Assembly: GCA_937906475.1 (NCBI GenBank)
Contig: CALCZA010000057.1
Span: 1-64,000 of the forward strand
Direction: 5' to 3'
Source of the DNA: an uncultured bacterium
GTDB lineage: Bacteria > Planctomycetota > UBA1135 > UBA2386
Length of the DNA stretch: 64,000 bases
Part shown: one piece after another, positions 1-64,000 of the stretch
Layout of the letters: each line of letters begins with the position of its first letter
Position numbering within the stretch: position 1 is the first letter of the stretch
The notes under the pieces: model-generated
What the model saw: the letters and a program-made list of their open reading frames with translations, nothing else
Databases searched by the model: none
What the model was told of the DNA's origin: nothing
Position numbers and translations under genes: made by a program

Positions 1-351
1 GGTGGTGGTGGTGGTGGTGGCTCGCATGGTCTCGTAGTGGCGGTATGAGGTTCCGGGAAGAGCCGGTGGTAGTGCGGCTTCTCGAGAGCGATGTCGTGGA
101 CAGTAATACTCTGAATCTGTGTTGCGGTTGCAGGTAAATACGAGGGAAAGGGGTGATGGTTGACCTGTTTGTTACGTGGTCAAATCTGCACGAAGGCCGG
201 CACCGATTTGCGTGAGCAGATTCGAAGTGCTTTTCTGGCTTTCGGGGGTACACTTCTGCGCCGATTCGGAGGAGTCGGCCTACCGTTGGTCGATCTGTGC
301 GTCCGGTTTTCGCCGGCGCGTAATGAACAAACGTAAGCTATTCAGCGTGCC
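1..351. other. Upstream region of metK with GGT repeat at the edge
   Basis: No supported gene is seen here. Bases 1-18 are six GGT triplets. Read on the plus strand from base 1 they give a glycine run that ends at a TGA at 46-48, so they could be the end of a glycine-rich protein beginning outside the window; this cannot be tested here. Bases 160-165 (TTGACC) and 178-183 (GGTCAA) form a perfect 6-bp inverted repeat with a 12-base spacer. A TATTCA at 339-344 sits 7 bases before the metK start and resembles a -10 box. No S-box or SAM-II riboswitch fold is visible by eye. Confidence 0.5.
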
Positions 352-1512
352 ATGAGTAAGGAACTGCGACTTTTCACCAGTGAATCTGTAAGCGAAGGCC
401 ATCCGGACAAGGTCTGTGACCAGATATCGGATGCGATCCTCGACGCCATTTTGGCCCAGGACCCGGAATCCCGGGTTGCCTGTGAGACCATGGTTTCCCG
501 TGGCTTCGCAGTGATTGCTGGCGAGATTACGACCAAGGCCTACGTCGACTTCCAGGAGACGGCCCGGAACGTGATCAAGGAGATCGGCTACGACGATCCT
601 GAAATCGGCTTCGATTCCAACTCCTGCGCGGTGTTGACGTCGATCCAGGCGCAGTCCGCTGACATTGCTCTCGGGGTCGATGAGACCACGTCGCAGGGCA
701 AGGAGCAGGGCGCTGGCGACCAGGGCATGATGTTCGGCTACGCGTGCAACGAAACCGACGCGCTGATGCCGTTCCCGATCCACTACAGCCACCGCATCCT
801 CGAGAAGTTGGCTGAAGTGCGTAAGAGCCGCAAATACCCATTCTTGCGTCCTGACTCGAAGAGCCAGTTGACGGTCGAATACGACGCCGATGGCAACGCC
901 AAGCGCGTCCACACGGTCGTTATTTCGCACCAGCACAGCCCGGACGTTTCGACCGAAGACCTCGCCGCCGCGCTGAAGAGCACCGCGCTCGAAGTTCTGC
1001 CCGAGAACATGGTGGACGCCGACACGCGTTGGTTCCTGAACCCGACCGGCCGCTTTGTCGAGGGTGGCCCGAAGGCCGACTGTGGTCTGACCGGTCGCAA
1101 GATCATCGTCGACACCTACGGCGGCATGGGCCGTCACGGTGGTGGCGCCTTCTCGGGTAAGGACCCGAGCAAGGTTGACCGTTCGGCTGCCTACGCGGGC
1201 CGCTGGGTCGCGAAGAACGTCGTCGCTGCTGGTTACGCCGACCGCTGTGAAGTGCAACTCGCTTACGCGATTGGTGTTGCCGAGCCGGTCAGCATTCGTT
1301 GTGACCTGTTTGGCACCGGCACGGTGTCGGACGATGCGCTGACGACCGCGATTCGTGAGGTCTTCGACCTGCGCCCTGCTGGCATCATTGGGGCCCTCCA
1401 ACTCAAGCGCCCGGTCTTCCGTCAGACTGCCGCTTACGGCCACTTTGGCCGTCCAGAGTTCACCTGGGAGCGCACCGACCGAGTCGAAGCGCTGCGCAAG
1501 ATCCTCGGCTAA
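352..1512 (+). CDS. metK: S-adenosylmethionine synthetase
   Basis: This enzyme makes S-adenosylmethionine from methionine and ATP in the cytoplasm and supplies all methylation reactions. The 386 residues match the usual family length. The start region carries SEGHPDK (residues about 14-20), whose His and Asp bind ATP and Mg2+. [12 protein letters not shown] near residue 120 is the family signature, and [19 protein letters not shown] near residue 264 is the phosphate loop. The protein ends with the conserved FGRPEFTWE segment. The ATG at 352 is the natural start because it gives the standard [18 protein letters not shown] opening. No Shine-Dalgarno is evident. The gene appears monocistronic, with 337 bases before the next gene. 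Confidence 0.97.
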
Positions 1513-1849
1513 GGCCCCGTTTCGCGCCTGGAGCGCCGCTGAGAGTCTCGGACGTGGCGAGCGCCCGCAATCAGTAGGGCGCCCAGATCCGGGCCAATCT
1601 CCGCCGCAATTTGCGGGGGCACTCCGCGCAGCTCGAGCCGAGCGCTGTGAACGTGCTAGGTCCCGATGCCGATGAGGGGGTAGCTTGGGCCGAGTTAGCG
1701 TTTTCTCAGTTGCGTCCTGACGTTCGTAGCCAAACTCCGGTCCCGCCATTGCGAGTTTCGATACGTCGGATTCTGGCTGGAAGTTGGTTTCGCGGCCGTG
1801 GTTCGCGACTATGGATAAGCGAACCCTGGCGAACCCAGGAGAGGTGGTC
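1513..1849. other. Intergenic region metK to HEAT gene
   Basis: No gene is supported. Overlapping ORFs on both strands are shadows without family character. A GCGCCC (1561-1566) and GGGCGC (1577-1582) pair can form a short hairpin after metK, but no T-run follows. A good ribosome binding site, AGGAGAGGT at 1837-1845, belongs to the next gene. Confidence 0.4.
1561..1582 (+). terminator. Weak hairpin after metK
   Basis: Six base pairs (GCGCCC with GGGCGC) around a 10-base loop, 49 bases after the metK stop. There is no downstream T-run, so this is only a possible terminator. Confidence 0.2.
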
Positions 1850-2980
1850 ATGCAAGAGCAAGAAGTCGAAGTCTCCTTCTGTGATCTCTGCGGCACGTCG
1901 GTGCCCGCTGGAGATATTGACGCGCAATTGGCTGTTCTGCATCAGGGCAAGACGATTGGCGGTTGTTGCCTTCATGCGTTACGCGGCGCGGCGCCTGCTA
2001 CGGATGACGCAATGAGTGCTGCGAACTCGATGCCTGGAGCCGCTCTGAAGGCTCCGGCGTCGGTTTCAGGTGGCTCCGCATCCGCGTCGGTCGGTCGCGA
2101 CTCAAGCCGCATGCTGACTGTCGCGATCGTCATGATGATCGCGTTCGCCGGTGGCGTGATGTTCCTCGAGAGCCGCTTATCCCGCCTTGAAAACGCGTCG
2201 GACAAGGCTGCGGATGCCGCGGCGATCCGCCAGGCGTCCGACAGTGTCGCGTTGCAGGCGCTGTCGGTGAAGGCCGACGGGTTTGCGGGGCGTGCTGACG
2301 TTGCCGACCTTGGCCTTAAGCAGACCGAACTGGCCAACGCCGTTGCGACCTTGGCCGACGACGGCATGCAGCGGCAGAAAATCCTCGAGCAGGAAGTCGG
2401 TGGCTTGCGGACGCAGGTCAACGAAACGATGGCCAAGATCGTCGACTACCGGCCGTTGTTCGAAGATTTGCGGCAGCGCCAAACGCGCGCTCTGGCCGCA
2501 GTAGAAGGCCTCCGTAGCGAGGTTGCTGCGGTGCCTGTATCGGCACCGCCTGGTCCCGGCGCCGCACCGGCGATCAGTGAACCGGTGATCGATTTGCCGT
2601 CGGAGTTGGCTGACCAAGTGCGCAAGTTGTCGGCGGCGGATCCCGCGGTTCGATTCGAGGCGGTCGATGTCTTGGCCGAGAGTAAGAACCTGAAGGTTCT
2701 GCCGTATATGCTGCCACTAGCCAAGGATCCGGATGCGTTCGTGCGCCGCTTGACCGTCGAAGGGTTGCGCGAGTTCCGGCAGCCAGAGGCCGTCGATGCG
2801 CTGCTGGCTGCGCTGCTCGATGAAGACGAGAACGTTTGCGATACCGCGTGGCGATCGCTGCGCGACTTGACTGGTCAGAAGTTCAAGTTTGAAGCTTCTG
2901 CGAGCAAGGACGCTCGCGGTCGGGCGGCGCAAGCATGGCAAGACTGGTGGGCCAAGGCGCGGGCGACGTTCGGTAAGTAG
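1850..2980 (+). CDS. Membrane-anchored HEAT-repeat protein
   Basis: 376 residues. The N-terminal segment has a CDLCGTSVP motif (about residues 11-19) and two further cysteines near residues 40-41, which could bind a metal. One membrane helix lies at about residues 87-107 (MLTVAIVMMIAFAGGVMFL). A probable coiled coil follows to about residue 220, then a Pro/Ala-rich hinge, then HEAT-like repeats in the last 130 residues. The protein ends with LTGQKFKF and WQDWW, a tail shared with three other loci in this window. The start at 1850 was chosen over an in-frame ATG at 1784 because AGGAGAGGT precedes it at the right distance. The partner and function are unknown. HEAT repeats suggest a protein-binding scaffold. 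Confidence 0.85.
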   Translation: MQEQEVEVSFCDLCGTSVPAGDIDAQLAVLHQGKTIGGCCLHALRGAAPATDDAMSAANSMPGAALKAPASVSGGSASASVGRDSSRMLTVAIVMMIAFAGGVMFLESRLSRLENASDKAADAAAIRQASDSVALQALSVKADGFAGRADVADLGLKQTELANAVATLADDGMQRQKILEQEVGGLRTQVNETMAKIVDYRPLFEDLRQRQTRALAAVEGLRSEVAAVPVSAPPGPGAAPAISEPVIDLPSELADQVRKLSAADPAVRFEAVDVLAESKNLKVLPYMLPLAKDPDAFVRRLTVEGLREFRQPEAVDALLAALLDEDENVCDTAWRSLRDLTGQKFKFEASASKDARGRAAQAWQDWWAKARATFGK

Positions 2981-3217
2981 TTTCGAAAGCCGCGCCAAGC
3001 AGTTGGCGTGCCTTCGGACTGCTAGCGGGAGTTTGACGATGAAGTCATGGCGACGGTTGCCCGGCGTCGGGAGGTCGCCGAGTAACGTTCTTCGTGTCTG
3101 GCGAAGATTGCCGACGAGCAGTCTTGCGCTAGAGGCCTTGCTGCGGCCTGCTACAAGTTCGTCCGACGGAAGCGCTGATGAACGCGATCACGCGCCCGAA
3201 CGCACACGTAGTAAATC

Positions 3218-4657
3218 ATGGCTTGGCATAACCGCACGAAGATCGTCGCCACTCTCGGTCCTGCATCTGACACCGACGAGATCGTTACCGATCTGATGGG
3301 CAACGGTGTGGATGTGTTTCGCATTAACTGTGCCCACGCAGACCACGAGACGATTGGCGTTGTCGTCAACCGGATTCGCCGCCTCGCGAAGCGCCTTGAT
3401 CGCGCCGTCGGCATCCTGGCCGACTTGCAAGGGCCCAAGATCCGCGTCGGCAAACTGAAGAACGCTGAGCCGATCTACCTGAAGCGCGGCGACGTGATGA
3501 TCATCGATGTGACCCCGGGTGTCATCGGCGAAGTGGAGAGTGATGGCACGATCCGGATAGGCACTGGCTACGAGCGGTTGGCCAAAGACGTGTCGAAGGG
3601 TGAGCGCATTCTGCTCGATGACGGCAATCTCGAGGTCAAGGTTACCAGCGTCGTTGGGCCGTGCATCCACACGCGCATCGTCTACGGCGGTATCCTGATT
3701 CAGTCGAAGGGCATCAACTTGCCTGGCACCAAGGTGTCGGCTAGTTGCCTTTCGAAGAAGGATCTGGCCGACCTGGCATGCGTGCTCAAGAACGAGGTCG
3801 ACTTTGTCGCGTTGTCCTTCGTGCGTGAGGCCTCCGATGTGACGGAACTCCGGAGGCACATCAAGAGGCTCGGTGGCGATGTGCAAGTCATCGCTAAAAT
3901 CGAGCGACCCGAAGCCGTGAAGAACCTGCCCGCGATCCTTGAGGTGTCCGATGCGTTGATGGTCGCGCGCGGGGATATGGGGGTTGAAATGGGCCCGGAA
4001 GCTGTTCCGCCGGTACAGAAGCGCATCATCGCTCTCGCGAACGAGCTCAAGAAGCCGGTGATCACGGCGACCCAGATGTTGGAGTCGATGATCGTCAATC
4101 CGCGTCCGACGCGCGCCGAGGCCTCGGATGTTGCCAACGCAATCTACGACGGCACGTCTGCGGTCATGCTTTCGGGGGAGACGGCGTCCGGCAAATATCC
4201 GGTGCGCACCGTCAAGACGATGGAGAAGATCGTTCGGTCCGCCGAGCGCGAAGCCTATTCGGACATGGGGCAGCGCGCCCGCCGGGTTAAGCGGCCGATG
4301 GCGCTGGTCGAAGCGACCGTTCGTGCCGCGGCGCACGCGGCCTTCAATGCTGGCGCCAAGCTGATCGTCTGCTACACCGAGACCGGCTCGACCGCCCAGC
4401 AAGTAGCTGGCGAGCGGCCGCCGACCCGTATCGTCAGTTTTACCCATTCGCGCCGGACCGTACAGCGGTTGACGCTGGTGTGGGGGGTTATCCCGCTCAA
4501 GATCGCGGCAGGTCGCACCAGCGCCCAGATGATCCTTTTCGGCGACCGGGCGTTGCGCACTGGCGACTTGGTCAAATCGGGCGACTGCATCGTTCAGATC
4601 GCTGGCACTTTGCGCCAGTCGGGCCTGACGAACACCATGACGATTCGGACCATGTAG
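3218..4657 (+). CDS. pyk: Pyruvate kinase
   Basis: Transfers phosphate from phosphoenolpyruvate to ADP, giving pyruvate and ATP in glycolysis. The 479 residues are typical. The opening RTKIVATLGPAS is the family N-terminus. KIERPEAV supplies the active-site lysine, MVARGDMGVEMGPE the Mg2+ site, and ITATQMLESMI with RPTRAEASDVANA forms the substrate site. The C-terminal allosteric domain runs from about residue 350. The ATG at 3218 gives the standard opening. No neighbouring gene is translationally coupled to it. Confidence 0.97.
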   Translation: MAWHNRTKIVATLGPASDTDEIVTDLMGNGVDVFRINCAHADHETIGVVVNRIRRLAKRLDRAVGILADLQGPKIRVGKLKNAEPIYLKRGDVMIIDVTPGVIGEVESDGTIRIGTGYERLAKDVSKGERILLDDGNLEVKVTSVVGPCIHTRIVYGGILIQSKGINLPGTKVSASCLSKKDLADLACVLKNEVDFVALSFVREASDVTELRRHIKRLGGDVQVIAKIERPEAVKNLPAILEVSDALMVARGDMGVEMGPEAVPPVQKRIIALANELKKPVITATQMLESMIVNPRPTRAEASDVANAIYDGTSAVMLSGETASGKYPVRTVKTMEKIVRSAEREAYSDMGQRARRVKRPMALVEATVRAAAHAAFNAGAKLIVCYTETGSTAQQVAGERPPTRIVSFTHSRRTVQRLTLVWGVIPLKIAAGRTSAQMILFGDRALRTGDLVKSGDCIVQIAGTLRQSGLTNTMTIRTM

Positions 4658-4676
4658 GCCAGCCAGCGGCGGACCC

Positions 4677-4762
4677 AGCGGTAAATCTTAGCGGTAAATC
4701 CCACGGTCAATCCCACGCTGCCTCCCGCGGTGAACCCCACGCGGAGCCCCAAATCGCACCCC
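4677..4762. repeat. Degenerate 12-13 bp tandem repeat
   Basis: Seven adjacent units of 12-13 bases follow pyk. The first two are nearly identical (AGCGGTAAATCTT, AGCGGTAAATCCC). Later units drift but keep a C-rich end (ACGGTCAATCCC, ACGCTGCCTCCC, GCGGTGAACCCC, ACGCGGAGCCCC, AAATCGCACCCC). The stretch lies between pyk and the rplM promoter and is not part of a supported gene. Confidence 0.5.
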
Positions 4763-4842
4763 GATGAGGGCTGTCTGGGGGGCCGTGGCATGGCCCGAGC
4801 CTAATGGCGCTCAGTTCCCCGGCCAACGGGTTCGGTTCGGCG

Positions 4843-4871
4843 TTGACACCGGGGAGGATCTCGTTAGTCTG
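4843..4871 (+). promoter_or_regulatory. Candidate promoter of rplM-rpsI
   Basis: TTGACA at 4843-4848 is a perfect -35 consensus. The segment GTTAGTCT (4863-4870) lies at about -10 spacing but matches TATAAT poorly. It sits about 50 bases before the rplM start, where a ribosomal protein promoter is expected. Confidence 0.45.
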
Positions 4872-4919
4872 TTCGCCCCTTATCCGGTGTTGCCAGCCTT
4901 GGCTGGGGACATCACGTCG

Positions 4920-5381
4920 ATGCAATTGACCATGACCAAGACCACTTTCGCGACCGTCGAGAAGAGCCAGGAAGCCATGAACACGTGGCACGTGATCGAC
5001 GCGTCCGGCCAGACCCTGGGCCGCTTGGCGACTGAGGTTGCCACGATCCTGATGGGTAAGCACCGTCCGGATTACACCCCGCACATCCTGGTGGGCGAAG
5101 GCGTCATTGTCATCAACGCCGGCAAGATTAGGCTTTCGGGCAACAAGGCCAACACGCGTGAATACACGTTCTACACGGGTCACCCAGGTGGTCTGCGTAA
5201 GCGTCTCCTCGGCGAATACCTCGAGTCGGCTCCGGACGAGGTCGTGCGTTTAGCCGTGCGTCGTATGCTGCCGAAGAACCGCATCGCGCGCCGCATGATT
5301 GCCCGCTTGAAGGTTTACCGCGACGACGCGCATAAGCACGCCGCGCAGAAGCCGGACAACGTCGATATTTCCGCTTCCTAA
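4920..5381 (+). CDS. rplM: Ribosomal protein L13
   Basis: Large-subunit ribosomal protein of 153 residues. The diagnostic sequences are WHVIDASGQTLGRLAT, followed by LMGKHRPDYTPH, and then AVRRMLPKNRIARRMIARLKVY near the C-terminus. The ATG at 4920 was chosen because GGGGA lies about 10 bases upstream. An ATG at 4932 is also possible, while extension to 4764 would add sequence unlike any L13. rpsI follows after 54 bases, the usual L13-S9 pair. Confidence 0.95.
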   Translation: MQLTMTKTTFATVEKSQEAMNTWHVIDASGQTLGRLATEVATILMGKHRPDYTPHILVGEGVIVINAGKIRLSGNKANTREYTFYTGHPGGLRKRLLGEYLESAPDEVVRLAVRRMLPKNRIARRMIARLKVYRDDAHKHAAQKPDNVDISAS

Positions 5382-5418
5382 GCACCAGCTTCCAAGCACC
5401 AACAGCTTTTAAGCACCA
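5380..5418. repeat. Three AAGCACCA direct repeats between rplM and rpsI
   Basis: The octamer AAGCACCA occurs at 5380-5387, 5394-5401 and 5411-5418. The first copy overlaps the rplM stop and all lie within the short gap before rpsI. They may come from local duplication or be an RNA site. Function unknown. Confidence 0.5.
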
Positions 5419-5435
5419 AATTGGATCAATAGAAC

Positions 5436-5834
5436 GTGGTAGTCAACAACCCGTACATCTGGGGCACCGGCCGTCGCAAGACGTCGACCGCTCGCGTCCG
5501 TATCAAGCCCGGCACCGGCAAGTTCATCGTCAACGGAAAGGAGATAGAGGCCTTCTTCGTGACCGATGACACCCGGCGCGCTGCCTATGAGCCGCTGGTC
5601 GCCACCGAGACTCGCGATACCTACGACATCTGGGTCAACGTCAAGGGCGGTGGTATCACCGGCCAAGCCGGTGCAATCAGTCTTGGTATCGCTCGTGCGC
5701 TGTGCAAAGAGAACGAGAACCTGGAAGCCTTGCTCCGCGAGAGCAGCCTCTTGACTCGTGACTCCCGCCAAGTCGAGCGTAAGAAGTACGGTCGCCACAA
5801 GGCACGTCGTTCGACGCAGTTCAGCAAGCGCTAG
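5436..5834 (+). CDS. rpsI: Ribosomal protein S9
   Basis: Small-subunit ribosomal protein of 132 residues. [17 protein letters not shown] near the start, [19 protein letters not shown] in the middle and the basic tail ending QFSKR are the S9 signatures; the tail reaches the decoding centre. The start is GTG at 5436, because no ATG lies in frame between the upstream stop and the conserved N-terminus. It is very likely transcribed with rplM. Confidence 0.96.
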
Positions 5835-5877
5835 CTTGTTGTCTGGCAGGGTCGCCGTCTGGCGATCCTAGTTGCTG

Positions 5878-5912
5878 GCTAGAGGCCTCTCGGGCCTAGC
5901 CAACCCTAGGCT
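5878..5912 (+). promoter_or_regulatory. Two overlapping, mutually exclusive hairpins before the YebC-type gene
   Basis: GGCTA (5878-5882) pairs with TAGCC (5898-5902), with GGCC pairing inside. Alternatively GCCTAG (5895-5900) pairs with CTAGGC (5907-5912). Both use bases 5895-5902, so they cannot form together. The layout resembles a terminator/antiterminator, but no T-run follows. Confidence 0.3.
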
Positions 5913-5964
5913 TAGCGGCCTTGGTCCAATGGGCATCGCGCCAGTTGGGCCTACCTGCGGAAAC

Positions 5965-6732
5965 ATGGCAGGCCACTCCCACTCTTCGAACATCAAGTTC
6001 CGGAAGAACCGCGTCGACGCGCAGCGCGCGAAGGCGTTTTCGAAGTTGTCGCGGATGATCACCGTCGCCTCAAAGGAAGGCGGGGGTTGCCCGGATGCGA
6101 ATGCCAAATTGCGCATGGCGCTCGACAAGGCGCGCGTTCTCAGCATGCCCAAGGAAGGCATCGAGAAGGCGATCAAGAAGGGCACGGGCGAAAGTTCGCT
6201 CGGCGACTTCGACGAGATCTGCTACGAGGGCTATGGCCCTGGTGGCGTTGCGTTGATGCTCGAAATCCTGACCGATAACCGCAATCGCACGGCTGCCGAT
6301 GTGCGCATGGTGCTTGAGAAGCACGGTGGCAACCTCGGCACCAATGGCGCGGTTGCCTGGATGTTCGAACGCCGTGGCCGATGGATTGTGCCAGCCGAGC
6401 GCGGCGATGGCGATGCATGGACCGAAGAGACCTTGCTCGAAGTCGTTTTGGAAGCCGGCGCTGATGACCTCATCCAAGACGGTGATGAGTTCGTCGTGCT
6501 GAGCACCATTGGCGCGTTCGGTGAGGTCAACGGGTCCTTGTCGGCGAGTGGTATTACGTTCCGCGACGCCGGACTCGCTAGCGTTCCGACGCAGCGCACA
6601 GAGGTAACCGATGCGAAAGTCGCGGCTCGATTGCTGCGTCTGATCGATGCTTTGGAAGATAATGAAGACGTCCAAGAAGTGTTCAGTAACGAAGACTTCA
6701 GTGACAACGTCGTGGCTGTATTGGAGGCCTAG
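5965..6732 (+). CDS. YebC/PmpR-type transcriptional or translational regulator
   Basis: 255 residues of the YebC/PmpR (TACO1) family. The N-terminus MAGHSHSSNIKFRKNRVDAQ resembles the standard MAGHSKWANIKHRK opening and fixes the start at 5965. The longer ORF from 5872 reads through a hairpin region. SKLSRMITVASKEGGGCPDANAKL, EKAIKKGTG and YEGYGPGGVALMLEILTDNRNRT are characteristic. Family members are described as regulators and as factors easing ribosome stalling; which applies here cannot be told. The end overlaps the ribosome binding site of the next gene, suggesting co-expression. Confidence 0.92.
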   Translation: MAGHSHSSNIKFRKNRVDAQRAKAFSKLSRMITVASKEGGGCPDANAKLRMALDKARVLSMPKEGIEKAIKKGTGESSLGDFDEICYEGYGPGGVALMLEILTDNRNRTAADVRMVLEKHGGNLGTNGAVAWMFERRGRWIVPAERGDGDAWTEETLLEVVLEAGADDLIQDGDEFVVLSTIGAFGEVNGSLSASGITFRDAGLASVPTQRTEVTDAKVAARLLRLIDALEDNEDVQEVFSNEDFSDNVVAVLEA

Positions 6733-6734
6733 AA

Positions 6735-7688
6735 GTGGAAAAAACGAATCGGTGGTTCTGGGTCGGTTCGCGACCTGAAGTTCAAGACGCGCTAACAGCT
6801 GCTCTCGGTAGCGGCCCCACGGATGCGTCGGTTGCCGATGCTGCCGATGGCGATATGGTCGTTGTCGATCCGCAGGCAGATGCTGCCGTGATGGCCGCTA
6901 TGCCGCACGGTCACGCGTTCAGTGGCGTGCGCGCGCTCAAGTTGCGCCGTGGTGTCGCGGTCTACGTGTTGGTGGACTCTGACGATGCGATTGGCGTGCA
7001 GTTGACGCGATTCACGCTCGCCGACGGCGTGCTGACATGGAATGTCGAGAAGCAGGAACTGTGCACCGACGAGTTGCGCATTGGTGCGATGTCGCATCGG
7101 CGTCCGTCGGTCGATGGCCTGTTGGCACGCCTGCAGGGTGAGGCTGGCGCGCATGGCCAAGAGAACAGTCTGCAGCGCTTGATGCGGTTCGAGCGCGAAG
7201 ACTCGCTGCTGACCAAGCTCCAGGATGCGGAGACCGGCTTGTTCGATGGCCACTACGCGACCCTGAAGCTGGACGAAGAATGGAAGCGCTCGCGTCGCTT
7301 CCACCAGCCCTTGTCGTTACTGCTCCTGGACATTGGGTTCCAAGGCGAGATGAGTGACCTCGAGCGCCGCTCGGGACTAGCCGAGGCCGCCGGGGTATTT
7401 CTCAACGAGTGCCGCGACATTGATGTGCTCGCGCGCTTTTCCGAGAGTGTCTTCCTGTTCTTGCTGCCGGGCACTGGTGTCGAGGGCGCCCAGGTGCTCG
7501 CCAATCGCATCGTCGGATCGCTGAAAGAGCGGTTGCAAGGGCAGGTTGCCGCCAATCCATTTGGTGGATTGAGCACCGTTCCGTCGGCTGAGATCACTGG
7601 CCGCAAGAGCTTTGTGGCCGTCGCCGAGGCCTGTCTGACCAAGGCAAAAGAGGCTGGTGCTGGCGTAGTTTGTAGCTCCTGGCAATAG
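6735..7688 (+). CDS. Degenerate GGDEF-domain protein
   Basis: 317 residues starting at GTG 6735, with GGAGG at 6723-6727 inside the end of the previous gene. Residues 1 to about 140 form an alpha/beta segment, perhaps a decayed receiver. The second half aligns with a diguanylate cyclase: AETGLFDGHYATL at the DxLTGLxNR position, LSLLLLDIG for the metal-binding strand, and DVLARFSESVFLFLLPGTG where RYGGDEF is expected. The active GGDEF motif is replaced by SESVF, so cyclase activity is unlikely. The RxxD inhibitory site (RDID), five residues upstream, is kept. It may bind c-di-GMP or act as a scaffold. Confidence 0.75.
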   Translation: MEKTNRWFWVGSRPEVQDALTAALGSGPTDASVADAADGDMVVVDPQADAAVMAAMPHGHAFSGVRALKLRRGVAVYVLVDSDDAIGVQLTRFTLADGVLTWNVEKQELCTDELRIGAMSHRRPSVDGLLARLQGEAGAHGQENSLQRLMRFEREDSLLTKLQDAETGLFDGHYATLKLDEEWKRSRRFHQPLSLLLLDIGFQGEMSDLERRSGLAEAAGVFLNECRDIDVLARFSESVFLFLLPGTGVEGAQVLANRIVGSLKERLQGQVAANPFGGLSTVPSAEITGRKSFVAVAEACLTKAKEAGAGVVCSSWQ

Positions 7689-7754
7689 TCGGACATTGGC
7701 GCGTAGCCCGCGCTGGCTCGTTACGTTCTTGGAGCGAGCCCCGAATCCGCAGCC

Positions 7755-10445
7755 ATGTTCGACCGCTTCATCCGCCTGGCACGGGCCAAGAAGGCCCTGC
7801 ACGAACAGCGTTATCTTGACGCCTTACAACAGGCGTCGGATCCGCTCATCGAGGCGGATCGTCGTGCGGAACGCATTCGGGCTAAGGCCACGGAACAACT
7901 GATCCGTCGTGCCCGGTCACGGCTGGAAAGCGGCGACGTTTCGACGGCGCTCGCCGAGGCCAAGCGCCTAAAGCAACTTGCCAGCGGCGAAGCGGTTGCC
8001 GACTTACTTCGCGTTGCAGAAGAGGCCACCCAGCGCGGCGAGCAGGCTCGCGATGAGTTCTGCGCGACGAGAGCGGAGTTCCGCCGGCTCGTGGATGCAG
8101 GGGATTTGGCGGGGGCCGAAAGCCTGCTGGCATCTACTCCATTGTCTGATGCCGACAAGTTGAGCATGGGTGGGTTGGTCGCGGCCCGCCGTCAGGAGGC
8201 CGTCGCGATCTTGGCTTGCGCCGTCGTCGACGCCGGTAAGGCTTCGGTTGCCGGGGCTATTGATAGTTACCAGCAAGCCATCAACATCGATCGCGGCATG
8301 CCGCAGGCCGCGCTTTCCGCGGCGTTGCGTAATCTTGCCGTGGCCGCGGTCGTAGCCCTCGAAACCACCGCAGAGATTCGCCAGGCAGATGCTGCCCAAC
8401 TCGAGATGATTCTCGCGGCCTACGCACAGATCGTTGCCAAGCTGCCGGCCCTTCAACACGAGGCCAAATTTGTGGCGATGCAAGACCAGTTGGTCGAGGC
8501 TGTTGGTCGCTGCTTCCGCTCGATCGCGTCGTTGGAAGCTGCGGGGCAGTTAGCGCGTGCCGTTCGCAGTTCTGGAATGCCCGTCGGTCACGACCTCGAT
8601 CAGGTCACCGCGGCATTACTGGCCTTGACGGAATCCGGTGATGGCCAGCCACTCGCGCCCGCCGCCGTGTTGACGCAGTTGCAAGAAAACGCGACGCAAA
8701 GTGGCTACCGACAACTCGCAATGTTGGCCGGAGTCGGCGTCGCGGCGGCTGCCGAAGGCGAAGAGCGCTTGGGTGCGGCCCGCACCATGTTGGAACAAGG
8801 CAACCTGGAAGCGGCGCGCGCCATGTTCGTTGCGTTCCTCAATGACAATCCGATGCACGAAGGTGTGCAAAAGGAACTCGAGCTTGTCGACGAGGCCATG
8901 GCCAATTTGGATCGGCGCCTCGCGGATCTGCGGATGGCGCTGCGCGCTGGCCGTTTGCGTGAGACCTGCACCGGTGCGATGGCATTGGTGGGCACGGCGC
9001 GCATTGCGAACGAGGCTCAACAAATCCTGACCGAAGCGCGCGCGCGCATGACCCTGGTGGATGCCGGACTCGATGAAGTGCGGGTTGCCCTGCACGGTCG
9101 CGCCGCGGCGACGCAGGAAGGCTTGCGGCACTGCCTCAAGCGACTCGAAGAGCTTGCCAAGGTGCAGGTCGACCACGAAGAATTGCCGCGCGTCATGCAG
9201 GCGCTCACGGCGGAAATCGCTGCGCTGGACCTGTGTGTGAAGGCGGAAGCGTTTCTCGAATGCGGCGACCTCGAGGCCGTTGCGCAGGCCGTTCTCACGT
9301 TGGTGGCCGAGCGTGAGAAACTGCTGGCGGTCGAACGAATTGACGCGAAGTTGTGCCATCTCGGGGACGGGGTTTTGCAACTCGGCGATCGCGCTCTGGC
9401 CGACGGTCGGCTTACCGTCGTGCTGCGCTGCGCTGCGGTCATGCAGCAATTGGAGATCGTGCGCGGGGACTTTGCAGTCCGTGCCGGTGCTTGGAAGCAG
9501 GAGCACGACCAGCGCGAAGTTGCGGTGGGGAAGTTGCTGCGCGATGCCCGTTCTCGCTTGATCGATCGGGATCTAGCCGACGCCGAGCGCTTGGTCGAGG
9601 AAGCCCAAGGTCAGTGGCGTGAGTCTGCTGAAGTGCAGGCGTTCGCGCACCAGTTGCAGAAGTTGCGCAAGCAAACCCACACGCTCGAACAGGTGGCGGC
9701 CATGGCTGAAGATAAGGACTTCCTTGGCGCGCATCAGAAACTCGCGGCGATGCCCAACGTGCCGCCACTTTTGCGCACGCGCGTCTACGACATGAAACAG
9801 GATCTGGCGCGTGCGCAGGGTCTTGAAGGCTCGTTCTTGTTGCGAGTCGACGAAGGCGGCGAACAGTTGGTGATGCGCGGCGAAAGCGTCTCGATCGGTA
9901 ACGTCCGTCAAGCAACTGCCGACCTGCCAGTGCTCGCCAACATCGCGGGTCGCCATGCGACGATTCGCCGCAGCATGTCGTTTCACGGCGGCATGGAGGA
10001 CTCGATCATTGCCGAGGAAGGTGAGGTCCGGGTCGGGGCTAGGAAGGTAAACAAGCACGTGCTCAAGACGGGCGATAAGGTGCTCCTTGGTCCGGCCCTC
10101 GGCATGCTCTACCAGAAGCCGACCAGCCGTTCGTTGACCTGTCGTCTGCTGTTGCAGAGCGGCTTCCAGGTTGCTGGCACGGACCGCATCCTGCTGATGA
10201 AAGATCGCGGCCGCGATGGTCGTATTTTGATTGGCCCGGGGCGCGATGTGCATGTCACCGTCGCCAAGGCGACCGGTGAGGTCGAACTCTTCGCCAGCAA
10301 CAGCGGCCAGATGCGGATCTTCTGCGAGCACGGCGGTTCGATCGACGGCACGGTCTTCAAGGGGGAGCACCCGGTGGCGGCTGGTCAGGTAATCGAGGCG
10401 TGTGGCATCACGTTCCTGCTGATGCCGTGGCAGGCGATGCCGTAA
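7755..10445 (+). CDS. Long helical protein with C-terminal FHA-like domains
   Basis: 896 residues. Residues 1 to about 680 are almost entirely charged and alanine-rich helix, consistent with TPR-like or coiled-coil solenoids. From about residue 693 comes a beta-rich FHA-like fold: LLRVDEGGEQLVMRGESVSIGN, then IAGRHATIRR and VLKTGDKVLLG. A second beta domain covers about residues 795-893 (RILIGPGRDVHVTVAKATG). In a classical FHA the Gly-Arg, Ser and Asn residues bind phosphothreonine; here they read IGN, IAGRH and RVGAR, so binding may be lost or changed. The gene lies just upstream of a serine/threonine kinase, a natural FHA partner. Confidence 0.7.
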   Translation: MFDRFIRLARAKKALHEQRYLDALQQASDPLIEADRRAERIRAKATEQLIRRARSRLESGDVSTALAEAKRLKQLASGEAVADLLRVAEEATQRGEQARDEFCATRAEFRRLVDAGDLAGAESLLASTPLSDADKLSMGGLVAARRQEAVAILACAVVDAGKASVAGAIDSYQQAINIDRGMPQAALSAALRNLAVAAVVALETTAEIRQADAAQLEMILAAYAQIVAKLPALQHEAKFVAMQDQLVEAVGRCFRSIASLEAAGQLARAVRSSGMPVGHDLDQVTAALLALTESGDGQPLAPAAVLTQLQENATQSGYRQLAMLAGVGVAAAAEGEERLGAARTMLEQGNLEAARAMFVAFLNDNPMHEGVQKELELVDEAMANLDRRLADLRMALRAGRLRETCTGAMALVGTARIANEAQQILTEARARMTLVDAGLDEVRVALHGRAAATQEGLRHCLKRLEELAKVQVDHEELPRVMQALTAEIAALDLCVKAEAFLECGDLEAVAQAVLTLVAEREKLLAVERIDAKLCHLGDGVLQLGDRALADGRLTVVLRCAAVMQQLEIVRGDFAVRAGAWKQEHDQREVAVGKLLRDARSRLIDRDLADAERLVEEAQGQWRESAEVQAFAHQLQKLRKQTHTLEQVAAMAEDKDFLGAHQKLAAMPNVPPLLRTRVYDMKQDLARAQGLEGSFLLRVDEGGEQLVMRGESVSIGNVRQATADLPVLANIAGRHATIRRSMSFHGGMEDSIIAEEGEVRVGARKVNKHVLKTGDKVLLGPALGMLYQKPTSRSLTCRLLLQSGFQVAGTDRILLMKDRGRDGRILIGPGRDVHVTVAKATGEVELFASNSGQMRIFCEHGGSIDGTVFKGEHPVAAGQVIEACGITFLLMPWQAMP

Positions 10446-10559
10446 GGCCTTGGCACGAAGCGGTCTGCCCGGCCCCTGCACGTTGTGTTGCAGCGTCTTC
10501 CCGGCGGTTTCGCCTAACTTCGAATAGTCCTGGGCTCTCTGCGTAGGCCGGCTCAGCCT

Positions 10560-10568
10560 AAGGAGGTG
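10560..10568 (+). promoter_or_regulatory. Strong ribosome binding site
   Basis: AAGGAGGTG ends four bases before the ATG at 10573. It is one of the best Shine-Dalgarno sequences in the window; most genes here have none. Confidence 0.6.
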
Positions 10569-10572
10569 CCCC

Positions 10573-11154
10573 ATGCTCGCGTTGTTGTTGTCCACCCTGA
10601 TTGCCTGCTCAGTTCAACCAGAGCCCCAGATCTCTATGGCTTCGACAGTCGCTGTCCGCGGTGATACGGAACTGAGCTCTGCGGATGCCTTGGCGTCAGC
10701 CGAATTACGCGTCGATGAGCACATCCGTTCGTTGTGGGAAGAGCGGGCTAAGCGCGCCGCTGCCCGCCAAAGCCCCTTCTGGATGCCTCAGGTGCTGACC
10801 GACAAGACGGTGCGTCGCTGGCTCGGCGATCTGCCTGTGCAGCGTCTGATCAAGCAAGTTGACCGCGACGAAAAAGAGCGTGTTCACGAGTTCGGTAACA
10901 GCTACCAGACCACGTTGTGGATCACCGAAGACCGGGAAATGGTCGAGCGTGGCGAGCGTCGTTTGCGCGCCGAGTTGCACCGGCTCGAATGCTCTACGGC
11001 AGTCAAGGCTGGTGGCGTCGCGACTGGGTGGGTGTTCTTGGCTTTGTTGTTCGGATGGCTGGATCGCTTATCCCGGGGCTACATGACGGGTCGTTTGGGT
11101 GCGATTGGAGTCCTTGGGGGGCTTCTGGTGCCCATCGCCCTATTCCTCGTGTAG
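10573..11154 (+). CDS. Small membrane lipoprotein in kinase cluster
   Basis: 193 residues. A short hydrophobic N-terminus ends in LIAC (Cys12), a lipobox-like signal without the usual positive residues. Residues about 40-135 are charged and helical. Two hydrophobic segments near the C-terminus (about 147-161 and 172-193) anchor the protein. It ends one base before the kinase start at 11156, so the two are almost certainly made from one transcript. No known domain is recognised. An accessory or sensor role for the kinase is inference from position only. Confidence 0.7.
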   Translation: MLALLLSTLIACSVQPEPQISMASTVAVRGDTELSSADALASAELRVDEHIRSLWEERAKRAAARQSPFWMPQVLTDKTVRRWLGDLPVQRLIKQVDRDEKERVHEFGNSYQTTLWITEDREMVERGERRLRAELHRLECSTAVKAGGVATGWVFLALLFGWLDRLSRGYMTGRLGAIGVLGGLLVPIALFLV

Positions 11155-11155
11155 C

Positions 11156-12442
11156 ATGATCACTCGTCAAATGGAGGCCCAACAGACTGACTCCGAATCC
11201 GAGTCCCCTGATCCCATTCGGGTGGATTGGGAAGCATTTTACCGGAGCTATCGCAAGCCCGGTTACCTGAGCGGATTTGAAATCGTCAACAAGCTTGGCG
11301 GTGGCATGTTCGGTCTGGTCTTCAAGGCGCGCAAGGAATCGATCGGCAAGGACTACGCGATCAAGTTCCTCAAAGTCGATGACGACAGCGTCCGCGATGC
11401 CGTCATGCGCGAGATCGACAACGTGTCGTTCTTCGCCCAGATTGACCATCCGAACCTGGTGTCGATCGAAGACAAGGGCACCGTCGATGGCATCCCTTAC
11501 TTGGTGATGAGTTACGCCGGTGACGGGACGTTGCAGAAGCGTCTCCAGCAAGGTGACATGACCCGCGAAGATGCGTTGCACATCTTCGTGCAGGCCGCGC
11601 GCGGCGTGCAGGCGTTGCACGATCACTCGTTGGTGCACTTCGACCTCAAGCCGGCCAACATTTTCATCAAGGGCGATGTCGCACGCGTCGGGGACTACGG
11701 TCTCAGCAAACTGGTCTCGGCGTCGCGCAACTCGTTGAGCTTTGGTCGCGGCACGCCCTACTACATGGCGCCCGAAATGCTGCAGCGTCGTGGCGACGCC
11801 CGCAGTGACGTCTACTCGCTCGGTATTGTGCTCTACGAATGCCTCTACGGTGAGGTGCCGTTCCGCGGCGATTCCGAATGGGAAGTGCTGCGCAAGCACG
11901 AGACGGCGCAGCCTGAGTTCCCTGCTGGAGCGCTGGCTGGCGACCGCGAAATCATCCTTCGCTGCCTCGAGAAACAGCCGGAGGACCGCTTCCAGTCGGC
12001 GGCGGATTTGCTCCGTGCACTACAGGCGCCAGTCACTCTTGGTGAGAGCATGATGTTCTCGCAAGGAGGCGTGGGTTCTCCCGCGCGACCTGCGCCGCCG
12101 CCACCCGCGTCAGCGCTGCCTCTGTCTGCCGCCGAACCGCCGCCGATTCCGTCGGGTTCGGGCCAGTTTGGCTCGATGGGCATGCCGTTCCATGACGACC
12201 AGCGACCAGCCGGTGTTGTCGGGTTCTTCGTGCGGATCATCATCACGCTGATTGAGGTAGCCGTTCGTCTCGCTCTGCTGCCAATCAAGGCCGTCAGTAG
12301 CTTTGCCAGCACAGGCTTCGGCTGGCTGCTCCGCCTACCGGTCCGCTTGCTCGGCATCGCCGCCCAATTGGTTGGCGTGCTGCTCGTGATTGCGTTGATC
12401 CTGCTGGTGATCGTGGCCGTGTTCACGATGGTCGTGGTCTGA
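11156..12442 (+). CDS. Membrane-anchored serine/threonine protein kinase
   Basis: 428 residues. The kinase domain covers about residues 41-310. It has glycine loop LGGGMFGLVF (47-56), ATP lysine K70 in AIKFL, the helix-C glutamate E86, catalytic loop HFDLKPAN (161-168, D163 and N168), DYG (180-182) in place of DFG, and APE (205-207). The usual HRD is HFD, so this is a non-RD kinase, which typically does not depend on activation-loop phosphorylation. A Pro/Ala-rich linker follows, then two hydrophobic stretches that should place the C-terminus in the membrane. ATG 11171 is an alternative start. The context, an FHA-like protein upstream and an ECF sigma factor downstream, suggests one signalling pathway. 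Confidence 0.9.
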   Translation: MITRQMEAQQTDSESESPDPIRVDWEAFYRSYRKPGYLSGFEIVNKLGGGMFGLVFKARKESIGKDYAIKFLKVDDDSVRDAVMREIDNVSFFAQIDHPNLVSIEDKGTVDGIPYLVMSYAGDGTLQKRLQQGDMTREDALHIFVQAARGVQALHDHSLVHFDLKPANIFIKGDVARVGDYGLSKLVSASRNSLSFGRGTPYYMAPEMLQRRGDARSDVYSLGIVLYECLYGEVPFRGDSEWEVLRKHETAQPEFPAGALAGDREIILRCLEKQPEDRFQSAADLLRALQAPVTLGESMMFSQGGVGSPARPAPPPPASALPLSAAEPPPIPSGSGQFGSMGMPFHDDQRPAGVVGFFVRIIITLIEVAVRLALLPIKAVSSFASTGFGWLLRLPVRLLGIAAQLVGVLLVIALILLVIVAVFTMVVV

Positions 12443-12523
12443 TTCGCCGCCAGCTAGAGGTTCTTCACACTAGTCAATTCGCACTGCGCCACGAGGGCGC
12501 GAGTAGTCGCGGCCCGCCGCCGC

Positions 12524-12529
12524 TATCAT
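12524..12529 (+). promoter_or_regulatory. Candidate -10 box of ECF sigma gene
   Basis: TATCAT in a GC-rich setting, 10 bases before ATG 12540. It would give a very short leader. No clear -35 is visible. Confidence 0.35.
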
Positions 12530-12539
12530 GTTTGTGGCC

Positions 12540-13193
12540 ATGAGCGAACAAGTGCACGACATTGGTAATCTGCAGGCGATGGATGAGACCGCCTGGGCAG
12601 AGTTGCAGGAGGACTATTATCGCCGCGTGTACTTCTACGTGAAGCGCTACCTCGGTGACCATCAGACCGCCGAAGACCTGACTCAGGATGTGTTCCTCGG
12701 AGCGCTGCGCGGCATCGCCAGCTTCGACCCGATCTACAGCCTCGATCAGTTCTTGTTCGGGATCGCGAAGAACCGAGTCATCGACCATTACCGGAAGCAC
12801 AAGCTGACGTTGATGCCGTCGAAGCCGGACGGGGACAGCGACAAGAGCCAGGTGTGGCTCGAGAACCTCGCCCCGGACAAGGCACCGTTGCCAAAGGAGC
12901 GCGTCGTCAAAGCCGAGGACGAAGCACGTCAACGCAAAGTGCTTGGGCAGATCCTGCGCGAACATGTTAGTGAACTCTGGTCAGCTGGCGAGTTCCAGAA
13001 ACTGATGGTGCTCGAATACCTGTTCGTGATCGGCGGTCGCAACAAGGACGCAGCGATGCGCTTTGGCATCTCTGATGAGAAGACGGTTGCCGGCATCAAG
13101 TTCCGCGCGGTAGAGCGACTGCGTGGCATGGCTAGGCAGCACGATCCGAACCACTCCCTATTCATTGGCCTTTGGAGCCCGGGGGCACGATGA
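12540..13193 (+). CDS. ECF RNA polymerase sigma factor
   Basis: 217 residues. Region 2 includes RRVYFYVKRYLGDHQTAEDL followed by TQDVFLGAL and AKNRVIDHYRKHK, which bind core polymerase and the -10 element. Region 4 lies in the last 80 residues (KLMVLEYLFVIGGRNKDAA and SDEKTVAGIKFRAVERLR), a helix-turn-helix for the -35 element. An in-frame ATG at 12528 is possible, but 12540 gives the normal length. The stop overlaps the start of the next gene (ATGA at 13190-13193), typical of sigma/anti-sigma pairs. Being next to a kinase gene suggests control by phosphorylation, as known for some planctomycete ECF groups. Confidence 0.88.
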   Translation: MSEQVHDIGNLQAMDETAWAELQEDYYRRVYFYVKRYLGDHQTAEDLTQDVFLGALRGIASFDPIYSLDQFLFGIAKNRVIDHYRKHKLTLMPSKPDGDSDKSQVWLENLAPDKAPLPKERVVKAEDEARQRKVLGQILREHVSELWSAGEFQKLMVLEYLFVIGGRNKDAAMRFGISDEKTVAGIKFRAVERLRGMARQHDPNHSLFIGLWSPGAR

Positions 13194-13504
13194 GTGACCA
13201 AGAAGATTCCAAGCAAGCTGAACTCGATGCGAAGCTGGCGTTCACCGTTGCGACCGTCTGGCGCAGCGAGCGTATTTCCTGTCCGCACCCACACGTGCTG
13301 CAGAGTTGGTTGCAGGGAGGGTTGGACGGCGGCGCCGCTGAGTTCGTGGCATTCCACCTGCAGGACAGTGAATGTCCGTATTGCAATGCCACGGTCGATG
13401 ACCTGAAGGCTCGTGACGACGAGGCAAAATTGCCCGTGCTGAAAGACATGAAGGATCGATTGCTGCGATCCACGATCGCCGAGCTGAAGAAGGCCAAGTC
13501 CTAG
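13190..13504 (+). CDS. Small zinc-finger-like protein, possible anti-sigma factor
   Basis: 104 residues, starting inside the sigma factor stop codon (ATGA). The core contains CPHPHVLQSWLQGGLDGG followed by FVAFHLQDSECPYC. This resembles the zinc anti-sigma fold (C-x-x-H ... leader helix ... H-x(n)-C-x-x-C), though the spacing H-x5-C-x2-C differs from the usual H-x3-C-x2-C. No membrane segment is present, so it would be a soluble regulator. Translational coupling to the sigma gene supports an anti-sigma or sensor role, which remains inference. Confidence 0.65.
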   Translation: MSDQEDSKQAELDAKLAFTVATVWRSERISCPHPHVLQSWLQGGLDGGAAEFVAFHLQDSECPYCNATVDDLKARDDEAKLPVLKDMKDRLLRSTIAELKKAKS

Positions 13505-13711
13505 GCCAGCCACATACCTCCGGGTGGATGCTCTCGGTGGGGATGGTTGCGAAATCGGGAGTGGCGCCTGGGTTGCCGGTCGATCTCGCGGTCTAGGACT
13601 CGAATCCGTGGAAGAATATTGAAGTCGAGCCAAATAGTCGGCGAGTTGGTTCGCAGGTGGGGTTGGAGCCAGTGAGAGCTCCCTGGCCTCCCTACTAACG
13701 GAAACGACGAC

Positions 13712-14536
13712 ATGATTCGCAAGACCTTCAAGATGCTGCTGATTGGCAGCGCGGTGCTCGGTGGGGCAGGCTTCCTGTTCCTTGGTACTGACTTCCCCAG
13801 TTACGTTGGCTCGGTTGCTAGCTCAGTGCGCGAAAGCGTGACGGAGCAGATCCCAGTCGAAATTGAGCTCAAACGCGCGGACAACCTGATCCGTCAGATC
13901 TCGCCACAGATCAATAAGTGCAAGCTGGACCTGGCTCGCGCCGAGGTCGACCTGAGCTCGCTACAGGATTCCATCCAGCACCTCGAGAAGGTGGTGACGG
14001 CCGAAGAAAAGAAGCTGAAGCTTGGTGCCGCGTTACTGCGCGAAGACGCTCCAAATGGCGTTCGCTTAGCTGCTGACTTCGGCGCTCGCCGCCGCGTCAG
14101 CGCCGACCTTGGTCGCACCAAGGACTCCTACGTCAACAATCGCGCGATCCTGAAGACCAAGCTCAAGCTTGTCGCTCGCCAAACGCGTTCAGTTGAGGCG
14201 GCCAAGGAGCGCTTGAACGCGGTTCGCTACGAGCGCGTCGCGCTTGAAGATCAGGTTCGCGCTCTCAAAACGCAGCAGATGCAAGTGGAGGCCATGGCCG
14301 CCGCTAGCGACCGCTTCGACCTCGATAGCACGGCCTTGAGCCAAGCGAAGGAAGTTATCACCGGCGTGCGCAAGCGCCTCGATGTCGCTCAGCGCATGCT
14401 TGAGAACGACATCGCCTTCACCGGCGAGCCGGTCGAAGGCGTCGAGAATCGCAACGTGATCAAGGAAATCGACGAGTTGTTCGCTCCGGACACCCGTTCC
14501 ACCGCGGTCCGCATCGAGTTGCCGGCCACGCGCTGA
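13712..14536 (+). CDS. Membrane-anchored coiled-coil protein
   Basis: 274 residues. One hydrophobic helix at about residues 8-25 (MLLIGSAVLGGAGFLFLGT) anchors the protein with the rest outside. Residues about 50-215 are continuous heptad-like helix (DLSSLQDSIQHLEKVV, then VRYERVALEDQVRALKTQQM), reminiscent of PspA-like proteins but without a recognisable family match. The last 60 residues are less structured. It follows the ECF sigma block after 207 bases and may be one of its targets. This is inference. A strong hairpin ends the unit. Confidence 0.7.
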   Translation: MIRKTFKMLLIGSAVLGGAGFLFLGTDFPSYVGSVASSVRESVTEQIPVEIELKRADNLIRQISPQINKCKLDLARAEVDLSSLQDSIQHLEKVVTAEEKKLKLGAALLREDAPNGVRLAADFGARRRVSADLGRTKDSYVNNRAILKTKLKLVARQTRSVEAAKERLNAVRYERVALEDQVRALKTQQMQVEAMAAASDRFDLDSTALSQAKEVITGVRKRLDVAQRMLENDIAFTGEPVEGVENRNVIKEIDELFAPDTRSTAVRIELPATR

Positions 14537-14572
14537 TCGCTGGTCTGTCTTGCAAAGACACTCAGACCCCAA

Positions 14573-14617
14573 GCCAGACGGCCTGCGGCATCCAAAGGAT
14601 GTCGCAGGCCGTCTGGC
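14573..14617 (+). terminator. Strong hairpin terminator
   Basis: A 21-base-pair stem (14573-14593 with 14597-14617) with one G-U pair and an AAA loop lies 37 bases after the coiled-coil gene. Only a short ATTTG follows, so termination may depend more on the stem than on a T-tract. It is the strongest hairpin noticed in the window. Confidence 0.75.
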
Positions 14618-14774
14618 ATTTGTGGACCTAGTCTCGGGGTTGCCGGAGCCATGGCGGCCGGACTGGGGGCTGCTGGCCAAGGCTGTCGAGGTTGGCTCGG
14701 GGGAATCCGGCGGCCGTGGCTCGTCAGGATACGAATCTAGCAGATGCGTAATCGACTCGGCCCGGGCCCGTCGC

Positions 14775-14780
14775 TACCGT
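14775..14780 (+). promoter_or_regulatory. Candidate -10 box of sucCD
   Basis: TACCGT in the context GTCGCTACCGTGC, 17 bases before the sucC ATG. It fits a recurring TAnnnT pattern before starts in this window. No convincing -35. Confidence 0.3.
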
Positions 14781-14797
14781 GCTTGCCCTCCGAAGCC

Positions 14798-15958
<1,161 letters not shown>

Positions 15959-15985
15959 ACCCACGAGCACTAACAGGACATACCA

Positions 15986-16867
15986 ATGAGCGTTCTCGTC
16001 AACGGCGATACCAAGATCCTCTGCCAGGGCTTCACCGGCGCAGCAGGTCTCTTTCACAGCAAGAACTCGCTGGAATACGGCACCAAGCTCGTAGCCGGCG
16101 TGACCCCAGGTAAGGGTGGCCAAGTCATCGATGGCGTGCCGGTGTTTGACACCGTGCGCGAGGCGAAGGATGCCACCGGTGCCACGGTTTCGATGATCTA
16201 CGTGCCGGCCGCATTCACGGCCGACGCGATCTGCGAAGCAGTCGATGCCGAACTCGACCTCGCGGTCACCATCACCGAAGGCATTCCGGTCGCCGACATG
16301 GCGTTCGTGAAGGACTTCATGAAGGGCAGCAACACCCTGCTGCTCGGCCCGAACTGCCCCGGCATCATCACGCCGGTCACCGACGTGTCGGGCTGCAAGA
16401 TCGGCATCATGCCGGCCTACATCCACAAGCCCGGCCGCGTCGGCATCGTGTCGCGCAGTGGCACGCTGACCTACGAAGCGGTTTGGCAGGTCACGTCGAA
16501 CGGCATGGGCCAGTCGACTTGCATCGGTATCGGCGGCGACCCCATCAAGGGGCTCGACTTCATGGAATGCTTGAAGCTGTTCCAAGACGATGCGGACACC
16601 GACGGCATCATCATGATTGGTGAGATCGGTGGCACTGCCGAAGAGGAAGCCTGCGAGTTCATCACCGAATACGTGAAGAAGCCGGTCGTCGGTTTCATCG
16701 CCGGTGCGACCGCACCTCCCGGTAAGCGCATGGGCCACGCCGGCGCCATCATCAGTGGTGGCAAGGGCACGGCCGTCGACAAGAAAGCTGCGATGGCCAA
16801 GGCGGGCGTGCACGTCTGCGACACGCCGTCGGTACTCGGCGAAACCATGAAGAAGGTACTCGGCTAA
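15986..16867 (+). CDS. sucD: Succinyl-CoA synthetase, alpha subunit
   Basis: 293 residues. The CoA-binding Rossmann part begins [32 protein letters not shown] and [18 protein letters not shown] are family signatures. The His in GHAGAI is phosphorylated during catalysis. AGGACAT a few bases before the ATG may act as a weak ribosome binding site. It forms an operon with sucC. Confidence 0.97.
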
Positions 16868-16909
16868 CTCAGTCGAGACCCACTCGGTCCTCTAACCCAA
16901 CGAGTCGCG

Positions 16910-17386
16910 GTGCAAAATAACGTCGCCAAGTTCGAGTCGATCTTCCGGTCGGCAACCCCGCTGTTCTTGCTGGGATTGCTGCTGGCGGTGTTCTTCGAAC
17001 CGTGGCTGCCATTCCACGCGTGGATGGTTGATAGCTTCGGCGACGACATCGTCCTAAAGGTCGCCGTCCTGTTCTTGATCAGCTACGTGTTGCTGTTGTG
17101 GGGTGAATCGTTGCGGCTGCAAGGCATGCTGACCGGCTTGCTTCAGGCCTTCAAGACGTTTGACCATGACCGTGCTTCCGAGGCCGGGGGCGGCGGCAAG
17201 AACAGGGGCACGAGCAACCCGAAGGCTCGCCTGGAAGCCGCCAAGTTGCTGGTCGCGGCCATGCGATCGGGTGATGCGTCGATTATTGAAACTAGCCACC
17301 ACAATCTGGTTCGGCTGGTCGGTCAGGATCTGGGCAAGGATCCCGATAAATGGCAGCAATGGCTCGCGACCCAGGAAGGTCGCTAG
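16910..17386 (+). CDS. Small two-helix membrane protein with LVGQ-W tail
   Basis: 158 residues beginning at GTG 16910. Two hydrophobic segments (about 15-32 and 47-65) suggest a hairpin in the inner membrane. A Gly-rich link near residues 90-100 leads to a C-terminal helical domain with NLVRLVGQDLGKDPDKWQQW. This tail resembles the endings of the HEAT proteins in this window. No enzymatic motif is seen. It lies 42 bases after sucD. Confidence 0.65.
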   Translation: MQNNVAKFESIFRSATPLFLLGLLLAVFFEPWLPFHAWMVDSFGDDIVLKVAVLFLISYVLLLWGESLRLQGMLTGLLQAFKTFDHDRASEAGGGGKNRGTSNPKARLEAAKLLVAAMRSGDASIIETSHHNLVRLVGQDLGKDPDKWQQWLATQEGR

Positions 17387-17488
17387 CGTCTGAAGCCGCC
17401 GGCCGCCATCTTGGCGAAAGTCGCTGGTGAGCACTGGCGTTGCAGACACCTCACCGCGATGATCTACCAGCGTAAGGTTGACTAATAA

Positions 17489-17725
17489 ATGATCGGATTT
17501 GGCATTCCCCATGGCATGGAGCTCCTCATCGTCCTCGCGGTCGTGTTGCTCCTTTTTGGGCATCGACTTCCAGGAATGGCTCGGTCGCTTGGCTCCGGCA
17601 TCACTGAGTTCAAGCGCGGGCTGAAGGACGGCTCCTCCAAGAAGGACGGCGACGATTCTTCGAACGCTGATTCTTCGAACGCTGATTCCTCGAAAGCTGA
17701 TTCGGACTCATCAGGATCGCGGTGA
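17489..17725 (+). CDS. tatA: Twin-arginine translocase subunit TatA/E-type
   Basis: 78 residues. One membrane helix (MELLIVLAVVLLLFG) followed by the amphipathic helix HRLPGMARSLGSGITEFKRG, which is the TatA signature. The C-terminal tail is Ser/Asp/Lys-rich and contains three copies of a five-residue repeat (DSSNA, DSSNA, DSSKA) encoded by a 15-base repeat at 17654-17698. TatA forms the pore for folded proteins. No tatC is in the window. The TGA stop overlaps the GTG start of the next gene. Confidence 0.9.
   Translation: MIGFGIPHGMELLIVLAVVLLLFGHRLPGMARSLGSGITEFKRGLKDGSSKKDGDDSSNADSSNADSSKADSDSSGSR
17654..17698 (+). repeat. 15-bp tandem repeat in tatA tail
   Basis: Three consecutive copies of a 15-base unit, the first two identical and the third with two changes, encode the Asp/Ser-rich end of TatA. 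Copy number could vary between strains without breaking the frame. Confidence 0.7.
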
Positions 17726-18732
17726 TCAAGACGACGCCGCTGCACGACGTCACCTCTCTGGTTCAGGCGCCGCTCGATCGGCTGAACCGCGAGTTGCTTG
17801 ACGATCTCGCACCGGGCCATCCCGAGATGCGTCCGTTGATCGAGCACGTCGGCGGATTTCGCGGTAAGCAACTGCGACCAGTCTTGACGTTCTTGTCTGG
17901 CATGGCGGCTACCGGCGCTGATACCAGTGGTGGGCTCGGCGACGATGTCGTCACGGTTGCCAAGGTTGTGGAGCTACTGCACACCGCGACGCTGGTGCAC
18001 GATGACGTGCTCGACAGCGCGAGTGTCCGTCGCCGCATCGAGACCATCAACCACCTGAACGGCGTCGAAACGGCCGTTCTGCTAGGTGACTACATTTATG
18101 CGAAGGCCTTCCACATGGCCGTGCAATTGCCCGATCCGGCGGCAGCACGGTGGTTGGCGGAGACTGTTCGCGTCATCTGTCAGGGCGAGATCACGCAGAT
18201 CCTGCACCGCTTTGACTACCAGTGGAGCGAAGCGCGTTACTTCACGGTGATCGCCGAGAAGACTGCCAGCCTCTACGCCGCGGCCTGCCGCCTCGGCGGG
18301 TTCTACAGTTCACGCAGTGCGGAAGGCACCGCCAACGAAGGCCGCCTGCGCGCGCTCGAGGAATACGGCCTCGAACTCGGGATCGCATTCCAGATCGTGG
18401 ATGATTGCCTCGACCTTGACGGCGACGAAAAACTCGTAGGCAAGTCACTCGGCACGGATCTGACCACCGGTAAAATCACCTTGCCGATGCTCTATCTGCT
18501 GCGCGACGAAGGCCAGGCCCAGAAGCTTAAGGACCTGCTCGGAACCAGCGAAGCCGAAGGGTTGCGCCGCTTGAAGTCGGAGTTCCCGCTTGAGCACGCG
18601 ATCGCGTATGCGATGGAGGAAGCCCAACGCCGGATCGCCAAGGCGCAGGCATCTCTGTCACAATTGCCGCCCGGACCGGCACGTGATGCGTTGCATCAAC
18701 TGGCTGGATTCGTGTTGGATCGGCGGGTCTAG
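17722..18732 (+). CDS. Long-chain polyprenyl diphosphate synthase
   Basis: 336 residues of the trans-prenyltransferase family. The GTG at 17722 overlaps the tatA stop, so translation is coupled. GGFRGKQLRPVL is the IPP-binding region. LVHDDVLDSA carries the first aspartate motif (DDxxD) and FQIVDDCLDLDGD the second. The residues before the first motif are THAT-like small or hydrophobic ones (LLHTATL), typical of C35-C50 chain enzymes that make quinone side chains. Chain length cannot be read from sequence alone. The shorter-chain ispA is at 54700. Confidence 0.9.
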   Translation: MIKTTPLHDVTSLVQAPLDRLNRELLDDLAPGHPEMRPLIEHVGGFRGKQLRPVLTFLSGMAATGADTSGGLGDDVVTVAKVVELLHTATLVHDDVLDSASVRRRIETINHLNGVETAVLLGDYIYAKAFHMAVQLPDPAAARWLAETVRVICQGEITQILHRFDYQWSEARYFTVIAEKTASLYAAACRLGGFYSSRSAEGTANEGRLRALEEYGLELGIAFQIVDDCLDLDGDEKLVGKSLGTDLTTGKITLPMLYLLRDEGQAQKLKDLLGTSEAEGLRRLKSEFPLEHAIAYAMEEAQRRIAKAQASLSQLPPGPARDALHQLAGFVLDRRV

Positions 18733-18835
18733 CGGTAGTTGCCGACCGCTAGTTGGCCGCAATTCGGCTGGCTGGCTCTGGTTTAAGTTGTGGAGTTCTC
18801 GCGGGCCTATGACAGTCATGGTCCCATTGCGCCGG

Positions 18836-18841
18836 TATCCT
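18836..18841 (+). promoter_or_regulatory. Candidate -10 box of lipoprotein-resB-ccsA operon
   Basis: TATCCT in GCCGGTATCCTGG, 13 bases before the lipoprotein ATG. It matches the TAnnnT pattern seen before other starts. Confidence 0.3.
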
Positions 18842-18854
18842 GGTGCTCGATCGC

Positions 18855-20009
18855 ATGAAGATAATCGCTTCGTCCATCTGCTTCCTCGCATTGCTCAACG
18901 CCTGTGGTGCCGACACGACGGCCGAGTTTGGGCCGCCGAAGACCGTGTCCAAGGACCAGCGCCCGATCGTCTGGGATGCGTCCACTCGAGATCGTCTCGG
19001 GGTTGGTGACATGGGCGCGCCGGCTACTGGCGGAACTGGCCAAAAAGGCCCCAAGCAAGTCGTCGCCAGCGTACCCAATGGCTGGGAAGAACTGCCGCCC
19101 GCACCGGCACGCTTTCGCAATGCTGTTTGGCGGATTAAGGGTGAGCCGACGACCGACATCTACTTGACGATCGCCGTCGGTGGTGGCGTGCCCGGCAACC
19201 TCCGCCGTTGGTATGCCGACCAGTTTGGCAAGTCCGTGGTGCCCGCCGTCGAGGCGCTGCCGCCGATTGATTTCGCCGATCGCCCAGGCCGCCTAGTCGA
19301 GGTCGAGGGAACGTTCGCCGGTAAGCAAGATTGGGCGGCGCTGATCGCTTTCTACAACGAAGGCAGCGCGGTGACTTCACTGAAGTTCACCGGTCCCAAG
19401 CGGATCGTGGCGGCCAACAAGAAGGAGTTCTTGATGCTGGCCAAATCGATTCGATTTGCGGCGCAGAGCCCGAACCCCAAGGCGCCGCCGATTCGCGCTG
19501 GGCAGGCGTTGCCCGAAGGCCATCAGCCGGTTGGCCCTGGCGGTAACTCGCCCGCTGCCGGCGCGAATCCGACCGAGACCGCGTCACCGTTCACTGCGAC
19601 GACGCCCGAAGGTTGGACCAAGGTGGATGGCCGTCGCATCCTCAGCCATACGTTTGGTAGTGGCAGCGAACTCTACATCAGCCAACTCGGTGGCGCGCTG
19701 CGGCAGTCGCTCGACATTTGGCGCGGCGAAGTGAGCGTCGGCGGCAAGCGCCTGTCGCCGCTGACCGACGAAGAATACAACGCCTTGCCTAAGGCTCTAT
19801 TCCTCGGTGATGACGCCGTGATGATGGACTTGGCGGGAGCATTCCAAGGCATGACTGGGGACCAAATTGAGAGTGCTCGCCTGCTGGTCGCGGCGCGTCT
19901 CGATGGCACAACGATTACCTTCTGCAAGCTGGTTGGTCCGCAGAGCGAAGTTGACGCTCAGCGAGCGGCCTTCGTGCAATTCTGCGGTTCGGTCCGGAGA
20001 ACCCAATGA
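18855..20009 (+). CDS. Lipoprotein at head of cytochrome c maturation operon
   Basis: 384 residues. MKIIASSICFLALLNAC is a lipoprotein signal with lipobox LNAC (Cys17). Two similar halves follow, each starting with a 'GW' segment (VPNGWEELP near residue 75, TPEGWTKVD near 255) and ending in a segment on predicted error or correction (KFTGPKRIV, CKLVGPQSEV). They look like two copies of one beta-rich domain. A Pro/Gly-rich linker separates them. It overlaps resB by ATGA. Its role in cytochrome c assembly is inferred from the operon only. Confidence 0.75.
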   Translation: MKIIASSICFLALLNACGADTTAEFGPPKTVSKDQRPIVWDASTRDRLGVGDMGAPATGGTGQKGPKQVVASVPNGWEELPPAPARFRNAVWRIKGEPTTDIYLTIAVGGGVPGNLRRWYADQFGKSVVPAVEALPPIDFADRPGRLVEVEGTFAGKQDWAALIAFYNEGSAVTSLKFTGPKRIVAANKKEFLMLAKSIRFAAQSPNPKAPPIRAGQALPEGHQPVGPGGNSPAAGANPTETASPFTATTPEGWTKVDGRRILSHTFGSGSELYISQLGGALRQSLDIWRGEVSVGGKRLSPLTDEEYNALPKALFLGDDAVMMDLAGAFQGMTGDQIESARLLVAARLDGTTITFCKLVGPQSEVDAQRAAFVQFCGSVRRTQ

Positions 20010-21394
20010 GCGCAACTGATACGGATTCGGCCCAGGTGCCCGGTGAATCTGGGGCGGGTGACACGAGCACCGCAACCACAAAAGTAACTGGCACGGCGAG
20101 TCAACTTGGCCCATTGATGCGAGTTGTGATGACGTTTAGCTCGCAGAAGCTCGCAGTCGTATTGCTCGTGACCCTTGGCCTATTGACGTGGCTAGGCACG
20201 CTCGCGCAAATCGAAGGCGGCTTGTGGGCGACCCAGAAGGAATACTTCGAGTCTTGGGGCCTGATCGCGGAGCTACCACTTTCCTGGTGGGGCAGCGCGA
20301 TCCCATCGGTTGAGAACCAGTGGGTGATCAAGATCCCGTTGCCGGGCGCCTACCCGGTGATGATGCTGCTGTTCCTCAACTTGTTGGTTGGGGGAATGGT
20401 GCGGCTCAAGTGGCGCGCGAAGAACACCGGCGTGCTGATCACGCACATCGGCATCGCGCTGTTGCTGCTCGCCGGCTTCGTCAAGATGGAGTATTCGTAC
20501 TCGGGCGCCCTGGCGCTCTACGAGACGCCAAGCTCTGGGCCAGAAGTTCCCAATCGTCAGTACGAGAGTTCGACGTTCGTCAGCTTCCACGACTACGAAT
20601 TGGCCTTGATGAAGGACAACGGGGACACGGTCGAAGAGCTTGTTGTTCCGGAATCCAAGCTGCTTGGTGCGATCGACGACACGGTCACTCTCTCAGGGAA
20701 AGGTCTACCGTTCGAACTGCAGATTCATCACTACCTAGTGAACTGCCGGCCGCTGTCGAAGGGGCCAATGGTTCGGGTGACGACGCCGGTGCTAGAGGAA
20801 CCGGGCGGTCCAGGCATCTACCTGCACCCGCTGAAGACGAGTCCGGACCGCGAGCAGAACCAAACCGGTGTCTATGTGCGCGTCATGGTTCGCGGCCAAC
20901 AGCACGCGGAAGGCATTATCTGGGGTCCGGGAAGGCTGCCGTTTGCTCAGGCGCGGTTCCCGTTCGTGTTTGAGTTGGAAGGTGCGCGCTGGGCAGTGGA
21001 CCTGCGCAAGGTCATCTATGAACTGCCGTTCAAGGTGCGCTTGTCTAAGTTCGTTAAGCGCGATCACCCGGGCACGATGACGCCCGCGGACTTCCGCAGT
21101 TGGGTTTCCGTCAAGGACGGTGGCCAAGAGCGCGAAGTCCAGATCTGGATGAACAACCCGTTGCGCCAGGATGGCTACGTGGCCTACCAAACCAACTGGG
21201 GACCGCAGCAACCCGGCCCGGATGGCCGCCCTCTGGGCCCGCCGTGGTATTCCGTTTTCGAAGTTGCCGCCAACCCATCTGATCAATGGCCGATGTGGTC
21301 GTGTTGGGTCATTGGGCTCGGGCTATTCGTTCACATGATCATGAAGCTGTCACGCTTCTTGAAGTCGTCCACACGGACGAACCTGACCGCATGA
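20006..21394 (+). CDS. resB: ResB-like cytochrome c biogenesis protein
   Basis: 462 residues. Membrane segments lie near residues 47-67, 114-130 and 145-160, with a further one near the C-terminus (WSCWVIGLGLFVHMIMKL). The large loop between the third and last helices is periplasmic. LAVVLLVTLGLLTWLGTLAQ resembles the start of ResB/Ccs1. With CcsA it forms the System II complex that attaches haem to apocytochrome c. The ATG overlaps the upstream stop, and its own stop overlaps the ccsA start. Confidence 0.85.
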   Translation: MSATDTDSAQVPGESGAGDTSTATTKVTGTASQLGPLMRVVMTFSSQKLAVVLLVTLGLLTWLGTLAQIEGGLWATQKEYFESWGLIAELPLSWWGSAIPSVENQWVIKIPLPGAYPVMMLLFLNLLVGGMVRLKWRAKNTGVLITHIGIALLLLAGFVKMEYSYSGALALYETPSSGPEVPNRQYESSTFVSFHDYELALMKDNGDTVEELVVPESKLLGAIDDTVTLSGKGLPFELQIHHYLVNCRPLSKGPMVRVTTPVLEEPGGPGIYLHPLKTSPDREQNQTGVYVRVMVRGQQHAEGIIWGPGRLPFAQARFPFVFELEGARWAVDLRKVIYELPFKVRLSKFVKRDHPGTMTPADFRSWVSVKDGGQEREVQIWMNNPLRQDGYVAYQTNWGPQQPGPDGRPLGPPWYSVFEVAANPSDQWPMWSCWVIGLGLFVHMIMKLSRFLKSSTRTNLTA

Positions 21395-23382
21395 TTGGCG
21401 CAACGCTTGGTGACGTTATGAAACAACTTCGTTTGCCGTTGCTGGTCTTACTGGCCTTCGTGCTGGCGGCGTGCAGCCGTCCGGTGCCGAAGTATGAGCA
21501 CGAAGTGCTGCGCACCGAGCCGTGGAGCGCGGAAGTCGTCGCCGAGATGGCGTCGGTGGCCGTGCAAGACAATGGCCGCGAGAAGCCGTTGTCGGTGCTC
21601 GCAGCGATCCGGCTCTACAAGATTCACGGCAGCCGTGACGTCAAGTTCTCGATCATCGACTCGAGTGGTGGGGAGCAGAAGAACACGCTGAGTCCGACCG
21701 AGTGGTTGCTCGACGTCTGGTGTTTCCCCGACCAGGCTGGCCACTACCCACTGTTCCGGATCGAGAACAGTGGTGTCATGGATGCGCTCGGCCTCAAGAA
21801 CGACGGCCAGACGCCAGGCTTCGTCTACATCAGCTACGAGCAGGTCTTCACGGTCGCAACCAAGCTTCGTGAACTGGCGGGCGAATACTCGAACGTCGAG
21901 GCCGCGCAGCACAGCCCGGTCGAGGCGCAAGTCGTCGGCTTGTGGCAGCAGTTCATTGCCTACAACCAGCTGCAGCGGCAGCTCGAGGCATTCCAATACA
22001 CGGTGCCGGTCGACGGGGAGTTGAAGGAGCTGTTCGGCTCGGACTATGCCGACCTCGGCTTGATCGCAACCCACGCGGATGGCTTCCGCGCCATGATCTC
22101 CAAGTTGGACTCCACGCTGAGCAACGCTTCAGAGAGCATGCTCACCCTGACCAAGTTCATTGGTTCGGTCGCCGAGAACGATGCCAGTGGCGTCGGTTTG
22201 GTTGGCCCAGAAGAGGGCGAAGGCGACGTGTGGATTCCGATTGGCGCCGCATTGGAGCGCGTCATTAAGGGCCAAAAAGGGCCTGTGGTCGACATGATCA
22301 CGAGCTTGCAGAAGGCAACCAACGCCAAGTTGCTGTCGGATCGCGAGGCGGCGTTACTGGCTTACAAGGCCGCGTCGATTGCTGCTGCCGGGTCGCATTA
22401 CAACCAGGTGCAGATCGAGCGCGAGACCAACTACTACCACTCGAGCTGGCACTACCAGGCGATTCACTGGTTCCTGTTTTCGTTCCTGTTGGCCGCGATC
22501 ACGTGGATGATGCCGCGCAGCAAGCTGATGTGGTGGGCGAGCATGGTCGTATCGATCGCTGCGCTCGGCATGCTGAGCTACGACCTGACGCTGCGCTGCT
22601 ACATTACCGGCCACCCGCCGATCAAGAACCTCTACGACACGTTCTTGTTCATCGCTTGGGTCAGTGTGCTGCTATTGCTCGCAACTGAGTTTGTCATTCC
22701 GCGTCGCATGGCGTTGGCGGCGGCGCCGTTCTTCGGTGCGTTGTTAATCATGTTCGCGCGCATGTATGAAGTCAGCAATGCCGCGGACACGATGGACAAG
22801 TTGCAGGCTGTGCTCGACAGCAACTTCTGGTTAGCGACGCACGTGACGACGATCAATATCGGCTACGCGGCCGGCCTCGTGGCCGCCATGCTTGCCTACG
22901 TGTGGATCTTCATGCGCGTCACTCGGATCTACCACCCTAGTGACGTGGGAGCCAAGGCACTGATTCGAATGTGCTACGGCGTGACCTGCTTTGGCCTGTT
23001 GTTCTCGGTTGTCGGCACGATCCTCGGTGGCGTCTGGGCCAACGACTCGTGGGGGCGCTTCTGGGGCTGGGATCCAAAGGAGAACGGGGCGCTGATGATT
23101 TGCCTCGCCCAGATCTCGCTGTTGCACGCGCGCTTTTCCGGTTGGGTTCGCGACGTCGGCTTCGTTGTCTGGGCCGGCATCATTGGCCTCGTCGTCGTGT
23201 TCTCGTGGTTCCACGTCAACTTGCTGCAGGTTGGCTTGCACGCATACGGCTTCTCGTCGGAACTCCGTGACGCGGTTTGGATTTGCTACTCGGCGCAAGG
23301 CGGCATCTTGGTAGTAGGTGCCATCGATGTGTTGCTGCGGCCGAACCCGGCCCGCGCGTCAGCTAAGGCGGGCGTCACATAG
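21391..23382 (+). CDS. ccsA: CcsA-type cytochrome c synthase subunit with long N-terminal extension
   Basis: 663 residues. ATG 21391 overlaps the resB stop (ATGA). An ATG at 21418 would give a cleaner lipoprotein signal (MKQLRLPLLVLLAFVLAAC), so either start is possible. Residues about 30-350 are an extracytoplasmic domain unlike the short N-terminus of a standard CcsA. The rest is polytopic, with the haem-handling WWD-type motif DSWGRFWGWDPKEN near residue 550 and histidines in the flanking helices (HVTT, FHVN). Function is haem delivery to apocytochrome c together with ResB. Confidence 0.88.
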   Translation: MIGATLGDVMKQLRLPLLVLLAFVLAACSRPVPKYEHEVLRTEPWSAEVVAEMASVAVQDNGREKPLSVLAAIRLYKIHGSRDVKFSIIDSSGGEQKNTLSPTEWLLDVWCFPDQAGHYPLFRIENSGVMDALGLKNDGQTPGFVYISYEQVFTVATKLRELAGEYSNVEAAQHSPVEAQVVGLWQQFIAYNQLQRQLEAFQYTVPVDGELKELFGSDYADLGLIATHADGFRAMISKLDSTLSNASESMLTLTKFIGSVAENDASGVGLVGPEEGEGDVWIPIGAALERVIKGQKGPVVDMITSLQKATNAKLLSDREAALLAYKAASIAAAGSHYNQVQIERETNYYHSSWHYQAIHWFLFSFLLAAITWMMPRSKLMWWASMVVSIAALGMLSYDLTLRCYITGHPPIKNLYDTFLFIAWVSVLLLLATEFVIPRRMALAAAPFFGALLIMFARMYEVSNAADTMDKLQAVLDSNFWLATHVTTINIGYAAGLVAAMLAYVWIFMRVTRIYHPSDVGAKALIRMCYGVTCFGLLFSVVGTILGGVWANDSWGRFWGWDPKENGALMICLAQISLLHARFSGWVRDVGFVVWAGIIGLVVVFSWFHVNLLQVGLHAYGFSSELRDAVWICYSAQGGILVVGAIDVLLRPNPARASAKAGVT

Positions 23383-23578
23383 CCAGTGATGCCTGCGTAG
23401 TTGCCGCGGTCTTCGCCGGCCCGGCGACTGAGTTGCCCGGCAGACTGTCGATGCGCGACGGGCAAGCTATTGTGCGCGTTAGGACCTGCGCCTCGCACTC
23501 GGTGAGATGCGCGCGCAACATGCTGTGCTGGCGACCGCAAGCAGATCGTTACCGGGCGACGCACCCGGCCACGACGTG

Positions 23579-24421
23579 CTAGATCGCCGCGCCAGCCGCG
23601 CGCAGCGTATTGCGCAGCAGCATCGCGACGGTCACTGGGCCAACACCGCCAGGTACCGGGGTCAAGAAACCGGCCACTGCATTGGCTGACTTGAAGTCGA
23701 CATCGCCAACGATCTTGCCGTCCGGACCTTGGTTGATGCCGACATCGATGACGCACGCGCCGGGCTTCAGCATGTCGCCATGCACGAGGCCGGCCTTGCC
23801 GACTGCGACTACGACGATGTCGGCGCGGCGCGTATGTTCGATCAGGTTCTTGGTGCCGATGTGGCAAACGGTCACCGTTGACAGGTGGTGCAGCAGCAAC
23901 ACCGCGATCGGCTTGCCGACGATCTCGCTGTGGCCAACGACGACGGTCTCGGCGCCGCGCAGGTCCATGCCGGTTTCGACGATCAGTTGCTGGGCCGCGG
24001 CGGCCGTGCACGGTGGCAACAAAGGTTCCTTGTAGAGGATCGTGCCCATGTTTGTCGGGTGCATACCCTCGACATCTTTTTGCGGATCGATAGCCATTTG
24101 CACCGTGCGCGGATCAATTCCCGGCGGCATCGGGCGCTGGACGAGCATCCCGGACACATCGGCGCGATTGTTCAATTCTGCAATGGTGCTCAGCAATTCG
24201 GCTTCCGAGGTCGCGACTGGCAGGTTCACGACCTCCATCTCGATGCCGACTTCTGCAGCAGCACGTTTCTGATTGCGGACATATACCGCAGCAGCGGGGT
24301 TCTGGCCGATCTCGAGGGATACGAGGCGAACGGCGCGGTCGCCGAATGCATCACGAGCTTTCCGCAAGCGTTCCCGCATGCGTTTGGCAATCTGTCTTCC
24401 GTCTAGGAGTTGAGCGGGCAC
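23579..24421 (-). CDS. folD: FolD: methylenetetrahydrofolate dehydrogenase/cyclohydrolase, variant active site
   Basis: 280 residues, the usual FolD length. It interconverts 5,10-methylene-THF, methenyl-THF and 10-formyl-THF with NADP. VYVRN is the expected Tyr motif, GMLVQRPMP the Gln segment, KDVEGMHPTNMG the Asp segment, and LLRGAETVVVGHSEIVGKP the NADP loop. Two positions differ from the classic catalytic set: the lysine four residues after Tyr47 is Gln51 (next residue Lys52), and the second Asp of KDVDG is Glu118. The gene stands alone on the minus strand, convergent with ccsA. Confidence 0.93.
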   Translation of the reverse strand: MPAQLLDGRQIAKRMRERLRKARDAFGDRAVRLVSLEIGQNPAAAVYVRNQKRAAAEVGIEMEVVNLPVATSEAELLSTIAELNNRADVSGMLVQRPMPPGIDPRTVQMAIDPQKDVEGMHPTNMGTILYKEPLLPPCTAAAAQQLIVETGMDLRGAETVVVGHSEIVGKPIAVLLLHHLSTVTVCHIGTKNLIEHTRRADIVVVAVGKAGLVHGDMLKPGACVIDVGINQGPDGKIVGDVDFKSANAVAGFLTPVPGGVGPVTVAMLLRNTLRAAGAAI

Positions 24422-24489
24422 TGACTACGTCTCCGGTTATGGTTATGCCGAAAGGTAGCGGAGGTGCACCCCGCACCCAACTGTCAGAC

Positions 24490-25344
24490 ATGAGCATCGA
24501 AGGCCCAAGACTTCCGCCGCTGACTCCAGCGATCAAGCACCTGATGATCGTCAACGCGATCGTATTCGGGTTGAACGCTATTCTGCTAGGCCGTTTGAGT
24601 GCTCCCGCCACAGATGGGGCCTCCGGATTCTGGTTCGCGTTTTCGTGGGATTTAGGCCTCGAAGGCTTCGGCCTCGGCTTCCTGCGGCTGGTGACCTACC
24701 AATTCACCCACAGCTTCACGGACGCGTGGCATTTCTTCGGCAACATGATGGTGCTCTATTTCATGGGCATAATTGCTGAGGCGCGCCTCGGCTACCGGGG
24801 CACGATCAAGCTCTACCTGATCGGCGGCATCTGCGGAGCCTTGCTGCACCTCGTCCTGGCGGCGGTCCAGGGCTACCAGAACGTGCCGCTCGTCGGCGCC
24901 AGCGGCGCCTGCTACTCGTTTTTGGTCTACGCAGCCTGCCGTTACCCGAACGCGCTGGTCTTCAACCTCATTCCGTTGTGGGCGTTGGCCGGGGTGTTGG
25001 TGTTTGTGGCCTTCTATCAGACGTTTATCGGCTTGGCCGGGGGCTTTGTTGGCGGTGTGGCGCACAGTGCCCACCTCGGCGGCGCGGTGCTCGGCTACTT
25101 TGCCTTCAAGAAGAGCCTGTTCGTCGATTGGGCGGGGCACGCTGGCCAAGCCCGCCCGAGCTGGATCGCCGGGATCGTCCAAGGATTTAAGCAGAAGCGT
25201 GCCAGGCGTGACTATGAGAACGCGCAGGCTCAGCAACGGCAGATGGATCAGATCCTCGCCAAGGTCAAGGCCGAGGGCCTGGCCGCGCTGACCCCGGCCG
25301 AGCGCAAGTTCTTGGAACAGGCCAGCAAGCACGCGCAGAAGTAG
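24490..25344 (+). CDS. Rhomboid family intramembrane serine protease
   Basis: 284 residues with about six membrane helices. The catalytic serine is S138 in GASGACYSF, and the histidine is H195 in AHSAHLGGAVLGY. HFFGNMMVLYFMG (81-93) is the conserved His/Asn helix. The C-terminal cytosolic tail (QMDQILAKVKAEGLAALTPAERKFL) is the 'D.iL.Ki...G...Lt..E' tail common in bacterial rhomboids. The start at 24490 begins MSIEGPRLPPLTP. ATG 24439 is in frame but would add residues overlapping folD. It cuts transmembrane helices of unknown substrates. Confidence 0.9.
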   Translation: MSIEGPRLPPLTPAIKHLMIVNAIVFGLNAILLGRLSAPATDGASGFWFAFSWDLGLEGFGLGFLRLVTYQFTHSFTDAWHFFGNMMVLYFMGIIAEARLGYRGTIKLYLIGGICGALLHLVLAAVQGYQNVPLVGASGACYSFLVYAACRYPNALVFNLIPLWALAGVLVFVAFYQTFIGLAGGFVGGVAHSAHLGGAVLGYFAFKKSLFVDWAGHAGQARPSWIAGIVQGFKQKRARRDYENAQAQQRQMDQILAKVKAEGLAALTPAERKFLEQASKHAQK

Positions 25345-25375
25345 CTCCGCGGCTGTGCCCGCCGCGCCATCTCGC

Positions 25376-25381
25376 TAGGAT
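25376..25381 (+). promoter_or_regulatory. Candidate -10 box of secreted protein gene
   Basis: TAGGAT in CTCGCTAGGATGGGG, 23 bases before ATG 25405. The match is to the TAnnnT pattern only. Confidence 0.25.
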
Positions 25382-25404
25382 GGGGCCATCCCTCCACGCT
25401 GAAG

Positions 25405-27528
25405 ATGCGCCATATCCACACTGCCGTTTTCGTTTCCCTTCTGCTCGCTCTGACCGCGGCTCTGCCCGCCCAGGACCTGAATCGCGCTGACTTCCGTAAA
25501 ACTTGGGCGCAGGGCATTCAACTTGAGGACGACAAGATCCTCGATAAGGCCATGAAGCGTGGCCACATGCACGCGATCGTGTTCTACGAAGAGTTTTGGC
25601 GGGTCGCCTCGTCGCGCGATGACCAAGTAGCAGAGTTGAACTCGGATGCGCTGATGGCGTCGTGGGGTCGCTGCTTCGACAGCCAGGACACGCTCAAGCA
25701 CGTGCAGCGGTGGGTCGACGGTTGCACCGACGCGCTGTTCCGTCGATTGCAGTCGTGCCGTTCGAACTCGGCCAAGATCTGGGATGACTACACGACCAAC
25801 GTGGCAACCGGTCAGGTCAAGAAGGACTACGAGTCGTGCTACCAGGACTTCTTGAAGCTGGCCAGAATCGCGGAGTCGATCGGTCACTACCAAGAAGCCG
25901 CGGTGCTCTGGGGCCTCGCCAGCGTCATCGGTAACAAGATGCCGGGCAAGACGATCGAAGATCGTGAGAGTGTGGTGTTCGCTATCGAGCAGCAGTTGGC
26001 CTGCAGGGACCGTTGGAACTACACCTTTGATTCGCACTACACGGGCAACAAGGCCTTCGTGAAGTCCGAACTGCTGAAGATCGAAGTCGATCGTAAGAAG
26101 GCCGACAAGCGGTCGAACGAAGGCTACGACGCCAACTCGAACGGGGTCGAGGCGCTGCTGATGCCGAAGGTTGTCGCCAAGAAGTATGCGTTGAAGTTCG
26201 AGGCGCTCAGGGATTGGAAGGCCGCGGATTACGGCTCACGCGGTGGCCCGGTGCCGTCCTACTGGTGGTTGGATTCGCTCGGCGAATCCGGCAGCAGCCG
26301 CAAGATGGGTTGGTTCCGCCAGCGCGACATGTATTTGCTGCGCCGGGGCGCCAACAAGTTTGCCGTCAGCTGGACGGCGGACGACAGCAAGCAGGCGATG
26401 GATATCGCGGTCAGCCCAAAGGCGAAGCCGTCGACGTTCTACCTCGGCACTGATAAGGCGCTGCCCTACGCGATGTTCTTCTGGATCGGCACCGATGCGG
26501 AGCCGACCGGTGTCGCTAAGTGCAACTACTCGGCGACCGACAAGATCGCCAACATCTATTACCGCAGCGCATCGAGCTGGAAGACCATGATCGAAACGGA
26601 AGCGGTTGTCTTCTACGACGATGATGCGAGTGGTAAGCCCGGTGATGGCGAACCGTTCGTTGGCGAACTCAAGTCGCACATCGTCGGCGATCCGACCGGC
26701 CAGGGCGTCTTGGTGCCGATGTTCGACTCGATGAAGATCGGCAAGGGCAAGCGCGTGCCATACTCGCAGTTCGCCAAGTTGGCTGCCGGCTGGCACTACT
26801 TGGAGATCGCTGGTGGTACCGACGTCGCCGTGCGCCCGCTCAACCCCGAATACTTCAAGCCCGGCGAGGTCCAGTTGGCTTGGACCGGCCCGAAGCCGAC
26901 TCATCCGGACCAACTCGTAATCCAAGGCCGAGGCGACTACGCGGGGGCCATCTTCGACGTGGCTGGCGGCAAGCCGGTCGAAGTGCCCGCTGGTGAGTAC
27001 TCGGTCATCTGGGGCCGCATGACCAAGGGCAAGGGAGGGCGTCTTCAGACCGCGCAGATCTACCCTACGGACGCCCACGAGCCGTTCATAGTCAAGGCGG
27101 GCGAGACGTTTACTCTGGACATGGGCGCCGAGAAGGGCGGTTTCAAGCTCGACTTCGAACGCGAAGGCGACCGCAATGCTTCGGTCAGTGCGCTGACGAT
27201 TTGCGTGGCTGAGAAATCAGGCTGCAAGATAACCGCCATGCACGGTATCGGGATTGCCGCCGACGTGCTGGCCAACAAGTTTGCCGATACCAAGGGCTCT
27301 AAGTCGGTCGGTGCCTTCCAGCCGTTCGTCAACGACCAACTGATTGGCGCCGCTGCCAACCAATACAACAACCTCGGCTTCATGGCCGCGACCTTCCCTA
27401 TGCCTAAGGGCTACCGGAAGGGCGAGATGGTGCTTTCGTTCAAGTTGCCGGCCGACAACATGAAGGTTGGGCTCTTCGCCAAGAAGAAGCACGAGTTCTT
27501 CGGGCCATTGCAGACGGTCTGGAAGTAG
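25405..27528 (+). CDS. Large secreted protein of unknown function
   Basis: 707 residues. A signal peptide (MRHIHTAVFVSLLLALTAALPAQ) is followed by a helical, TPR-like part to about residue 220 that includes a Cys-containing region. The second half is mostly beta-strand: tight repeats of charged residues and aromatics such as YYRSASSWKTM and a probable carbohydrate-binding-like region (GWHYLEIAGGTDVAVRP, then PVEVPAGEYSVIWGR). The C-terminus has FAKKKHEFFGPLQTVWK. No enzymatic motif is recognised. The PAQD cleavage region suggests export to the periplasm or outside. Confidence 0.8.
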   Translation: MRHIHTAVFVSLLLALTAALPAQDLNRADFRKTWAQGIQLEDDKILDKAMKRGHMHAIVFYEEFWRVASSRDDQVAELNSDALMASWGRCFDSQDTLKHVQRWVDGCTDALFRRLQSCRSNSAKIWDDYTTNVATGQVKKDYESCYQDFLKLARIAESIGHYQEAAVLWGLASVIGNKMPGKTIEDRESVVFAIEQQLACRDRWNYTFDSHYTGNKAFVKSELLKIEVDRKKADKRSNEGYDANSNGVEALLMPKVVAKKYALKFEALRDWKAADYGSRGGPVPSYWWLDSLGESGSSRKMGWFRQRDMYLLRRGANKFAVSWTADDSKQAMDIAVSPKAKPSTFYLGTDKALPYAMFFWIGTDAEPTGVAKCNYSATDKIANIYYRSASSWKTMIETEAVVFYDDDASGKPGDGEPFVGELKSHIVGDPTGQGVLVPMFDSMKIGKGKRVPYSQFAKLAAGWHYLEIAGGTDVAVRPLNPEYFKPGEVQLAWTGPKPTHPDQLVIQGRGDYAGAIFDVAGGKPVEVPAGEYSVIWGRMTKGKGGRLQTAQIYPTDAHEPFIVKAGETFTLDMGAEKGGFKLDFEREGDRNASVSALTICVAEKSGCKITAMHGIGIAADVLANKFADTKGSKSVGAFQPFVNDQLIGAAANQYNNLGFMAATFPMPKGYRKGEMVLSFKLPADNMKVGLFAKKKHEFFGPLQTVWK

Positions 27529-27548
27529 CTGTTTCGCTGGCTCGCGGC

Positions 27549-27554
27549 TACACT
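27549..27554 (+). promoter_or_regulatory. Candidate -10 box of serS
   Basis: TACACT in GCGGCTACACTTCG, 10 bases before the serS ATG, allowing a very short 5' leader. Confidence 0.35.
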
Positions 27555-27564
27555 TCGCCGCGAA

Positions 27565-28851
27565 ATGCTCGACATCAAGGTGCTACGCGAGAACCCCGAC
27601 GCCGCTCGCGCGGGGGCTGTCAAGAAACACATGCCGGACCGGGCTGCGGCAGTGGACCGCGCCCTGGCGTTAGACGCCGAACTGCGAGCGATGACGCCGC
27701 GGATCGACGCGATGCGCAGCGAGCAGAAGGCGGGCGGCAAGAAACTCGGCAAGCTGAATCCGGAGGAGCGCGAAGCGTTCCTTCAGACGCAGAAGGAGTT
27801 GAAGGCCAGGCTGTCGGTTCTTGATGACGAGGAGAAGCAACTCAAGCACAACCTCGCCGAGCAACTTGGTCTGATCCCGAACATTCCGGATCCCGAAGTT
27901 CCGGACGGTAAGGACGATAGTCAGAACGTGCTGGTCCGCGAGGTCGGCACCGTGCGCGAGTTCGACTTTAAGGTGCGGCCTCACTACGACATTGGTGAGG
28001 CGCAGGGCTGGCTCGATTTTACACGCGCTGCCGCCATGGCGGGTTCGCGCAACTACATTCTGTTTGGCGATCTCGTGTTGCTGCACGACGCGGTGCTGCG
28101 CTTCGCTGTCGACTTGCTGGTCGAGCGTGGCTTTGTGCCGATAGAACCGCCGCTGTTGGTGCGCGATGCTGCGATGTTTGGCACGGGCTTCTTCCCTGGT
28201 GGCGAGGAGCAGACCTATCGCTGCGAGAAAGATGGCCTGAACTTAATCGGCACCAGCGAAGTGCCGGTCACGTCGTTGCACTCTGGCGAGATCCTCAGCG
28301 AGAAGGATCTGCCCAAGAAATACGTCGCGCGTTCGGCTTGCTTCCGTCGCGAGGCTGGCACGTATGGCAAGGACACGCGCGGCCTCTACCGCGTGCATCA
28401 GTTTCATAAGGTCGAGCAGGTCATCGTCGACATCGCTAGCAAGGAGCGCTCGCTCGAGCACCACGAGTCAATCGTGCAGAACGCCGAGGCATTGCTGCAG
28501 GCTTGCGAGTTGCCCTACCGCGTCGTCAACGTGTGTGGTGGCGACCTTGGTGTGCCGCAGGCGATGAAATACGACATCGAAACGTGGATGCCGTCGCGCG
28601 ACAGTTACAGCGAGACGCACTCAGCTTCACGGTTCTACGACTACCAGTCGCGCCGCTTGAACATTCGCTACCGCCCCGAAGGTGGTAAGCCGCTGTTCTG
28701 CCACACGCTCAACAACACGGTGGCCGCGAGTCCGCGCATCCTGATTCCGCTGCTCGAGAACCACCAGAATGCGGACGGCACGATCAACGTGCCGGAGCGA
28801 CTGCGTCAGTATCTCGGTGGCCGCGAAGTTCTCGGCAAGCCAGTCTTCTGA
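27565..28851 (+). CDS. serS: Seryl-tRNA synthetase
   Basis: Charges tRNA-Ser with serine in the cytoplasm. 428 residues. MLDIKVLRENPDAARAG is the family start. The N-terminal two-helix coiled-coil arm (residues about 30-105) binds the tRNA long arm. Motif 2 is seen in ARSACFRREAGTYGKDTRGLYRVHQF, and motif 3 is in the segment with NNTVAASPRILIPLLEN. An inverted repeat after the stop may terminate it. Confidence 0.97.
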   Translation: MLDIKVLRENPDAARAGAVKKHMPDRAAAVDRALALDAELRAMTPRIDAMRSEQKAGGKKLGKLNPEEREAFLQTQKELKARLSVLDDEEKQLKHNLAEQLGLIPNIPDPEVPDGKDDSQNVLVREVGTVREFDFKVRPHYDIGEAQGWLDFTRAAAMAGSRNYILFGDLVLLHDAVLRFAVDLLVERGFVPIEPPLLVRDAAMFGTGFFPGGEEQTYRCEKDGLNLIGTSEVPVTSLHSGEILSEKDLPKKYVARSACFRREAGTYGKDTRGLYRVHQFHKVEQVIVDIASKERSLEHHESIVQNAEALLQACELPYRVVNVCGGDLGVPQAMKYDIETWMPSRDSYSETHSASRFYDYQSRRLNIRYRPEGGKPLFCHTLNNTVAASPRILIPLLENHQNADGTINVPERLRQYLGGREVLGKPVF

Positions 28852-28869
28852 CTGGTAGCGGGGCTGGTT

Positions 28870-28895
28870 GGCTAGACGCCAAACAGGATCTAGCC
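28870..28895. terminator. Inverted repeat between convergent serS and pseudopilin genes
   Basis: GGCTAGA (28870-28876) and TCTAGCC (28889-28895) form a 7-bp perfect stem with a 12-base loop. It lies in the 38-base gap and spans the stop codon of the minus-strand gene, so it could terminate both directions. Confidence 0.35.
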
Positions 28896-29999
28896 GCCGA
28901 ATAGGCTGCCGCCGCCGCCGGCACTGCCGAAGAACTGCTCGAAGTTAAAGCCGGGAGGCAGTTGCGTCGGAGCTTGGCCGCCACCGGAGTTGCCGCCGCG
29001 ACCGCCGCCGCTGCCGCCGCCGCGCGCTCCGTTACCACGCCCATCGCCGCCCTTGCCGCCCTTGCCGCCCTTGCGATCGCCTGGTTTCGTCAAACCGCGT
29101 TCGCCACGTGAGCTGACCTCCGTGGTGTTTTTGCCTCGCCCGCCCTCGCCACCAGGGCCGGCCGGACCAGCAGGTCCTGCGGGACCGCCTTCGCCTTCCC
29201 CTGCTTCACCAGTGGAAGCGTCCGGTGGTGGGGGCAGCACCGGGATGCGCGCATTGTTCGCCGCGAGGATGTCGTTGAGGCGATCGTCGAAGACGTAGTG
29301 TCGGATGTAGGTCTTCTCGGCACCCTCGAAGTCTTCGACTTCAATGTCGCTGACGACGTTGCGACTACTGCGGCGGCGTTCGATGGTGAACTCGATCTTC
29401 AGACGCTTGGGCAGTCGGTCTTCTGTCGACGAATCCCATTCGAGCAGTTCCTCTGCTTCGAAGCCGAGAGAGTCGTAGTAGCGAACCTTGAAGTTCTTGA
29501 TGCGGTCGTGAACCAGTTGGAACGAGCCCTGCGTACTGAGTTCGTTGTCGACCATCGGGTCTTCGCGGCGCCATAATTCAAACACGTCGCGGAAGTGCGT
29601 GTTTGGTTTGAACCAGTAGCCGACCTCACAAATGGTGGTCTTGTGCGGCACGCTCTCCAGGTCCGTAACCGTGCCGACCGAATCGGTCGTGGTTAGGAAA
29701 TCCATGCGGTCTGCATCGCGACCATTGACGTCAGCAATGGTGCCTTTGAAGACCTTGTTGTTCTTGATGTTGTAGGTCCACAACCCGCGTAGATCGCGTT
29801 CGATCAGGTTGAGGATGCGCGGCCCTGCTTCGGAAGATTCCGCGAGGTCGTCGACGACATCGCGCGCGTTCAGCATGATGTGGAACGTCGTGCCGACCGT
29901 TAGCATGACCGTGGCAGTGATCGAAATGGCGAGCAGTACTTCGATCAGGGTGAAGCCGCTCTGCTTACTTACTTTACTTACTCGTTTGCATGTGGTCAT
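28890..29999 (-). CDS. Type II secretion minor pseudopilin GspJ-like with collagen-like tail
   Basis: 369 residues. The prepilin signal is MTTCKRVSKVSKQSG cut before FTLIEVLLAI, with Glu five after the cut. A GspJ-like body runs to about residue 250. From about 264 the protein is Pro/Gly-rich: EGEGGPAGPAGPAGPGG, a Gly-x-x pattern like collagen, then Lys/Gly and Gly/Asn-rich stretches, ending FFGSAGGGGSLFGG. Ordinary GspJ proteins are about 200 residues. The start overlaps the stop of the upstream gene by four bases. Confidence 0.8.
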   Translation of the reverse strand: MTTCKRVSKVSKQSGFTLIEVLLAISITATVMLTVGTTFHIMLNARDVVDDLAESSEAGPRILNLIERDLRGLWTYNIKNNKVFKGTIADVNGRDADRMDFLTTTDSVGTVTDLESVPHKTTICEVGYWFKPNTHFRDVFELWRREDPMVDNELSTQGSFQLVHDRIKNFKVRYYDSLGFEAEELLEWDSSTEDRLPKRLKIEFTIERRRSSRNVVSDIEVEDFEGAEKTYIRHYVFDDRLNDILAANNARIPVLPPPPDASTGEAGEGEGGPAGPAGPAGPGGEGGRGKNTTEVSSRGERGLTKPGDRKGGKGGKGGDGRGNGARGGGSGGGRGGNSGGGQAPTQLPPGFNFEQFFGSAGGGGSLFGG

Positions 30000-30745
30000 C
30001 GCCCACCTCCTCCAGGTAGGCCGGCGGCACCGCCGCTGGCCGGGTCAATAGGATCAACGCCGCTGCCTTCTGATTCTGCCAGGCTCGACGCTTGATCCGG
30101 CGTCATGCCGGAGATCGCGAGTGTCGAGACCCGAGCCTTGATTAGTAGGGCTTCTTGTTGGCCCGGGAAGTCCGCGTCGAGCTTCGGGAAGTAAACGACA
30201 ACTGCGACCTCTTCGAAGTCCTCTTCGCTTGGAGCTTTCTCGGCGAGTCGTTCTTCAATGTCGTCGAGCTGTTGTTGCTCCTCGTATTCCATCGCGTCGA
30301 GGCCGCGATCGCGAGCGCGCCGTAGGTCTTGGCGGTCGCGTTGCCATTGGATCTTGTCCTTGGCTTCGGTGTCTTCGCCGGCCGCTTCGTTGGCTACTTC
30401 GGCTTCGACGTCCGCGACGCCGCTTTCCCCGAGCACGATCTTGTAGCTGAAGTTCTCATACTTCTCGATCTCGATGATCTGGCCCGATTCCGGCTGCATC
30501 TCGTGTGCGCCAGCCATCAGTCCGGAGAGCTTCTCTTCGGCGATTTCGCGTGCTAGGCGCCAGTTGCGGGCGCGGGTTGCGTCGATCAGTGCGTCGGTGC
30601 GAATGCCGATGTAGCTGATTGTGACCATCGCCACGATGGTCATTGCCACCAGTGATTCGATGAGCAGCATGCCGCTCTCGCTGTCGCGGTTGCGATTGCT
30701 GCGAGCGCCAAAGCACTTCGCTGATCGTGTTCCGGAGTGACTCAT
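29996..30745 (-). CDS. Type II secretion minor pseudopilin GspI-like
   Basis: 249 residues. A 25-residue leader ends DSESG, cut before MLLIESLVAMTIVAM. The fifth residue of the mature chain is Glu, as required for methylation, though the first is Met rather than Phe. The middle has a long charged coiled-coil stretch with many Glu and Asp residues (about 105-170), which a standard 120-residue GspI does not have. The ATG shares one base with the stop of the previous gene (TAATG). Confidence 0.75.
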   Translation of the reverse strand: MSHSGTRSAKCFGARSNRNRDSESGMLLIESLVAMTIVAMVTISYIGIRTDALIDATRARNWRLAREIAEEKLSGLMAGAHEMQPESGQIIEIEKYENFSYKIVLGESGVADVEAEVANEAAGEDTEAKDKIQWQRDRQDLRRARDRGLDAMEYEEQQQLDDIEERLAEKAPSEEDFEEVAVVVYFPKLDADFPGQQEALLIKARVSTLAISGMTPDQASSLAESEGSGVDPIDPASGGAAGLPGGGGR

Positions 30746-31338
30746 TAGAAGGCTCCTTCGCCGATCGGCGCGGGTTGTGCAATCTCGCCCATCTCGGACT
30801 TCTCGATTTCCATCTGGCCGGTCAATCCGTGCAGCACAACGGACCAGGCCATGGTGCTATCGTTGAGGAGTTGCACTGCGATCACTTGGTCGGCCGTGAA
30901 GCCGTATTCATCAAACACGACTTTGTATAGGCCCTTTGTGATCGTGCCGCTCCTCGAGTCGCCGGCGCCAGCGAACACGACGCCATCGGTCAGGTCGATC
31001 CAGCCCTTGTCCTGATCGCGGACTTCGTCGTCGTTGTAGATGACCTGGTCGCTGGTCAGTTGTTCTTCCGGCGGCAGGATGATGCGGAAGCGCGCCCTGT
31101 CGAGATCGAACTCCATCTCCATGCGCTTGGCTTGGATGCGCGACTCCGAACGGATCTCCGTCAGGTTGGCTTTGATGTCCTTGGCGCTGCCGTCGAGGCG
31201 CGCTGTCGGAATGAGCGCGCCGAGGTTGGGGACAATGATGCCGACTAGCAACGCCACCAGTGAAATGGCAACGATCAACTCCAGCAGCGTGAAGCCGGCT
31301 GTGCGTGGATTTGGGTTGATCGTGCCGGTGCTTTGCAT
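30745..31338 (-). CDS. Type II secretion minor pseudopilin GspH-like
   Basis: 197 residues. MQSTGTINPNPRTAG is the leader, followed by FTLLELIVAISLVALLVG with Glu at position five. The body contains a beta-rich globular domain (FDLDRARFRIILPPEEQL). The start at 31338 gives a leader of normal size. An upstream in-frame extension to 31467 overlaps the preceding gene and is unlikely. Confidence 0.78.
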   Translation of the reverse strand: MQSTGTINPNPRTAGFTLLELIVAISLVALLVGIIVPNLGALIPTARLDGSAKDIKANLTEIRSESRIQAKRMEMEFDLDRARFRIILPPEEQLTSDQVIYNDDEVRDQDKGWIDLTDGVVFAGAGDSRSGTITKGLYKVVFDEYGFTADQVIAVQLLNDSTMAWSVVLHGLTGQMEIEKSEMGEIAQPAPIGEGAF

Positions 31339-31400
31339 CTGCCGTTGGAATCGGTCGTTGGGCACCAGGGATATCGGCGCCCAGCTACCCAAGGGGCTGT

Positions 31401-31832
31401 CTAATTCTGTTCCTTGGCTTTGTTTGAGATGTCGTCCTCGGTGCCTTGCGACATGTCGGGACCACAACTGATGACTTCAAACTCGCGTCTGGTGTCACCC
31501 TGGATCAGTTCGTAGGGCGTGTTCCACGGGTCGACCGGTAGTTCTTCGAGTTCGCTGCGGCCTCGCTCATCCTTGGTGGCAAGCTCTTCGAGCGTCTCGG
31601 GCAGGCGGCTATTCTTGACGTAGTAGCTGCGCACAGAACCGGCGATCATCGCGCAGTCGGTTTTGGCCTTGGTTTCCTTGGCTTGGTCGCTGGCGCCCAT
31701 GATATTGGGCACAACCAAGGTCGCGAGCAGGCCGAGAATCACGATCACGACCATGATTTCGACGAGGGTGAAGCCGCGTTGGCTGGCGCTGACGGGGGCG
31801 GAGTTCTGGCTGTATTGGTTCTTGGCGTTCAT
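31401..31832 (-). CDS. gspG: Type II secretion major pseudopilin GspG
   Basis: 143 residues. The leader ends at Gly20, before FTLVEIMVVIVILGLLATLVVPNIMG, and Glu25 is the required mature position five. The C-terminal part has PVDPWNTPYE and GPDMSQGTEDD, the calcium-binding loop region of GspG. It heads the G-H-I-J minus-strand operon. The outer-membrane secretin, ATPase and inner-membrane platform genes are not in this window. Confidence 0.93.
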   Translation of the reverse strand: MNAKNQYSQNSAPVSASQRGFTLVEIMVVIVILGLLATLVVPNIMGASDQAKETKAKTDCAMIAGSVRSYYVKNSRLPETLEELATKDERGRSELEELPVDPWNTPYELIQGDTRREFEVISCGPDMSQGTEDDISNKAKEQN

Positions 31833-31855
31833 AAGTCTCTACCGAAGTCTAGCAG

Positions 31856-31861
31856 CTGGCG
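31856..31861 (-). promoter_or_regulatory. Candidate -10 box of pseudopilin operon
   Basis: Read on the minus strand this is TAGACT in GCTGCTAGACTTCGG, 23 bases before the gspG ATG. Confidence 0.3.
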
Positions 31862-32031
31862 GTTGGAAACAGGCCCCTGAGACGGTGCTGAGGCCTGCTT
31901 CCTTCCCTGGGGAATGTCGTTGCTGACCGTTGATGGACCAGCAGCCATCACATGAGGCCGCGGCAACGATAGCTACTCTGCAGGCTGAGGGGCCCAGCGA
32001 CGGTGAGAGTGGCGGTGCCACCGTTATTGCC

Positions 32032-32394
32032 CTATGCCCCGATTTGGGGGCCACGAGCCCGTGCCAGCGACCTTTGGCCTGTCCATTCAGGGGCGCTTCG
32101 AAGAGGGCTTTGACCCCGCTCTTTGAGCTCTGGCCCGCGACTCCGTTCCGCGTTTAGCTGGTCAAAATACTCAGAGCCGAAATCGATGTTACTGGCCTTC
32201 GGAGCCACCGCGGGAAGCTGGCTGTGAATCAGTTCGGGAGGCTTGCGGATGGCCTGGCTCTTCCGCATGGCCTGGCCGGGCATGAAGCGAGCGAACTGGG
32301 GCGAGCCGGTTAGGGCCTTCTGCTTGTCCCGCGGCAGCCTTTTGATGTGGCCCCCTGGGTGCCGGGACGAGGGTTTGAACTTCGTCGTGACCAT
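32032..32394 (-). CDS. Hypothetical basic protein, doubtful
   Basis: 120 residues with many Arg, Lys and Pro and no signal or membrane segment. The first 75 codons have mostly G or C at third positions, like real genes here, and no overlapping gene explains this. It has no recognised domain and no obvious ribosome binding site. It lies between the pseudopilin operon and the S9 peptidase. It may be a lineage-specific gene or a random ORF. Confidence 0.35.
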   Translation of the reverse strand: MVTTKFKPSSRHPGGHIKRLPRDKQKALTGSPQFARFMPGQAMRKSQAIRKPPELIHSQLPAVAPKASNIDFGSEYFDQLNAERSRGPELKERGQSPLRSAPEWTGQRSLARARGPQIGA

Positions 32395-32659
32395 TCGCCG
32401 GATCCGCTACTGAGTCGAACTAGCTGCCGATCACCTCGAGGTCGAAGTCGGGGCCGGCTCGGTAGGCGAGAGCACGCCCGTTGGTCGCCGAGGTGTCGTT
32501 GTGGCTAGGCTGAGTACGGGTTGCGGTGCGGCTCAAGATTGTCGATCTCTTTTTGGGCCTCGGGCAAATGCCGCCCCAGTTCGCTGGAACTTCAAGCGTT
32601 CGTCAGTCCGTTATCGGTGGCGCGTGGCATTGACCGGCTTGCCCCGCGATGATCGCCAC

Positions 32660-34693
32660 ATGCGCATGCTTCAAAGTCTCGCTGTGACTGCCATCGTGGC
32701 CCTGTCGTTGCTGGTGCAGGATCTGTCCGCACAAAAGGTCCTGACTCCTGAGATCCTCAATTCCCTACATCGCGTGGGCAGCTTGACGCTTGCCCCGGAT
32801 GGCAAGCACTTGCTGTTCACGATTAGCACGCCGGACATTCAGGCGAACAAGGGCAGCACCAAGGTGTATCTGCTCAACCTGATGGAAGCCGGCCGCAAGC
32901 CGACTGAAGTCGCCGTTGGGCGTTCGCCGTATTGGTTGCCCAACAGCGTGTCGTTTGCGTGGGTCGGCAAGGAAGGGATTGTCAGGCGCCACCTGTATGA
33001 GGACGGCCCGGATATCGTGACGGCAGTCGATGGTGGCATTTCGAACCTGCACTGGTCGCCTGCCGGCACGCACTTTTCGTTTACGCAGTCGGTCAAGCTC
33101 GATGCTCTGGTCACCGAGAAGCACAGTGACTTGAGTCAAGCGAACGCGCGTGCCTACGACGACCTACTGATTCGTCACTGGGACACGTGGAACGATGGCA
33201 CCTACAGCCACCTGTTTGTGCAAGCGGTGGCCGGCGGGGGTAAGGCCGTCGACCTGATGCCGACTGAGAAGGTGCATACGCCGTTGATGCCGTTCGGTGG
33301 TGCCGAGCAGATTCGTTGGTCGCCGGATGGTAAGGAACTGTGCTACACGGCGCGTCGCGTGCCGAATCCAGAAGCGAGTACTGACTCCGCGTTGTTTGTA
33401 GTGCCGGTTGGCGGTGGTGAGCATCGCAACCTGACCGAAGGCATGCCGGGCTACGACCAAGAACCGCGCTACTCGCCGGATGGTCGTTGGATTGCGTTCT
33501 CAAGCATGGCGCGCCCAGGCTTCGAGGCCGACCGGATCCGCTTGATGATCCACGATCGCAAGACGGGCAAGAACACCGAATTGTTGCCGGGCTTTGATGC
33601 GTCGCCGCATGACGTGACATGGAGCGCCGACAGTTCGCGGTTGTTCTTCACTGTTGATGTCGAAGGCACGACGCAGATCTATACGACAGCGTTGCAGGCG
33701 CCGGTGGCCGTCGTGGTCACCAAGGGTCGTCACCGTTTGGGCGCGATCCATGTCACCCCGGACGCTTCGGCCATCTATTGCTCAATGACGACGACCGAGC
33801 GCGCGGCGGAGATCGCGCGCGTCGATGTCGCGACCGGCAAGATCACGATGGTGACTGACGCCAACGCCGCCGCTTATGCCGGCATGTCGTTGCCGACGGT
33901 CGACGCCGAATGGTTCGACACGACCGATGGCAAGAAGGTGCACGCATGGATCATCAAGCCGCCAAACTTCGATCCGAAGAAGCGTTATCCGATGCTGCTC
34001 TACTGCCAAGGTGGGCCGCAATCGATGGTTGGGCAGTGGTTTTCATACCGCTGGAACTTCCACCTGATGGCCGCCAAGGGCTACGTCGTCGCCGCGGTCA
34101 ATCGACGCGGTCTGCCAGGATTTGGGCAGGCGTGGAACGACGAGATTTCGGGCGATTGGGGTGGTCAGGCGATGAGGGACTTGCTCTCCGTGACCGATGC
34201 GATGACCAAGCGTGACTACGTCGACGAGGCCCGCGTTGGCGCGGTTGGCGCGTCGTTCGGTGGCTACTCGGTCTATTGGCTGATGGGCAACGGCGGCGAT
34301 CGCTTCGCGACCATGATCTCGCACTGCGGGGTGTTCAACCTCGAGAGCATGTATCTGTCGACGGAAGAACTGTTCTTCGTCAACTGGGACATGGGCGGTC
34401 CATTCTGGCTCTCGCCAGAGATCGCCGAGGGCTACAAGAAGTTCTCGCCCAACCAGTACGTCAAGAATTGGAAGACGCCGTTGCTCGTGATCCATGGCGA
34501 ACGCGACTACCGCGTGCCGTTCGATCAAGGGTTGCAAGCGTTCACTGCAGCGCAGATCCAAGGGGTTACCAGCCGCATGCTGATCTTCCCTGACGAAGGT
34601 CACTGGGTGCTCAAACCGCAGAACGGTGTCTTGTGGCAGCGTGAGTTCTTCGAATGGCTTGATCGCTTCTGCGGCGATGGTCAGAAGAGGTGA
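32660..34693 (+). CDS. Secreted S9 family serine peptidase
   Basis: 677 residues. Signal peptide MRMLQSLAVTAIVALSLLVQDLSAQ (ATG 32660 or 32666). Residues about 35-410 form a beta-propeller with repeated SPDGR/SPDGK-type motifs (RWSPDGKELCYTARRV, PRYSPDGRWIAFSS). The C-terminal alpha/beta hydrolase domain contains GASFGGYS with catalytic Ser532, then HGERDYRVPF (Asp) and DEGHW (His), the prolyl oligopeptidase triad. It probably degrades peptides in the periplasm or outside. The stop overlaps the start of the next gene. Confidence 0.92.
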   Translation: MRMLQSLAVTAIVALSLLVQDLSAQKVLTPEILNSLHRVGSLTLAPDGKHLLFTISTPDIQANKGSTKVYLLNLMEAGRKPTEVAVGRSPYWLPNSVSFAWVGKEGIVRRHLYEDGPDIVTAVDGGISNLHWSPAGTHFSFTQSVKLDALVTEKHSDLSQANARAYDDLLIRHWDTWNDGTYSHLFVQAVAGGGKAVDLMPTEKVHTPLMPFGGAEQIRWSPDGKELCYTARRVPNPEASTDSALFVVPVGGGEHRNLTEGMPGYDQEPRYSPDGRWIAFSSMARPGFEADRIRLMIHDRKTGKNTELLPGFDASPHDVTWSADSSRLFFTVDVEGTTQIYTTALQAPVAVVVTKGRHRLGAIHVTPDASAIYCSMTTTERAAEIARVDVATGKITMVTDANAAAYAGMSLPTVDAEWFDTTDGKKVHAWIIKPPNFDPKKRYPMLLYCQGGPQSMVGQWFSYRWNFHLMAAKGYVVAAVNRRGLPGFGQAWNDEISGDWGGQAMRDLLSVTDAMTKRDYVDEARVGAVGASFGGYSVYWLMGNGGDRFATMISHCGVFNLESMYLSTEELFFVNWDMGGPFWLSPEIAEGYKKFSPNQYVKNWKTPLLVIHGERDYRVPFDQGLQAFTAAQIQGVTSRMLIFPDEGHWVLKPQNGVLWQREFFEWLDRFCGDGQKR

Positions 34694-35625
34694 TGCGGCG
34701 TTTGCTACTAGCCACGTTGTTGGTATTGCTTGCCGGTTGTGCCGCGCCTGAGTGGCAGCGCGACATGCAGTCGGCGCTGAGCACGTCACGAGGCGGTGCT
34801 AAGGACCTGGTTGTGTATTTTGCGCTGCCGGGGCACGGCGCCAGCGACTTCATGGAGTCGCGGCTGGCGCATCCAGTTGTTCTGGATGCGCTCGCGGCGG
34901 GGCGCTTCGTTGCGGTCATCGCCGATGGAGTCGAGCGCAAGCGCCTGTACGCCGAGTGGATTGGCGGCAGCGAAGGCATGGGCATGTGTGTGCTCGATGG
35001 GCAGGGCTATTGCTACGCCGCGCGCCCCGGGCCTCAGGATCCCGGACAGGTCGCCGCGTTCTTGAACTTCTGTGCCAGTAAGCGAGCCGAACTTGCAGCG
35101 CTGCGCGGCAGGCTGCAGCAAGCGGTGGTCAGTCCGATAGATCAGCACGCACTTGGGTGTCTGCTGCTGGAACTCGGCTGCCGCGTGCACTCCGAACCGT
35201 TGCTTACTTCAGCAGCCAACGATGGCGTCGCCGAATCCCGCCTTCGCTTGGCACACCTGTTCGCGCTTGACGGCAACTTGACCGCGGCGCGGCGTTGGTT
35301 GAAGACGGCTCCGAAATCGCCCGCAGCGAAGTTCACCGAAGGCTACGTGTTGTTTAAGGAACGTCGCTACGCGGCCGCGGTCAAGGCTTTGGAGATGGCG
35401 TTGGCCACCAAGAAACTCGGTGTCGATCGCCAGAATGCGCTGCTCTACTTGGGCAAATCGCTGCATCAGGACAAGCGCGATGAACAGGCCATCCCGATCC
35501 TGGAAGCGTTGGCAGCGGAGGGCACTGGCAGTACGTTCGAGGCCGCGGCGACGCATACACTTGGGCACATCTACAACCCTGATCACGGCCACGCGCCCAT
35601 GAGTCTTCCGCCGCCGATCCGTTAG
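34693..35625 (+). CDS. TPR lipoprotein with thioredoxin-like N-domain
   Basis: 310 residues from ATG 34693; a GTG at 34690 is also in frame and overlaps the S9 stop. MRRLLLATLLVLLAGC is a lipoprotein signal (LAGC). Residues about 38-130 look like a thioredoxin fold (DLVVYFALPGHGASDFMESRLAHPVVLDAL), but the usual Cys-x-x-Cys is GHGAS, so no redox centre. The rest is TPR-like helices (LFALDGNLTAARRWL, GYVLFKERRYAAAVKAL). It ends with LGHIYNPDHGHAP, a His-rich tail. It is translationally coupled to the peptidase, so it may serve the same pathway. Confidence 0.7.
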   Translation: MRRLLLATLLVLLAGCAAPEWQRDMQSALSTSRGGAKDLVVYFALPGHGASDFMESRLAHPVVLDALAAGRFVAVIADGVERKRLYAEWIGGSEGMGMCVLDGQGYCYAARPGPQDPGQVAAFLNFCASKRAELAALRGRLQQAVVSPIDQHALGCLLLELGCRVHSEPLLTSAANDGVAESRLRLAHLFALDGNLTAARRWLKTAPKSPAAKFTEGYVLFKERRYAAAVKALEMALATKKLGVDRQNALLYLGKSLHQDKRDEQAIPILEALAAEGTGSTFEAAATHTLGHIYNPDHGHAPMSLPPPIR

Positions 35626-35635
35626 CACGGTTGGA

Positions 35636-35755
35636 GTGAAGAGGCTGCTGCTCGCCGTCGTTCTGGCGTTATCCAGTGGTGCCGTCGCTCAAGGCCATGA
35701 AGGCTTGGCGACGCTGCGCAGCTTCGAAGTTCATGCTGGTCACTGTGGGGTCTAA
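35636..35755 (+). CDS. Possible 39-residue secreted peptide or gene remnant
   Basis: A GTG-started frame ends at TAA 35753-35755. The peptide opens with a clean signal (MKRLLLAVVLALSSGAVAQ) and then has only 20 more residues with a Cys near the end. It fits neatly between the TPR lipoprotein and the convergent gene. It could be a short exported peptide or the truncated start of a deleted gene. There is no clear Shine-Dalgarno. Confidence 0.35.
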   Translation: MKRLLLAVVLALSSGAVAQGHEGLATLRSFEVHAGHCGV

Positions 35756-35774
35756 GACCAAGCAGTTGGGCGGC

Positions 35775-36662
35775 CTACTTGGCGCCGGTGTTGCCCTTGC
35801 CCGTGTTACCAGCCCCGGTGTTGCCTTTGCCGGTGTTGCCCTTGCCGGTGTTGCCAGCCTTGTTGTTGTTGCGACGGTTGTTCCGGCTAGGGAGCTTCTT
35901 GTCGCCGCGCGCCGGCAGGCGAAGATTTTCGAGCAGCTTCTCTTCTGCCGTTAGCGCCTTATCTTCGAGCTTGGTTGCGGCAGCGATGGCCTTCTCAGCT
36001 TTCTTGGCCTTGGACTTGTCGTTGCCGGCCTTGGTCTGATCTTGTTCGGCTTGGGTCTTCGCCTTCAGCGCCTTCTCAAGATCCGTGATGATCTTGCCAT
36101 ACTTCTTGGTGATCGTTTTGATCGAGGGCTTGTAGGCGCCGGTGCTGGCTTGATCGATCAGTGCTTCGAGCTTGCCCGCCTTGGCTTTGTAGCCCGACAT
36201 CGAAACCGCTTTGAGCTCCTTGCCGGTCTTATCGAAGGCGATGAATATCGGCACGTCCTTCTCATAGCGGTTCTTCATCGCCGGGGACTTGCTGATGTCA
36301 ATCTGGCCGCAGTGGAACATGCGCAGCTTCAAGCCGAGTTGGTCGCCTGACTTGTCGGTCCGGAACAGAGCGCCTTCGAACTGCTGCACAATACGCTTCT
36401 CGGCTTCGCTGTCGTGCAGGTAGAGCACGGTGACCTGGTTGGCGGCGGCCGCCGCGCGCACGAGGTCGATCGAGTTGAACGGCGCGATCTTGTCCCCTTG
36501 GGTGGCCGGCGCGTCGATCTCGCTGAAGTAAGCCGCGATCCGGTTGGTGATTTCCGCTGGACGGCGTGCCATACGACCGCCGCCACCACGGCGTTGGGCT
36601 TCGAGGTTGTCGGCAACGAATAGGGCGACACAAAGGGTCGCAAGCAAGGTGCTGGTGCGCAT
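35775..36662 (-). CDS. Secreted thioredoxin-like protein with GNTGK repeat tail
   Basis: 295 residues from ATG 36662. A signal peptide MRTSTLLATLCVALFVADNLEAQ is followed by an Arg/Gly-rich start. A thioredoxin-like alpha/beta segment comes next (LVRAAAAANQVTVLYLHDSEA, then VPIFIAFDKTGKELKAVS), without a Cys-x-x-Cys. A basic helical region (KALKAKTQAEQDQTKAGND) follows. The C-terminus consists of five-residue repeats GNTGK/GNTGA. Function is unknown; the basic low-complexity end suggests polymer or surface binding. Confidence 0.72.
   Translation of the reverse strand: MRTSTLLATLCVALFVADNLEAQRRGGGGRMARRPAEITNRIAAYFSEIDAPATQGDKIAPFNSIDLVRAAAAANQVTVLYLHDSEAEKRIVQQFEGALFRTDKSGDQLGLKLRMFHCGQIDISKSPAMKNRYEKDVPIFIAFDKTGKELKAVSMSGYKAKAGKLEALIDQASTGAYKPSIKTITKKYGKIITDLEKALKAKTQAEQDQTKAGNDKSKAKKAEKAIAAATKLEDKALTAEEKLLENLRLPARGDKKLPSRNNRRNNNKAGNTGKGNTGKGNTGAGNTGKGNTGAK
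35778..35855 (-). repeat. 15-bp repeat encoding GNTGK units
   Basis: About five 15-base units encode GNTGK or GNTGA at the C-terminus of the preceding entry. Copy number is likely to vary between strains. Confidence 0.6.
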
Positions 36663-37052
36663 AGTTCGAGTATTGGGCCGCCGGAACTTCGGGGCGGAGG
36701 CAATGCTGGTTACGGCTAGCATTGTCGTTAGACCACATGCCGGTGACACTTAGAGTGCATCACGTCTGTATCAGATAGTCACCAATCGGCCAGCCAGGGG
36801 CGCACACTAGAGGGACGCGCACTTTCTAGGGGGCTGCCGCAGGCGCTGCGGTGGCCGTAACCATGCTGGCACAGGCCAGTTTGGCCAAGCGAGTAGGTTG
36901 CCCGGACCATGCTGGCAGGCTTGTCTTTGAGCTGCTCGGCCACCTGCCCGACAACAAGGTCTCCGGTAGCGCGTGCGAAGGCATCGAATCCGACGTGACT
37001 CTCTCTGCCGTGTCCAGGATTCGCGCTCGCTGAGTTACCGCGACGAGCGGCC
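36663..37052. other. Intergenic region before comEC end
   Basis: No gene is supported. A 12-base direct repeat, ACCATGCTGGCA, occurs at 36860-36871 and 36906-36917. AATACT, read on the minus strand about 7 bases before ATG 36662, may be part of the promoter of the thioredoxin-like gene. Short ORFs here have no signature. Confidence 0.4.
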
Positions 37053-39233
37053 TTACTTGGGGCGAATTTGCGAAGTTCGCGGCAGCAGAGAGCGCGGTTG
37101 CTGCGAAGAAATGCCGATCGGGTTGCCGCGTAACGTGATCGTGCCGTGCATACCGGTAGACCAAAGATCCGCGCCAAACTTTCGCGCGACGTCGCCCTGT
37201 AGCGTCTGGCCATCGCCGGCGGTTGCTGATGCCAGACACGCATGCGGTCGCGTGCGCTGAAGCAAGTGTGGTGCGTTGGCATTCCGGCGACCGTGATGGG
37301 GCAGGAGCAGCACATCGCAGCGAGTGACGAAGCCGCTCGCAATCGCCGCGGCGGTGCCGAGTTCTTGCGCGTCGCCTGTCAGTAAGATGTTGCAGTCGTG
37401 GATCTGCAACTGCAGCCACAAGCTCAGGTCGTTGTCACTTGCGCCGGCCGGGAGGTCGGGGGCAAGCACGTGAACCGCAGGCAGTGGCTGGGACTGTCCG
37501 CCCGGCTTCAGCAAGATGATCTCGCTGCCGTGTTCGAGCAGCATCGTGTGTAGTTCTGTGCCGCGTAGAGATGCCGGCATGATTGCCTGCCGCACGTGCA
37601 ATCGTTGCAGCAAGAATGGCACGCCGTTGTGGTGGTCGGTGTCCGCGTGTGTGATCACCAACAAGTCGATTGAGCAGCGAGTCAACGCCCCAGCAACCAG
37701 CCTGGCCGCCCGGGAGCCGCCCTGCAAACTGCCACAGTCGATGACAATCTGGTGCTGCTGCTCGGTGTTGGCCAGCGCTGCTTGGCCGTGGCCAACGGCA
37801 AACAGTGTGAAGTGCGGTTCGTCGCGATGGTGCAGCGGCAAGAACCATAAGGTCACGATCCCGAGCACCGCGATTACAACGCTGCGCTTGCGCGGCACGG
37901 CGCGCACAAACGCGACGCAGATCGTTCCGACCAAAGCGATTGCCCACGGCGGCGGGCGATACCAAGCCGGAATCGGCGTGCCTGGTAGATGGTCGGCAGT
38001 GTGCACTAACCACGCGTAGGTGCTTGCCATTGTGTGCAGCGGCCACGCCAAGACATCGGCAAGCCCCGGCGACGCCATGGCGAGGCTTGCGGCGATTAGG
38101 CCGATCAGCAGCATCATCGCGACTAATGGTGCGCACAGCGGAGTCAGTAAAATCGTCCACGGCGCGAGCTGACCGAAGAATCCTAGTGTTAGGGGGGCTG
38201 TCAGTAGCGTCGCCCAAAACGATGCGCGCAGGCCGTCGAAGAGCCATTCACCGAGGGTCTCCGGTGGTCGCCCGCGCAGCGCCATCGCTAGCCCGATCAC
38301 GGCGGCGTAGCTCAGTAAGAAACTTGGGCCGAGCAGCGATTCTGGTTCGACCAGGCACGTGATCCAAGCTGGCACCAACAATCCGGTCGCAATGCCAAAC
38401 GGTCGCCCGATGCGCGCCGCGATCGCGGCCAAGGTATACGCCACGACAGCGCGCAATACCGGCGGTTCTGCGCCCGCGATGCTGCCGTAGATTAATAAGA
38501 TCGTCAGCACGAGCGCCGAGCGCGTGCGTCCAGCACCGAGGTGTCGCCCGCGACTCGACAGCCCCAGCAAGAACGCCAACATCGCTGCATGCGCGCCACT
38601 GACTGCCAGTAAGTGACTCAACCCGGTGGCGCGGTGCGCGGCAGCAAGGTCGGGGTCGGGACGCGTGGCCCGGCCGAGCACCAGTGTCGCTAGCATCGCG
38701 CCGTGTTCGCCCGGCACGAGTCGCAGCAGTTCTCGTTCCATCGCGCGCCGAAGTCGCGCGCAGCCACTGCGAAATGACCATGAGCATGGGTCGACTTCCA
38801 TCGTCGCCGTGATTGCTTGAAACGCGCGCCGCACACCTGGGATGGACGGCTCGCCAACTCGAGCGAGGACTCGCAACTTGTCGCCAGGCACCAACTCGAT
38901 CTCACCAGGAAAAGCAACGCGGAGGTCTTTGGCCAATTGCACGTAGTTGCGACCGGTGAGCGGCGCGCGCACGACGTCTTGAACTCGACCTTCGATCCAC
39001 ACGGGGCCAGGTTCCGTTGCTGGCAGTGGTGCTGAGGATGAGGGCACTGCCGCCAACAGCACTGGCAAGGCACTCAGCCCCGATCGTCGCCACCGATAGC
39101 GCGTGCAGGTGGCCACCAAGATTCCGGCCATCGCGATCGCGGCCGCAGTCGGCAGGCTAATGCTTGCGAGCACAGCGGTTGGTAAGGACCAGGCAATGGC
39201 CTCAGCCAGCGAGCGGTATGCAATCGGAGCCAC
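37053..39233 (-). CDS. comEC: ComEC/Rec2-type DNA uptake channel
   Basis: 726 residues, GTG start at 39233. An N-terminal membrane region is followed by an OB-like segment (WIEGRVQDVVRAPLTGRN) at about 80-150. The competence domain follows with HRATGLSHLLAVSGAHAAML and many membrane helices to about 470. A metallo-beta-lactamase-like C-terminal domain contains HADTDHHNG and LLTGDAQELG. The channel carries single-stranded DNA through the inner membrane in natural transformation. No comEA or comF is in the window. Confidence 0.92.
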   Translation of the reverse strand: MAPIAYRSLAEAIAWSLPTAVLASISLPTAAAIAMAGILVATCTRYRWRRSGLSALPVLLAAVPSSSAPLPATEPGPVWIEGRVQDVVRAPLTGRNYVQLAKDLRVAFPGEIELVPGDKLRVLARVGEPSIPGVRRAFQAITATMEVDPCSWSFRSGCARLRRAMERELLRLVPGEHGAMLATLVLGRATRPDPDLAAAHRATGLSHLLAVSGAHAAMLAFLLGLSSRGRHLGAGRTRSALVLTILLIYGSIAGAEPPVLRAVVAYTLAAIAARIGRPFGIATGLLVPAWITCLVEPESLLGPSFLLSYAAVIGLAMALRGRPPETLGEWLFDGLRASFWATLLTAPLTLGFFGQLAPWTILLTPLCAPLVAMMLLIGLIAASLAMASPGLADVLAWPLHTMASTYAWLVHTADHLPGTPIPAWYRPPPWAIALVGTICVAFVRAVPRKRSVVIAVLGIVTLWFLPLHHRDEPHFTLFAVGHGQAALANTEQQHQIVIDCGSLQGGSRAARLVAGALTRCSIDLLVITHADTDHHNGVPFLLQRLHVRQAIMPASLRGTELHTMLLEHGSEIILLKPGGQSQPLPAVHVLAPDLPAGASDNDLSLWLQLQIHDCNILLTGDAQELGTAAAIASGFVTRCDVLLLPHHGRRNANAPHLLQRTRPHACLASATAGDGQTLQGDVARKFGADLWSTGMHGTITLRGNPIGISSQQPRSLLPRTSQIRPK

Positions 39234-39553
39234 GCCTTAGTAGGGTTCAGCAATCGTCAGCGGTGACAAGCGATTCGGTGATTGCCAGGCATAGCCATCT
39301 CGCTTGCGAACGCACTGCTGAGAAGTTCGTTCTTTATGCGGGCGTTTGGTTGCTCGCCGGGCCTGAATCCTCTCGAGCATGGCGCCAGTAGCGCTCGCCA
39401 CGACACGGTCGGCAATCAGTAGATCGAAGCGGGGTGACCTGGCGAGGCGTGCCGTGCCGTGAGCCTGCTATTGGGGCTTTGCAGGCCGGGAACAATCACA
39501 GCTAGGCGCAGCACGTTTGTGATCCGCTCCCGCCACCGGTTACAGTTCTCGCA
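39234..39553. other. Intergenic region comEC to coaD
   Basis: The divergent region holds no supported gene. TTGTGA at 39517-39522 followed by TACAGT at 39541-39546 (18-base spacer) is the best promoter-like pair, 7 bases before the coaD ATG. Confidence 0.4.
39517..39546 (+). promoter_or_regulatory. Candidate coaD promoter
   Basis: TTGTGA (39517-39522) and TACAGT (39541-39546) separated by 18 bases. The transcript would have almost no leader before ATG 39554. Confidence 0.4.
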
Positions 39554-40036
39554 ATGGTCTCGGCCCTCTACCCCGGAAGTTTCGATCCAGTGACGCGCGG
39601 CCATCTCGACTTGGTCGAACGCGCGCTGCCCCTGTTTGATCATCTGACGGTGGCTGTCGGCATCAACAGTCAGAAGAGTCCGACCTTCTCGTCCGAGGAG
39701 CGCGTTGCCATGCTGCGCGAAGTGCTGCCCGACGATGACCGCCTGTCGGTGGTGACGTTCTCGGGACTGGTCGTCGATTTCTGTCGGAAAGAGAAGATTG
39801 GCGCGATCCTTCGCGGCGTCCGTACCATTTCGGACTTCGAATCCGAATACCAGATGGCGTTGACCAATCGCCACTTGGAACCGTCGGTCGAATCCGTCTT
39901 TGTTATGCCCAGTGCGCAATACAGCTACGTGTCGTCGTCGTTGATGCGTGAAGTCGTGCGCAACGGCGGCGATGTCAGTAGCTTTCTCCACCCCACGGTC
40001 GAGCAACGTCTGCGCGATCGACTGCAATCCAAGTAA
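39554..40036 (+). CDS. coaD: Phosphopantetheine adenylyltransferase
   Basis: Adds AMP to 4'-phosphopantetheine, making dephospho-CoA. 160 residues. ALYPGSFDPVTRGHLDLVERA is the nucleotidyltransferase opening with the T/HxGH motif (TRGH). RGVRTISDFESEYQMALTNR and the YSYVSSSLMREV segment complete the active site. ridA follows after only two bases, so they form an operon. Confidence 0.97.
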   Translation: MVSALYPGSFDPVTRGHLDLVERALPLFDHLTVAVGINSQKSPTFSSEERVAMLREVLPDDDRLSVVTFSGLVVDFCRKEKIGAILRGVRTISDFESEYQMALTNRHLEPSVESVFVMPSAQYSYVSSSLMREVVRNGGDVSSFLHPTVEQRLRDRLQSK

Positions 40037-40038
40037 TC

Positions 40039-40419
40039 ATGACCCTCGAATTCGTGCAAACCGAGAACGCTCCCGCAGCGATCGGTCCCTACAGCCAGGC
40101 CGTCAAGGTCGGCAACCTGTTGTTCTGCTCTGGCCAAATCCCGCTCGACCCCAAGACCATGGAGATGGTCGGTGACACGGCTGCGATACAGTGCGAGCAG
40201 GTGATGAAGAACCTCACCAACTTGCTGGCAGCGAGTGGTTCATCGCTAGCGCAGGTCGCGCGCACGACGATCTTCCTGGCCAGTATGGACGACTTTGGCT
40301 CCGTCAATGAAGTCTACGGCCGTCACTTCGGCGACCACCGTCCGGCGCGTGCGTGCGTCGCGGTTAAGGAACTGCCGAAGGGATCGTTGGTCGAGATTGA
40401 CTGCATCGCCGTTGTCTGA
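40039..40419 (+). CDS. ridA: RidA family reactive imine deaminase
   Basis: 126 residues. PAAIGPYSQAVKVGNLLFCSGQIPLDP is the family opening, and the C-terminal ARACVAVKELPKGSLVEIDCIAV supplies the catalytic Arg and Glu. It removes reactive enamines and imines formed from amino acid metabolism. It follows coaD with a two-base gap. Confidence 0.92.
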   Translation: MTLEFVQTENAPAAIGPYSQAVKVGNLLFCSGQIPLDPKTMEMVGDTAAIQCEQVMKNLTNLLAASGSSLAQVARTTIFLASMDDFGSVNEVYGRHFGDHRPARACVAVKELPKGSLVEIDCIAVV

Positions 40420-40436
40420 CGCGCAGGCTTGTAGGT

Positions 40437-40477
40437 TTTAGGCCTGATCTTATTAGGCTTGAAGGTCGCGGCCTAAA
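40437..40477 (+). terminator. Possible terminator after ridA
   Basis: TTTAGGCC (40437-40444) and GGCCTAAA (40470-40477) form an 8-bp stem with a long 25-base loop. No T-run follows, so support is weak. Confidence 0.25.
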
Positions 40478-40504
40478 CGTCCAGATCGCAAACGCTAGAT
40501 TCGC

Positions 40505-41668
40505 GTGCTCAGTTCTGTGACGACCAATACTCAGAACGATGGGCTGGGCCGCACACGCTCGCCACTTCGAAGTGCCAACATCGCCGCAGCGTGCTGCAGC
40601 TTGCTGGTGTTGTTGTTGCCGTCGCTGGTCGTTTTTGTGTCCGTTGGCACGCCGGCGCAGCCTGACGAACTCGCGCGCTTGCAACGCATTGTCGAGCAAC
40701 GGCCAGACGCAAGGTGCATCGATACTCGTGGCTCCCGCATGTTCCACTCTGCGGCGATCCCCGAAGTGACTTGGCCGGTCGTTCAAGAAGCGCAGCGTGC
40801 GCTAGTTGTTCGGGCACGCCTGATGCAGGTGCTCGGCATCACTGGGCTGGCGTTCTTGACCTACTTGTCGGTGCTGCTCGCGCGCGGCCGACTGCAGGCC
40901 TTACTCGCCTGTGGTTTGATCGCGGCGCTGCCCCCGGTAGCGCATGCCGGCTACATCCTGCGTCCCGAGACGCTGGCGACGTTGTTTGCGTTGTTGTCCT
41001 TGGTGTTGCTGCAGGTCGCATCGCGTCCCGCGCCACGGCATCGCTCCCGCCGTCCGCGTCGCAGCATGATGGTCGGTGGAGGTTTGATGTTGTGCGCGTC
41101 GATCTCTGCTGGCATGGCGTGCGAAGCGTTGCCGTCGGTCGGCGCAACGTTGTTGGTGCCAGCGGTCGTATTGCTCGCGGGAACGCTGCAGTTGGCCGGT
41201 CGTGGCATCCGCGGCTTCCGTCGGCGGGCGTTGATCGGCACGCCGATCCGTTCGCTCAATCGCCGTCTTATCCCGTGGACGGCGACTGCGTTGGTCACCC
41301 CGGCAATCACTTGGTGGTTGCTCAACAACTCGTTGACGGTGTCGGTGGACGATCTCGCGGTAACCGAACGGGCTAGCTCGCTGCTGCCCACTTCGCCGCT
41401 TGGCTATGCCGTGTCGGTCGCCATGCTTGCGGCGGGCCTGATCGTCGGCGTGCTGCGCGTCGGTATTCGCTTCGGCCGCGGCGCACGCATCGGACCAGAC
41501 CTGATCTTATTGGTGTTCTGCGCCGTGTTCTTGATCACTTCGCTGACCGGTAAAGGTCTCGCCGATCCGCTGCCGATCTTGCCGGCGATGGCGATCTTGC
41601 TCAGCGAAGGTTTGCGCGCATTGTTGGTGTTGGCGCTCGGTCTGCTGGCTCGCCGCCGCGCGGGCTAG
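40505..41668 (+). CDS. Multi-pass membrane protein, unknown
   Basis: 387 residues starting at GTG 40505. One membrane helix near residues 26-45, a periplasmic segment with DARCIDTRGS, then about six or seven further helices. The layout (first helix, acidic loop, then HAGYILRPETLATLFALLSL) recalls membrane glycosyltransferases of the GT-C type, but no catalytic Asp pair can be assigned. It is probably real because of the long open frame and its helix pattern. The stop overlaps the stop of the convergent gene. Confidence 0.65.
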   Translation: MLSSVTTNTQNDGLGRTRSPLRSANIAAACCSLLVLLLPSLVVFVSVGTPAQPDELARLQRIVEQRPDARCIDTRGSRMFHSAAIPEVTWPVVQEAQRALVVRARLMQVLGITGLAFLTYLSVLLARGRLQALLACGLIAALPPVAHAGYILRPETLATLFALLSLVLLQVASRPAPRHRSRRPRRSMMVGGGLMLCASISAGMACEALPSVGATLLVPAVVLLAGTLQLAGRGIRGFRRRALIGTPIRSLNRRLIPWTATALVTPAITWWLLNNSLTVSVDDLAVTERASSLLPTSPLGYAVSVAMLAAGLIVGVLRVGIRFGRGARIGPDLILLVFCAVFLITSLTGKGLADPLPILPAMAILLSEGLRALLVLALGLLARRRAG

Positions 41669-42768
41669 CGTAGCGCGCGCTTGATCACCTCAGTCATCTC
41701 GGCGCGGCCATCGTTGGTGCCCGCTTGCAGTCCGAGTCCGGCGATCTTGCCGCTCTTGTTGAGCACGTGCACTACCGGGCCTTCGACGAACCAGCGCAGC
41801 GCGGAGTCGGTGCCGGGGCCCTTGCCATCGCCGATGACCGGGAAGCGAATGTCGAGAGCTTTGACCGATTTTTTGATCTCGTTGGTGTCGCGATCGAGGC
41901 TGATGCCGAGCACCACCAGGTCGTTGTTCTTCGCCTGCAGATCCGCGAGCAACGCCATCAGGCGCGGTGTGTCGTAGTCGGCTGCGGTGTAGAACGCGAG
42001 CACGACTGCCTTGCCGAGTTGTGCCTTGGTGGTGAACAATGCGCCGTCGAGGGTCTTGCCGGAGATCGCGATGGGGTTGTCGCCAACCTTCACGCGGGTC
42101 GCGCGCAGTCGGTCTTTGGCGACCGAGCCCCAGTATGTCTTTGGCAACGCTTTGGCGAGTTTTTCGAGTTCGTCAAAGCCAGTGTTCTCGGGCAGGTCTT
42201 CGCGATCTCGGAGGGCGTCTGCGCGGTGCCACATGACGAACGACTTCTCTTCGTCGTCCTTGGCATTTGCGAGCGCTTTGGTGAACAGCCCTTCGCCGAG
42301 TTCAATCTCGCGTAGCACCGTCATCAGCAGGCGCGCCATCGCCATGCGATCGAGCAGCGGTGCGTCCTTGGTGACTGCTTGCTTGATCCAATCGTCTCGC
42401 AGTTGCACGAGGTTGAGGTGTTGGGCCATTGTCGCCGCGCTGATTAGCACCATGCCCGGTGCTTGGTTGGCGTCGATCCCTTTTAGGGCCTCGGTGGCTT
42501 CTTGGCGCTTGCCGCGCACCATCTCGATCTCGGCTAGCCAAAGACGTCCGTTCCAGCGGTCATCTCCCTTGGCGGATGCCTTCAAGAATGTGCGCAGTTC
42601 GGAGACGTGTCGGCTGAACAGTTCGTCTTGTTGCTGCCGCGAGGGAGATTTTGTGTCCAGCTGCTGCATCTCGCCGCGAAAGCGCATCTCAAGCTCTTGT
42701 AGAGATTGCTGTGCGGTCAGGCTGGCGAGCACGCAAGTGAAGGCGCACATGGCTGCGATCCGAGTCAT
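41665..42768 (-). CDS. Secreted TlpA-like protein lacking active cysteines
   Basis: 367 residues from ATG 42768 (ATG 42780 also possible). Signal MTRIAAMCAFTCVLASLTAQ. A helical, TPR-like region covers about residues 20-230. From about 237 there is a thioredoxin/TlpA-type domain (NPIAISGKTLDGALFTTKAQLGKAVVLAFYTAADYDTPRLM). The CxxC position reads DYDT, so no disulfide exchange. VVHVLNKSGKIAGLGLQ is the conserved C-terminal strand. It may use the fold for binding. Confidence 0.75.
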   Translation of the reverse strand: MTRIAAMCAFTCVLASLTAQQSLQELEMRFRGEMQQLDTKSPSRQQQDELFSRHVSELRTFLKASAKGDDRWNGRLWLAEIEMVRGKRQEATEALKGIDANQAPGMVLISAATMAQHLNLVQLRDDWIKQAVTKDAPLLDRMAMARLLMTVLREIELGEGLFTKALANAKDDEEKSFVMWHRADALRDREDLPENTGFDELEKLAKALPKTYWGSVAKDRLRATRVKVGDNPIAISGKTLDGALFTTKAQLGKAVVLAFYTAADYDTPRLMALLADLQAKNNDLVVLGISLDRDTNEIKKSVKALDIRFPVIGDGKGPGTDSALRWFVEGPVVHVLNKSGKIAGLGLQAGTNDGRAEMTEVIKRALR

Positions 42769-42811
42769 GTCGAGAAGCATAGCGAAATCCGTGCCGCATC
42801 CTGCCTTTGAG

Positions 42812-44179
42812 ATGCTTGCAGTGACGCTCCCGATTCGGTGCGATGGCATTCCTGTGCAAGCCCTGCTTGAAGTTGCCGACTATTCCCTGAGCGATGGAGG
42901 ACGCTTTTCGGTGACATTGCCGGAGCTACGGTTGTTCCCCGGGCAAACTGCCGCGCTCTATGGGCCTTCCGGCTGCGGCAAGACCAGCATGCTGATGTCG
43001 ATCTTCGGATTACTCGAACGGGAGGGCTGGCGGGGGCAAGGTGAGGTCCAGTTTCGCGGTCGATCGCTGCACGAATTGGCGGGAAGTGACCTGCTAAAGC
43101 TACGCCGCAAGGAAGTCGCGTTCTTGATGCAGGACGCCCATAACGCGCTTGATCCACTGGTCCGGGTCGGCGAACAGGTTTTTGCCGCGACGGGCGCGGC
43201 AACCGATCAGATACACGCGATGCTTGGCCGCCTTGGCGTTGACGATGCGGCGCAGTTGTGCCAGCGGCAACCGCACCGTATTTCTGGCGGGCAGGCCCAG
43301 CGCGTGCTGCTGGCGATCGCGTTTTTGCGCGAGCCAACGGTCGTGATCGCGGATGAGCCATCCGCCAGCCTCGATGGTGGTTCGTATGCCGAATTGCTGG
43401 CGCGGCTACGTGAATTGGTCGAATCTGGCAGTGCGTTGTTGTTGGCAACTCACGACCACCGCTTGCTCCGCGACATGAACGCCGACATTTACGCGCTGCA
43501 AGATGGCGCGTTTTTGCGAGCCGAGCCGGATCAGCTGCCGTGGCCGCCGCGCGCCAAGGAAGTTATTGGTTCGGTGCCGGTGCTGGAAGCCAAGCAAGTC
43601 AGCGTTGCCTACGGGGATCGCAAGGTGCTCGACAACGTCGACTTCGTGCTGCGGAGCGGTGAGATCACCGCACTGCTGGGTGAGTCCGGTGCTGGTAAGA
43701 CCACGTTGCTGCGGGTGCTCGCTGGCCACCGTCCACCCGATTCCGGCTTGGTCAAGCGGCCCGATCGCAAGTCGGCAGTGCAGTTGGTGTGTCAGGATGC
43801 GTTGGCGTCGCTGACCCCTGGTCGTCGCTTGCATAGTTTGCTCAACGAGGCGAGTGCGCCATCTTTCGATGCCCTTGCTGGTGCTCGCAGCGTGCAGATG
43901 CCTGAGCAACTACTGATGCGTAGCGCCGCGCAGATGTCCGGTGGCGAACATCGACGAGCTGCGTTGTTGCGTTCGATCGCCGTGCAGCCTGAGGTGCTGT
44001 TGCTGGACGAGCCGACAGCTTCGTTGGATCGTGCCGCCGCCGTTGCTGTGATTGATAACTTGCTGACGATGCAGCGCAACAGAGCTGTCGCCATCGTTGT
44101 CGCAACCCACGATGAAAGCCTTGCCGCGGCCATCGCGCATCGGCAACTTACCGTTCGAGAAGGCCAGCTATGCGAATAA
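42812..44179 (+). CDS. Duplicated ABC transporter ATPase (two cassettes in one chain)
   Basis: 455 residues. Two complete nucleotide-binding domains: Walker A GPSGCGKTS (first) and GESGAGKTT (second), signatures ISGGQ and MSGGE, and Walker B IADEPSASLD and LLDEPTASLD. The first resembles the peptide or nickel uptake ATPase D type and the second the F type. No permease or binding protein gene is next to it. ATG 42812 was chosen; GTG 42791 is an alternative. The open frame extends upstream to 42011 only as the shadow of the minus gene. The end overlaps the next gene. Confidence 0.85.
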   Translation: MLAVTLPIRCDGIPVQALLEVADYSLSDGGRFSVTLPELRLFPGQTAALYGPSGCGKTSMLMSIFGLLEREGWRGQGEVQFRGRSLHELAGSDLLKLRRKEVAFLMQDAHNALDPLVRVGEQVFAATGAATDQIHAMLGRLGVDDAAQLCQRQPHRISGGQAQRVLLAIAFLREPTVVIADEPSASLDGGSYAELLARLRELVESGSALLLATHDHRLLRDMNADIYALQDGAFLRAEPDQLPWPPRAKEVIGSVPVLEAKQVSVAYGDRKVLDNVDFVLRSGEITALLGESGAGKTTLLRVLAGHRPPDSGLVKRPDRKSAVQLVCQDALASLTPGRRLHSLLNEASAPSFDALAGARSVQMPEQLLMRSAAQMSGGEHRRAALLRSIAVQPEVLLLDEPTASLDRAAAVAVIDNLLTMQRNRAVAIVVATHDESLAAAIAHRQLTVREGQLCE

Positions 44180-45507
44180 TGCTTTGGAGAATCTCTGTTT
44201 GGTTGCTCGCGGGACTGCTGCCAGTAGCGCTTCTGGTGGGGTCGCCACTGCAAGCGCAACAGCAATGCGCCTACCTCCATATCGACGGCGCTACCGCGAC
44301 CGCGATCGGGGTGTTGTGGTCGCATGGTTTCGATGACGACGACGCCCAAGTGGCTGGCCTCGCGCGCGTCGTGACTGCATGTCGACTCGAACGAGTGCGC
44401 CGACTTGTGCCGGACACGCTGGCGAGCGGCATGCGCATCGGCAATGACTACTCGTTGGTGTTTGGGGTTGTCACCGCCGGCGATGCGGAACTCGCGTCGC
44501 AGTTCTTGTCGACGTTGTTGGCCGAACAATCAGCGGGCGAAATACTGACCGATGATTTTGTCGCGCTAGCAGTTGCCCGTGCGGCACTGGCAGCGGACGA
44601 CGCGGAGTTTGTCTACCCTGGCGACGTGTTATTGGCCCGGGCGCGTCAGCACTTCGGCCGCGGCACCGCTTTCGCGCGTCCTCCGGCTGGGATCGCGAGT
44701 GCCATCGCCAAGCTGACTCCGGCGATGGTGCGCAAAGCAATGCGAGTTGATGTTCCGGTTCGCATGGCCGTTCTTGGCGTTGTGGATGCGGCCTTGATCA
44801 ATGCCATCCGGCCTTTGGCGCCGACGTTTGCGACGCGGGTTCGCGGCGAGTTCGTTTGTGCGGATCCACGTGCATTGCGCGAGATGACCGAAGATCGCAA
44901 TGACCGCGCCGATTCGCCCTATGTGTCGGCGGCGTTCGCGTTGCCTGCCGATGTTGATCGCGCCGCCTTGGCTGTCGGGGTTCAGGTTGCGACCAGTCGG
45001 GCCTTCCGACGTTGGCGCATGCGCGGCATGGAGCAGCAAGCACGCGCCCCGTTCGTTACTTGGTCCTGGTTGCATGCGGATCCGTTGCTGCGGTTCTGTC
45101 GTCGCGGCGAGAACCCTGCCCGGTTGCTGCCTGGCGAGCGGCCGCAGGCGTCGGTGCTCGATGAAGTCCGGGCGACGACCGCTGAGTTGCGGGCGTTATT
45201 AGCGGACCTTCGCACGGTGCCACCATCGGAAGCCGAACTCGGCCTGGCGCGCGCCGCGCTGCGTTCGCGTTTGGGCTTGCCGGGACCTGGCCAAAAATCC
45301 GCTTGGGCGAGCGAGCCGGCGACGCTGCCAGGTCGGCTGCAAGTGTTGCTTCTTGCCGCACACCACGGCGTTGATGTGTCAAAAATCGACAATGTCGATG
45401 CCTCTCAGGTGCATGCGGCCGTCAAATTAGTGCTGAACACCGTGCGTAGCAGCTGGCATGCGCTGCTGCCGGGGCAAGATAATGTGTTCGGCTACCGGCG
45501 ACGGTGA
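44170..45507 (+). CDS. M16-like secreted protein without catalytic motif
   Basis: 445 residues. Signal peptide ends SPLQAQ. The fold order resembles a zinc peptidase M16 half-pair: an opening strand LHIDGATATAIGVLWSHGFDDD, helix GLARVVTACRLERVRRL, and later LTPAMVRKAMRVDVPVRMAVLGVVD. The HxxEH zinc motif expected after the first strand is missing, so it should be inactive. Related inactive M16 chains pair with active ones. No active partner is in the window. The ATG at 44170 overlaps the ABC gene, and 44179 is also possible. Confidence 0.6.
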   Translation: MRIMLWRISVWLLAGLLPVALLVGSPLQAQQQCAYLHIDGATATAIGVLWSHGFDDDDAQVAGLARVVTACRLERVRRLVPDTLASGMRIGNDYSLVFGVVTAGDAELASQFLSTLLAEQSAGEILTDDFVALAVARAALAADDAEFVYPGDVLLARARQHFGRGTAFARPPAGIASAIAKLTPAMVRKAMRVDVPVRMAVLGVVDAALINAIRPLAPTFATRVRGEFVCADPRALREMTEDRNDRADSPYVSAAFALPADVDRAALAVGVQVATSRAFRRWRMRGMEQQARAPFVTWSWLHADPLLRFCRRGENPARLLPGERPQASVLDEVRATTAELRALLADLRTVPPSEAELGLARAALRSRLGLPGPGQKSAWASEPATLPGRLQVLLLAAHHGVDVSKIDNVDASQVHAAVKLVLNTVRSSWHALLPGQDNVFGYRRR

Positions 45508-45573
45508 AGCTGAAGTCGCCTAGCTACCGATAGATAGCTTGCTGCCAGTGGTTGGCCGCAAGGGTAACTACAG

Positions 45574-47448
45574 ATGGGCTTTATAAACGTCGCCGAGCGT
45601 ACGATTAACGCCAAACTCGTCTACTACGGGGTTGGTGTTGGTGGCAAGACTACCAGTCTGCAGCGGGTGCATGGCATCTTCTGCCCGCGTAACGAAGTCC
45701 AGCTGGTATCGATCAATACTGAAGAGGACTCGACGCTGCTGTTCGACTTCTTGCCGATCAACCTCGGCTCGGTCGGCGGCTTCAAGGTGCGCATCCAGGG
45801 CTTCACCGTTCCCGGGCAGCCCAAGTACAAGCAGATGCGTAAATACGTACTGCAGGGTGCCGACGCGGTGGTCTTTGTTGTCGACAGCCAACGCAGCCGT
45901 CTCGAAGAGAACCTCGAATCGTTGCGCAGCATGCGCGAGCACTTGCGCGAACAGGTTGGCATGTCTGAGGACATCCCGATCATCGTGCAATACAACAAGC
46001 GCGATCTCGATGACCTGTTGAGTGAGGAAGAACTCGATCAGCACTTCAAGTTCCGCGACGACATCGTCACATTCCCGTCGGTGGCAACGGAAGGCCACGG
46101 CGTGTTCGAAGCGTTCGTTGAAGCGGCGGTCACGCTTGTCGAGCGCAAGGTTGCCCACTACGGCCTAGCGCAGAACGAAGAGGCGCCGTGCGATGTTGCC
46201 GAAGAGGTGCGCTCGAAGCTGTGGGATATCTGCGATGAGGTGCGACGCGCTCGCGAGATCGTTCCGGTCGAAGACCTTCCGCAAACGCGCGTAGTGTTGT
46301 CCGATGGCGTTCCTGATCCCGTCACGAATTCTATGGGGGATGCGTCCAGCGACCTCGAATTGATGGATTCGGCACCATCTCGTGTGCCTGAAGATGCTGG
46401 CGTAGAGTTGCCTCCCGGTGACGAGGAGTTTGATTTCGGCTACGAACTGCGTGAGAGTTCCGGCGTCATCCTCGGTTCGAGTGTGCCGGTAGCCGGTGAC
46501 GAGGTGTTGGCGAACTCGGTGCTCGGGGATCCTTCAAACGAGGTGCTCTCCGATGAGGATCTCGACCTCGATCTATCTGCGGGCTTGGTCTCGTACCACG
46601 GCGAAGCGGTCGAAGAACCGGAGTCGGCGTTGCTTGCCAAGACCGTTCGTTCGAACCTCGAACTCGCGAGTCGTTTTGGCGAACTCGATGAGCAACGGCT
46701 ACTACTCGAACGCAAGGTCCACGAGTTGGTTGACATCGCGCAATGCACGGTGCACGACCTCAATCGCCCGATTAGTGCTGTGCGCCTAATGCTGTCGACG
46801 CTCAACAAGGGCTACTTCGGTGAGATGACCGAGATCCAGAGCCAAGCGGTTGAGAACGGCCTGATGGCGGTTAACCAAATGGAACGTCTGGTGAGCGACC
46901 TGCTCGACAGTTCGCGCCTCGACCACGATGGCGTTAGCCTCGACTTTGGCAGTTGCGACCTGACGCCGTTGGTCGCCGAAGTGCTGACTACGCTGCGCTA
47001 CGAACTCGATGAACATAGCCTGTTGGTCCGCGTCGAACCGCTGCCGGTTGTCATGGCCGACGGCTGGGCGTTGCAAAAGGTGCTGATGAACCTGCTCGGC
47101 AACGCGATCTCCTTCCGCGCCATCGAGCGCACGCCGTTGGTGCGGATCTTCTGCGAAGAGAGCGAGGACACCTGGTCACTCGGCGTCAGCGATAACGGCA
47201 TCGGGATTCCTGAAGTCGATCGCGAACGCCTGTTCCGCCGCTTCGAACGCGGTTCGAACGCTGGCGGCATCAGCGGTACGGGTTTGGGCCTGCACATCGT
47301 CAAGGAAATCGTGCACGGCCACGGCGGCACGGTTTCATACGAGAGCGAAGTCGACCAGGGCACCACGTTTTGGCTGCATTTGCCGAAGAACCCGGTGCAT
47401 GCCGAGCACTCGCCGTTCACCGAGACGGCGGCGCGAGCGGACCTTTAG
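45574..47448 (+). CDS. Fusion of MglA-type small GTPase and histidine kinase
   Basis: 624 residues. Residues 1 to about 200 are an MglA-like GTPase: P-loop GVGVGGKTT (19-27), STLLFDFLP (53-61), TVPGQ (78-82) and NKRD (141-144). TVPGQPKYKQMRKYVLQGAD matches the MglA switch region. Residues about 200-365 are an acidic, Ser/Pro-rich linker. The rest is a histidine kinase: H394 in HDLNRPISAVR, the N box NLLGNA with N510, DNGIGIP (540-546) and GTGLGLHIV (568-576). MglA drives polarity and motility in gliding bacteria and normally works with a separate MglB. No receiver domain or MglB gene is adjacent. The two halves in one chain suggest GTP-controlled phosphorelay. Confidence 0.9.
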   Translation: MGFINVAERTINAKLVYYGVGVGGKTTSLQRVHGIFCPRNEVQLVSINTEEDSTLLFDFLPINLGSVGGFKVRIQGFTVPGQPKYKQMRKYVLQGADAVVFVVDSQRSRLEENLESLRSMREHLREQVGMSEDIPIIVQYNKRDLDDLLSEEELDQHFKFRDDIVTFPSVATEGHGVFEAFVEAAVTLVERKVAHYGLAQNEEAPCDVAEEVRSKLWDICDEVRRAREIVPVEDLPQTRVVLSDGVPDPVTNSMGDASSDLELMDSAPSRVPEDAGVELPPGDEEFDFGYELRESSGVILGSSVPVAGDEVLANSVLGDPSNEVLSDEDLDLDLSAGLVSYHGEAVEEPESALLAKTVRSNLELASRFGELDEQRLLLERKVHELVDIAQCTVHDLNRPISAVRLMLSTLNKGYFGEMTEIQSQAVENGLMAVNQMERLVSDLLDSSRLDHDGVSLDFGSCDLTPLVAEVLTTLRYELDEHSLLVRVEPLPVVMADGWALQKVLMNLLGNAISFRAIERTPLVRIFCEESEDTWSLGVSDNGIGIPEVDRERLFRRFERGSNAGGISGTGLGLHIVKEIVHGHGGTVSYESEVDQGTTFWLHLPKNPVHAEHSPFTETAARADL

Positions 47449-47525
47449 GGGGGATTCTTGGGGCGCAATTTGCCGCCCAAGCCCACCTGCTGCGGCCGGC
47501 TGAGAGTGCTGTCAGGACAGACAAT

Positions 47526-47563
47526 CGGCCGCGAACCATCTGTTTCCAGACTGCTCGCGGCCG
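47526..47563 (+). terminator. Hairpin after GTPase-kinase gene
   Basis: CGGCCGCGA (47526-47534) pairs with TCGCGGCCG (47555-47563) around a 20-base loop, followed by TTGCGTTTGG. It could end the kinase transcript and the convergent tRNA-Lys transcript. Confidence 0.45.
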
Positions 47564-47570
47564 TTGCGTT

Positions 47571-47646
47571 TGGTACCTCCGAAAGGACTTGAACCTTTGA
47601 CCCGCGGATTAAGAATCCGCTGCTCTACCAGCTGAGCTACGGAGGC
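47571..47646 (-). tRNA. tRNA-Lys (anticodon CTT)
   Basis: Read on the minus strand, the acceptor GCCTCCG pairs with CGGAGGT. The D-arm is GCTCAGCTGGTAGAGC, and the anticodon stem-loop is GCGGA-TTCTTAA-TCCGC with CTT at the tip. The T-arm contains GGTTCAAGTCC. The 3' CCA is encoded (47571-47573) after discriminator A at 47574. Confidence 0.93.
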
Positions 47647-47788
47647 CGGTTATGGGGCGCAGAAACTAGCGATCTATGGGGAGCCATGCAAGCTTCGTTC
47701 AACTGTCCGTTGAGTCTCCTTGACGCCGGGCTTGGTCGGCGGCAAACTCCTCGCCCCACGACGTCGAGTTCGCTCGGGTGTTGTGCAC

Positions 47789-47866
47789 GGTGGCTATAGC
47801 TCAGTCGGTTAGAGCACCAGATTGTGGTTCTGGAAGTCGCGGGTTCGAATCCCGTTAGCCACCCCA
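47789..47866 (+). tRNA. tRNA-His (anticodon GTG)
   Basis: Acceptor GTGGCTA (47790-47796) pairs with TAGCCAC (47856-47862). The extra 5' G at 47789 matches the C73 at 47863, the histidine identity pair. The anticodon stem-loop is CCAGA-TTGTGGT-TCTGG with GTG. The T-arm is GCGGGTTCGAATCCCGT. CCA is encoded at 47864-47866, followed by a run of seven T. Confidence 0.94.
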
Positions 47867-47873
47867 TTTTTTT
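47867..47873 (+). terminator. T-run after tRNA-His
   Basis: Seven T residues directly after the encoded CCA. No upstream hairpin outside the tRNA itself is needed if the tRNA fold pauses polymerase. Confidence 0.4.
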
Positions 47874-48038
47874 CCGCCGGCGCGATGCCGGCTTGGCGAG
47901 CCCGCCAGCCTCGAAATAAGGCGGCTCTGCACGGGTTCTCAACACCCATTTCAGAGTCGTTCTCAGGATTCTGAAGCGGGCCGCTGGCCTGGCGTTTGGA
48001 CAGGCTCTCTGCCGGGGATCAGTTCTTAGGCCCGATCG

Positions 48039-48446
48039 CTAGAGCGAGCGCAGGAATCGCAGCAAGGCACCCTGGCCGGCCCGCGAACTGGGATGGAACC
48101 CAGAGAGCTTCGCGGTCCGTAGCACGGGGCGATTGTTCAGGTGCGGACCGAACGTTGCCATCGCCAGATCCGGGTCGATGTTGCCTAGCGAGTGGACCAC
48201 CTTCTTGGCGATGCCAGGCGGCACGTCGGGTCCGATGATCAGGTAGCCATGGCCGCCTGAGTTTAAGAACGACGTTCTGGCGGCCCGCAAACTGTCGACT
48301 GCATCGACATGTACACCTTTTAGACGCAGCGCTGCGAGCAGCGCTTGCATCGGCGTCGGGTCGGCAAGCAGGGCGAGCACTTCGATGCTTTGCAGGTCTG
48401 GTTCGGGCAGTGTCATGAGCGAGTGCGGCACCAGATTCTTCGTCAC
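48039..48446 (-). CDS. Receiver-like small protein, uncertain
   Basis: 135 residues from GTG 48446; ATG 48416 is also in frame. The pattern IEVLALLADPTPMQALLAALRLKGVHVD then SGGHGYLIIGPDVP resembles a CheY-type receiver with alternating strands and helices. No DD pair or active Asp can be assigned with confidence. It could be a decayed receiver or a short partner of another kinase. Confidence 0.5.
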   Translation of the reverse strand: MTKNLVPHSLMTLPEPDLQSIEVLALLADPTPMQALLAALRLKGVHVDAVDSLRAARTSFLNSGGHGYLIIGPDVPPGIAKKVVHSLGNIDPDLAMATFGPHLNNRPVLRTAKLSGFHPSSRAGQGALLRFLRSL

Positions 48447-48500
48447 CGCAGGCGGGTGAGATCAAGCCCGCTTCGAGGCTTGGTCGATGTCTGCCTTGTC

Positions 48501-49562
48501 ATGGTTGTATGCAACGATTGGGGCGTGGCACTTGCCGCGTTGGTTCTGCTCGCGTCCGGCACGGTAGCTCAGGCGCCGTTGCCTGTGCCGGCATCGCACA
48601 CGGCGATGGAAGGATCGACGAGCACGAACGTCCCGTTCGGTCGCAGCACACCGACGCGCGTGCAGTACGTCTACGATTCGATGCTGTTTGCCGGCCCGGT
48701 GACGATCAGCAAGCTTCAGTTCCGTCTCGATGGCGGTGCCGTTGCCTCCAACAAGATCGTCGACTGCGAGATCTCGATGTCGACGCTGCCGTCGCCGTTG
48801 ATCGGCTTGTCGTCGTCGTTCGCGTTGAACCGTGGCCTCGATGAGCAAACCGTGTTCTCGCGCCAGTTGCTGACCCTTCCGGCGCAAACGGCCGGCATCG
48901 TGCCGAATGGCTTCCTGCAGCCAATTACGCTGTCGTCGCCGTTCTCGTTCGACCCTTCGGTTGGCAGCCTGGTTATCGAGATCATCGTTTATGGCCAGCC
49001 GCCAGGCGCCTACTCGCTCGATGCGACATACGTCTGTAACAGCCCGCTGATTCCGGTCGGCCCGCTGTCGTGCCCGCAATCGAACGGGATTGCGCTCGGT
49101 GTTGAGAGTGCCACGACGCAAGTGCTGTGGGGCCGTCCGTGGGTGGCTCGTGCCTATGACGCCATTCCAAACAGCATTGTCATACTCGCACTCGGCGCGC
49201 AGGAGACCGGCTCGTGGGCCGGCATGACGCTACCTCAGGATCTAGGTGTTGTCGGTGCTGCGGGGTGTTTCGTGTCGATTGATGCGACCGCTGTCTACTA
49301 CGGCGTGGCGTTGCCCAACGGTTCGATCACGTTCCCGTTCCTGATTCCCAACAACCCGGCCGTGCTCGGTGAGTGGCTGCGTTTCCAATCGGCGACGCTC
49401 GACGCTGCCGCCAACGCGCTCGGTTTGGTGACCAGTCAGGCGCAGAAGGTGCAGGTGTGCGGTTGGGAGCCGGTTGGTCGCGTCTGGTCGAATGGCACCT
49501 CGTCGGCCTTAGGCACTCGGGAGATTGGCGTCTCCGCGGTTGTGCAGTTGACCGTTCAGTAG
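48501..49562 (+). CDS. Secreted planctomycete-type protein
   Basis: 353 residues. MVVCNDWGVALAALVLLASGTVAQ is the signal peptide (ATG 48501). The rest is beta-rich with repeated SSPFSFDPSVGSLVIEIIVYGQ-like strands and a C-terminal segment WSNGTSSALGTREIGVSAVVQLTV. It looks like a lineage-specific extracellular beta-sandwich. No enzymatic site is seen. The ORF upstream of 48501 is unlikely coding. Confidence 0.75.
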   Translation: MVVCNDWGVALAALVLLASGTVAQAPLPVPASHTAMEGSTSTNVPFGRSTPTRVQYVYDSMLFAGPVTISKLQFRLDGGAVASNKIVDCEISMSTLPSPLIGLSSSFALNRGLDEQTVFSRQLLTLPAQTAGIVPNGFLQPITLSSPFSFDPSVGSLVIEIIVYGQPPGAYSLDATYVCNSPLIPVGPLSCPQSNGIALGVESATTQVLWGRPWVARAYDAIPNSIVILALGAQETGSWAGMTLPQDLGVVGAAGCFVSIDATAVYYGVALPNGSITFPFLIPNNPAVLGEWLRFQSATLDAAANALGLVTSQAQKVQVCGWEPVGRVWSNGTSSALGTREIGVSAVVQLTVQ

Positions 49563-49880
49563 CGATCGCATCGTCGATCGCGGTGGGGGCAGGCCGGTGG
49601 CATCGCGACTTTCTGCGAGGCTTTAAGAAGTCTATTAGGCCAGTCGATGCCAGTAATGCGCGCCGCGTGCTCTCCGGGGGGAGAGTTGAGGCGCTGCGTG
49701 AACTGTGCGGGATCAGGAGTTCGCGCACTACAGGTGCAACGGGTGGGGGCCCGGCGCCGGTAGGGCAGCATCGCTGGAGCCATGGGGGTGGCGCTGGTGG
49801 TCGGGCGCTCGCGGTGCCTCGCAACACCGTGGGTAGCCTTTTTTTCTCGCGGCAGACCGCGGCCCAGGTACACAGAGGCC
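49563..49880. other. Intergenic region
   Basis: No gene is supported; the overlapping ORFs are shadows. A TACACA at 49869-49874 lies six bases before the lipoprotein ATG. Confidence 0.4.
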
Positions 49881-52145
49881 ATGCGGTTGTCGTCGAGCAC
49901 GGGTCTGGTGGCCCTTTTGTTGGTCTCGTGCCAAGCGGTCGATCCCGGTTTACCACCAGCGCAAGTTACCGGTCTGCCATGGGGCGCACAGCCCGAAGAC
50001 CGGTTGTCCTGGTCGGCGCGTCAGGATGTCGAACGTGGCAAGCCGGAGCGCGCCTTGGTGCAGGTCGCGACGATCCTGTCGAAGAAGCCGCGTCACGTCG
50101 ATGCCAATCGCTTGCGTCAGGACTTGCTGCGCGAGCGCGGCCGGCGCGGTCGACTGTTGATTGAGGCGAAGCAGCGGGTGCACGATTGGCCTGATGATGG
50201 GCACGCGCACTACCTGTTGGCTCGCATCCTCGACGATCCGAAGGCCAAGTTGCGTGGCTTCCAGCGCGCCGCCCGGTTGGCGCCGGACTCGATGTGGCCA
50301 TGGCTCGGCTTGGCTCACACGCTGCGCGGCGTGGACCGGGCTCGCTCGCTGGCCATCTACGAACGCCTGTTTGCTGCGGCCGCCCAGCATCCGCTGGTTG
50401 CCGTGGCGTATGCCTCGGCCTTGCGGGAGTCGAAGCGCTGGGAAGAGGCGGCGACGATCTACCGTTCGATGCGCGGCGACCCGCGCATGCCTGGCGTAGC
50501 GGCGCTCGGCTTGGCGCAGGTTGCGTTGTCGTCGGATGACCGTGCGGTTTCGTGGGCGAGTTTGCTCGAGGCGTTGCGGATCCGGCCATTTGACCCGGGT
50601 GTGCGGGCGCTGGTTCACGGGTGGCTTGAAACGACGGCGTCGCCCGATCAGGTGCGCCAGGTCGTCGATGTCTTGCGCGAGGATGGTGGGCGCTTGCGGG
50701 CGTTTGGCGAGAGCGGTGGCTCGGCGGTGCTGGCCGATTTGTTGGCCAGTCAGGGGCAGTCGCAAGCGGCACGGGCGGTGCTCGAACGGCAGTTGGCAGA
50801 GCGGCCATCACCGGCGTTGCGGCGCAGTTACCGGCAACTGTTGTTGTCGCTCGGCGAGGTCGAAGCCTTCCTTCAGCAGATCGTTGCGCACGTTCCGCTA
50901 CACGTTGTCGATGTCGAAGCAAATCAGGTGCGTGGTCGCTGGTTGCGCTTGCTGCACGGGCCGTGGCATGAAGGCCCGGCTCTGGCGACGCCTGCGCAAA
51001 CTGCCGACTTGCTTCAGGCTCTGCGCGACGTCGGCTTCCTCGCGGAAGTAGAACTGCTAGCCGAGGTCGCGATACGGCGCTTCCCTAATCAGGTCGCGTT
51101 GTGGACTGATCGTCAGGATGAAGTGCGTCGTGAATTGGCGTTCGAGGCGGGCTTGCGGCGAGTGCTCTACCAGGGCTACCAGAAACACGATTCCGCCAAC
51201 CTGGCAACGGTTGTTAAACGGTTGCGTGAGTTGTCCCAGCGGGTGCTCGGCAGCGATGTAGTCGGCACGTCACCGCAGTTCTCGATCCCGCTGGTCGGCG
51301 AAATGCTGAACCCGTTCGTCGGCGGTTTGGCGACGCACTTGTCGCGCTACAACCGTCATCTGGTGTTGGGCCGGCGCTCGGGCGGCACCGCCGAAGGCTT
51401 GCTGGTGACGCGCTTGTCGCTTGCTGAGTTGCCGGTTGCCGAGCGGCAGCAACTCGGCAGTCGCTGCTACGAAGTGGTTGGCATGGATCGCAACGTCAAG
51501 TCACTTGGCGGCGTGGTTGGCTCGGACCTCGCCGGCGTCGCGTTGCTCAATCACTTCTTGATCGATTACGACGCGGTAGTGGACTGGGCGCTCGGTTTGC
51601 GCGATCGCCGCCGCATCGCCCGCCAGGATGGCGAAGCGTTGCGAAGGGACCCTGTGCCCGCCGACGTTGGCATGGCGCCGCTCGATGCTGCATGGCGTTT
51701 GGCGCTCGTTTCGGGGGTTGCCGATGCCGACCTCGATGCCGCGGTGCTAGGTATGATCCGTGACCACGAACGGCGCCACCTGGTCGACTCGTCGCACTAC
51801 ATGCCGATGGAGAACAATCTGCTGCGTGGCGCCGGGTTGCTGTTCCAGTTCGGGTTGTCGCCGGCGGCGATCGAGGCCGAGATGGAGCGGCGGGCGGAGC
51901 TAGCGGCGCTGGCCTTGTCGCCGCACACCGAACTCGTGTTGGCGCACATCGTCGACTTCTATGGCAATCCACCGCTGCCGTCGCCGCACCATCGCGGCTT
52001 CTCCGAGCTATTGGTGCAGGTCCACGACGGGTTGTTGGCGCAGGGCGTGCGGCCTGAGTTGGCGGTGCCGAGCCAGTGGCACCAACTCGACATGTCCTTG
52101 ATTCGTAAAGCGGCCAGTGTCCTGCTGGCAGAATTGCCCAATTAA
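49881..52145 (+). CDS. TPR lipoprotein with HERRH metalloprotease-like motif
   Basis: 754 residues. MRLSSSTGLVALLLVSC is a lipoprotein signal (LVSC). Residues about 50-430 are TPR or solenoid helices (AHYLLARILDDPKAKLRGFQ). A middle part has GTSPQFSIPLVGEMLNPFVGGL. Near residue 629 is DHERRHLVD, an HExxH zinc-peptidase motif, with a further Glu about 40 residues downstream (AEMERRAELAALAL) that could be the third ligand. The match to a known peptidase family is not recognised, so activity is inference. The 5' extension to 49782 is not convincing. Confidence 0.78.
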   Translation: MRLSSSTGLVALLLVSCQAVDPGLPPAQVTGLPWGAQPEDRLSWSARQDVERGKPERALVQVATILSKKPRHVDANRLRQDLLRERGRRGRLLIEAKQRVHDWPDDGHAHYLLARILDDPKAKLRGFQRAARLAPDSMWPWLGLAHTLRGVDRARSLAIYERLFAAAAQHPLVAVAYASALRESKRWEEAATIYRSMRGDPRMPGVAALGLAQVALSSDDRAVSWASLLEALRIRPFDPGVRALVHGWLETTASPDQVRQVVDVLREDGGRLRAFGESGGSAVLADLLASQGQSQAARAVLERQLAERPSPALRRSYRQLLLSLGEVEAFLQQIVAHVPLHVVDVEANQVRGRWLRLLHGPWHEGPALATPAQTADLLQALRDVGFLAEVELLAEVAIRRFPNQVALWTDRQDEVRRELAFEAGLRRVLYQGYQKHDSANLATVVKRLRELSQRVLGSDVVGTSPQFSIPLVGEMLNPFVGGLATHLSRYNRHLVLGRRSGGTAEGLLVTRLSLAELPVAERQQLGSRCYEVVGMDRNVKSLGGVVGSDLAGVALLNHFLIDYDAVVDWALGLRDRRRIARQDGEALRRDPVPADVGMAPLDAAWRLALVSGVADADLDAAVLGMIRDHERRHLVDSSHYMPMENNLLRGAGLLFQFGLSPAAIEAEMERRAELAALALSPHTELVLAHIVDFYGNPPLPSPHHRGFSELLVQVHDGLLAQGVRPELAVPSQWHQLDMSLIRKAASVLLAELPN

Positions 52146-52196
52146 TCAGGTCGAGGTGGCCAGTTCTCAGGACATGACCCCCATGGCATGGGAGCA

Positions 52197-52225
52197 TTGC
52201 CCGCTCGGGCACGAGATTTGATACT
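52197..52225 (+). promoter_or_regulatory. Candidate promoter of HEAT protein gene
   Basis: TTGCCC (52197-52202) and GATACT (52220-52225) with a 17-base spacer, about 90 bases before the ATG. Confidence 0.35.
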
Positions 52226-52318
52226 CTAGGCCAAACCGAGTGCAGTTGTGTCGCGGACGATACGCAAATTGTGCTGGCCGCCGACTACCGCGTTTGCCGA
52301 TAACCCCGGGAGAATCCG

Positions 52319-53119
52319 ATGACCACGATATCACCCAAACCTTCTCCGTTCGCAGTCTTGTGCCTGATTGGCGCGCTGATGACACCAGTTGTCATGGCAC
52401 AGAAGAAGCCTGCCAAGCCAGTGCCGGACAAAGAGGTCGCCGAACAGGTCGCGGAGCTAACCAAGATCGCCAAGAACAAGACGTTCACCGAAGATGCGCG
52501 CGGCATCGAAGTGATCGACTTCCTGATGATGAAGCACGAGAAGGGCATGGTCGACAAGGACCGCGCGATGGTCGTCAAGGCTCTCGATGGCGTGCTCAAC
52601 AAGAACAAGGTGCGACCTGCCGACAACGTGCGCCTCTACAACGCCGCGGCCGAAGCACTCGGTCGTCACGGCAAGGACGGCGCGAAGGCGCTCAAGAAGG
52701 CGTTTGAAAACAAGAACCGTTTCAAGGCCAAGCCGAGGTGGGTGCCGATGCGCGCGCTATTGCTGCGCAACATTGGCCGTGCCAAGGATGAGGCCAACGT
52801 CAAGTTCCTGACCGATGAGGCGCAACGCAATCCTGAAGCGGCGTTGCAGGCTGCGGCCGGTGATGCGCTCGGCTTCTTCGAAGAATCGAAGCAGAAGGTC
52901 CGCAAAGAGGTCGTTAGCAAGTTGCTGATCACGTTCGGCTCATTGTCCGAGCGCGCGTCGCAAGGCGGCACCAGCATTGACGGCCAGAACGCCAAGGATC
53001 GCCTCGCGGCGATCAGTGGCAAATGGGTCGCGACGCTGAAGAAACTCACCGGGCAGAAGTTCGATACGTTCCGCGAGTGGCAGACCTGGTACCAGAAGAA
53101 CAAGAGCAAGAAGTGGTAG
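52319..53119 (+). CDS. Secreted HEAT-repeat protein
   Basis: 266 residues. Signal sequence ending MTPVVMAQ, then HEAT-like helices. GGGAGAA at 52308-52314 is a fair ribosome binding site. It ends with LKKLTGQKFDTFREWQTWYQK, the tail shared with three other loci. A partial copy follows immediately. Confidence 0.82.
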   Translation: MTTISPKPSPFAVLCLIGALMTPVVMAQKKPAKPVPDKEVAEQVAELTKIAKNKTFTEDARGIEVIDFLMMKHEKGMVDKDRAMVVKALDGVLNKNKVRPADNVRLYNAAAEALGRHGKDGAKALKKAFENKNRFKAKPRWVPMRALLLRNIGRAKDEANVKFLTDEAQRNPEAALQAAAGDALGFFEESKQKVRKEVVSKLLITFGSLSERASQGGTSIDGQNAKDRLAAISGKWVATLKKLTGQKFDTFREWQTWYQKNKSKKW

Positions 53120-53193
53120 GCTCGCTGGCCTGAATGGCCGGTGGCCAGTCTGAATCGTGGCTCTCGTCTTGATGGCCGTAGGCGTCGCACCGA

Positions 53194-53412
53194 GTGCGTC
53201 AGGAGATCGTCCGCAAGCTGCTGATTGCCTTTGGCGCGTTGCCCGAACGTCTGAAGCGGGGTCGTTTTATCAGTGGTGACGATCCCAGGGAGCGCCGGCA
53301 GATCCTCAGCGGCCCTTTTGTCACCACTCTTGGGAAGCTCACTGGGCAGAACTTTGCTACCGTCCTGCAGTGGCAGGGCTAGTACAACCAGAACAAGAAA
53401 GAGAGTTGGTAG
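53194..53412 (+). pseudogene. Decayed partial copy of the HEAT protein C-terminus
   Basis: VRQEIVRKLLIAFGALPER aligns with VRKEVVSKLLITFGSLSER of the intact gene, and LGKLTGQNFATVLQWQ with LKKLTGQKFDTFREWQ. At the place of the tryptophan in WQTWYQK the frame has TAG, then continues YNQNKKESW to TAG at 53410-53412. The copy lacks the N-terminus and signal. It is best seen as a tandem duplication that has lost its start and gained a stop. Confidence 0.7.
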
Positions 53413-53488
53413 GTCGTCGGTGGGGAAGCTCCCACCCGGATGGCATTCCGCTTGGAAGAACGCACCGCCTATTCCGTCGGATGCCAAG

Positions 53489-54703
53489 ATGAACCGTTGG
53501 CCCGCCCGAATCGCCCTCGTCGTCTTATCGGTCAGCGTCGTCGCGCTGGTTCTTGAGACCAAGCGTATGGCCGCTGAGATCGGCGATGCTGAGCGCGCAG
53601 CGCAGCAGGCGAACGAGCGGGCACTGCTCGTTGAGAAGCAGTTCGGAGAATCCTCGCTGCCGAGCCTCGATCGGTCGGAACAGGCCAAGTTGACCTCAGC
53701 GGGCCAGTTACCTTCAGGCCAATCGAACGCCGCTGAGCCGGCGAGTGCCAGCGATGCTGCGACGTCGCAGGATCCGAAAACGGCGGGTCCCGTTGATCTC
53801 GATGCATTCACCAGGCTGCAAGTCGATTTGCACACGACGCGTCAGCAACTTGCTGCTGTCACCAAGTTGCTAGAGCAGCGCAACGCGGAGATTGAACAAC
53901 GCCGCAAGGTCGCGGCTGAGGGTGCCAGGAACTCGCTGAAGCCGATGCCGGCGGGGGTGCGTTTGTGCCTCGATACGCTCCACGAGTGTCTGCGAAGCGA
54001 GGGCTACATCAGCCAGCGGTTCTTGCGCGCAGCCAGCCTCGATGCAGAAGGGCTTCATGACGTGGAGATGCTTGAACCGAGCGCCGATGGTTTGGCGGTG
54101 ACTTTCATGACCGCGAAACTAATGACCGCGGCGCTCGATCGCGGCACGGGGATCTTGCAGTTGCGGTTCTTCGATGGCCATCGTGCCGAGGCCGGCGAGA
54201 GGGCGGTGTTGCCCAAGGACGGCTTCGCGATCACCTTCGAAGAAGTCGAAGGGCCGCTGTTTGAAGGGCGGTTGCCATACCTAGTGCGCGGTAACGGCGC
54301 TTACCCAATGCCGGCAATTGAGGCCGGGCGGCCGGCGACCGACGTCGATCCGGGCACGCGGAGGCAGTGGTTGACGCGGCTCGGTTACTTGCTGGGCAAG
54401 GCTAAAACCAAGGAGTCGTGGCGGGTTACGCGCATTAAGGGCATGTCCGACGGCTACTTCCTGACGGTCGAATTGATCGGCACCGACGCCAATAATCTGG
54501 TCATGTCGAGCGCGCATTGCGACCAACTTGCGGTCGAGATTGATGAGCGGGGTGGGGTGGTTTCGTTGCTCTTGCGAGGCGGCGTCTTGCGCCGAGGCCG
54601 CTTGGAGTCGACCATCACCGGGGAAGGCTATCGAATGCTATTACCCGGACTGACCCCTAAGGAGACGATCGATGCAATGCTTGGCATGGTCGTAAAGAAA
54701 TGA
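53489..54703 (+). CDS. Membrane coiled-coil protein, unknown
   Basis: 404 residues from ATG 53489. One N-terminal membrane helix (IALVVLSVSVVALVL), a coiled coil with Gln and Glu heptads to about residue 155 (RLQVDLHTTRQQLAAVTKLL), then a beta-rich domain (GLAVTFMTAKLMTAALDRGTG). The frame upstream to 53273 overlaps the pseudogene and is not used. The stop overlaps the ispA start (ATGA), so it is made together with ispA. Function is unknown. Confidence 0.72.
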   Translation: MNRWPARIALVVLSVSVVALVLETKRMAAEIGDAERAAQQANERALLVEKQFGESSLPSLDRSEQAKLTSAGQLPSGQSNAAEPASASDAATSQDPKTAGPVDLDAFTRLQVDLHTTRQQLAAVTKLLEQRNAEIEQRRKVAAEGARNSLKPMPAGVRLCLDTLHECLRSEGYISQRFLRAASLDAEGLHDVEMLEPSADGLAVTFMTAKLMTAALDRGTGILQLRFFDGHRAEAGERAVLPKDGFAITFEEVEGPLFEGRLPYLVRGNGAYPMPAIEAGRPATDVDPGTRRQWLTRLGYLLGKAKTKESWRVTRIKGMSDGYFLTVELIGTDANNLVMSSAHCDQLAVEIDERGGVVSLLLRGGVLRRGRLESTITGEGYRMLLPGLTPKETIDAMLGMVVKK

Positions 54704-55644
54704 CCGAGCGACCATCTGCCGGCGCTTTCAAGGCGTTCGTCAAGAAGCACGCCGAACCCGTTGAGCAGGCGCTGCGTGACTTGCTACCGCTCGCGGCGGT
54801 GCAGCCGAACACTCTGCACGAGGCGATGCACTACGCAATGTTCCCCGGCGGCAAGCGTCTGCGGCCGATGCTGACTTTGCTCGGTTGCACGGCGACCGGT
54901 GGTGCCTTGGCTGCCGCGATGCGGCCTGGGGCGGCACTCGAGTGCCTGCATACCTACAGCCTCGTGCACGACGACTTGCCGTGCATGGACAACGACGACC
55001 TGCGCCGTGGTCGACCGACTTGCCACAAGGTCTACGGCGACGCGATGGCCTTGCTTGCCGGCGATGCGCTGCTGACGTTGGCGTTCGAAGGAGTGTCCGC
55101 AGCCGGTGGCGCGGCCGTTCATGCGCTGGCCAAGGCGTCGGGCAGTCTCGGCATGGTCGGCGGCCAGGTCGAAGACCTCGCGGCCGAGGGCGAGACCGAC
55201 CAACATTCGATCGAGCGTTTAACCTGGATCCACGACCACAAAACTGGGGCGCTGATCACGGCGTCGCTGCTGGTCGGGGCCCATGCCGGGGCCGGTCAGA
55301 AGACCCTTCCGGTCGAGATCTTGGACCTCTTGCGTGGCTATGGGGACCGGCTCGGCCGGGCCTTCCAGATTGCCGATGACTGCCTTGACATGACCGCGAC
55401 GGCGACGGAGCTGGGAAAAAATCCCGGGGTCGACGTCGCTCTGGGCAAATTGACCTGGCCGGCCCTGGTGGGGCTGGAAACCAGCCTGGAAACCGCCCGA
55501 AGCCTAGCTGACGAAGCCGCTAGTCTCGCCGAGCAAGTGGTTTCCGCAGCAGCCAGCTGGCGCGGGGTTGCCCGGAGTTCCCTGGACGGCGCGGTGCAAC
55601 TGCTGCAAGATGTCGCATTCTACGCCGTTGAGCGCCGCACCTGA
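54700..55644 (+). CDS. ispA: Farnesyl diphosphate synthase-type prenyltransferase
   Basis: 314 residues. GGKRLRPML binds isopentenyl diphosphate. LVHDDLPCMDNDDLRRGRPT carries the first motif with the DDLPCMDNDD pattern of bacterial farnesyl synthases, and FQIADDCLDMTATATELGKNPG the second. It builds C15 diphosphate for longer isoprenoids. The start overlaps the upstream stop, and dxs follows after 70 bases. Confidence 0.93.
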   Translation: MTERPSAGAFKAFVKKHAEPVEQALRDLLPLAAVQPNTLHEAMHYAMFPGGKRLRPMLTLLGCTATGGALAAAMRPGAALECLHTYSLVHDDLPCMDNDDLRRGRPTCHKVYGDAMALLAGDALLTLAFEGVSAAGGAAVHALAKASGSLGMVGGQVEDLAAEGETDQHSIERLTWIHDHKTGALITASLLVGAHAGAGQKTLPVEILDLLRGYGDRLGRAFQIADDCLDMTATATELGKNPGVDVALGKLTWPALVGLETSLETARSLADEAASLAEQVVSAAASWRGVARSSLDGAVQLLQDVAFYAVERRT

Positions 55645-55714
55645 GAACGGTTTGACCCGTTCAGTGTGGGGCTCGTGCTAACGGTGGTGATGAATCGTCT
55701 CTCCGGAGCAGCAA

Positions 55715-57679
55715 TTGGACCAGCAGTCGCAGACGCCATTATTCGATCTGGTAAACAACCCAGCCGACCTCAAGAAGCTCCCGCGTGAGGAGTTGACCGC
55801 ACTGTGCGCCGAGTTGCGCAAGGTCATCATGGACACCGTGTCGGTGACCGGTGGTCACCTCGGTTCGGGCATGGGAGTGGTCGAACTCACGGTTGCCTTG
55901 CACTACCTGTACGACTTCACCGATGACCGCTTGGTCTGGGATGTCGGCCACCAGTGCTACCCGCACAAGTTGCTGACCGAGCGCAAGGATCGCTTCCACA
56001 CGCTTCGCCAGAAGGGCGGGCTCAGTGGCTTCTCCAACAAGTGGGAAAGCGAATACGACGCCTACCTGATGGGTCACGCTGGCACCGCTGCGTCGGCGGC
56101 TCTCGGCATCGCCATGGGCGATCGCATGCAGGGCAAGAAGCGCGATTCGGTCGCTGTCGTTGGCGATGCCGCGATGGGCTGTGGTGTTGCGTTCGAAGCG
56201 CTCAACCACGCTGGTTCGCTTGAGAATGACAAACTGCTCGTCATCCTCAACGACAACCGCTGGTCGATCGCCAAGACGGTTGGCGCGCTTTCGCGTCACC
56301 TCAACAAGCTGCGTAGCGGCACCTTCTACAACCGCGCCAAGGAATCGATCCATCACCTGATCCAGTCGATCCCTGTTGTTGGCAAGCCACTCGACGCGCG
56401 CCTTGGCGACGCGGTCGACATGGTCAAGAACATGGTCGTGCCCGGCCACCTGTTTGAGGAGCTTGGCTTCCGCTACTTCGGTCCCGTCGACGGTCACAAC
56501 ATGACCGAGATGCTCGAAGCGCTGGAGAACGTCAAGAAGCTCGACGGCGTGACCTTGCTGCATGTGCTGACCGAGAAGGGCAAGGGCGTGCCAGGTAGCC
56601 AAGATCGCTACGACCGCGCCCACGCTGCCAAGCCTGGTAAACCCAAGGTCGTCAATAAGGAGCCTGAACTGGTTCCGGTTGAGCCGGCCGTTCTGCAACC
56701 GATCGTGCCCGAGCGTCCCAAGGGTCGCGCGTGGACCGCATGGTTCGGTGACAGCATTGAGAAGTTGGCCGAGAGCGACGACAAAATCATCGCGATCACC
56801 GCAGCGATGCCAGACGGCACCGGCCTGATGAACTTCCGCGAGCGCTTCCCGGATCGCTTCGTTGACGCTGGCATCGCCGAGCAACACGCGATCGCGATGG
56901 CGTCCGGCATGGCGACCAGCGGCATGCGCCCGGTCTGCGCGATCTACTCGTCGTTCCTGCAACGCGGCTACGACCAAGTGTTCCAGGAAGTCATCCTGCA
57001 GCGCCTGCCGGTCGTGTTCGCGATGGACCGCGCTGGCCTCGTTGGCGAAGACGGCGCAACCCACAACGGTCTCTACGACCTGTCATACCTGCGCTGCTTC
57101 CCGGGCATCGTGCTGATGTCGCCGATGGACGGCCCGGAACTGCACGAGATGATGAAGTTGGCGCGCACGCTCAACGTGCCCGTCGGCATTCGCTACCCGC
57201 GCGGCAACGCGCCGGAAGCTCACGATCTGGTTGGCTTCGATGGCAACCGCCAGTCGGTGCAACTCGGCAAGGCCCAAGTTCTTCGCAAGGGCGCCGACGG
57301 CGCCGTGATGGCCTATGGCCACATGGTGCAGACCGCGCTCGAAGCGGCGGAGTTGCTCGCCAAGCAAGGCATCAACATCGAGGTCGTCAACGCGCGCTTC
57401 TGCAAGCCGCTCGACGAGGACTTCGTCATCGACTTGTGCAACCGCCACGATCGCGTCATCACGCTCGAAGACCACGCCCAGGTGGGTGGCTTCGGCAGCA
57501 CGGTGCTCGAGTGCGTCGCGCAACACGGTGAAGTGCGCGCCACCGTGCAAGTCATGGGTGTGCCCGATGAGATCTTTGAACACATGTCGCGCGCTCAAAT
57601 CATTGATCACGTCGGCCTGACGGCCAAGCACGTGGCGCAACGATTTCGCGTCGGCAGAGACGTAGCCGTCAATACTTGA
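55715..57679 (+). CDS. dxs: 1-deoxy-D-xylulose-5-phosphate synthase
   Basis: First enzyme of the MEP pathway, joining pyruvate and glyceraldehyde 3-phosphate with thiamine diphosphate. 654 residues. TTG at 55715 is the start, with CGGAG upstream; no in-frame ATG lies before the conserved N-terminus. The cofactor motif reads GDAAMGCG (150-157) ... NDN (179-181); most DXS have GDG. GIAEQHAIAMASGMA and ALSRHL are conserved. It pairs naturally with ispA. Confidence 0.93.
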   Translation: MDQQSQTPLFDLVNNPADLKKLPREELTALCAELRKVIMDTVSVTGGHLGSGMGVVELTVALHYLYDFTDDRLVWDVGHQCYPHKLLTERKDRFHTLRQKGGLSGFSNKWESEYDAYLMGHAGTAASAALGIAMGDRMQGKKRDSVAVVGDAAMGCGVAFEALNHAGSLENDKLLVILNDNRWSIAKTVGALSRHLNKLRSGTFYNRAKESIHHLIQSIPVVGKPLDARLGDAVDMVKNMVVPGHLFEELGFRYFGPVDGHNMTEMLEALENVKKLDGVTLLHVLTEKGKGVPGSQDRYDRAHAAKPGKPKVVNKEPELVPVEPAVLQPIVPERPKGRAWTAWFGDSIEKLAESDDKIIAITAAMPDGTGLMNFRERFPDRFVDAGIAEQHAIAMASGMATSGMRPVCAIYSSFLQRGYDQVFQEVILQRLPVVFAMDRAGLVGEDGATHNGLYDLSYLRCFPGIVLMSPMDGPELHEMMKLARTLNVPVGIRYPRGNAPEAHDLVGFDGNRQSVQLGKAQVLRKGADGAVMAYGHMVQTALEAAELLAKQGINIEVVNARFCKPLDEDFVIDLCNRHDRVITLEDHAQVGGFGSTVLECVAQHGEVRATVQVMGVPDEIFEHMSRAQIIDHVGLTAKHVAQRFRVGRDVAVNT

Positions 57680-57764
57680 TGTAAACCATGCCAGCAACCG
57701 TTCCTGACTAGGAGCGGCGAGTTGGCGAGATGCCGCCTGTAGGGTTTCAAACAACGGAAACGCG

Positions 57765-58646
57765 ATGGCCAAGCCAGAGATTCAACGCGTGCTACTGGTC
57801 GGTGACGCCCGCAAGGGTGGCACTGCCGATCTCGTTGCCCGCTATGCCGCTTGGTTCCGTGCGCGCGGCATCGAGACCGAGGAGATCACGGACCGCGAGA
57901 TCCCGTTGCACGATCGCTTGGGGGATGTCGTGGTGGTCTGGGGTGGCGATGGTTCGTTGCTGGCAGCGGCCCGCCGCATGGCCGATAACCAGCGGCCGAC
58001 TCTCGGTATCAACCGTGGCCGACTTGGCTTCCTGACCGCGTTCGAAGACGAGCAAACCGAGGTTGGGCTGGAGGCGTTGTTGGCCGGCGAACTGTGCGAA
58101 GAGGACCGCATGATGTTCCGTTGCCGCGTCGATGGTGGCGACAAGTCCGATGTGCCGAGCGCGAGCAATCCGAACAACGTGCTTGGCCTCAACGACGCGG
58201 TAATCAGTCGCGCCGGTGCGGGCGGCATGATCATCGTCCGCGTGCGTCGCGGTGACGCTGAGATCGGCACCTATCGTGGCGATGGTGTGATCGCGGCGAC
58301 GGCGACCGGTTCGACGGCCTATTCGATGGCCGCTGGTGGACCCGTGTTGGCGCCCGACCTGAATGCTGTCGTGTTGACGCCGCTGGCGTCGCACTCGCTG
58401 AGTGCGCGCCCGGTGGTGTTGTCGATTGGATCGGGTCTCGAATTCGAAATCATTGAGACCGGCGATACGCCGCATGCCTACTGCGTCGTCGATGGCCAAG
58501 TGCAGATCAAGGTGACCGTTGGAGCGAAGATCACGATGTGTGCCGCGCCGATGCGATTCCGTCACCTAGCGCAGAGCCCGAAGCAGTTTTTCGACGTCAT
58601 GGTCGCGAAGTTCGGCTTCGCTGGCATGGCGCGATCGCGGCCGTAG
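57765..58646 (+). CDS. nadK: NAD kinase
   Basis: Phosphorylates NAD to NADP. 293 residues. VVWGGDGSLLAAAR is the GGDG motif, LGINRGRLGFLTAF and GLNDAVISR follow, and ATATGSTAYSMAAGGPV is the substrate loop. It follows dxs by 85 bases; the pair supplies isoprenoid precursors and the NADPH used by them, though the link may be coincidental. Confidence 0.95.
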   Translation: MAKPEIQRVLLVGDARKGGTADLVARYAAWFRARGIETEEITDREIPLHDRLGDVVVVWGGDGSLLAAARRMADNQRPTLGINRGRLGFLTAFEDEQTEVGLEALLAGELCEEDRMMFRCRVDGGDKSDVPSASNPNNVLGLNDAVISRAGAGGMIIVRVRRGDAEIGTYRGDGVIAATATGSTAYSMAAGGPVLAPDLNAVVLTPLASHSLSARPVVLSIGSGLEFEIIETGDTPHAYCVVDGQVQIKVTVGAKITMCAAPMRFRHLAQSPKQFFDVMVAKFGFAGMARSRP

Positions 58647-58679
58647 CGCTGGCGAAGGTCGCGACCCTTGCTGTGACTT

Positions 58680-60767
58680 CTAGCCGAGTTCGAACTGTCG
58701 CTTCGCGTCGACGACATCGCGGTTGATCGCGACGATCGCTTCTTCCAACCGGTGGGTCAGCGACTCCCCCTTGCCGGCCTGTAGTGCGACCTGGCGCATC
58801 ATCTGGATCGCCATGCGCAGGTTGCGAACGACATCACCAGCAGCGCCGCTGGTCAGATGCTCGAGGTCTTCGATCGAACCGCCCCTGCTCCAGCAATCGA
58901 CGGCGGCGGCGATGCCCCAGTCCGGTTCCTTGACTGGGTGCAAGACGCCTTGCGCCATCTCGATCTCGCGGAAGCGACGCACTGCATTGTTGGCCTTCTT
59001 CATCAGCGGGCCTTCATCTTCCTGCTGGCCGTCCGAGCGCCGACGCTCTTCGAAGATCAACGCCGTGAAGGTGGCTGCGAGTTGGTGCATGTCCATCGCC
59101 TCGAGCACACCGCTGAACATCAGTTCGGCGACTTGGATCTCGTAGCCGTTGATGCGTTGTGCGATCTTGCCGCGCGGCATCAAGCCATCGACGTCGATGT
59201 ATCCAGCTGAGCGCAGCACGTTGACGCGAACCGCTAGCGACGCGTGCGCTGCGGCGCGCTTCTTCTTGCGCGCAGCCGCCGAGCCGCTCATCGCCTGGAA
59301 GGCGGCGAAGCTCTTGTCGTAAGCTGCCTGCAAGCCCTTGGTGCCGAGGCGGTCATACAAGTTGAGGATCGTCGAGTATGACAGGTTGAAGCGCGATGTA
59401 ATCGGCTCGACCTTGCCGCCGTGGTAGCGCGACAATGGCGCGTCGCGCAGGTCTTCATCCTCGAGGATAGAGATCACCAAGCCGCTGGCGTCGAGGCCTT
59501 GGCGACCGGCGCGCCCCGCCATCTGCAGGTAATCGCGCGCCTTCATGTAGTTCATCTGCACGCCGTCGTATTTGCGCAGTAGATCGAAGATCGCCGTGCG
59601 CGCGGGCATGTTGATGCCGAGCGCAAACGTCTCGGTCGTGAATAGCAATTTCAGTAGGCCGGACGTGAACAAGCGTTCGACGACTTCCTTGTGAATCGGC
59701 AGCACCCCGGCGTGGTGGAAGCCGACGCCCGACGTCGCACGGCTGTGGATTGCGGCCAATGCCGGGTCTTCTTTAGGGTCGAGTTCAAAGCGTTCGCAGA
59801 TGTCGTTGAACAGGTCTTCGATGCCGAGCCGCTCCTTGCGATCGAGCAGCCGTCTTTGCATGCTGCGCTCGGCTTTGATCTCGCACTCCTTGCGCGAGAA
59901 GCAGAAGTAGAGCGCTGGCAACAGTTCGCGGTTTTGAATCTCGTCGAGCAGCATCACGTAGGGACGTGGCCCGGTGGGGAAGCGGCGGCCCTTACGGTCA
60001 TTGCGGTCGCGCTTGCCAAAGCGCCCGCCGCGCTCGGGGCGACCGAACTTGACGCCCTCAGCCTTGTCGCGTTCTGCCGCACGTTCTTGGAGTGCGATTG
60101 CGCGCGGGCGCTGTGCTAGTTGGAAGACGCCGGCATCCTTGTGGAACAGTCGGTGCGACAGCGGCACCGGTCGCTTCTTGTGCTCAATGACGGTCAGTTC
60201 TTGTGGTCGCACTTCGCGAACCCACTCACCAAACTCGTGCAGGTTGGCGATCGTCGCGGACAAGCCGACGAAGCGGACGTGGTCGGGCGCGAAGATCAGG
60301 CTCTCTTCCCAAACCGTGCCGCGATCGACGTCGTCGAGGAAGTGCACTTCATCGAAGATCGCGAAGTCGGTATCGGCGAAGCGCTCTGGATCTTCGAATA
60401 CCGCATTGCGGAAGATCTCGGTCGTCATGATGACGAGCGGTGCATCCGGGTCGAGCGTCAAGTCGCCGGTCATCAAGCCGACGCGCAGGCCATCGGCTTT
60501 GAAGTCGCGGAACTTCTGGTTGCTGAGCGCCTTGATCGGACTCGTGTAGATCGCGCGGCGACCGGCCTTCACGGCTTGTTCGATCGCATACTCGGCAACC
60601 AACGTCTTGCCAGCGCCGGTGGGGGCTGCGAGCAGCACGTTGTCGCCAGAGTCAATTGCTTCGGCAGCTTCGACTTGGAACGAGTTGAGCGTGTAGCCCT
60701 TGAACTGAATCTGATTTGCCGGGTCTTGATCCGGTTCATTCTGGCGTTTGGGCACGGGTTGCAGCAT
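58680..60767 (-). CDS. Ski2/Mtr4-type RNA helicase
   Basis: 695 residues. Motif I APTGAGKT, motif II DEVH (FDEVHFLDDVDRGT), motif III SATIAN, and motif VI QMAGRAGRQG. The C-terminal part (YEIQVAELMFSGVLEAMDM and a helical end) resembles the DSHCT region. Between the two RecA folds there is a basic Arg/Gly insert (ERGGRFGKRDRNDRKGRRFP). The enzyme probably unwinds RNA during decay. It is convergent with nadK, 33 bases apart. Confidence 0.92.
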   Translation of the reverse strand: MLQPVPKRQNEPDQDPANQIQFKGYTLNSFQVEAAEAIDSGDNVLLAAPTGAGKTLVAEYAIEQAVKAGRRAIYTSPIKALSNQKFRDFKADGLRVGLMTGDLTLDPDAPLVIMTTEIFRNAVFEDPERFADTDFAIFDEVHFLDDVDRGTVWEESLIFAPDHVRFVGLSATIANLHEFGEWVREVRPQELTVIEHKKRPVPLSHRLFHKDAGVFQLAQRPRAIALQERAAERDKAEGVKFGRPERGGRFGKRDRNDRKGRRFPTGPRPYVMLLDEIQNRELLPALYFCFSRKECEIKAERSMQRRLLDRKERLGIEDLFNDICERFELDPKEDPALAAIHSRATSGVGFHHAGVLPIHKEVVERLFTSGLLKLLFTTETFALGINMPARTAIFDLLRKYDGVQMNYMKARDYLQMAGRAGRQGLDASGLVISILEDEDLRDAPLSRYHGGKVEPITSRFNLSYSTILNLYDRLGTKGLQAAYDKSFAAFQAMSGSAAARKKKRAAAHASLAVRVNVLRSAGYIDVDGLMPRGKIAQRINGYEIQVAELMFSGVLEAMDMHQLAATFTALIFEERRRSDGQQEDEGPLMKKANNAVRRFREIEMAQGVLHPVKEPDWGIAAAVDCWSRGGSIEDLEHLTSGAAGDVVRNLRMAIQMMRQVALQAGKGESLTHRLEEAIVAINRDVVDAKRQFELG

Positions 60768-61113
60768 CGCACAGCGTCTCGACGAACGCGAGAAGTGCTG
60801 CGACGGGGGGGCACGCAGTTGTGCGCGAGCGATGGCCGTCGCGGCAATGTACTCACAAGAATTGTGGAAAGTTCCCCACCGGTGAGTTGAGTCATCCCGA
60901 AATCACTCACTGGTTTGATGCCGTTGCGTTGCTATGCTCGGCGTTGTTCCGTTAGTCAGACGGAGCATTTCACGCGCGGCTGCGGACTTCGTGCTAGCAC
61001 ACTCTGCTGGCACATCGTCCATACGCAGCCGTTCAGGTCTACAAGCGGTGGGGGTCACCACCGCACTCCCTAAACCAGTCTGCCCATACCGGGCATTGCC
61101 CTGGAGCCTACAA
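60768..61113. other. Divergent intergenic region
   Basis: No supported gene. TATGCT at 60934-60939 may be part of a promoter for the plus-strand gene, with a long leader of about 170 bases if so. The ORF running from 60934 into the next gene is not used before 61114. Confidence 0.4.
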
Positions 61114-61368
61114 ATGGAAAACAAGTCCGAAGTCAACGTTGGTAAGTTCGTCGGTCGCCACCTCTCGCAAATCAAACTCATGACGCGCCTGCTCGACCAC
61201 GAGCTTGAGGCCGCCAAGGGTGCGCGTGAGGTCACGCTCGATCGCGATCTGCTTGAGAACGTTCTCGACACGCTCGAGATCTTCACCGACGACTGCGAGA
61301 TCGTCAGCGGCGGCTCGCGTGCGCGCGCCAAGGTCGAGAACAAGCCGGTCGTCGCTCGCCTTAACTGA
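61114..61368 (+). CDS. Small conserved-looking protein, unknown
   Basis: 84 residues from ATG 61114, with CTGGAG upstream. Helical and charged (LTRDLL-like core EVTLDRDLLENVLDTLEIF), no membrane segment. Well-formed codon use, so probably real. Its role may relate to the FtsQ-like gene 119 bases downstream. Confidence 0.6.
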   Translation: MENKSEVNVGKFVGRHLSQIKLMTRLLDHELEAAKGAREVTLDRDLLENVLDTLEIFTDDCEIVSGGSRARAKVENKPVVARLN

Positions 61369-61487
61369 TCGTCTTCATTACTGCCGGCCCTATTGCCGCG
61401 CGCGGTTGCAACGTTCGTCGTCGCGCCGCCGCGCAGTTGCCTCAATTGTGGCCTCGTAAGAGTGCTTCACCAGAGTGCCTCAGCTAG

Positions 61488-62426
61488 ATGAAGTCGAACC
61501 AGTCCACCTGGGCGGTTCGGGTGTTCGTGCTAGTCGCGTTCGCCGTCACCGTCTGGCTCTGCGGGCCAAATGCCGCAGCCGTGCTTGCCGCCAGATTTGG
61601 GGGCGAAGCACAACCTGGACCCACGGTCACCCTTGACCATGTGGGGTTCATGGATCGCCCCGATTGGTTGGATGCCGAGATGCTTGTTTCGGTCGCCGAG
61701 TCGGTTTCGCCTTGGCTGTCGGATGAAGTTGGCCTGCTCGATGAGGAAACTTCACGTCGCATGCGCGAGGGTCTATTGGGGACGTCGTGGGTGCGCCATG
61801 TGCGCGTCGAGCGAGTCTTCCCAGACCGCTTCCGTTTGCATCTGAGTTTGCGTCGCCCGTTACTCTCGGTGCTGACCGCCGATGCTGAGCCGCTTTGCCT
61901 GGTCGACGAGGATGGCACCATGCTTCCTTGGGTCGATTGCGAACTGCCGAGTCTGTATTTGTACCGTGAAGGTGGTGCTCCGACGATGGCGGTTCAGTTG
62001 GGTCAGGTGAGTGACGAACCACGGGTGCGCGTTGCCGCTGGCATCGCCAAGGAATGGCACGCGCAATTGGCGCCACTGGTCGAACAGTGTCCGCGGTTGC
62101 TTGAGATTGACGTGACTAACTTGGGTGAACGTTGGATCCTTGGTCCTGAATACCCCGAGGTTCGGGTGCACGTCCAGCGCATCGATGGTCTGCCGGTGGT
62201 GTTCGGTTATGGGCGGCCCGTCGATAGCCCGCTCGCTCGCGTGCCAGTTCGTCGTAAGGCGGAAGTGCTTGGGCAGATCCTCAAACAGCACGAAGGCCTC
62301 GAGGAACTGGTCGCCGGCGATCTGCGCTTCTCGCGTCGTTGGGCCGACTACCTGCAGCCGCGCCAACCTGGCGTTCCGGATCCGAATGGTCCGTGGAAGG
62401 AACTGCTGCCGCCCGAAGGCCGCTAG
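61488..62426 (+). CDS. FtsQ/DivIB-like membrane protein
   Basis: 312 residues. One N-terminal membrane helix (VRVFVLVAFAVTVWLCG), then a POTRA-like region. The segment LGTSWVRHVRVERVFPDRFRLHLSLRRPL and LCLVDEDGTMLPW matches the FtsQ pattern (pwV..a.V.r.wP..l.v.v.Er.P and LvD..G.v). GDLRFSRRWADYLQP near the C-terminus matches the FtsQ end. FtsQ links the divisome in the periplasm. Many Planctomycetota lack FtsZ, so a division role here is an inference. Confidence 0.6.
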   Translation: MKSNQSTWAVRVFVLVAFAVTVWLCGPNAAAVLAARFGGEAQPGPTVTLDHVGFMDRPDWLDAEMLVSVAESVSPWLSDEVGLLDEETSRRMREGLLGTSWVRHVRVERVFPDRFRLHLSLRRPLLSVLTADAEPLCLVDEDGTMLPWVDCELPSLYLYREGGAPTMAVQLGQVSDEPRVRVAAGIAKEWHAQLAPLVEQCPRLLEIDVTNLGERWILGPEYPEVRVHVQRIDGLPVVFGYGRPVDSPLARVPVRRKAEVLGQILKQHEGLEELVAGDLRFSRRWADYLQPRQPGVPDPNGPWKELLPPEGR

Positions 62427-62455
62427 CAGAAGACCTGCATGCGAACGTGTTCGGC

Positions 62456-63883
62456 CTACTGGGCCGCCGCTGCGTGTACATCACGCAGGAATCCATGCAG
62501 GTCGAAGCCGCCGCTCTTGGTGCAACCCAGCCGCACAACGATCAGCTCGGCGTTCGGAGAGATCACGCAGTACTGACCTTCATGGCCATCCATGCTGAAC
62601 AGGTCTGCTGGTAAGCCCGGCCACTTGCGAGCTTTCTCGCCGTCGCCATCAGGGTCGGCGTTGAGCCAGATCTGGTGGCCGTAGCGACCATTGCTCGCGG
62701 GCACTGGTGTGGTCGATTGCTTGACCCAGCCCTCTGGCAACAGGCGTTCGCCGAAGAAGACCCCATCTTGTTGGAACAGCAACCCGAGGCGTGCCCAGTC
62801 GCGCGCCGACGCGTAGCAATATGAGCTGCCGACGAACGTGCCGCTCGGGTCGGTTTCGAGAATGGCCGTGCTCATGCCTAGCGCGTTGAACAAGCGCGCC
62901 GGGTATTGCCAGTAGTCTGCGTCTTTGTCGAACGAGTCGCGCAGCAGTTTGCACAGCAGGTTGCTCGAGCCGCTGGCGTATTGGAACTGTTCGCCTGCGT
63001 TGCTGGTCTGGGGTAGCGCGGCGTAGACCGCGGCGTGATCTGCGGAGCCAAACAGCATGTGCAGGGCGTGACTGTTGGGGTCGGCGTAGTCCTCGTCCCA
63101 CGCAATGCCCGCCGTCATGCTCATCAAGTTGCGGACCGTTGGCGGGCGCATCGAGTTGCTGTGCTGGGCACTGTCATTCTGAACCTTGTCGCGAGCCTGC
63201 GCGTCGAGGTCAAACTTGCCGTCGCCAACGCGCATGCCGACGAGCGCGTTGGTTAGCGACTTGCTCATCGACCACCCAGGCAGCGGCATCGCCTGGTCGA
63301 AGCCACTGGCATAGCGCTCGGCAACGAGTTGGCCCTTGTGTACGACCACGATCGCGCGCGTGTTGATCGGCTGCTTGGAGTTGTGTTCTGCGAAGGCGCG
63401 ATCGATCGCCGCGGTGAGCCTCACGTGATCGATTCCGGTCGCTGGCTTCTGGTTGACGGTTTCGTTGCCTGGCCAAGCCGTGCCCTCTGCGCGCACCCGG
63501 ACCGGCGCCGGTGTCACCCGGAAACTACGACGCGCCTTGCTCGGTGCCGCGGTCGATACCAGCAGCGCGCACCCGAGCGCTGGCATTCGCTGTGCGATCG
63601 CCTTTGCCTCGCCAATCCGGCACGTGACCAGTTGGGCTTCGTGGTCGATATCGAATTGCAGCAACGGCTTGATAAGTATTTCGAGTGGGCGAGTCGGTGC
63701 GAGTTCCTGAGCGAGAACGGACTCGAGCGTGCGGCCACTGACGAAGATCGCCGATGCGGTGATCTTGGCTGCGTAGGCTGCCGCTACCTGGGCCATCTCC
63801 TTACTCGGCATCTGCGCGGCAACCGAGATCGGTGCCAAGCTGATAGCGAGCGGAATCGCGATCGAGATGGGGATTCTGCGCAT
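62456..63883 (-). CDS. Secreted serine hydrolase of the beta-lactamase/class C family
   Basis: 475 residues from ATG 63883. Signal peptide ends in VAAQ. After an N-terminal extra segment of about 150 residues comes the penicillin-binding fold: SMSKS (SxxK) gives the catalytic Ser and Lys, YASGSSN the second motif, and GHEGQ replaces KTG. Members include esterases and D-aminopeptidases; the substrate is not predictable. Confidence 0.85.
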   Translation of the reverse strand: MRRIPISIAIPLAISLAPISVAAQMPSKEMAQVAAAYAAKITASAIFVSGRTLESVLAQELAPTRPLEILIKPLLQFDIDHEAQLVTCRIGEAKAIAQRMPALGCALLVSTAAPSKARRSFRVTPAPVRVRAEGTAWPGNETVNQKPATGIDHVRLTAAIDRAFAEHNSKQPINTRAIVVVHKGQLVAERYASGFDQAMPLPGWSMSKSLTNALVGMRVGDGKFDLDAQARDKVQNDSAQHSNSMRPPTVRNLMSMTAGIAWDEDYADPNSHALHMLFGSADHAAVYAALPQTSNAGEQFQYASGSSNLLCKLLRDSFDKDADYWQYPARLFNALGMSTAILETDPSGTFVGSSYCYASARDWARLGLLFQQDGVFFGERLLPEGWVKQSTTPVPASNGRYGHQIWLNADPDGDGEKARKWPGLPADLFSMDGHEGQYCVISPNAELIVVRLGCTKSGGFDLHGFLRDVHAAAAQ

Positions 63884-63915
63884 GCGTGAATGGTAGCCAA
63901 CGCGCGGCGAAGGTT

Positions 63916-63921
63916 TACGAT
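63916..63921 (+). promoter_or_regulatory. Candidate -10 box of the last gene
   Basis: TACGAT in GGTTTACGATGTG, 8 bases before ATG 63930, matching the TAnnnT pattern. Confidence 0.3.
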
Positions 63922-63929
63922 GTGCGTCG

Positions 63930-64000
63930 ATGCGCATGTGGATCTTGTCGATGACTTTGCTGCTCGGAGCGTGCAGTGCTTCGGCTGCTTTGGTGGTGCC
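63930..64000 (+). CDS. Start of a lipoprotein gene (cut by the window)
   Basis: The visible 23 residues begin MRMWILSMTLLLGACSASAA, a lipoprotein signal (LGAC). The rest lies outside the window. Confidence 0.6.
   Translation, partial: MRMWILSMTLLLGACSASAALVV

Follow-up and report, generated by a model that had tools for sequence, protein, structure and literature searches.

The window, by which we mean the whole 64,000-nucleotide stretch of DNA analysed here (contig CALCZA010000057.1 of an uncultured planctomycete), carries a gene in which an MglA-type G domain and a HisKA-type histidine kinase form a single chain (Table 1). Re-translation returned one ORF of 624 amino acids, in agreement with the preliminary description of the locus, and all the motifs named there were recovered: GVGVGGKTT (residues 19–27), TVPGQ (78–82), NKRD (141–144), H394, N510, DNGIGIP and GTGLGLHIV. 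The Pfam matches to the protein all pass the curated cut-offs and comprise Arf (66–172, E 5e-9), HisKA (393–451, E 1e-8) and HATPase_c (499–606, E 5e-27). In phmmer searches of PDB sequences, residues 1–191 correspond to solved MglA structures (E ~1e-46) and residues 391–607 to HK853 (E 4e-27). The N-terminal half thus has the Ras-like G domain of the MglA family with its G1, G3 (TVPGQ, as in Group 1) and G4 motifs, while the C-terminal half has the phospho-acceptor histidine of a DHp domain and the N, G1 and G2 boxes of HATPase_c.

Table 1. Features of the MglA–HisKA–HATPase fusion gene (positions in the window)
Feature	Position	Strand	Basis
MglA–HisKA–HATPase fusion gene	45574..47448	+	single uninterrupted ORF, 624 aa plus stop
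MglA-type G domain, residues 1–197	45574..46164	+	phmmer to MglA structures, Foldseek, conservation
P-loop GVGVGGKTT, residues 19–27	45628..45654	+	G19, G21, G23, G24, K25, T26 and T27 invariant (29/29)
Ser53, site of the MglA intrinsic arginine finger (R53)	45730..45732	+	ungapped alignment with M. xanthus and T. thermophilus MglA
G3 motif TVPGQ, residues 78–82, with catalytic Gln82	45805..45819	+	invariant (29/29)
G4 motif NKRD, residues 141–144	45994..46005	+	invariant (29/29)
Predicted helix after the G domain, residues 205–228	46186..46257	+	AlphaFold model and family alignment
Acidic, predicted disordered linker, residues 229–348	46258..46617	+	low pLDDT, composition, no invariant residue
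Connector helix, residues 350–386 (LLxxxVxSNLELAxRFGELDExRLLLERKV)	46621..46731	+	profile and AlphaFold
DHp (HisKA) domain, residues 391–455	46744..46938	+	Pfam HisKA 393–451
His394, predicted phospho-acceptor	46753..46755	+	H394, D395, L396 and P399 invariant in 27/27 covering members
Arg398 at H+4, usual place of the phosphatase Thr/Asn in HisKA kinases	46765..46767	+	
HATPase_c catalytic domain, residues 459–606, with N510, DNGIGIP and GTGLGL	46948..47391	+	Pfam, Foldseek (HK853, ZraS)
C-terminal tail with conserved P607, H612 and S613 ('HSP')	47392..47445	+	alignment, invariant

Structure prediction, which the preliminary description had recommended, gave the expected modules. The AlphaFold model, which drew on 24 natural homologues, shows a G domain (1–197), a helix (205–227), disorder from about 229 to 348, one long helix (350–412) that begins with the connector and continues into the DHp, and the CA domain (459–604); its Foldseek matches are histidine kinases (HK853, ZraS) and MglA. 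The confidence of the model is modest (pLDDT 69, pTM 0.40) and switch I (36–49, 52–57) is poorly defined, hence no domain–domain interface is claimed. The linker, previously put at about 165 residues, is real and indeed acidic, but it is more accurately seen as a disordered stretch of 120 residues with flanking helices. Residues 229–348 contain 29 D/E versus 3 K/R and have a pLDDT below 50 nearly throughout, and not one position between 198 and 348 is invariant in the 24-member alignment. The protein has no transmembrane segment (maximum 19-residue hydropathy 1.14). Past the catalytic domain, the tail (47392–47445) carries an invariant 'HS', mostly HSP or HSPV, in 24/24 aligned members.

Upstream of the fusion lie an AhpC/TSA-like (thioredoxin-like) gene on the minus strand, a double ABC ATPase and an unassigned ORF, and downstream a tRNA-Lys (minus strand), a tRNA-His, a small gene (minus strand) and an isoprenoid-related block. 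This gene order is largely kept in the family, but the synteny belongs to the whole chromosomal region and points to no partner, so the neighbours were dismissed as candidates. The preliminary description had reported that MglB, receiver and motility genes are missing alongside; the gene context bears this out for MglB and motility genes, and no response regulator adjoins the fusion either, although a degenerate receiver-like fold is encoded nearby (48039–48446, minus strand) without being specifically linked to it. The product of this gene is a small conserved protein (48–64% identity in relatives) that has no Pfam match; its AlphaFold model (pLDDT 87) finds mostly receiver domains among the best Foldseek matches (best E 2.6e-4), and a glycine apparently occupies the usual phospho-Asp position, so that it is likely to be a pseudo-receiver. 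The gene is present in 15 of the 16 genomes searched in families f1 and f3, often unlinked to the fusion. It was rejected as the cognate receiver because it is unlinked elsewhere, occurs without the fusion and is mostly absent from the fusion-bearing family f6.

The genome also encodes a canonical MglA on another contig, with an intact arginine finger and located between two Robl_LC7 (MglB-type) genes (L152 5080–7262, G000:C136). The fusion departs from the arrangement usual in the MglA family, a single-domain GTPase with an MglB gene nearby, as it is multidomain and the Robl_LC7 genes were found on that other contig. The canonical MglA carries a long Ala/Pro-rich C-terminal tail that is hydrophobic at its end (19-residue hydropathy 2.5), and tails resembling it occur in the planctomycete MglA proteins L048, L072, L079, L089 and L102; their sequences suggest membrane-anchored forms of MglA.

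The fusion is present in 30 of the 34 genomes searched of the window's family (three of the 30 are cut by contig ends) and in two further families of the same order, namely f3 (its one genome) and f6 (all seven genomes), while a search of relatives' genomes did not find it in families f2, f4, f5, f7 and f8. The named records that carry it are MAGs of Planctomycetota, save one labelled simply as an uncultured bacterium. Besides the window, 37 genomes of the order have the two halves as one chain, counting four in which one half lies at a contig end or the halves lie on separate contigs, and to these are added several other families and clades, at 44–77% identity over the full length. Two species of the window's genus do without the gene, which is therefore dispensable. 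In one of them (G002) neither the fusion nor the ABC gene is present in the syntenic region, where different genes occur; at the corresponding site (L192 11900–13800) we note an esterase-like gene (plus strand, 11929–13158) and a small lipoprotein-like gene (minus strand, 13143–13769).

Across the 24 full-length members of the alignment, identity to the window protein is 45–77%. All 29 of 29 members have the P-loop, TVPGQ and NKRD unchanged, and the phospho-His, N-box and G-box residues, among them H394, D395, P399, N506 and N510, are invariant in all 27 members that reach the kinase, which indicates selection on both halves. Of the two, the G domain is the more strongly conserved, with 77 of its 197 positions invariant in 24 members and a mean column conservation of 0.84, versus 0.69–0.74 for the kinase. 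The concern raised at the outset, that a frameshift, read-through or assembly error had joined two genes, is ruled out by the recurrence of the same one-chain architecture in dozens of independent assemblies; we found nothing in its favour and regard its probability as negligible. The fusion is a real and functional gene family rather than an artefact.

MglA of Myxococcus xanthus and Thermus thermophilus hydrolyses GTP by means of its own Arg53 and Gln82, both of which are positioned by MglB (PMC6785124). While 71 of 72 other MglA proteins have the arginine, it is found in 0/32 members of the fusion family, which have Ser, Ala or Gln at this position without exception (32/32). Among the nearest other members of the GTPase clade described below, Arg53 is kept in 8/9 and only L050 differs, with Thr; the stand-alone GTPases L178 and L179 have Ser as well. 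The arginine finger beside the G2 threonine that marks Group 1 is thus replaced by S53 in the window protein and by S/A/Q throughout the fusion family, so the G domain belongs to the MglA family without being a typical Group 1 MglA. It does not fall into Groups 2–5 either, where Thr replaces Arg and G3 reads GTPGQ, given its invariant TVPGQ and the Ser/Ala/Gln at 53. The loss of R53 is not in itself proof of inactivity or slow hydrolysis, because MglA groups 2–5 lack this residue and CvnD9 hydrolyses GTP (PMC4316618).

A second substitution affects the kinase. The phosphatase activity of HisKA proteins needs a Thr or Asn four residues after the histidine (PMC3510030; PMC11502775), and single substitutions at this position abolish it (PMC3510030). 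The E/DxxT/N motif is missing from the fusion, where H+4 is Arg398 (HDLNRP) and, in every family member, Arg or Lys. The other HisKA kinases of the window's genome have T/N/S here in 16/16 readable cases (the control covered the loci of 26 HisKA matches, with the motif unreadable in 9), and all other planctomycete MglA–kinase fusions have T. From the sequences we would predict lower off-rates in both halves of the protein. The serine at 53, the lack of a phosphatase Thr/Asn, the separate canonical MglA with its two MglB-type genes and the wider fused clade are all omitted from the preliminary description.

In a tree of 113 G domains the fusion family is supported at 0.999 and nests within a planctomycete GTPase clade (0.957). 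The clade contains MglA–GAF–HisKA–HATPase proteins (placed in the tree through L120 and L122), MglA–HisKA–HATPase proteins of another type (L050/L191), stand-alone GTPases and two proteins whose C-terminal part is unassigned. Across the phylum, 25 of the 392 genomes sampled yielded a GTPase scoring above the threshold for this clade, and in 15 of the 25 it is fused to a kinase. The Acidobacteriota relatives L052 and L202 keep the G motifs and combine a HisKA-like segment (in L052 at a Pfam E of 6e-4, below its cut-off) with a degenerate C-terminal part. Two further Acidobacteriota proteins, L197 (495–2615) and L198 (495–2495), have, after an MglA-type G domain, about 500 residues resembling a GAF region and a degenerate kinase-like C-terminus, and neither matches the kinase profile of the fusion family. 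For the f33 fusions L124 and L127, a GAF domain looked plausible by eye but is not claimed, as Pfam finds none in L127.

A profile of the connector (residues 350–386) matches all MglA–kinase fusions found, with or without GAF, in two phyla, including the Acidobacteriota fusions whose kinases are degenerate; several of these matches are individually weak (E 0.0003–0.04), yet in every case the match falls between the G domain and the GAF or DHp. Among 4547 ORFs, the genome's other HisKA loci included, it has no match outside MglA fusions at E < 0.05. A Rosetta-stone test detected no kinase gene flanking the clade's stand-alone GTPases (1.5 kb flanks; 10 kb for L046).

What could such a protein do? 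The reading that we favour, at a probability of roughly 0.45, is that of a soluble orphan HisKA-type kinase with a built-in MglA/Ras-type G domain as its N-terminal input. It is favoured by the domain order, by the continuous connector–DHp helix, by the restriction of the connector to MglA fusions and by the intact kinase residues; the G domain occupies the position of the sensor domain in HisKA kinases. GTP loading, set by external exchange factors or GAPs, would move the switch regions, and this movement would free or re-dock the acidic linker and the connector helix such that the DHp dimer takes up its autokinase state. H394 would then be phosphorylated and hand the phosphoryl group on to a response regulator whose gene lies elsewhere. 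With both the MglA arginine finger and the kinase phosphatase residue absent, slow decay would be expected of the GTP state as well as of the phosphorylated regulator, and the protein would behave as a latch, biased towards the on state and dependent on other proteins for its reset. In M. xanthus an allosteric pocket of MglA is the site of action of the MglB C-terminal helix and possibly of the Glu-rich RomR region (PMC6785124), and one may speculate by analogy that the helix and acidic linker of the fusion act likewise in cis. Whether there is a distinct class of bacterial signalling proteins, G-protein-gated histidine kinases in which an MglA-derived switch acts in cis via a dedicated connector helix, with the fusion family as its latch-like form that has lost arginine-finger hydrolysis and the kinase phosphatase, the two normal off-reactions, in concert, is a more tentative proposition, and the odds are somewhat against it.

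Not everything fits a G domain that gates the kinase. The 120-residue linker, if disordered as modelled, argues against simple rigid coupling, and the strong conservation of the G domain would equally fit a role as output, as would the degenerate kinases of the Acidobacteriota relatives with their retained G motifs. The signal could then run the other way: the kinase half would sense or integrate signals and control how exposed the G domain is or which nucleotide it carries; with the G domain as output, this amounts to the logic of the conservon or AGPS systems in one chain. The output proposed for conservons is indeed the GTPase and not a response regulator (PMC4316618), and no response regulator adjoins the fusion. 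Yet the invariance of H394, N510, the G boxes and the H-box is what one expects of a kinase active in phosphotransfer, the kinase half of the window-type fusion has no sensor domain of its own, and the domains follow the input order of a sensor kinase. We consider the reverse direction somewhat less likely than the favoured reading.

Alternatively, the G domain might merely position the kinase. Without its arginine finger it would be largely GTP-bound and could bind a polar or membrane effector of the MglA system, the linker being a mere tether. MglA-GTP of M. xanthus acts by localisation (PMC9481161), the same genome encodes the canonical MglA flanked by two roadblock genes, the surface of the G domain is highly conserved, and a long, acidic and disordered linker would suit the purpose. 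But a pure tether leaves the conservation of the connector helix across fusion types and phyla unexplained, and kinase fusions also occur among clade members whose arginine finger is intact; targeting of this kind seems distinctly less probable than either direction of signalling.

The G domain of the fusion is about 42–45% identical over 190 residues to Group 1 MglA as defined by Wuichet and Sogaard-Andersen (M. xanthus, T. thermophilus; PDB 6h17, 5ymx, 3t12) and has the same P-loop, TVPGQ and NKRD together with the conserved Q82 and T54, but differs from Group 1 in the attached kinase, in S/A/Q for R53 and in the lack of an adjacent MglB gene. The kinase half resembles HK853, PhoR, KdpD and ZraS in having a DHp and a CA domain and the H, N, G1 and G2 boxes; in contrast to these, the putative input is a GTPase, and H+4 is Arg/Lys, not Thr/Asn.

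A related system is that of the conservons, or actinobacterial G protein systems (AGPS), which likewise pair an MglA-family GTPase lacking the arginine finger with a HisKA-like kinase (PMC4316618, PMC13343842). There, four separate genes of an operon encode the membrane kinase CvnA, the roadblock protein CvnB, CvnC and the GTPase CvnD (PMC4316618, PMC13343842). The fusion locus does not have this set of kinase, roadblock, CvnC and GTPase genes: the fusion is one soluble chain with no CvnB or CvnC alongside, and CvnD belongs to Group 2 (GTPGQ, Thr replacing Arg, NxFD) whereas the fusion has TVPGQ and NKRD. Full-text searches, whose coverage is incomplete and leaves most subscription papers outside, found no published MglA–kinase fusion, so the preliminary view of this architecture as one without a known description stands for the searchable literature. 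Coupling of an MglA-family GTPase to a histidine kinase is therefore known from the separate proteins of the conservons, while for the fused single chain no description was found. How MglA-type GTPases signal to two-component kinases, and the reverse, is still being asked for Myxococcus and for the conservons, where the partners are separate; the one soluble chain makes cis coupling of a G protein and a histidine kinase directly approachable. The planctomycete MglA–GAF–HisKA–HATPase proteins (L120, L122, L186–L190) share the GTPase clade (0.957) and the connector helix with the fusion, but have a GAF domain between connector and DHp and retain both R53 and the H+4 Thr. They offer the natural comparison, as the GAF-type fusions keep both off-switch residues and the window-type fusions have lost both.
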